From Pseudomonadota bacterium (GTDB lineage: Bacteria; CALINM01), in the NCBI GenBank assembly GCA_026415985.1, contig JAOAGA010000012.1, forward strand, positions 1-25,697: 25,697 nt of DNA. The letters are read 5' to 3'. A program made the position numbers and the translations under genes. Shown piece by piece: positions 1-25,697 of this stretch (within the stretch, counting starts at the first letter, position 1; every line of letters starts with the position of its first letter). A model generated the notes under the pieces. The model worked only from the letters and a program-made list of their open reading frames with translations, was not told the DNA's origin and ran no database searches.

Positions 1-670
1 GGATACGAACTTCTCTCTCGTTTAAAAGGGCTCGGTCATAGATTGTTTTAATTACTTTCATAATCCTGTCAGGATTAATTTTGTCAAGAAAACCAATCTC
101 TAAATAATGCTCCTTCATCCGTCCGTACATTCGGTCTAAACTCTCTTTTTTTGCAAGAATCCTTTTGTATGGCTCAAAGTCATTGGTTTGACAAAATATT
201 TCGTATAGTATAACCGCTACAGAATGGGAAAGGTTAAGAGAGGGGTAATCTTTTGATGTAGGTATGGTTATGACAAAATTACAAAAGGAAAGCTCATCTC
301 CAGAAAGTCCTCTGTCTTCAGGACCAAAAAGTATTCCTATTCTGTTTTTTTCTAAGAGTTTTAAAATTTTTCCTAAATCTCTTAGGTTAAGTCTTTCAGG
401 GGTTTCTTTATGTTTTTTACCTGTTGTTCCGATTAAAACATTTAAATCTGCTACTGCAGATTCAATGTTCGGAAACACATCAGCATCAGACAAAATATCA
501 TCGGCATGGACTGCCATTTTTCTCGCTTCGAAGGTTTGTAAAATTTTTTTTGAAGTTATAAGCCTTAGATTGTAAACCCCGAAGTTTTTCATAACCCTTG
601 CTACAGAGCCAACATTTCCTGCCCTTTTAGGCAAATGTAAGATAACATAAAGGTTTTTCAGAATATCCAC
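1..670 (-). CDS. trmJ: TrmJ-like tRNA/rRNA 2'-O-methyltransferase (SpoU/TrmH family), C-terminus cut by window edge
   Basis: Read on the minus strand from a GTG at 668-670, the frame stays open for 223 codons to the window edge. It shows the three SPOUT/TrmH motifs in order: motif 1 near the N-terminus (RAGNVGSVARVMKNFG), motif 2 (FGPEDRGLS) and motif 3 (SLNLSHSVAVILYE). These build the trefoil-knot SAM site, and the Asn and Arg of motif 1 and the Glu-Arg of motif 2 are present. The helical tail after motif 3 (DRMYGRMKEHYLEIGF) is typical of TrmJ, which methylates the ribose of nucleotide 32 in tRNAs. The start is GTG without a clear Shine-Dalgarno sequence, and a promoter-like pair lies just upstream. 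The substrate is inferred from family only; a related SpoU enzyme with another tRNA or rRNA target is possible. Confidence 0.85.
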   Translation of the reverse strand, partial: MDILKNLYVILHLPKRAGNVGSVARVMKNFGVYNLRLITSKKILQTFEARKMAVHADDILSDADVFPNIESAVADLNVLIGTTGKKHKETPERLNLRDLGKILKLLEKNRIGILFGPEDRGLSGDELSFCNFVITIPTSKDYPSLNLSHSVAVILYEIFCQTNDFEPYKRILAKKESLDRMYGRMKEHYLEIGFLDKINPDRIMKVIKTIYDRALLNEREVRI

Positions 671-706
671 AAAGGTTATGATAAGTTATTTGTTTAATTG
701 TTACAA
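671..706 (-). promoter_or_regulatory. Candidate sigma-70 promoter for trmJ
   Basis: On the minus strand TTGTAA (701-706) and TATCAT (678-683) are separated by exactly 17 bases. The predicted start of transcription falls at 670-671, on or one base before the GTG start codon, which would give a leaderless mRNA. The gene could also be reached by read-through from the thioesterase gene 59 bases upstream. Confidence 0.4.
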
Positions 707-729
707 GGTATAAAAATAAGAGTATCAGT

Positions 730-1128
730 TCAGATATTTATTACCGATACCGTTCCTTTTGCAACAAGCTTTTCTTCAGGGTTAGTTACAGTTACCTCTA
801 TTATTCCTATTTTTTTACCAAGATGAAGTATTTTTGCTTTTGCAGTTAGAACCTCACCTATGGTAACAGGTCTTATATATTTTACTTCAAGACTTGTGGT
901 GGTAATTTTTCTTCCTGAAGGAAGTAATTTGCCCGGAAAGAACGCAATTGTGTCTATAAATGATGCTATTACTCCACCATGCAGATAGGACATATAGTTT
1001 TTCATATTTTTTTTCACCTTCATTTTACCGCATGCCTCATCTTCCGAGATCTCCATAATCTGAATACCCAGGACCCTTACAAAGGAGATTTTCTGATAAT
1101 CCTTAATCTTATCAATATCAAAAACCAT
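730..1128 (-). CDS. PaaI-type hotdog-fold thioesterase
   Basis: This 132-residue protein has the single hotdog-domain pattern of the PaaI/YbgC-like acyl-CoA thioesterases. HGGVIASFIDTIAFF is the typical loop and central helix carrying the HGG motif, and TTSLEVKYIRPV followed by GEVLTAKAKILHLGKKIGIIEV matches the core strands. Its length is normal for a stand-alone hotdog domain, and no signal peptide is visible. Such enzymes hydrolyse acyl-CoA or acyl-ACP thioesters in the cytoplasm; the acyl substrate cannot be told from sequence. It is divergent from the aroF leader. The ATG at 1128 lacks a good Shine-Dalgarno sequence and sits at the predicted transcription start. Confidence 0.8.
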   Translation of the reverse strand: MVFDIDKIKDYQKISFVRVLGIQIMEISEDEACGKMKVKKNMKNYMSYLHGGVIASFIDTIAFFPGKLLPSGRKITTTSLEVKYIRPVTIGEVLTAKAKILHLGKKIGIIEVTVTNPEEKLVAKGTVSVINI

Positions 1129-1163
1129 AGGGATATATTTTAAAAAAACACACTTAATGTCAA
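1129..1163 (-). promoter_or_regulatory. Candidate promoter for the thioesterase gene
   Basis: On the minus strand a perfect TTGACA (1158-1163) is followed after 17 bases by AAATAT (1135-1140), a weak -10; TAAAAT with a 15-base spacer is an alternative. With the 17-base spacing the predicted start of transcription is the A of the ATG at 1128. The -35 box lies in one arm of the inverted repeat at 1154-1181. Confidence 0.45.
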
Positions 1164-1181
1164 GAAAAATGTTGACATTAA
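1154..1181. repeat. Perfect 10-bp inverted repeat holding two divergent -35 boxes
   Basis: TTAATGTCAA (1154-1163) and TTGACATTAA (1172-1181) are perfect inverted copies separated by 8 bases. Each arm contains a TTGACA -35 hexamer, one pointing to the thioesterase gene and one to the aroF leader. The symmetry may be a dimeric repressor operator or simply two consensus -35 elements placed back to back. Confidence 0.6.
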
Positions 1182-1207
1182 ACTTATTTATTGATTTAAT
1201 TTAAGCT
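1172..1207 (+). promoter_or_regulatory. Sigma-70 promoter for the aroF leader
   Basis: TTGACA (1172-1177), a 17-base spacer and TTTAAT (1195-1200) form a near-consensus promoter. The predicted start of transcription is at 1207-1208, at the ATG of the leader peptide, so the leader peptide would be translated from a leaderless transcript. Confidence 0.65.
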
Positions 1208-1267
1208 ATGTTACAAAAGACAGTTTGCACCTCTATCTTTATTCGATTTAGTCGATTTAGCAAATAG
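1208..1267 (+). CDS. Phe-containing attenuator leader peptide for DAHP synthase
   Basis: A 19-codon frame, MLQKTVCTSIFIRFSRFSK, starts with ATG at 1208 and ends at TAG 1265-1267. It has three Phe codons (1238, 1247, 1256) in its second half, two of them in the repeated unit CGATTTAG; CGA appears to be an uncommon Arg codon in this AGA-rich genome. It lies in the transcribed leader of a gene for aromatic amino acid synthesis and overlaps the 5' arm of a hairpin that competes with an antiterminator. This is the layout of E. coli pheL/pheM-type leader peptides. There is no Shine-Dalgarno sequence, and translation would begin at the very 5' end of the RNA. Identification is from layout, not homology. 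Confidence 0.7.
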   Translation: MLQKTVCTSIFIRFSRFSK

Positions 1268-1338
1268 CTGATTTTTCAGAGAGGGGCACATCTGTCTTAG
1301 TCATTTAATTAGTTTGGTAAAAACAAAAGCCACAGGTG
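1217..1338 (+). promoter_or_regulatory. Transcription attenuator: protector and antiterminator helices
   Basis: Segment 1 inside the leader peptide (AAGACAG 1217-1223, TGC 1226-1228, CCTCT 1230-1234) pairs with segment 2 (AGAGG 1280-1284, GCA 1286-1288, CTGTCTT 1292-1298). Segment 2 (CATCTGTCTT, 1289-1298) can instead pair with segment 3, AAG plus ACAGGTG (1327-1329 and 1332-1338, CC bulged), which is the 5' arm of the terminator. A ribosome stalled at Phe codons would cover segment 1, free segment 2 and prevent termination. With ample Phe-tRNA the 1:2 and terminator hairpins would form. A 4-bp hairpin CTGA/TCAG (1268-1279) follows the leader stop codon. Confidence 0.7.
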
Positions 1339-1361
1339 GAAAAAGCCCCTGTGGCTTTTTT
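1325..1361 (+). terminator. Intrinsic terminator of the aroF attenuator
   Basis: AAAAGCCACAGG (1325-1336) pairs over 12 bp with CCTGTGGCTTTT (1348-1359), followed by a T-rich run. It lies upstream of the aroF Shine-Dalgarno sequence and downstream of the leader peptide, so it terminates before the structural gene. Confidence 0.88.
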
Positions 1362-1381
1362 ATTTTTAAAAGGAGGTTTCT

Positions 1382-2398
1382 ATGATTATTGTAATGAAAA
1401 AGGGTTATAAGAAAAAGGAGTTGGAACACGTAATTAAAACCATTGAAGAGTTAGGTTTTAAGGCCCATCCGATTGTTGGAGTTGAGAGAACAGTTATAGG
1501 AGCAGTTGGTGACGAGAGAGGAAAGTATAAACTTCAAGCCTTACAGGCTTTGTCCTGTGTAGAAAGTGTAGTACCTATTCTAAAACCCTATAAGTTGGCA
1601 AGCAGAGATTTCAAAAAGGAAGATACCGTCGTTAGCGTTGGTAAGGCAAGATTTGGAGGAAAGTTCTTTAGTGTTATAGCGGGTCCCTGTTCCGTTGAAA
1701 CGGAAAAACAAATTGTAGAAACAGCAATAAAGGTAAAGAAGTCAGGTGCCAAGATGCTAAGAGGCGGAGCCTTTAAGCCAAGGACATCACCCTACGCCTT
1801 TCAGGGACTCGAAAGAGATGGTTTGAAGTTACTTGCTAAGGCAAGACAGGAATCGGGACTTCCTTTTGTAACAGAAGTTATAAATCCTGAGGACGTTGAG
1901 CTTGTGGGAGAATATGCCGATTGTCTCCAGATAGGTGCAAGAAATGTTCAAAACTTTCCTCTCTTAAAAAGGGTGGGTAAGTTTGGCAAGCCTGTTTTGT
2001 TAAAAAGGGGTATGTCAACTACTATAGAAGAGTTTTTAATGTCTGCAGAGTACATACTTTCAGAAGGGTGTAAAGATGTTATCCTTTGCGAAAGGGGGAT
2101 ACGAACCTTTGAGACCTCAACAAGAAATACCCTTGATATTTCAGCTATACCTGTTATCAAAGAGAGATCTCATCTGCCTATAATAATTGATCCATCCCAT
2201 TCTGCAGGAGTCAGAAGATATGTTATGCCATTAAGTTTTGCATCCTTAGCCTGTGGGGCAGATGGTTTAATAGTGGAGGTTCATCCTGAGCCGGAGAAAG
2301 CTCTGTGCGATGGTCCTCAGTCTTTAACACTTAGCGACTTTGATTTGCTTATGAAAAGGCTATTGGACCTCTCGAAATTTAATGAAAAAGAGATTTAG
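1382..2398 (+). CDS. aroF: 3-deoxy-7-phosphoheptulonate (DAHP) synthase, type I-beta with N-terminal regulatory domain
   Basis: This enzyme condenses phosphoenolpyruvate with erythrose-4-phosphate, the first step of the shikimate pathway. Residues about 1-70 form the ferredoxin-like domain (MIIVMKKGYKKKELEHVI) seen in Thermotoga-type enzymes, where it mediates feedback inhibition by Tyr or Phe. The barrel follows, with GPCSVETEKQI, MLRGGAFKPRTSPYAFQG, the KRGMSTTIEEF segment and IIDPSHSAG near the C-terminus. Its 338 residues are the normal length for this class. The start is supported by AGGAGG just upstream of the ATG. It is preceded by a Phe attenuator, so control is likely both transcriptional and allosteric. 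The tolA-like gene follows after only 20 bases. Confidence 0.95.
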   Translation: MIIVMKKGYKKKELEHVIKTIEELGFKAHPIVGVERTVIGAVGDERGKYKLQALQALSCVESVVPILKPYKLASRDFKKEDTVVSVGKARFGGKFFSVIAGPCSVETEKQIVETAIKVKKSGAKMLRGGAFKPRTSPYAFQGLERDGLKLLAKARQESGLPFVTEVINPEDVELVGEYADCLQIGARNVQNFPLLKRVGKFGKPVLLKRGMSTTIEEFLMSAEYILSEGCKDVILCERGIRTFETSTRNTLDISAIPVIKERSHLPIIIDPSHSAGVRRYVMPLSFASLACGADGLIVEVHPEPEKALCDGPQSLTLSDFDLLMKRLLDLSKFNEKEI

Positions 2399-2418
2399 TT
2401 ATGACATAATATAACAGA

Positions 2419-3192
2419 GTGGCCAGTTCTGTTTATATTTCAAAACAATATGAATATGTAGACAAAATTCTCAGATCGAGAAAGAGAAAAAGGATCAGGA
2501 CATCTTTTTTCCTTTCTTTTTTCTCTCATTTTTTTATTTTTCTTGTTTTATCATTGGGGTTCAAAGCCCCTTTTAAAGAAAAAAGTATTTCTTTAACGGA
2601 AACCTATGTTCAGTTTGCCGATTATAAACCCCTGGAAAAGACAATTAACAAAACAGACGAAGTTGTTGATAATCTTGTTAAAAGGACTAATAAAGAAGCT
2701 GATGATGTTGAGCCTAAAAAGGATAAAGTTGATTCTGAAAACAAAGTTAGTCTTTTCAAAAAGCCTAATAACTTTTCCTGGCGGGAAGAAGTCTCTAAAA
2801 AATATATTAAGGAAGACATAAAGGTTGTTACACCAAAAATTAAAAATTTTAATATTTCTCCTGCCAAACAGCCCCAAACAGGTGAGATGAGTCCCCAGTT
2901 AGGGTGGTATATAAGGGCTTTTTCTATAACGGTAAAAAGTCATTGGCAGATACCAGAGGACATTTACAATAAACTTCAAGGATACTCCGCTGAACTTGAG
3001 GTGTATATTGATGAAAAAGGCTACTTAAAATATAAAATCGTTAATCCCTCAAATAGCAAACTTTTTAATGATTACATAGAAGAAGCGATGAAAAGAACCA
3101 TTTCAAATCTGCCAGCCCAACTTCAACCACCAAAAGAATTAATTGATTATATTGATAAAGGTGGTAAAATTATAATAGAATTTAGATTATGA
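2419..3192 (+). CDS. tolA: TolA/TonB-like energy-transducing envelope protein
   Basis: The protein has a short basic N-terminus, one membrane segment at about residues 27-46 (SFFLSFFSHFFIFLVLSL), a charged periplasmic stretch rich in Lys, Glu and Asp, and a C-terminal TonB/TolA-type domain from about residue 165 (ITVKSHWQIPE onward, LEVYIDEKGYLKYKIVNPS). It immediately precedes tolB, pal and cpoB, which fits TolA, the protein linking the inner-membrane TolQR motor to TolB and Pal. No tolQ or tolR is in the window. The start is a GTG with no strong Shine-Dalgarno sequence; a stop lies in frame four codons upstream and no later start keeps the membrane segment well placed. A TonB-like role is the alternative. 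Confidence 0.75.
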   Translation: MASSVYISKQYEYVDKILRSRKRKRIRTSFFLSFFSHFFIFLVLSLGFKAPFKEKSISLTETYVQFADYKPLEKTINKTDEVVDNLVKRTNKEADDVEPKKDKVDSENKVSLFKKPNNFSWREEVSKKYIKEDIKVVTPKIKNFNISPAKQPQTGEMSPQLGWYIRAFSITVKSHWQIPEDIYNKLQGYSAELEVYIDEKGYLKYKIVNPSNSKLFNDYIEEAMKRTISNLPAQLQPPKELIDYIDKGGKIIIEFRL

Positions 3193-4349
3193 AAAAAATT
3201 ATTGTTTTTGTTACCCTGTTTTTTTGTGCCATCTCAGCATATGCAATAAAAATAACTATTACTGATCCTAATATAAGACCCTTTCGAGTCTTTGCATATC
3301 CCTATGATGAAAAGAATCAATTCTTGAATATTTTTTTTAGTAGCTTTAAGAGTTTACCAAATTTCGAGTTTGTTGAGGAGCCACGCTCAGTTGATTATAC
3401 AATTAAAGCAGAAGATGCAGGGAATGATTTTAAGATTACCCTGAGTAACGAGAAAACAGGTGAGTTTTTTGTTTATCAGATAAAAAAGAATTACCCATCC
3501 CTCTATCTTACTATGGACAAAATATATGAGAAGATTACCGAAACAAAAGGCGTTTTTTCTACAAAACTTGTTTTTTCCATGAACTGGTATGGGAAAAGGG
3601 AGATATTCCTGTCAGACTTGCTGGGTAAGACTTTAAAAAAGCTTACCGATAACAAAAAGGATTCTATATGTCCCAAAATGTCCTTTGACAGAAAGTATAT
3701 AGTTTATACTCTTTATGAAAACGATGGAGCTACATCTTTAAGATTGGTAAATATAAACGATTATACAGAGAAAAATATTTATAGTTCTAAAGAATTAAAT
3801 TTAGCAGGGGGTTTCTCTTCTGATAATAGATATGTATATTTTATTTCCTATGACGGGAAGCAATCGAAGATCTTCAAGCTGGATGTTAATATAGGAAAAG
3901 AGGTTTTGTTATACAAAAGCAGAGCTCGAATAGTAAGCCCGATAACAACTTTCAAGGAAGATGAGCTATTATTTGTATCGGATGAGTATGGTTCTCCTCA
4001 GATTTTTCTTTTTAATGAAAAGGAAAAAAGTATAAAGAGGGTTACTAAGAGCCACTCATATGCAACATCTCCAACTGTTCCGAGGGAAAGCGGATATTTG
4101 GCCTATTTAGCTCAGGTAAACGGAAAAAATCAGATATTTTTATCTTCCTTTGATAATAATGAGTTGGTTCCTCTCTCCTACGGAAACTCAAGCTATGATG
4201 ATATAGTATGGCTCGAAAATCCAAGATTTTTGTTAACCTCACGTAATGATGGCAAGCATTCCATTGTATTTTTAATTGACATTCCTACTCAAAAATATGT
4301 AAAATTATTTGATATTAAAGGAAATATTTCTTACCTTAACGGCTATTAG
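3189..4349 (+). CDS. tolB: Tol-Pal system protein TolB
   Basis: A cleavable signal peptide (MKKIIVFVTLFFCAISAYA, about 19 residues) leads into the N-terminal domain and a C-terminal beta-propeller with TolB-type repeats, for example DSICPKMSFDRKYIVYT, GGFSSDNRYVYFIS and SPTVPRESGYLAYLA. At 386 residues it is slightly shorter than E. coli TolB. TolB is periplasmic, binds Pal and TolA, and works in outer-membrane constriction at division. The ATG overlaps the tolA stop by four bases, so translation is probably coupled. Pal starts 12 bases downstream. Confidence 0.9.
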   Translation: MKKIIVFVTLFFCAISAYAIKITITDPNIRPFRVFAYPYDEKNQFLNIFFSSFKSLPNFEFVEEPRSVDYTIKAEDAGNDFKITLSNEKTGEFFVYQIKKNYPSLYLTMDKIYEKITETKGVFSTKLVFSMNWYGKREIFLSDLLGKTLKKLTDNKKDSICPKMSFDRKYIVYTLYENDGATSLRLVNINDYTEKNIYSSKELNLAGGFSSDNRYVYFISYDGKQSKIFKLDVNIGKEVLLYKSRARIVSPITTFKEDELLFVSDEYGSPQIFLFNEKEKSIKRVTKSHSYATSPTVPRESGYLAYLAQVNGKNQIFLSSFDNNELVPLSYGNSSYDDIVWLENPRFLLTSRNDGKHSIVFLIDIPTQKYVKLFDIKGNISYLNGY

Positions 4350-4361
4350 GAGGCAAAATCA

Positions 4362-4958
4362 ATGAAAAAATTTTTGGTAGCAGTGATCCTTCTCTTTATA
4401 TTTACAGGCTGTGCTAAAGAGAAGATGGCGGTTAAACCCTCACCAGTTTTGACGGATACTGCCAAAGAGGAGAAGTCTGATGTCGCTAAGAAACCTATAT
4501 ATTCAGAGGAAAAGGCAAAGGTCGAAGACTTTTCTGGGCTTAAAGCGTTAACTCCGGAAGAGATAACTCCTGATATGATTGCAAAAGCTCAGATATCTTT
4601 ATCTGATCAAACTGTTGAAAAGGGAGTTTTAGCAAAAATGATTCATTTTGACTTCGACAGTTACGAGATCAAAGCTGATGCAAAAGATATTTTGAAGGAG
4701 ATAGCAAACTATCTTAACGAATACAAATCACTTAATATTATTATAGAAGGACACTGCGACGAGAGAGGGACAAGAGAATATAACTTAGCTTTAGGATTAA
4801 AAAGAGCCGAAGCAACAAAAAGATATCTTACAGATTTGGGAATTGATGAAAAAAGACTTAATATTATTAGCTTTGGCGAAGATAAACCATTAGATCCAGC
4901 AAGCAATGAATCTGCCTGGGCAAAAAACAGAAGGGCTCAATTTAAAAGGGCTCAATGA
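4362..4958 (+). CDS. pal: Peptidoglycan-associated lipoprotein Pal
   Basis: The signal peptide MKKFLVAVILLFIFTGC ends in a lipobox with lipidated Cys17. After a Lys/Glu-rich linker, residues about 90-198 form an OmpA-like peptidoglycan-binding domain: IHFDFDSYEIKADA, IEGHCDERGTREYNLALG and the basic C-terminal [26 protein letters not shown] is the Pal signature. It anchors the outer membrane to peptidoglycan and is the partner of TolB. A Shine-Dalgarno sequence (AGGAGG) lies just before the ATG. Confidence 0.96.
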   Translation: MKKFLVAVILLFIFTGCAKEKMAVKPSPVLTDTAKEEKSDVAKKPIYSEEKAKVEDFSGLKALTPEEITPDMIAKAQISLSDQTVEKGVLAKMIHFDFDSYEIKADAKDILKEIANYLNEYKSLNIIIEGHCDERGTREYNLALGLKRAEATKRYLTDLGIDEKRLNIISFGEDKPLDPASNESAWAKNRRAQFKRAQ

Positions 4959-5830
4959 GATTACTTTTAATATTTTTGCCAATAATTCTGACATCTTGTA
5001 TTGTATCAACCGATGAGTTTTACAAATTACAACGTCAGGTAGCTCAACTACAATCTGAGTTTAGGTCTTCCAAGTCAGAGATTTATACTGAAACTGGTGA
5101 GATAAAAAGTACCACTGAAAGGTTGGATGATTTACATAAAAACCTAAGAAAAAGTTTTGCCGATACAAATACCCGGATTGATGAGTTGGAAGTCAAACTG
5201 AGCAAGACAAGGGGAGACATTGATAAGATTTTAAGTGATATAAACTCTATAAATAAAAACATATCTTCAACCTCTTCAAGCATTAATAATCTCTATCTAA
5301 ACATAAATAAAGAGATTGGCTCCATGAAAACAGAGATTAAAAATATTAGAGAAGGATATATCTCTCTTTTCTCAAATATCTCATCTCTCTCTCAAGAGAT
5401 AAATGCTATATCAAAAATTTCTGCAAAGACAAAAGTTGTAAATCCGGAAGAAAAAGAAAAACTATATAAGGAAGGGCTTGAAAATTATAATAGGAAAAAT
5501 TTCAACGAAGCCATAAACATTTTAGAGAAGTTTACAGTCCTCTATCCTCAGGATGTTCTGACAGCAAATGCACTTTATTGGATAGGTGAGGCCTATTATT
5601 CTCAGAAAAAATTTAATGAGGCACTATCGTATTTCCATAGAGTTGTAATTGACTACTCTAACTCTAAAAAGGTCCCTTCTGCTCTTCTTAAAGAGATTTT
5701 TTGTCTTGAAGAATTGGGGATGGAAAAAGAAGCCAATGGTGCCAAAGAGGAACTCCTTGTCAGATTCCCCTTTTCCGAAGAAGCCAAGTTGCTTAAAGAA
5801 AGAGAGCAGGGCAGAAAAAAGAAGAAATGA
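4955..5830 (+). CDS. cpoB: Tol-Pal system coordinator CpoB/YbgF, lipoprotein form
   Basis: The start overlaps the pal stop (ATGA). The N-terminus [15 protein letters not shown] has a lipobox with Cys15, so this homologue seems membrane anchored, unlike soluble periplasmic E. coli CpoB. Residues about 20-160 are a long coiled coil ([20 protein letters not shown] is representative). The C-terminal TPR region from about residue 165 ([40 protein letters not shown]) is the YbgF hallmark. The protein coordinates peptidoglycan synthesis with outer-membrane constriction in E. coli. It ends with a basic Lys/Arg tail. Confidence 0.88.
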
Positions 5831-6099
5831 AACGTGTAAAAGTAATAGTAGAAGGTAAGGTTCAAGGTGTGTTTTTCAGACAGAGCACAAAGGAAGTAGC
5901 GGTATCTTTAGGTTTATCCGGTTATGTAAAAAACCTGAAAGATGGCAATGTAGAGGTAGTAGCGGAAGGAGAAGATGAATCTGTTGAAAAGCTCCTCCAA
6001 TGGTTGAAAAAAGGCCCTCCGTTAGCAAAGGTAGTAGATTTGCAACTTGAGTATTTGCCACTCACAAATGATAAATCGGAATTCAGTATTGTTTATTGA
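5827..6099 (+). CDS. acyP: Acylphosphatase
   Basis: This 90-residue protein has the full acylphosphatase signature: [18 protein letters not shown] with the phosphate-binding Arg18, then [17 protein letters not shown] with catalytic Asn36. Length is standard. It hydrolyses carboxyl-phosphate bonds in acyl phosphates in the cytoplasm. Its ATG overlaps the cpoB stop (ATGA), so it is the last gene of the aroF-tol block, which is probably operon packing rather than a functional link. Confidence 0.95.
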
Positions 6100-6213
6100 A
6101 ATCTTTATAACATACATAAAATTTTTATAATATTTGCTCTTGTCTATATTTTCCTGTTAAGCTTTTTCTGTCTTTTAAAGTGCAAATTTTTTAAACTCTA
6201 AAAAATAATTACA

Positions 6214-6236
6214 CCGAATGTCTTCGGGCAGTTTTT
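6214..6236 (+). terminator. Weak candidate terminator after acyP
   Basis: CCGAA (6214-6218) and TTCGG (6223-6227) form a 5-bp hairpin with a four-base loop, followed three bases later by GTTTTT. The position between acyP and the next promoter is right, but the stem is short. Confidence 0.35.
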
Positions 6237-6244
6237 CTGTAATA

Positions 6245-6280
6245 TTGACAAAACATTAAAATTAATATATAGTTTTGAAA
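6245..6280 (+). promoter_or_regulatory. Sigma-70 promoter of the serine/hisZ/purA operon
   Basis: TTGACA (6245-6250), a 17-base spacer and TATAGT (6268-6273) form a near-consensus promoter with a predicted start around 6280. About 24 untranslated bases with a GGGGG Shine-Dalgarno-like run precede the ATG at 6304. Confidence 0.75.
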
Positions 6281-6303
6281 TCATTATATAATGGGGGTTG
6301 ACT

Positions 6304-7440
6304 ATGAAAAGATATCTTTTAACACCAGGTCCTACAATGATTTCACCGGAAGTTCAGCTTGAAATGGCTAAGCCAATCATCCATCACAGGGCACCTGAGT
6401 TTATACCTTTAATGGAAGAGGTAAGAGAAAATTTAAAATGGCTTTTTGGTTCCAAAAATGAGGTTTTGATATTCGCTTCATCTGGAACCGGAGCAATGGA
6501 TGGAGCGGTTACAAATACTCTTTGCAAAGGCGATAAAGCACTTGTTGTAGATGGTGGCAAGTTTGGCGAAAGGTGGGCTAATATATGTAAGGCATACGGG
6601 GTTTCTGCAAAGGTAATTAAAGTTGAGTGGGGGAAATCAGTTAACCCTTCAGAAGTGGCAAAAGCATTGGAAGAAGATAGAGATATTAAAGCGGTTCTTA
6701 TACAGGCGAGCGAAACATCAACCGGTGTAGTGCATCCGGTTAAGGAAATTGCTGATATTGTTAAAAATTATGAGAATACAATTCTTATTGTAGATGGAAT
6801 AACTGCTGTAGGAGTTTATCCCCTTCCGATGGATGAGTGGGGGATTGATGTCCTTATCACAGGATCACAAAAGGCATTAATGTTGCCACCGGGATTAGCC
6901 TTTGCAGGGGTATCGGACAAGGCCTGGAAGTTTGTCGAAAAGTCTGATTTGCCGAAGTTTTATTTTGATTTTAAAAAGGAACTCAAGAATATAAAAGATA
7001 ACCAGACCGCTTATACACCCGCTGTGTCTTTAATAATAGGACTTGCACAGGTTTTAAGAGAGATGAAAAAGGAAGGGTTGGAAAATATTTATAAGAGGCA
7101 TCAAAGGCTTGCCGATGCCACAAGGGAAGCCATGAAAGCTATAGGGCTTAAACTTTTTGCGCCCGATTCTCCGAGTAATGCGGTTACTTCAGTATACTCA
7201 CCTGAAGGAATTGAGGCAGGTAAGATCATTAAATATTGCAGAGATAAGTTAGGGGTAACAATAACCGGTGGGCAGGATCAGGCAAAGGGTAAAATTTTCA
7301 GAATAGCCCATTTAGGGTATTATGATAGATTTGATATAATAATAGCCATTTCTGCCATTGAGTTTGCACTGAAGGCGTTAAACTATAGTTTTGAGTTAGG
7401 CGCGGGAGTTAAAAAGGCTTTAGAAATTCTTGCAGAATAA
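6304..7440 (+). CDS. Class V PLP aminotransferase, probably the serine-pathway (phosphoserine-type) aminotransferase
   Basis: The fold-type I class V pattern is clear: LLTPGPTMISPEV at the N-terminus, ASSGTGAMDGAV cofactor loop, VDGITAVG with the ring-stacking Asp, and GSQKALMLPPG with the Schiff-base Lys190. Length (378 residues) fits the alanine-glyoxylate/serine-pyruvate branch rather than classical SerC. Directly upstream of serA, it most likely converts 3-phosphohydroxypyruvate to phosphoserine, but this rests on context; a serine-glyoxylate or alanine-glyoxylate enzyme is possible. The ATG at 6304 is chosen over a TTG two codons upstream because the G-rich Shine-Dalgarno run (6293-6297) is correctly spaced for it. 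Confidence 0.85.
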   Translation: MKRYLLTPGPTMISPEVQLEMAKPIIHHRAPEFIPLMEEVRENLKWLFGSKNEVLIFASSGTGAMDGAVTNTLCKGDKALVVDGGKFGERWANICKAYGVSAKVIKVEWGKSVNPSEVAKALEEDRDIKAVLIQASETSTGVVHPVKEIADIVKNYENTILIVDGITAVGVYPLPMDEWGIDVLITGSQKALMLPPGLAFAGVSDKAWKFVEKSDLPKFYFDFKKELKNIKDNQTAYTPAVSLIIGLAQVLREMKKEGLENIYKRHQRLADATREAMKAIGLKLFAPDSPSNAVTSVYSPEGIEAGKIIKYCRDKLGVTITGGQDQAKGKIFRIAHLGYYDRFDIIIAISAIEFALKALNYSFELGAGVKKALEILAE

Positions 7441-7449
7441 GGAGGCAAT

Positions 7450-9036
7450 ATGTATAAAGTTTTAGTTTGTGACGGTATGGCAGAAGAAGGAGCGAGGATT
7501 TTAAAGAGTTCCAAGCAGATAGAAGCGGTTATCAAAAGCAAGATATCAAGAGATGAGTTGTTGCAGATTGTTGGTGATTTTGATGCCCTGTCAGTAAGAA
7601 GCGCCACAAAGGTTGATGCAGAGGTTATAGAAAAAGGAGTCAAGCTGAAAGTCATAGGTAGAGCAGGAATAGGTGTTGATAATATTGATGTTCCTTCTGC
7701 CACCAAGAAAGGTATTGTAGTAATGAATACACCCGGTGGCAATAATATAACAACTGCTGAACATGCAATTGCAATGCTTATGGCCCTCACAAGACACATT
7801 CCTCAGGCAACCATGTCAATGAAAAATGGCAAGTGGGAAAAAAGCAAGTTTACGGGCAGAGAGATATTTAACAAAACAATTGGTATTATTGGTCTTGGAA
7901 ATATAGGTTCAATTGTTGCGGACAGGGCAAAGGGTTTAAGAATGAATGTAATAGCTTACGACCCCTTTATTTCAGAAGAAGTTGCATCTAAGAGGGGGAT
8001 TGAGCTTGTATCTCTTGATGAGTTATACGAAAGATCCCATTACATCACTATTCATGTTCCTCTTCTTGAAGATACAAAAAATATGATCGATAAAAACTCT
8101 ATCGCAAAGATGAGAAACGGAGTGTTTATTATAAACTGTGCAAGAGGTGGGATTGTAAATGAGATGGATCTATATGAAGCCCTGAAATCTGGTAAGGTTG
8201 CGGGTGCTGCCTTTGATGTCTTTGAAAAGGAGCCCGTGGATCCTAATCACCCTTTGCTTACCCTTGAAAATTTTATCTGTACACCTCACTTAGGTGCATC
8301 CACTGAGGAGGCGCAGATTAATGTATCAATTTCAATAGCCGAACAGATCGTTGATTATCTTGAAAGAGGTATAATTGTAAATGCCGTTAATGTGCCATCT
8401 CTTTCCGGAGATGAGCTTACCTACTTAGAGCCTTTCTTGAAATTAGCCGAGGGAATCGGGGCCTTTGCAGGTCAGGCGATAAAAGGGGCCATAAAAGAGG
8501 TTACCTTAGAGTATAATGGCGAGATAGCAGATAAAAAGGTCAACGTCCTAACAGTGGCATACCTAAAGGGTTTGTTCTCTAAGATGCTTGAAAAGGGAGA
8601 GGTTAATTTCGTTAACGCACCAATAATCGCCAAAGAGAGAGGTATAAACGTTCAGGAGATTAAAACTACTACTAAGAAGGAGTTTAACAATTTGGTAATA
8701 GCGACAGCTAAAACTGACAAGGAAAGTTTTTCCATACAGGGGACTATTTTCGGAAAAGATCCAAGAATTATTAGAATTAATAACTTCTATGTAGAAGCAG
8801 TTCCGGAAGGACACATACTTATGCTTTATAACAATGATAAGCCTGGTGTTATCGGAAATATAGGCACAACTCTTGGCAAACTCAATGTCAACATAGGAAG
8901 TATGAGCTGGGGCAGAGACAGAGCGGGCGGTACTGCCATATCGATTCTTCATATTGATCAGCCAGTAGGCAAGGAAGTTATAGATGAGATGTTGAAATTG
9001 CCAAACATTATATCGGTGACATCTATAGAGATTTAG
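7450..9036 (+). CDS. serA: D-3-phosphoglycerate dehydrogenase (long form with ASB and ACT domains)
   Basis: The enzyme oxidises 3-phosphoglycerate to 3-phosphohydroxypyruvate, the first step of serine synthesis. Visible features are GRAGIGVDNID, the Rossmann NAD site TIGIIGLGNIGSIVADRAKG, INCARGGIVNE with the catalytic Arg region, and TPHLGASTEEAQ with the catalytic His. An allosteric substrate-binding domain (about 315-445) and a C-terminal ACT domain (about 452-528, MLYNNDKPGVIGNIGTTLG) follow, as in Mycobacterium and Bacillus-type SerA. Its 528 residues are standard for that form, and the ACT domain suggests serine feedback. AGGAGG precedes the ATG, nine bases after the aminotransferase stop. 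Confidence 0.96.
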   Translation: MYKVLVCDGMAEEGARILKSSKQIEAVIKSKISRDELLQIVGDFDALSVRSATKVDAEVIEKGVKLKVIGRAGIGVDNIDVPSATKKGIVVMNTPGGNNITTAEHAIAMLMALTRHIPQATMSMKNGKWEKSKFTGREIFNKTIGIIGLGNIGSIVADRAKGLRMNVIAYDPFISEEVASKRGIELVSLDELYERSHYITIHVPLLEDTKNMIDKNSIAKMRNGVFIINCARGGIVNEMDLYEALKSGKVAGAAFDVFEKEPVDPNHPLLTLENFICTPHLGASTEEAQINVSISIAEQIVDYLERGIIVNAVNVPSLSGDELTYLEPFLKLAEGIGAFAGQAIKGAIKEVTLEYNGEIADKKVNVLTVAYLKGLFSKMLEKGEVNFVNAPIIAKERGINVQEIKTTTKKEFNNLVIATAKTDKESFSIQGTIFGKDPRIIRINNFYVEAVPEGHILMLYNNDKPGVIGNIGTTLGKLNVNIGSMSWGRDRAGGTAISILHIDQPVGKEVIDEMLKLPNIISVTSIEI

Positions 9037-9037
9037 A

Positions 9038-12404
<3,367 letters not shown>

Positions 12405-12415
12405 ATATAATCAAA

Positions 12416-12499
12416 TGCCGGAGGCGAGAATCGAACTCGCACGAGGTTGCCCTCACTGGATTTTGAGTCCAGCGCGTCTGCCTGTTCCACCACTCCGGC
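12416..12499 (-). tRNA. tRNA-Leu (anticodon CAA)
   Basis: The minus strand folds into a class II tRNA with a 7-bp acceptor stem (GCCGGAG with CTCCGGC), discriminator A, anticodon loop CTCAAAA giving anticodon CAA, a long variable arm (GAGG/CCTC) and T-arm GCGAGTTCGATTCTCGC. It reads UUG. CCA is not encoded. Confidence 0.95.
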
Positions 12500-12503
12500 A
12501 ATA

Positions 12504-12539
12504 ATGAAATATATAATCATATTAAACAAAAAAAGTCAA
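12504..12539 (-). promoter_or_regulatory. Promoter of tRNA-Leu
   Basis: On the minus strand TTGACT (12534-12539) and TTATAT (12511-12516) are 17 bases apart, placing the transcription start about five bases before the mature tRNA. The transporter gene 11 bases beyond the tRNA is probably on the same transcript. Confidence 0.6.
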
Positions 12540-12647
12540 TAAATCTTGATTTTGGTGACAGAATTTTACTTAATCCCTATAAAAGGTCTTGATCTCTATC
12601 CTGAAACATTTTAGTTATTTTGCAAAGACTATAAAGTTGTGATATTC

Positions 12648-12660
12648 TATAATTAGTGAT
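12648..12660 (+). promoter_or_regulatory. -10 element of the RNase P RNA promoter
   Basis: A perfect TATAAT at 12648-12653 predicts transcription from about 12660, matching the 5' end of the RNase P RNA. No convincing -35 box is seen at 16-18 bases. Confidence 0.55.
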
Positions 12661-13022
12661 AAGTTAGCAGGGGAGGAGTTCGCTCCTAATCATTAGGAGA
12701 GGAAAGTCCGGGCTCCATGAGGCATGACGTTTCCTAACAGGAAGTTCTGGCAACAGAAGGAAAGTGCCACAGAAAACATACCGCCCTGTAAAGGGTAAGG
12801 GTGAAATGGTGAGGTAAGAGCTCACCGCATAGCTGGTGACAGCTATGGCAGGGTAAACCCCGTCAGGAGCAATGCCAAATAGGCTCCTAAATCTTTTTGA
12901 GATTGGTGTGCCTCCACCCCTTAATAAGGTAGGAGCGGGTAGGCAGCAAGACATATCTGGCAACGGATATGCAAAGATGAATGAACTCCCATGACAGAAC
13001 CCGGCTTATACCCCTGCTAATT
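12661..13022 (+). ncRNA. rnpB: RNase P RNA (bacterial type A)
   Basis: This is the catalytic RNA that matures tRNA 5' ends. The universal core is present: GAGGAAAGTCCGGGCTCC near the 5' end and ACAGAACCCGGCTTATA near the 3' end, plus AGGGTGAAATGGTGAGGTAAGAGC-like P7-P11 core elements around 12797-12822 and the GGTAAACCCC segment. Helix P1 closes the molecule: TTAGCAGGGG (12664-12673) pairs with CCCCTGCTAA (13011-13020). The open frames running through it are non-coding. Confidence 0.97.
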
Positions 13023-13065
13023 TTATAATTGCTTCTTTATAACACTTAATGAAGGTGATGTCTAA

Positions 13066-14331
13066 TTGGAAAGTGATAGTTTATTGTCTTTATTAGTATA
13101 TTTATTTTTGTTATTGGCCTCTGCATATTTTTCGGGCATAGAAACAGCAACATTATTTTCCAACAGGTTAAGAATAAAGAGTTTAGCAAAAAAAAACAAA
13201 AAGGCTAAGATTGTAAATACATTTCAGGACAACCCAGAAAGTTTTTTAAGTGTTGTTCTTGTTGGAAACAATATTGTTAATATCTTTTTAGCATCTTACT
13301 CTGCCTATGTTTTCTTTCTATTGTCTGGCGAGAAGGGAATTTTTTACAGTTCTATATTAACTACTTTCCTCATAATTATTTTTGGAGAGATTGCACCGAA
13401 AAGTATAGCGTCAAACATACCGGAAAAATTTGCCCTTTTTTTTGCACCTCTTACCAATATCGTTTATAAACTTCTTCATCCGATAATAAAATATTTTATT
13501 TTCATAGTAACCTTTATTTTGAAAGCATTGGGAATAAAAAAACAAGATAATAAAAGACTTACTCCTGATGATATGAAGTCCATATTCTCCATAGCACAGG
13601 AAGAGGGTGTCCTTGAAAGAGAAAAGGCTTTTATTTATAAAAACATATGGGACATATCGGAGATAACCTGTAGAGAAATCATGGTTCCTAAATCTCAGGT
13701 AATTTCTCTTGATGCCAATATTGATCTTAAAAGCTGTCTCGAGATAGTTCATAGTAATAAATATTCCCGTTACCCCGTCTACGAAGGTCAGTCTGACAAT
13801 ATTATCGGTGTTGTCCACTCAAAAGACATTATGGACTTTTGGGGTAATGAGGAGTCTTTTAACCTGAGAAAGATTATGAGGGCGCCCCTTTTTGTTCCAG
13901 ACATAATATATGCCGATGAAGTTTTTGAGCTTTTAAAGAGAAACAGGGTTCACTTAGGGGCCGTTGTAGATGAGTACGGTAACTTTGAGGGTATTGTAAC
14001 TATGGAAGATATAATTGAAGAAATCTTTGGAGAGATAAGAGATGAACACGATTTTGATGAAGAACTGATGTTGAGATTAATAAATGAGAATACCTATATG
14101 GCAAGCGGGAATACCCCGATAAGAAGTATTAACAGTGCTTTGAATACAAGCTTACCTGAAGAGGAGAATACTCTTGCAGGATTAATCTTTTATATAACGG
14201 GCAAGATTCCCAAGAAAGATGAAGAAGTAAAATATAACGGGCTTCTTTTCAAAATAAAAAATATTAAAGGTAATAGAATAAAGCGGGTTTTGATTAAAAA
14301 GATAAGCGAAGAAAATGATAGTTTTATATAA
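13066..14331 (+). CDS. CNNM/CorC-HlyC family membrane protein with CBS pair
   Basis: A DUF21/CNNM membrane domain with about four segments (residues 1-180; AYFSGIETATLFSNRLRIK, VLVGNNIVNIFLASY, IIFGEIAPKSIA) is followed by two CBS domains (about 200-320; IMVPKSQVISLD, VHLGAVVDEYGNFEGIVTMED) and a C-terminal CorC_HlyC domain (about 335-415). Length (421 residues) is typical. Family members (MpfA, CorB/CorC, YtfL) are linked to magnesium or cobalt export and regulation; the old name haemolysin is probably misleading. The start is TTG at 13066, with AAGGTGA spaced about eight bases upstream. No terminator is visible between rnpB and this gene. Confidence 0.88.
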   Translation: MESDSLLSLLVYLFLLLASAYFSGIETATLFSNRLRIKSLAKKNKKAKIVNTFQDNPESFLSVVLVGNNIVNIFLASYSAYVFFLLSGEKGIFYSSILTTFLIIIFGEIAPKSIASNIPEKFALFFAPLTNIVYKLLHPIIKYFIFIVTFILKALGIKKQDNKRLTPDDMKSIFSIAQEEGVLEREKAFIYKNIWDISEITCREIMVPKSQVISLDANIDLKSCLEIVHSNKYSRYPVYEGQSDNIIGVVHSKDIMDFWGNEESFNLRKIMRAPLFVPDIIYADEVFELLKRNRVHLGAVVDEYGNFEGIVTMEDIIEEIFGEIRDEHDFDEELMLRLINENTYMASGNTPIRSINSALNTSLPEEENTLAGLIFYITGKIPKKDEEVKYNGLLFKIKNIKGNRIKRVLIKKISEENDSFI

Positions 14332-14354
14332 ATTTATATAAACTGGGATTATAG

Positions 14355-15133
14355 ATGCCATATTACGAGTTTGTTATTAAAGGAGATATTGTCTTAGAGG
14401 AGTTTAAATCATTTTCAGCGATAAGGAAGGGTCACGATAGATTTTCCATATTTGTAAAAGATGAAAAAAAGAAAGAGATTTTAGAAAAAATTCTTGTTAA
14501 AAAAAAATTCTCCATCACATCTATAGAATAGAAAAAACCCCTTATAAATCAAAAACGGAAGAACCCTTTAAGATAGGATCCCTTTTATTTTCTAATACTC
14601 ATAAGATAAAGAAGATAAAAGAAGGTGTCAATATCTGCCCGGGCATATCCTTTGGTTTTAATCATCCTGCTACAGTGATTATGCTTGAGCTACTTACCGA
14701 GGAAAGTTCTGTCAGGAAGGTTAGGGCGCTTGATATAGGTGTTGGTTCAGGTATTTTATCTATTTTTCTTGCTAAAAGGGGTGTAAGGAAAATTTACTCA
14801 ATTGATATTGATCCTTATATTTTGAAAGAGGCAAAAAGAAATATCAAAAATAATATAAGAAAAAAAAGAGTTATAAACCTTCTCTTGAAAGATATTTCTT
14901 TTCTTAAAAAAAAATTTTCTCTGATTACCGCCAATGTTCCAGTTAATGTTCACACTCTTATAGCTGATGATGTAAAAAGATTACTGATAAACCAAGGGGT
15001 CTTGTTCTGCGGTGGGCTTCTTGAAGGTCAGGTTGAGGAACTCCTGAGTTTATACAGCAACTTTAAACAGGAAAGATTGTTAGAAAGAGATGGCTGGTTC
15101 GCACTAAAAATGAAAAAGATTTCCGAAAAATAA
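14355..15133 (+). pseudogene. prmA: PrmA-like ribosomal protein L11 methyltransferase interrupted by a -1 frameshift
   Basis: An ATG at 14355 opens a 58-codon frame (MPYYEFVIKGDIVLEEFKSF...) that stops at TAG 14529-14531. A second frame, one base back, is open from just after TAA 14498-14500 and encodes RIEKTPYKSKTEEPFKIG, SFGFNHPATVIMLELL, then the SAM site ALDIGVGSGILSIFLAKRG and SIDIDPYILKEAKRN, ending at 15133. Joined, they make one PrmA-type protein: N-terminal substrate domain plus methyltransferase. A run of nine A (14499-14507) sits in the zone where the frames can be joined. One extra base there would restore the frame. It may be a real mutation, a sequencing deletion, or a gene rescued by transcriptional slippage. 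The expected NxxxxP-like catalytic segment reads NVPVN. It targets lysines of L11 in known family members. Confidence 0.7.
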
Positions 15134-15158
15134 TAATTACTTTACTTTTTTTAAGGGA

Positions 15159-15171
15159 TATAATAAAAAAC
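15159..15171 (+). promoter_or_regulatory. -10 element upstream of alr
   Basis: TATAAT at 15159-15164 would start transcription near 15171, only six bases before the alr ATG, which has no Shine-Dalgarno sequence. The -35 position (ATTACT) is poor. Confidence 0.35.
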
Positions 15172-15176
15172 TTATT

Positions 15177-16274
15177 ATGAAAATTATAGGAAGACCTGTG
15201 TGGATTGAAATTGACTTATCCGCTATTTATAACAACCTGCTTGAAATTAAAAGGTTAGCAGGAAACAGAAGGATAATTTCAGTTGTTAAAGACGATGCCT
15301 ACGGACATACAGCAAAAGAGGTGGTGAAAAAAATTGACAAAGTAACAGACTTTTTTGGTGTTGCCTCTGTTTCCGAGGCAAGGCAACTTAAAGAGTTAAC
15401 AAACAAGTCCTTTATCGTTTTTGGCGGAGTTTTTGATGGAGAGTTTAAATATCTTGATAGACAGATAATACCTGTTGTTTACGATTTCGAAAGCCTCGAA
15501 AGACTGAAGAATTTCGGAAAAGGCGTTTTAATAAATATTGAAATAGATACCGGAATGACAAGAACGGGGTTTTTGCCTGATGAGATAAGCAGGCTTATTG
15601 ATTTTTTAAAAAAAGCTAAAAACATTAAAGTTCAAGGAGTTATGAGCCATTTTGCCTCTGCTGATTGTAATAAATCATTTACAAACTTTCAGTACAGGGT
15701 CTTTAAGAATGCCGTAAAAAAATTCATTAACAGCGGTATCAATCCTGAGATTGTTCATATAGCGAACAGTGCGGGAATTTTTTATAAAAATAACGATCTT
15801 ATTAACGCAGTGAGACCGGGGATAATGCTCTATGGCGGCTATCCGAACAGAGATTTAAGAAAAAAAATTAAACTTATACCTGCAATGACATTCAAAACTA
15901 AGATTATCTCTGTCAAAAAGGTTTCAGCAGGTACCTACATTAGCTATGGCGGAACATACAGGACAGAAAAAGATAGTATTATAGCAACTTTGTCAGTTGG
16001 TTACGGAGACGGATATTTGAGGTCTCTTTCAAACAAAGGTTTAGTTTATGTTAAGGACAGGGGGATTGCCAGGGTCTGCGGAAGAGTTTGTATGGATATG
16101 CTGATGATAGATGTAACAGATTTAAAGGGAGTTAAAAAAGGCGATGAGGTGGTACTTTGGGGGGGTGACATAGAAGAGGTTCATCCTGATAATATCGCTG
16201 AGTTGGCGGGGACAATATCTTATGAGCTTTTTTGTATAGTTACAAAAAGAGTAAAAAGGTTTTTTAAAGAATAA
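15177..16274 (+). CDS. alr: Alanine racemase
   Basis: The enzyme interconverts L- and D-alanine for peptidoglycan. PLP-binding Lys38 lies in VVKDDAYGHTA, the typical signature. The second catalytic base region is SYGGTYRTEKDSIIATLSVGYGDGY, and RVCGRVCMDMLMIDVT with GDEVVLWGG lies in the C-terminal barrel, where the Met-Asp pair is characteristic. Length (365 residues) is normal. A small MlaE-type permease starts one base after its stop. Confidence 0.96.
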   Translation: MKIIGRPVWIEIDLSAIYNNLLEIKRLAGNRRIISVVKDDAYGHTAKEVVKKIDKVTDFFGVASVSEARQLKELTNKSFIVFGGVFDGEFKYLDRQIIPVVYDFESLERLKNFGKGVLINIEIDTGMTRTGFLPDEISRLIDFLKKAKNIKVQGVMSHFASADCNKSFTNFQYRVFKNAVKKFINSGINPEIVHIANSAGIFYKNNDLINAVRPGIMLYGGYPNRDLRKKIKLIPAMTFKTKIISVKKVSAGTYISYGGTYRTEKDSIIATLSVGYGDGYLRSLSNKGLVYVKDRGIARVCGRVCMDMLMIDVTDLKGVKKGDEVVLWGGDIEEVHPDNIAELAGTISYELFCIVTKRVKRFFKE

Positions 16275-16275
16275 C

Positions 16276-17046
16276 ATGAAAAGGCTTGTTGAACTATTAG
16301 GCAAGAAAATTTTAAATCTTTTTTCGGAAGCGGGATTAATATTCCTTTTATTCTTAGAAACAATAAGACAATCCTTTAAAAGACCTCTTAAATTAGAAAG
16401 AATATTTGATCAGATGGAGTTCATTGGAGTAAGGTCTCTTTTTGTGGTGGTTCTTGTGAGTACCTTTACAGGGATGGTGCTTGCTTTGCAGACTTATACA
16501 GGCTTTAGGAGATTTAGTGCGGAAAGTATGGTGGGAGCAGTTGTTGCCCTTAGCCTCTGCAGAGAGTTGGGCCCGGTACTGACAAGTATCATGGTAACCG
16601 CAAGAGCGGGTTCTGCTATGGCAGCAGAGATCGGAACGATGAGAGTGACAGAACAGATAGATGCTCTGGTAGTCATGGCGGTAAACCCGATTAAATATTT
16701 AGTTGTTCCAAGGGTTATAGCATCAATATTGGTAGTTCCGATTTTAACTGTAATATCCGATTTTACCGGTATAGTTGGGGGATATCTTGTAGGTGTTAAG
16801 GTGCTAAATATTAACTCTGGTGTTTATATTAACCGAACCCTTGATCTCTTGGAGATAAGCGACATTTATAACGGACTTTTAAAATCTGTAATTTTTGGAT
16901 TACTTCTATCAATTATAGGATGTTATAAAGGTTATTATACAAAAGGTGGGGCAAGGGGAGTTGGTAAGGCAACGACAGAGGCGGTTGTCCTTGCCTGTGT
17001 GGTTATATTTGTGGCAGATTATGTTTTAACAGCCTTTTTGTTTTAG
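16276..17046 (+). CDS. mlaE: MlaE-type permease of the phospholipid ABC transporter
   Basis: This 256-residue inner-membrane protein has the MlaE signature region ELGPVLTSIMVTARAGSAMAAEIGTMRVTEQIDAL, here quoted as ELGPVLTSIMVTARAGS and AAEIGTMRVTEQIDAL, plus VTEQIDALVVMAVNPIKYLV. It has about five membrane segments and the normal length. It forms the permease of the MlaFEDB-like complex moving phospholipids between the two membranes. It starts one base after alr, and mlaF and mlaD follow with almost no gaps. MlaB and MlaC are not in the window. Confidence 0.94.
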   Translation: MKRLVELLGKKILNLFSEAGLIFLLFLETIRQSFKRPLKLERIFDQMEFIGVRSLFVVVLVSTFTGMVLALQTYTGFRRFSAESMVGAVVALSLCRELGPVLTSIMVTARAGSAMAAEIGTMRVTEQIDALVVMAVNPIKYLVVPRVIASILVVPILTVISDFTGIVGGYLVGVKVLNINSGVYINRTLDLLEISDIYNGLLKSVIFGLLLSIIGCYKGYYTKGGARGVGKATTEAVVLACVVIFVADYVLTAFLF

Positions 17047-17048
17047 TT

Positions 17049-17810
17049 ATGGAAGACTTTATTATAAAAATTAAAAATCTTTCAAAAAGATTCGGGACTC
17101 AGGAAGTTCTAAGGGAGCTTAATCTTGACATACCACGGGCGAAAATTACTGTAATTATAGGAAGAAGTGGCGGGGGAAAAAGTGTTCTTTTAAAACATAT
17201 AATAGGTCTTTTAAAGCCCGATTCCGGTCAGATTTTGGTTGATGGTGTTGATATAGTTACTGCCGATGAGAAAACTCTTAACAATACAAGAAAGAAGTTT
17301 GGCATGCTTTTTCAGGAAGGGGCACTTTTTGATTCTTTAAATATTGCTGATAATGTGGGATTTCCATTATTTGAACATACAAAAATGGCTCCCAATGAAA
17401 TTTATGAAAGGGTGGATTATGTTCTTGGGCTTGTAGGATTAAGAGGGGCTGAAAAGAAATATCCTTCCGAGATATCCGGTGGTATGAGAAAGAGGGCCAG
17501 TCTTGCAAGGGCTATAATCTCCAATCCTGAGGTTATTATGTTTGATGAACCAACGAGTGGACTTGATCCAATTATGTCTGATGTTATAGATAATTTAATA
17601 GTAGATATTCAGGAAAAACTTAAAGTTACCTGTATAGTTATTAGCCACGATATAAAATCTACCTTTAAAATTGCCCATAAAGTTGCTATGCTATACAATG
17701 GAAAGATAATAGCGGAAGGATCCCCTGAGGATATGAGAAACAATGACAATCCCTATGTAAAACAGTTTTTGGAAGGGAAGTCAAAGGGACCTATTGCTGT
17801 AGGAGATTAA
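17049..17810 (+). CDS. mlaF: MlaF-type ATPase of the phospholipid ABC transporter
   Basis: ATP-binding cassette features occur in order: Walker A GRSGGGKSVLLK, Q-loop LFQEGALFDSL (the ALFDSL typical of MlaF), signature SGGMRKRASLARA and Walker B EVIMFDEPTSGLDP, followed by ISHDIKSTFKIAHKV. Length (253 residues) fits. It powers the MlaE permease at the inner-membrane cytoplasmic face. Its stop codon abuts the mlaD ATG. Confidence 0.95.
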   Translation: MEDFIIKIKNLSKRFGTQEVLRELNLDIPRAKITVIIGRSGGGKSVLLKHIIGLLKPDSGQILVDGVDIVTADEKTLNNTRKKFGMLFQEGALFDSLNIADNVGFPLFEHTKMAPNEIYERVDYVLGLVGLRGAEKKYPSEISGGMRKRASLARAIISNPEVIMFDEPTSGLDPIMSDVIDNLIVDIQEKLKVTCIVISHDIKSTFKIAHKVAMLYNGKIIAEGSPEDMRNNDNPYVKQFLEGKSKGPIAVGD

Positions 17811-19262
17811 ATGAATAAAAGTATTTCCACTGAGTTCAAGGTTGGCATATTTGTTATAATCGCCTGTGGGATACTTGTCTTTATGTCTTTTAAAGTGGGA
17901 AAGTTTAAGCTTTTTGGAGGTGGTAAAACCTATGATGTCAGTGTTTATTTTAACAATGCCGAGGGGCTTGATGAAGGCGGAGCGGTACAGATAGCGGGGG
18001 TTACCGTAGGCAGGGTAAAAAAGATAGAGTTATCAGGTAATAAGGCAAAGGTTATACTTGAGTTGGGAGAAGATATAGTTCTCAGAAAAGATGCCAGTGC
18101 CATAATTAAAACCAAAGGTGTTTTAGGAGAAAAGTTTGTTGAGATTGATCCGGGAACAGTTGAAGAGGTTATACCAAAAAACGGCGAGATATTAACGGTC
18201 AGAAAAACAATGGATTTGGATAAGTTTATAGAACATGTTGATTCTGTAATATCTGATATAAAAGAGGTATCTACAAACCTTAAGAAGACTATGGGAGGGG
18301 AAGAGGGCGAGAAGCTCCTTAAGGGAATTTTCAATAACCTCTATGAACTGACTTATAATATAAATAATCTTGTTAAAAAAAATGATGAAGGGTTATCAAA
18401 TACAGTAAAAAATCTTGAAAAATTTTCAGAAACATTAGCAGATAAGACTCCAGAAATAGCAAGTGAGTTAAAGGAGATATCAAAGAACCTCAGGGATATC
18501 CTGGCTGAAAACAGGTCTAATCTAAAAGATAGCCTTGAAAATCTTAAAAACTCTTCAGAAAAAATGGATCAAACCCTGGCTTCCCTTAAAAATGTCTCTG
18601 AAAAGATTGACAAGGGTCAGGGGACCTTAGGAAAGCTCATTAATGATGACAGTGCCCATGAAAATCTTAATAAGACCTTAACGGGACTAAACAAGATGTT
18701 ATCAAAGGCAGAAAACATAAGAACCTTCTTTGAGTTTAAAAGCGAGTATCTTGAGAGGTTAAAGGATTCCCGCTCACAGGTTAATCTGAAAATATATCCT
18801 AAGCCAGATTTTTTCTATCTAATAGGTGGTGTTGATGCCCCCTTTGGTAAGTTCTCCAGGGAGACAGAAACTGTTACGACACCTACCGGCACAACTACAA
18901 CAATTACTGAAAAGCAGAAGGAGAAGACAGTTCAGATAAATGCTCAGATAGGAAAAAAGTTTCACAATTTAGAGTTCAGGGGCGGTTTGTTTGAAAGCAC
19001 AGGAGGCGTAGGAGTTGATTACCATAGTAGTAATCAAAAGTGGAAATACTCTGCTGAAATTTATAACTTTGACAGGAAATATAGTCCAAATTTAAGGGTT
19101 TCTGCCCAGTATAATCTCTTGAAATACCTTTTTCTGACCGGCGGAGTTGATGATATAATAAGTGACAGAGACAGAAGAAGCTTCTTTTTAGGCGGTGGAA
19201 TAAGGTTTGAAGACGAAGATATTAAATATCTCTTAAGTTCGGCTCCTTTGCCTACTAAATAA
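17811..19262 (+). CDS. mlaD: MlaD/MCE-domain protein with long helical region and barrel-like C-terminus
   Basis: An N-terminal membrane anchor (about 11-28) precedes one MCE domain (about 40-130; VYFNNAEGLDEGGAVQIAGV, GRVKKIELSGNKAKV, KGVLGEKFVEIDPG). Residues about 140-310 are a long alpha-helical, coiled-coil-like stretch with heptads (NLKDSLENLKNSSEKMDQTL). Residues about 325-483 contain alternating amphipathic strands (RSQVNLKIYPKPDFFYLIGG, KWKYSAEIYNFDRKYSPNLR, LFLTGGVDDIISDRDRRSFF), resembling an outer-membrane beta-barrel or a barrel-like domain. E. coli MlaD is only about 183 residues. The MCE ring takes lipids through the periplasm; the extension could reach the outer membrane, which is inference. 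Confidence 0.9.
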   Translation: MNKSISTEFKVGIFVIIACGILVFMSFKVGKFKLFGGGKTYDVSVYFNNAEGLDEGGAVQIAGVTVGRVKKIELSGNKAKVILELGEDIVLRKDASAIIKTKGVLGEKFVEIDPGTVEEVIPKNGEILTVRKTMDLDKFIEHVDSVISDIKEVSTNLKKTMGGEEGEKLLKGIFNNLYELTYNINNLVKKNDEGLSNTVKNLEKFSETLADKTPEIASELKEISKNLRDILAENRSNLKDSLENLKNSSEKMDQTLASLKNVSEKIDKGQGTLGKLINDDSAHENLNKTLTGLNKMLSKAENIRTFFEFKSEYLERLKDSRSQVNLKIYPKPDFFYLIGGVDAPFGKFSRETETVTTPTGTTTTITEKQKEKTVQINAQIGKKFHNLEFRGGLFESTGGVGVDYHSSNQKWKYSAEIYNFDRKYSPNLRVSAQYNLLKYLFLTGGVDDIISDRDRRSFFLGGGIRFEDEDIKYLLSSAPLPTK

Positions 19263-19284
19263 TATTTAACAAAAGGTTTGAAGA

Positions 19285-20307
19285 ATGTCTGACAAAATCA
19301 GATTATTAGATTATGCATCCGCATCTGGTTGAGCTGCCAAGATGGGTCCGGGAGACCTGCACAATCTTATGAAAGGTGTTAACTATAAAAAAAGTTCAAA
19401 AGTTTTAGTCGGGATGGATGACTCTGATGATTGCGGTGTTATAGAGATTAATGACCTTAAAATTCTTCAGACGGTTGATATAATTACACCGGTAGTAAAC
19501 GAGCCATATATCTTTGGACAAATTGCTGTTGTCAACTCCCTTTCAGATATTTATGCTATGGGCGGAACTCCCCTTTCTGTCCTGAATATAGCCTGTTTTC
19601 CGGTAGATTGTCTTCCTATAGTTGTTTTGCAGGAGATTTTAGAAGGTGGAAAATCAAAGATAGACGAAGCACAAGTGGACGTTTTAGGGGGGCATACTAT
19701 AACAGATAAAGAGATTAAATATGGTCTTTCCGTAACAGGATTGGCCGGTGAGAAGATATTTATTAATAAAGGGGCAAAACCAGACCTTGACATTATTTTA
19801 ACAAAGCCCATAGGTGGAGGAGTAGTCAGTACCGCTCTGAAAGGAGAGTTAATTTCTGATGAACACAAGAAAAAAATGATTGAGTGTATGACAAGATTGA
19901 ATAAATATGCATTAGAAAGCCTTGATTTTATGGATGTTTACGCAATGACTGATGTAACCGGCTTTGGCTTGCTGGGACATCTTTTTGAGATTGCCAGGGC
20001 AAGTAATATTTCTATTGATATTGACTATAACAACATTCCTTTTATGGATGGTTTTTTTGATTATCTTAATTATGGATTAATTCCTGCCGGTTCTTACAGA
20101 AACAGAGACTATGTAAATGAGCATGTGGCAGGAGATGCAGATAAAATACTTATTTTATCTACGCCAGAGACATCAGGTGGTTTATTAATATTCTGCAATA
20201 AGGATAAAACCAAAGAGTTATTAATGAGGCTTATTGATAGAGGAGACAGGGCGGTAATAATTGGCGAGACAGGAGAGAAATCTGAAAAATATATTAAAAT
20301 AGTCTGA
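19285..20307 (+). CDS. selD: Selenide, water dikinase SelD, selenocysteine-containing
   Basis: SelD makes selenophosphate from selenide and ATP. The frame from ATG 19285 has an in-frame TGA at 19330-19332 as codon 16, flanked by SGxAAKMGPGDL. This is the place of the catalytic Cys/Sec of SelD, four residues before the conserved Lys20. Downstream are VLVGMDDSDDCGVIEI (ATP/metal Asp cluster), GHTITDKEIKYGLSVTG and VTGFGLLGHLFEIA, all SelD motifs. Total is 340 residues including Sec. A start at 19342, after the TGA, would remove the active site, so Sec insertion is favoured. selA, selB and selC are not in the window. It follows mlaD by 22 bases. Confidence 0.93.
19330..19368 (+). other. UGA selenocysteine codon with candidate bacterial SECIS hairpin
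   Basis: After TGA (19330-19332) GGGTC (19344-19348) pairs with GACCT (19354-19358, one G-T) around loop CGGGA, and outer AAGAT (19339-19343) can pair with ATCTT (19364-19368) across a GCACA bulge. The apical loop is about 17-21 bases from the UGA and has a G in its second position, within the limits described for bacterial SECIS elements read by SelB. Confidence 0.65.
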
Positions 20308-20366
20308 GTTATTTGTAAATATCGGGATGTCAGGAAAAAACAATTTAATAACAGGTGTATAAAACT

Positions 20367-21155
20367 ATGGAAGATATCTGGAGATTAAAATATCAGGAAG
20401 GAAGCTATAAAACGGGCACCAAAGAGAAGTCTCTTCAACCCAGTTTAAAATTTTATATTGAGCTTACAGGTATTATCCTTAATGCCAGTAAGAAGGCAAA
20501 AAGGGGATATTACGATTATGATGAATGGATAAAGGATAACATAAGAGTTATTAGAAAGTTAGAAGATGTAGGACTTGAGTTTGATATAACCGGCATTGAT
20601 AATCTTGGTCTCCTTGAAGGTAAGCCCGCGGTAATCATAGGAAATCATATGAGTACATTAGAGACCTTTACTCTGGGTGGAATTTTGTATCCCTATTTAA
20701 AAGTTACCTTTGTTGTAAAGGAAAGTCTTGTCAAAATGCCAGTATTTAAACATATTATGATATCGAGAAAACCTATTGCGGTAACAAGGGCAAATCCGAG
20801 AGAAGATTTAAAGAAAGTTCTGGAAGAGGGTGAAAAAAGGTTATTGGATGGCTATTCTGTAATTATTTTCCCTCAAACAACAAGATGTTATGAGTTCGAT
20901 AGCAGAGAGTTTAATTCAATCGGGGTTAAATTGGCAAAACGCGCCGATGTCCCGATAATTCCCCTTGCCCTTAAAACAGATGGGTGGAGTCAAGGGAAAG
21001 TAATAAAAGATTTCGGAAAAATTGATACAAGTAAAAAAGCTTACTTTATATTTGGTAAACCAATATTTATAGAAGGTAATGGTCAGAAAGAACACAGGGA
21101 AGTTGTTAATTTTATTGCTGATAATCTAAAAAAACTTGGCGTTACAGTTAAATGA
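20367..21155 (+). CDS. PlsC-like lysophospholipid acyltransferase with variant motifs
   Basis: The protein resembles 1-acylglycerol-phosphate acyltransferases. A block I-like sequence IIGNHMSTLETFTLGG is present, but the usual HX4D is HX4E here, and the usual FPEGTR block III is FPQTTR. VPIIPLALKTDGW corresponds to the final block. About 262 residues is normal for the family, and no strong transmembrane N-terminus is seen. The ATG at 20367 is preferred over a GTG at 20355 because AGGTG (20353-20357) is then correctly spaced. It may acylate a lysophospholipid or a related acceptor. It is followed by rnhA with a 4-base overlap. Confidence 0.75.
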   Translation: MEDIWRLKYQEGSYKTGTKEKSLQPSLKFYIELTGIILNASKKAKRGYYDYDEWIKDNIRVIRKLEDVGLEFDITGIDNLGLLEGKPAVIIGNHMSTLETFTLGGILYPYLKVTFVVKESLVKMPVFKHIMISRKPIAVTRANPREDLKKVLEEGEKRLLDGYSVIIFPQTTRCYEFDSREFNSIGVKLAKRADVPIIPLALKTDGWSQGKVIKDFGKIDTSKKAYFIFGKPIFIEGNGQKEHREVVNFIADNLKKLGVTVK

Positions 21156-21607
21156 AAAAAGATTCCCCGTTTGTTGAAATATATACAGATGGTGCCTGTA
21201 GCGGAAACCCCGGTGTAGGTGGTTGGTGTGCCATCTTAAGATACGGCGAAAAAGAAAAAATTATATCGGGCGGAGAAAAGCTAACCACTAACAATAGAAT
21301 GGAGCTGATTGCCATTATTGAAGCTCTATCCCATTTAAAAAAAAGGTGTAATGTAAAGGTTTATACTGATTCCCACTATTTATTAAAAGGTGTTACGCAA
21401 TGGCTTCCTGTCTGGCTTAAAAATGGTTGGATAACCTCTTCAAAAAAGCCCGTTGAAAACAGGGATCTTTGGGAGAAGCTCTATGAACTAACTAACAAAC
21501 ACACAACAAAATGGGAGTGGGTTAGAGGGCATAGTGGTCACAGAGAAAATGAGATTTGTGATAAGATTGCAAAAAAAGAGATAGAGAGAATAAAAAAAAG
21601 TGAATAA
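21152..21607 (+). CDS. rnhA: Ribonuclease HI
   Basis: All catalytic residues of RNase HI are visible: Asp13 (YTDGACSGNPG), Glu51 (TTNNRMELIA), Asp73 (VYTDSHYLLKG) and Asp137 (NEICDKIAK), with the GHSGHRENE loop holding the active-site His. It cleaves RNA in RNA-DNA hybrids. Length (151 residues) is typical. The ATG overlaps the acyltransferase stop (ATGA), and the next gene overlaps its own 3' end by eight bases. Confidence 0.97.
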   Translation: MKKDSPFVEIYTDGACSGNPGVGGWCAILRYGEKEKIISGGEKLTTNNRMELIAIIEALSHLKKRCNVKVYTDSHYLLKGVTQWLPVWLKNGWITSSKKPVENRDLWEKLYELTNKHTTKWEWVRGHSGHRENEICDKIAKKEIERIKKSE

Positions 21608-22808
21608 ATTACCGGAACTGCTTGCTCCCGCAGGAGATTTTGAAAAACTGAAGTTTGCCATCCACTATGGTGCTAAAGCAGTATATTTAGGTTTTTCTGA
21701 GTTTAGTCTGAGAGGCAACACAGGTGGATTTACAGAAGAAGAGTTAAAATTAGCAGTTGATTATTGCAGATCTAAATCTGTTAAAAGTTATGTGACCATA
21801 AATATCTTTGCCCATAACAGAGATCTGACTGATATTGAAAAACACCTGGAATTTTTATCTGATGTTCGGCCAGACGGCTTAATCGTCTCGGATCCCGGCG
21901 TTTTGAGACTTGTAAAAAAAATAACCCCCCATTTACCGGTACATATCAGTACACAGGCAAATATAACAAATTATGAGTCTGCCCTCTTTTATCAGGATTT
22001 AGGAGTTAAAAGGCTGATTCTCTCAAGGGAGTTAACCTTAAAAGAGCTTGAAGAGATAAGGAAAAAGGTCTCACTTGAGCTTGAAATATTCATTCATGGG
22101 GCTATCTGTATATCCTATTCAGGCAGATGTTATTTAAGTAGCTTTTTAACATACAGAAGCGGAAACAGAGGGGTGTGTACCCACCCCTGCAGATGGAAAT
22201 ACTACCTTCTTGAAGAAAAAAGAGAAGGCGAGTTTTTTCCTGTTTTTGAGGATGATAAAGGTGCCTATATAATGAATTCTAAAGATTTATGTCTCGTAGA
22301 ATACTTACCTGAGCTTGTAAATATTGGCATTGATAGCTTTAAGATAGAAGGAAGGATGAAAGGTATAAATTACCTTTCCGGTGTTGTCCATACATACAGT
22401 AAGGCTTTAAATGCTATTCTGAAAAATGAGAGATATGATACTGAAAAATATCTGCAGGAGCTGTTAAGCTTCAGCAGTAGGGGCTATACTACAGGTCTTC
22501 TTTTAGGTGAACAAAAATTTTATGATTACAATTTTTTAGATAAATCTTCCCGAATGGAAACACAGATAGTCGGGGTAGTATTAAAAAAAATATCTCCAAC
22601 TTTGGCTGAGGTATTGGTAAAGGCTGATTTAAAGAAAGGAGACAGGGTTTATTTTTTAACCCCCTGCTATGAAGATAAGCCCTTCGATATCTATTCTATG
22701 AAGAAAGAAGGAGAGGTTATTGATTTGGCCCGAAACGAATGGCATATTGAGATGGAGATTCCTGAGTATGCACGAGAGTTGGATATTATAAGAAAAAAAA
22801 TAACTTAA
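21600..22808 (+). CDS. U32-family protein, TrhP/YegQ-like (tRNA uridine hydroxylation)
   Basis: The N-terminus LPELLAPAGDFEKLKFAIHY with GAKAVYLG and the cysteine segment IFIHGAICISYSGRCYLS...GVCTHPCRW define peptidase family U32. Cys170, Cys177, Cys193 and Cys197 match the iron-sulfur-type cluster of TrhP-like members, which act in formation of 5-hydroxyuridine in tRNA with a prephenate-derived carrier in E. coli. The older peptidase label is probably wrong for this branch. It has 402 residues and a C-terminal domain from about 330. GTG is the start because LPELLAPAGD begins right at the N-terminus. Its stop shares TTAA with the convergent lipoprotein gene. Confidence 0.85.
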   Translation: MNKLPELLAPAGDFEKLKFAIHYGAKAVYLGFSEFSLRGNTGGFTEEELKLAVDYCRSKSVKSYVTINIFAHNRDLTDIEKHLEFLSDVRPDGLIVSDPGVLRLVKKITPHLPVHISTQANITNYESALFYQDLGVKRLILSRELTLKELEEIRKKVSLELEIFIHGAICISYSGRCYLSSFLTYRSGNRGVCTHPCRWKYYLLEEKREGEFFPVFEDDKGAYIMNSKDLCLVEYLPELVNIGIDSFKIEGRMKGINYLSGVVHTYSKALNAILKNERYDTEKYLQELLSFSSRGYTTGLLLGEQKFYDYNFLDKSSRMETQIVGVVLKKISPTLAEVLVKADLKKGDRVYFLTPCYEDKPFDIYSMKKEGEVIDLARNEWHIEMEIPEYARELDIIRKKIT

Positions 22809-23230
22809 AAACTGCCAAATTGTAATGAAAAATCCTCGTCATAGTTAGCATAATATCTGTAAAAAAACTTTATCTTCACGTTTTTGTCTGAGACCCCCTT
22901 TAAAGAAATTGTGAAAGGGAGTATCTCGTCTCGTTTTAACTCCCTTGGATAAAAATAATAGGTTTCTTCTGCAACTTTCTTTTCTCCACTGAAGGCTCTT
23001 GCTGTAATTTCAAGCCTGAATATGTCGTATATATAAATATTTTTTACAAGACCATCTATTTTTATTTCTCCATCTTTAATCCCTTCTTTCCAATAGACCT
23101 CCATATCGAAGGAAAGGTATTTTTTATCATAGCCAGTAAGATCATATTTAGGTGGGATATAGGTACTACAGGAACAAAACATCAAAGTCATAGTTAGAAA
23201 AATAATTTTTTTAATCTTGGCTGTCTTCAT
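22805..23230 (-). CDS. Small lipoprotein of unknown function
   Basis: The 141-residue product starts MKTAKIKKIIFLTMTLMFCSC: a basic start, hydrophobic core and a lipobox-like end with Cys21 as the probable lipidation site. The mature part is rich in beta strands (KDGEIKIDGLVKNIYIYDIF, FRLEITARAFSGEKKVAEET), as in an immunoglobulin-like periplasmic domain. I do not recognise a family. A strong GGAGG Shine-Dalgarno sequence supports the ATG at 23230 even though it overlaps the methyltransferase by 20 bases, so it is in the same operon. It probably sits in the outer or inner membrane facing the periplasm. Confidence 0.75.
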   Translation of the reverse strand: MKTAKIKKIIFLTMTLMFCSCSTYIPPKYDLTGYDKKYLSFDMEVYWKEGIKDGEIKIDGLVKNIYIYDIFRLEITARAFSGEKKVAEETYYFYPRELKRDEILPFTISLKGVSDKNVKIKFFYRYYANYDEDFSLQFGSF

Positions 23231-24269
23231 AAAGCCTCCATTTTTTTATTATTTTTACTACACTATTCTTTGTAAGTCTTCGTATATCTCCCTTTAACTC
23301 AAAACCCTCTATCTCAATTATATCACCTCTGCTTATTTTTAAAAGTTCGCCATTTACATCATTTATATCTCGTTTTAATAGTTCATACCTTAAGATACCA
23401 TCGGGAGAACAGACCTCAATCCTGTAAATTCCCTTCTGTTTAATAAGATTACTTATTACACGTTTGAAATTTCTGTTTTTATGTCTGATATCACCCCTTT
23501 TCATTATTAAATATGTAAAATTAATGTATCTGTTATTCATTTTATTCTGATTTTCAATATTAATGATAAGCTCACTTCTTGGAAAGAAGATATTCTCGTG
23601 ACACCAGTCTTCTTTTCGCCAGCAGATGGCTGAAGGGCAGTCGTTAATAAGGTTAAACCCCCTTTCAGATAAATATTCTTTTATAGTCAGGATGTTTTTG
23701 AATGATCTTTTTGTCCCGGGCTCAAGTATAATAATAAAAGACTCGTCTTCCCTTAAATATCTTAAATAGTTACTGAGAAAGCTGATAAGTTCGTTTTCTG
23801 CTATTTCAGCAAAAACATTACCAAAGTTTATTAAATCAACCTTGTGATCGGGAGTTCCGTAAAAAATTTTTTTAGAAAAATAGGGTGATAACTGATTAAT
23901 TACCGATTTTCCTAAATCCATGAACTCTTTACTCCTGTCAATGGAGTATAATCTGTCTGAATGGAAGTTTAGCAAACATAAAGAAGAATAAAAGGTAAGC
24001 GGACCTGCTCCTACATCGAGAAAAGTTTTACATTCCTTCAAATCATTTTTGTAATAGTTGAGTATGGTTAGGTATTTATACACATTGATGGGATAAAAAT
24101 AGTATAAGTAGGCTAAACGATAATCTATATTATCGCCATAATTTAATTCATTCTTTTTGTTAGAGTTGAAAAAATCTGATAGCTCTAATACCTTCTTGCT
24201 TAGCCTGTTTAATGGTACTTGAGATTTATTGTAATAATCTTCAAGTGTCCTGTGTAGCTTTTCAAGCAA
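23211..24269 (-). CDS. Rsm22/METTL17-like methyltransferase-fold protein with four-Cys set
   Basis: YLYYFYPINVYKYLTILNYY is followed by a SAM-type glycine loop FLDVGAGPLTFYSS (about residues 83-96). The bacterial/mitochondrial Rsm22 cysteine segment then follows (NDCPSAICWRKEDWCHE): Cys211, Cys216 and Cys223 with His224. A C-terminal KGIYRIEVCSPDG supplies Cys287. The order and spacing recall the Fe-S-binding cysteines of METTL17. Rsm22 homologues bind the small ribosomal subunit during assembly; methylation activity is uncertain. Start is TTG at 24269 with AAAGGA eight bases upstream. Length (352 residues) is within family range. The preceding gene in the operon is a tiny zinc ribbon. Confidence 0.75.
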   Translation of the reverse strand: MLEKLHRTLEDYYNKSQVPLNRLSKKVLELSDFFNSNKKNELNYGDNIDYRLAYLYYFYPINVYKYLTILNYYKNDLKECKTFLDVGAGPLTFYSSLCLLNFHSDRLYSIDRSKEFMDLGKSVINQLSPYFSKKIFYGTPDHKVDLINFGNVFAEIAENELISFLSNYLRYLREDESFIIILEPGTKRSFKNILTIKEYLSERGFNLINDCPSAICWRKEDWCHENIFFPRSELIINIENQNKMNNRYINFTYLIMKRGDIRHKNRNFKRVISNLIKQKGIYRIEVCSPDGILRYELLKRDINDVNGELLKISRGDIIEIEGFELKGDIRRLTKNSVVKIIKKWRLYEDSQD

Positions 24270-24274
24270 AAATG

Positions 24275-24382
24275 CTATCCTTTTTTAGTCATTGAGCCTT
24301 TTTCACCACATTTGGGACATTTTTGGGGTTTGCATCTGCCTTCTTTCTCTGTCCCGCACTTTGAGCATACGAAAACTGCCAT
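24275..24382 (-). CDS. 35-residue zinc-ribbon protein
   Basis: ATG at 24382 opens a frame MAVFVCSKCGTEKEGR... ending TAG at 24275-24277. It is short but has an excellent AGGAGG (about seven bases upstream) and four cysteines in two pairs, VCSKCG and KCPKCG, which would bind one zinc or iron. RCKPQKCPKCG resembles small rubredoxin-like ribbon proteins of Desulfobacterota. It starts 11 bases after the preceding unknown gene and ends six bases before the Rsm22-like TTG, with the Shine-Dalgarno sequence of the latter in between. Function is unknown; a structural or partner role with the methyltransferase is possible only by context. Confidence 0.8.
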   Translation of the reverse strand: MAVFVCSKCGTEKEGRCKPQKCPKCGEKGSMTKKG

Positions 24383-24393
24383 ATATCTCCTCC

Positions 24394-24669
24394 TTAAAAT
24401 TGTTTTTTTATTCTATAGGTTGTTTCCACAATATTCTCTTCAATGCTTGTTCTTATAGCAGCAGAAATAAAATCAATGTCTTTGGAAGGAATCTTACCGT
24501 TATCTTTAATCTCAACATCATATCCTAATCCATAATGGGATTCTTTTGCGAACCATAAATAGATAGTGCCGTCATAATTAACATTTCCTTCTGCACACAA
24601 AATATCACCTTCTTTATATTTTGCCTCAAGAGTAACTTTTATGTTTTTTGTTTCGCCTGTTAATGGCAT
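24394..24669 (-). CDS. Conserved-looking 91-residue protein, function unknown
   Basis: The product begins MPLTGETKNIKVTLEAKYKE and ends in a helical region with SAAIRTSIEENIVETTYRIK. A strong AGGAGG precedes the ATG at 24669. It has no signal peptide, no membrane segment and one cysteine. The sequence looks like a small beta-alpha domain. I do not recognise a family. It is the first gene of a four-gene minus-strand operon (unknown, zinc ribbon, Rsm22-like, lipoprotein) with a promoter just upstream. Confidence 0.7.
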   Translation of the reverse strand: MPLTGETKNIKVTLEAKYKEGDILCAEGNVNYDGTIYLWFAKESHYGLGYDVEIKDNGKIPSKDIDFISAAIRTSIEENIVETTYRIKKQF

Positions 24670-24693
24670 ATAACCTCCTTTAATTTTTATTAA

Positions 24694-24722
24694 AATTTAA
24701 GCATAAGTTAAAAAAAAATCAA
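24694..24722 (-). promoter_or_regulatory. Promoter of the Rsm22-like operon
   Basis: On the minus strand TTGATT (24717-24722) and TAAATT (24694-24699) are 17 bases apart, giving a start near 24687 and a leader of about 18 bases with AGGAGG before the ATG. Confidence 0.5.
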
Positions 24723-24762
24723 GGCCGTGACAAAGGAAACGGCAGGTATTTTTCATATTTTC

Positions 24763-24798
24763 TTGATTTTGTTTTTATTCTATTTTAATCTTAAAATA
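24763..24798 (+). promoter_or_regulatory. Promoter of tRNA-Pro
   Basis: TTGATT (24763-24768) and TAATCT (24786-24791) have a 17-base spacer and predict a start near 24798, just before the mature tRNA at 24801. Confidence 0.5.
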
Positions 24799-24800
24799 TT

Positions 24801-24874
24801 CGGGACGTGGCGCAGCATGGTAGCGCACTTGCTTCGGGAGCAAGGTGTCGCTGGTTCAAATCCAGTCGTCCCGA
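24801..24874 (+). tRNA. tRNA-Pro (anticodon CGG)
   Basis: A cloverleaf with acceptor CGGGACG/CGTCCCG (7 bp) and discriminator A, D-arm GCGC...GCGC, anticodon stem CTTGC/GCAAG with loop TTCGGGA (anticodon CGG), and T-arm CTGGTTCAAATCCAG. The leading C1 is typical of bacterial proline tRNAs. CCA is not encoded. The plsY ATG is 20 bases downstream. Confidence 0.95.
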
Positions 24875-24894
24875 TTTTAAAGGAGAATTATTAT

Positions 24895-25497
24895 ATGGAT
24901 ATAGTAATAGATATTTTTATTGTGATCTGTTCCTATCTGCTGGGTTCGGTCCCTACAGGATATCTTATAGGGAAATATTTTTTTAAGGTCGATATAAAGC
25001 AGTTAGGTAGCGGAAATATAGGTGCGACAAACGTATTAAGAAATTTAGGAAAAAAAATGGGGGTTCTCACCTTGGTTGGAGATGCGTTGAAGGGTGTTAT
25101 TCCTGTTGTCTTTGCCTTACTTTATAAACCTTATCCGCTAAACCAAACCCTTGTCTTTTATTGTGCATTAACAGCCTTTTTGGGTCATCTTTTTCCAATC
25201 TATCTAAGGTTTAGGGGAGGCAAAGGAGTAGCAACTGCCCTTGGGATATATATGATATTATTTCCGTTACAGGTTATCTATGCCCTCATAATTTTTTTTC
25301 TGGTGGTTTTGAAAACAAGATATGTATCCTTAGGTTCAATATTGTCTGCTCTTTCAATGCCTCTTTTTGTCTCCTTTTCTGCAAAGGATACCTACCAGAT
25401 AACTTTATCTGTTATTATTAGCGCCCTTGTTATCTATAAGCACAAAGACAATATCCACAGGCTACTTGAAGGTAGAGAAAACAAAATTAAGTTTTAA
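24895..25497 (+). CDS. plsY: Acyl-phosphate:glycerol-3-phosphate acyltransferase PlsY
   Basis: This membrane enzyme transfers an acyl group from acyl phosphate to glycerol-3-phosphate. The family motifs are clear: YLLGSVPTGYLIGK, LGSGNIGATNVLRNLGKK, then FLGHLFPIYLRFRGGKGVAT. It has five or more membrane segments and 200 residues, the normal length. A longer in-frame start at 24727 is rejected because it runs through the tRNA-Pro gene; the ATG at 24895 has AAAGGAG well placed. It is probably cotranscribed with the tRNA. Its TAA overlaps the stop of the convergent gene. Confidence 0.95.
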   Translation: MDIVIDIFIVICSYLLGSVPTGYLIGKYFFKVDIKQLGSGNIGATNVLRNLGKKMGVLTLVGDALKGVIPVVFALLYKPYPLNQTLVFYCALTAFLGHLFPIYLRFRGGKGVATALGIYMILFPLQVIYALIIFFLVVLKTRYVSLGSILSALSMPLFVSFSAKDTYQITLSVIISALVIYKHKDNIHRLLEGRENKIKF

Positions 25498-25697
25498 AGT
25501 TTTTTTAAAAATTTTTGTTTTAAACGGTCTTTTTTCTTGGTTTTTTTTGGATTTCCTCTTTTAATGTTTTGAAAATCATAATCTTCATCCAAATCAGTTC
25601 CAAACAGGTTTTCTATAAAATCCTGGGAAGAAAAGACGACCGCTCCGGATCTTTCTGCTGTGCTTTTAACATAATTGTCAGAGGTAATCACAACTAC
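25494..25697 (-). CDS. C-terminal part of a YacP-like NYN-domain (PIN-like) ribonuclease, cut by window edge
   Basis: The frame is open from the window edge to TAA at 25494-25496. VVVITSDNYVKSTAERSGA then VVFSSQDFIENLF is the closing part of a YacP-type NYN domain, where TSD carries a likely metal-binding Asp. A basic Lys-rich tail (KRGNPKKTKKKDRLKQKFLK) follows. Related proteins (YacP/Rae1 type) are ribosome-associated or RNA-cutting PIN-like nucleases. The N-terminal part is outside the window. The gene shares its stop TTAA with plsY. Confidence 0.75.
   Translation of the reverse strand, partial: VVVITSDNYVKSTAERSGAVVFSSQDFIENLFGTDLDEDYDFQNIKRGNPKKTKKKDRLKQKFLKKL

Follow-up and report, generated by a model that had tools for sequence, protein, structure and literature searches.

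The window, by which we mean the whole analysed stretch of 25,697 nucleotides from a Pseudomonadota genome of the CALINM01 lineage (contig JAOAGA010000012.1), carries near its start the gene aroF, preceded by a short reading frame and an intrinsic terminator. The aroF product matches PF00793 at 4.7e-80 and PF18152 at 2.6e-24, scores above the cut-offs for NF006421 and TIGR01361, and has 1rzm among its closest solved structures. It is a type I-beta DAHP synthase, composed of a DAHP_synth_1 domain with a B. subtilis-type core and a ferredoxin-like N-terminal domain. Three type I-beta paralogs are encoded in this genome (G000 C33, C128, and C119; L001-L003), and the 450 nt upstream of the other two contain no comparable leader. 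Nor was a comparable leader found within about 330 nt upstream of the matched starts of trpE, pheA, ilvB, and leuA in any of the lineage's three genomes, where most of these genes sit inside or close behind other genes. Directly 3' of aroF lies a Tol-Pal-like cluster (TonB C-terminal, TolB-like, Pal, and YbgF; 2419-5830), which is possibly within reach of aroF readthrough. An Rfam scan of the window retrieved a bacterial RNase P class A RNA gene (12664-13024; 301.8 bits) and two tRNAs only, with no match to a T-box or to the Phe_leader family RF01859. In ten relatives from several groups, no attenuator family matched at the aroF leaders, and RF01859 gave one sub-threshold match (30.6 versus 55 bits), located in L107 away from the aroF leader.

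A preliminary description of this DNA had interpreted the region upstream of aroF as a Phe-codon attenuator with a leaderless leader peptide. The parts of this region are listed in Table 1. The leader frame of 19 codons with three Phe codons was borne out in the sequence. Three Phe residues in 18 codons have a probability of about 0.06 if considered alone; judged by sequence comparison, the weight of these codons is their conservation in relatives, not their enrichment alone. The promoter is absent from the list of a generic promoter scan because that scan requires an A at the second position of the -10 box.

Table 1. Features of the aroF leader region in the window
Feature	Position	Strand	Description and basis
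Promoter	1172-1200	+	-35 TTGACA 1172-1177, 17-nt spacer, -10 TTTAAT 1195-1200; sequence
Expected transcription start	1207-1208	+	Predicted from promoter geometry
Leader peptide frame MLQKTVCTSIFIRFSRFSK	1208-1267	+	19 codons and stop, predicted leaderless; counterparts in L034, L036, L035, L151, L153
Phe codons of the leader	1238, 1247, 1256	+	Sequence
In-frame TAG and continuation	1265-1300	+	TAG 1265-1267, then LIFQRGAHLS to TAG 1298-1300; 30 codons in total
Segment 1 (AAGACAGTTTGCACCTCT)	1217-1234	+	5' arm of anti-antiterminator hairpin; MFE fold
Segment 2 (AGAGGGGCACATCTGTCTT)	1280-1298	+	Pairs with segment 1 (MFE fold); pairing with segment 3 proposed
Intrinsic terminator AAAAGCCACAGG...CCTGTGGCTTTTTT	1325-1361	+	5' arm is segment 3; MFE fold, kept before aroF of relatives
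Shine-Dalgarno sequence of aroF	1371-1376	+	AGGAGG; sequence
aroF	1382-2398	+	Type I-beta DAHP synthase with N-terminal ferredoxin-like domain; domain matches

The RNA from 1208 to 1361 folds with a minimum free energy (MFE) of -48.5 kcal/mol (z -5.0), which none of 200 shuffled sequences reached. Its MFE structure consists of the strong terminator and of the hairpin that had been proposed between the 5' half of the leader and a downstream segment (AAGACAG/CTGTCTT, TGC/GCA, and CCTCT/AGAGG), so that both elements of the preliminary description were recovered. The duplex energy of segments 1 and 2 was matched by just 5 of 1,000 shuffles. The proposed antiterminator fared differently. Pairing of CATCTGTCTT (1289-1298) with 1327-1338 comprises 10 pairs with a 2-nt bulge at -9.9 kcal/mol; this 2:3 duplex is no better than chance (412 of 1,000 shuffles equal it), and forcing it costs 3.3 kcal/mol relative to the best, local alternative. 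We also modelled ribosome stalling by placing a ribosome on each codon of transcripts that end just before the terminator 3' arm and computing the probability that the terminator 5' arm is sequestered. In the window, the three Phe codons gave 0.12, 0.48, and 0.31, and the probability was 0.30 both at the stop codon and without a ribosome, values to be read with the reservation that nearest-neighbour equilibrium models are poor at co-transcriptional switching. Because the antiterminator does not exceed chance and a TAG interrupts the leader frame, the claim that the window displays the full logic of attenuation is not supported.

The picture is sharper in relatives. The window's group, as compared here, comprises its own genome and two family relatives, G001 and G002. 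The leader layout recurs with differing sequence as MHQHGTCFYMRFIRFSLFFILCGVPLMVFA in G001 (L036) and MHQQGTYKSFRFIRFSNLSSAQGVPLMVFA in G002 (L034), and also in G060 (L035, titled Nitrospirae) and in L151 and L153, both from the phylum of G060. Leaders of G001, G002, and G060 contain 4-6 Phe codons each, and those of L035, L151, and L153 combine Phe with Tyr, or Phe with Tyr and Trp codons. The terminator in front of aroF is conserved in relatives. A heptanucleotide, CGATTTA (Arg-Phe codons), is found in all six leaders amid variable flanking codons; in the window it occupies 1244-1250 and 1253-1259.

The 2:3 duplexes of G001 and G002 reach -26 kcal/mol each, a value matched by none of 1,000 shuffles in either case; for L151 and L153, no 2:3 duplex was significant against shuffles. 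In the stall model of G001 and G002, the terminator 5' arm was sequestered with a probability of 0.84-0.86 for every ribosome position on a Phe or Tyr codon upstream of segment 2, versus 0.03 at the stop codon, and this switch persisted at 55-65 C. The corresponding values for G060 were 0.65 and 0.36. Of the proposed attenuator before DAHP synthase, the Phe-codon leader, the terminator, and the cognate gene are conserved, and switching in the model is clear in the sisters G001 and G002 and partial in G060. Likewise, the suggested comparison of upstream regions in related genomes recovered a conserved Phe-codon frame and, in the sisters, a strong 2:3 helix, but no significant 2:3 helix in L151 and L153. 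In G001 and G002, the leader frame extends through segment 2, so a ribosome at the end of the frame would mask segment 2 and free the terminator. The working mode suggested by this comparison, with segment 2 masked directly by the ribosome, differs somewhat from the one originally proposed. Since the antiterminator of both sisters forms in the equilibrium model even without a ribosome, the 1:2 step needs a kinetic argument in these genomes.

Beyond the TAG at codon 20 of the window leader, ten more codons can be read before the next stop, which brings the total to 30. Leaders of the relatives have 30-31 codons; the window frame of 19 codons is therefore probably a truncated form. Between the Phe motif and segment 2, the window has the same nucleotide spacing as G001 and G002. 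The TAG may be a sequencing error. Recoding of TAG was considered and ruled out, as 4 of the 23 presumed genes of the window, aroF included, end in this codon. The weak antiterminator together with the shortened leader suggests that the window copy is probably weakly inducible or partly decayed, and the likeliest reading is that a switch which is sound across the lineage is present here as a truncated or weakening copy.

We consider it probable that the window leader controls aroF by ribosome-mediated transcription attenuation, with Phe codons being read. From its parts we infer that transcription would start at the leader AUG or no more than one base away from it and that the ribosome would load on a leaderless RNA. 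With sufficient Phe-tRNA, the peptide would be finished, segment 3 would be left free, the terminator would form, and aroF would be off. When Phe-tRNA is scarce, the ribosome would stall at the Phe codons and block segment 1, allowing segment 2 to pair with the terminator 5' arm, with readthrough into aroF as the predicted outcome. A less probable, though serious, alternative is that the window holds a decayed attenuator, in which the antiterminator has eroded, the TAG has removed the frame over segment 2, and constant partial readthrough expresses aroF. The 2:3 duplex at chance level, the in-frame TAG in a frame otherwise open to the length found in relatives, the flat stall response, and the presence of two further DAHP synthase paralogs in the genome are all consistent with decay, whereas the strong 1:2 hairpin, improbable by chance, and the retention of both Phe codons and terminator argue against it, as does the weakness of equilibrium models on co-transcriptional switching.

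A wider survey placed the putative attenuator in a larger context. Applying a strict criterion (a leader frame with at least 5 aromatic residues making up at least 20%, followed by a terminator), we detected an aromatic leader in 78 of 108 related aroF upstream regions, compared with 4 of 300 random windows; when upstream regions were shuffled with the terminator kept, 30 of 296 still qualified. Phe, Tyr, and Trp occur together in 67 of these 78 leaders, which total 270 Phe, 273 Tyr, and 94 Trp codons. With three aromatic residues in 19, the window leader falls outside the strict set. In an alignment of 37 leaders, mainly Syntrophales and other deltaproteobacterial ones, we scored the 1:2 and 2:3 helices as predefined structures. 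Paired cells amounted to 93.9% for the 2:3 helix, versus 30-39% after a shift of one to three columns, and to 83.6% for the 1:2 helix, versus 20-44% after shifting. RNAalifold, applied to the Syntrophales-type alignment, saw the terminator alone. The start codon of the leader itself (ATGGRCAG) falls within segment 1, which is similar to the terminator arm. In Thermodesulfovibrio-type loci (L097:2764-2860; L155, L157, L161, L162, L165, and L168), the aroF leader frame starts a few bases after an apparent tRNA-Pro gene, and the leader may, given this proximity, belong to the tRNA transcript.

A literature search, which was not exhaustive, found no description of this aroF attenuator family. We lean towards the view that the window belongs to a large attenuator family located before I-beta DAHP synthases in Nitrospirota, Deferribacterota, Syntrophales, other deltaproteobacteria, and the window's own lineage. 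In this family, one ribosome would read Phe, Tyr, and Trp codons jointly at the first enzyme of the pathway, leaders would exist in leaderless form and with a UTR of 20-25 nt, and the leader of the window's species would be in the course of being shortened by its TAG.

The leaderless start that had been assigned to the window leader agrees with the position of the sigma-70-like TTGACA-17-TTTAAT promoter seven nt before ATG 1208, a geometry kept in the six closest leaders (window, L034, L035, L036, L151, and L153), where the ATG follows the -10 box by 6-7 nt; the start itself is a predicted one. It is rather improbable that the leader is not leaderless, with transcription starting further upstream or from another promoter and the ATG located on an ordinary 5' UTR. 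Such an arrangement would be in line with the imperfect -10 box, and most homologous Syntrophales leaders have a predicted UTR of about 20-25 nt before the ATG. On the other side, no Shine-Dalgarno sequence precedes the leader ATG, and the spacing in the six close leaders is maintained despite their sequence divergence. Similar geometry, with 5-8 nt from the -10 box to the ATG, occurs in several distant loci, namely, L105 and L108 (titled Deltaproteobacteria), L104 (Deferribacteraceae), L107 (Denitrovibrio), and L164 and L166 (from the phylum of G060); L099 was left out of the leaderless set, its TATAAT lying further upstream. In addition, promoter-like sites running directly into an ATG are commoner in the window's genome than in the reversed control (27 versus 11, as counted by pattern matches); of 20 such sites examined (G000 loci L180-L199), about half start long ORFs. 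Considering this excess and the long ORFs, leaderless mRNAs, as judged from predicted starts, seem ordinary in this genome and may be common in its lineage.

The Arg-Phe codons common to the six close leaders, amid varying codons, might suggest an arrest peptide similar to TnaC that responds to a signal other than tRNA charging. We regard this as very unlikely, since the homologues differ in how many aromatic codons they contain, in what order, and of which kind (F, Y, and W), without conservation of the peptide, as expected from codon reading, and the Arg-Phe motif is missing from the Syntrophales leaders. There is equally little reason to expect that the terminated leader RNA acts chiefly in trans, as a small RNA or as a peptide mRNA comparable to rnTrpL/peTrpL of Sinorhizobium, with attenuation being secondary: the predicted leaderless mRNA, short at about 150 nt and ending at a strong terminator, resembles rnTrpL, but attenuation alone explains the conserved position before aroF and the cognate codons.

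The enterobacterial Phe leader (RF01859) controls pheA or pheST, and its peptide is encoded on an ordinary UTR. The proposed window attenuator shares with it the logic of ribosome-mediated attenuation at Phe codons and differs in lacking an RF01859 match. Neither Phe attenuation before aroF nor a leaderless attenuator peptide, both of which the preliminary description had suggested to be new, is without precedent. For C. glutamicum aroR-aroF (Neshat et al. 2014, as cited in PMC11802643), Phe limitation is reported to raise expression. As in the window, a Phe-codon leader peptide precedes a DAHP synthase gene there, but the system is actinobacterial and has a Phe-Tyr-Phe motif; the comparison covers leader peptide, gene, and regulation. 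Another counterpart is uORFC-13-1 of Acholeplasma aroF, a predicted Phe-reading uORF with an intrinsic terminator before aroF; unlike the window leader, it has an RBS, and it is known from Acholeplasma and environmental sequences as a prediction only (PMC8632094).

In C. glutamicum ilvBNC, the RNA starts one nt from the AUG, and the Val codons and the start codon matter (Morbach et al. 2000; PMC11857589). This attenuator peptide is thus made from an RNA starting by its AUG, as predicted for the window, yet it serves branched-chain amino acids in a different lineage and with different structures. The trpL RNA of S. meliloti starts at the ATG and likewise combines a leaderless leader peptide, as predicted for the window, with a terminated leader RNA; it differs in its Trp codons and in the additional trans activity of its peptide and sRNA (PMC7298713). 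Further leaderless attenuator peptides include several in S. lividans and that of C. diphtheriae ilvB. In light of these published examples, the kind of mechanism is already known, and the lineages are new.

Our analysis would broaden the range of ribosome-mediated aroF attenuation to include deep-branching lineages, most of them uncultured. The window may represent a case of such a switch losing parts. Leaders reading Phe, Tyr, and Trp jointly would let the first enzyme answer to any of three end products via one peptide. With one switch available in homologous forms that are leaderless or carry a UTR, the effect of leaderless ribosome loading on attenuation would become directly testable.
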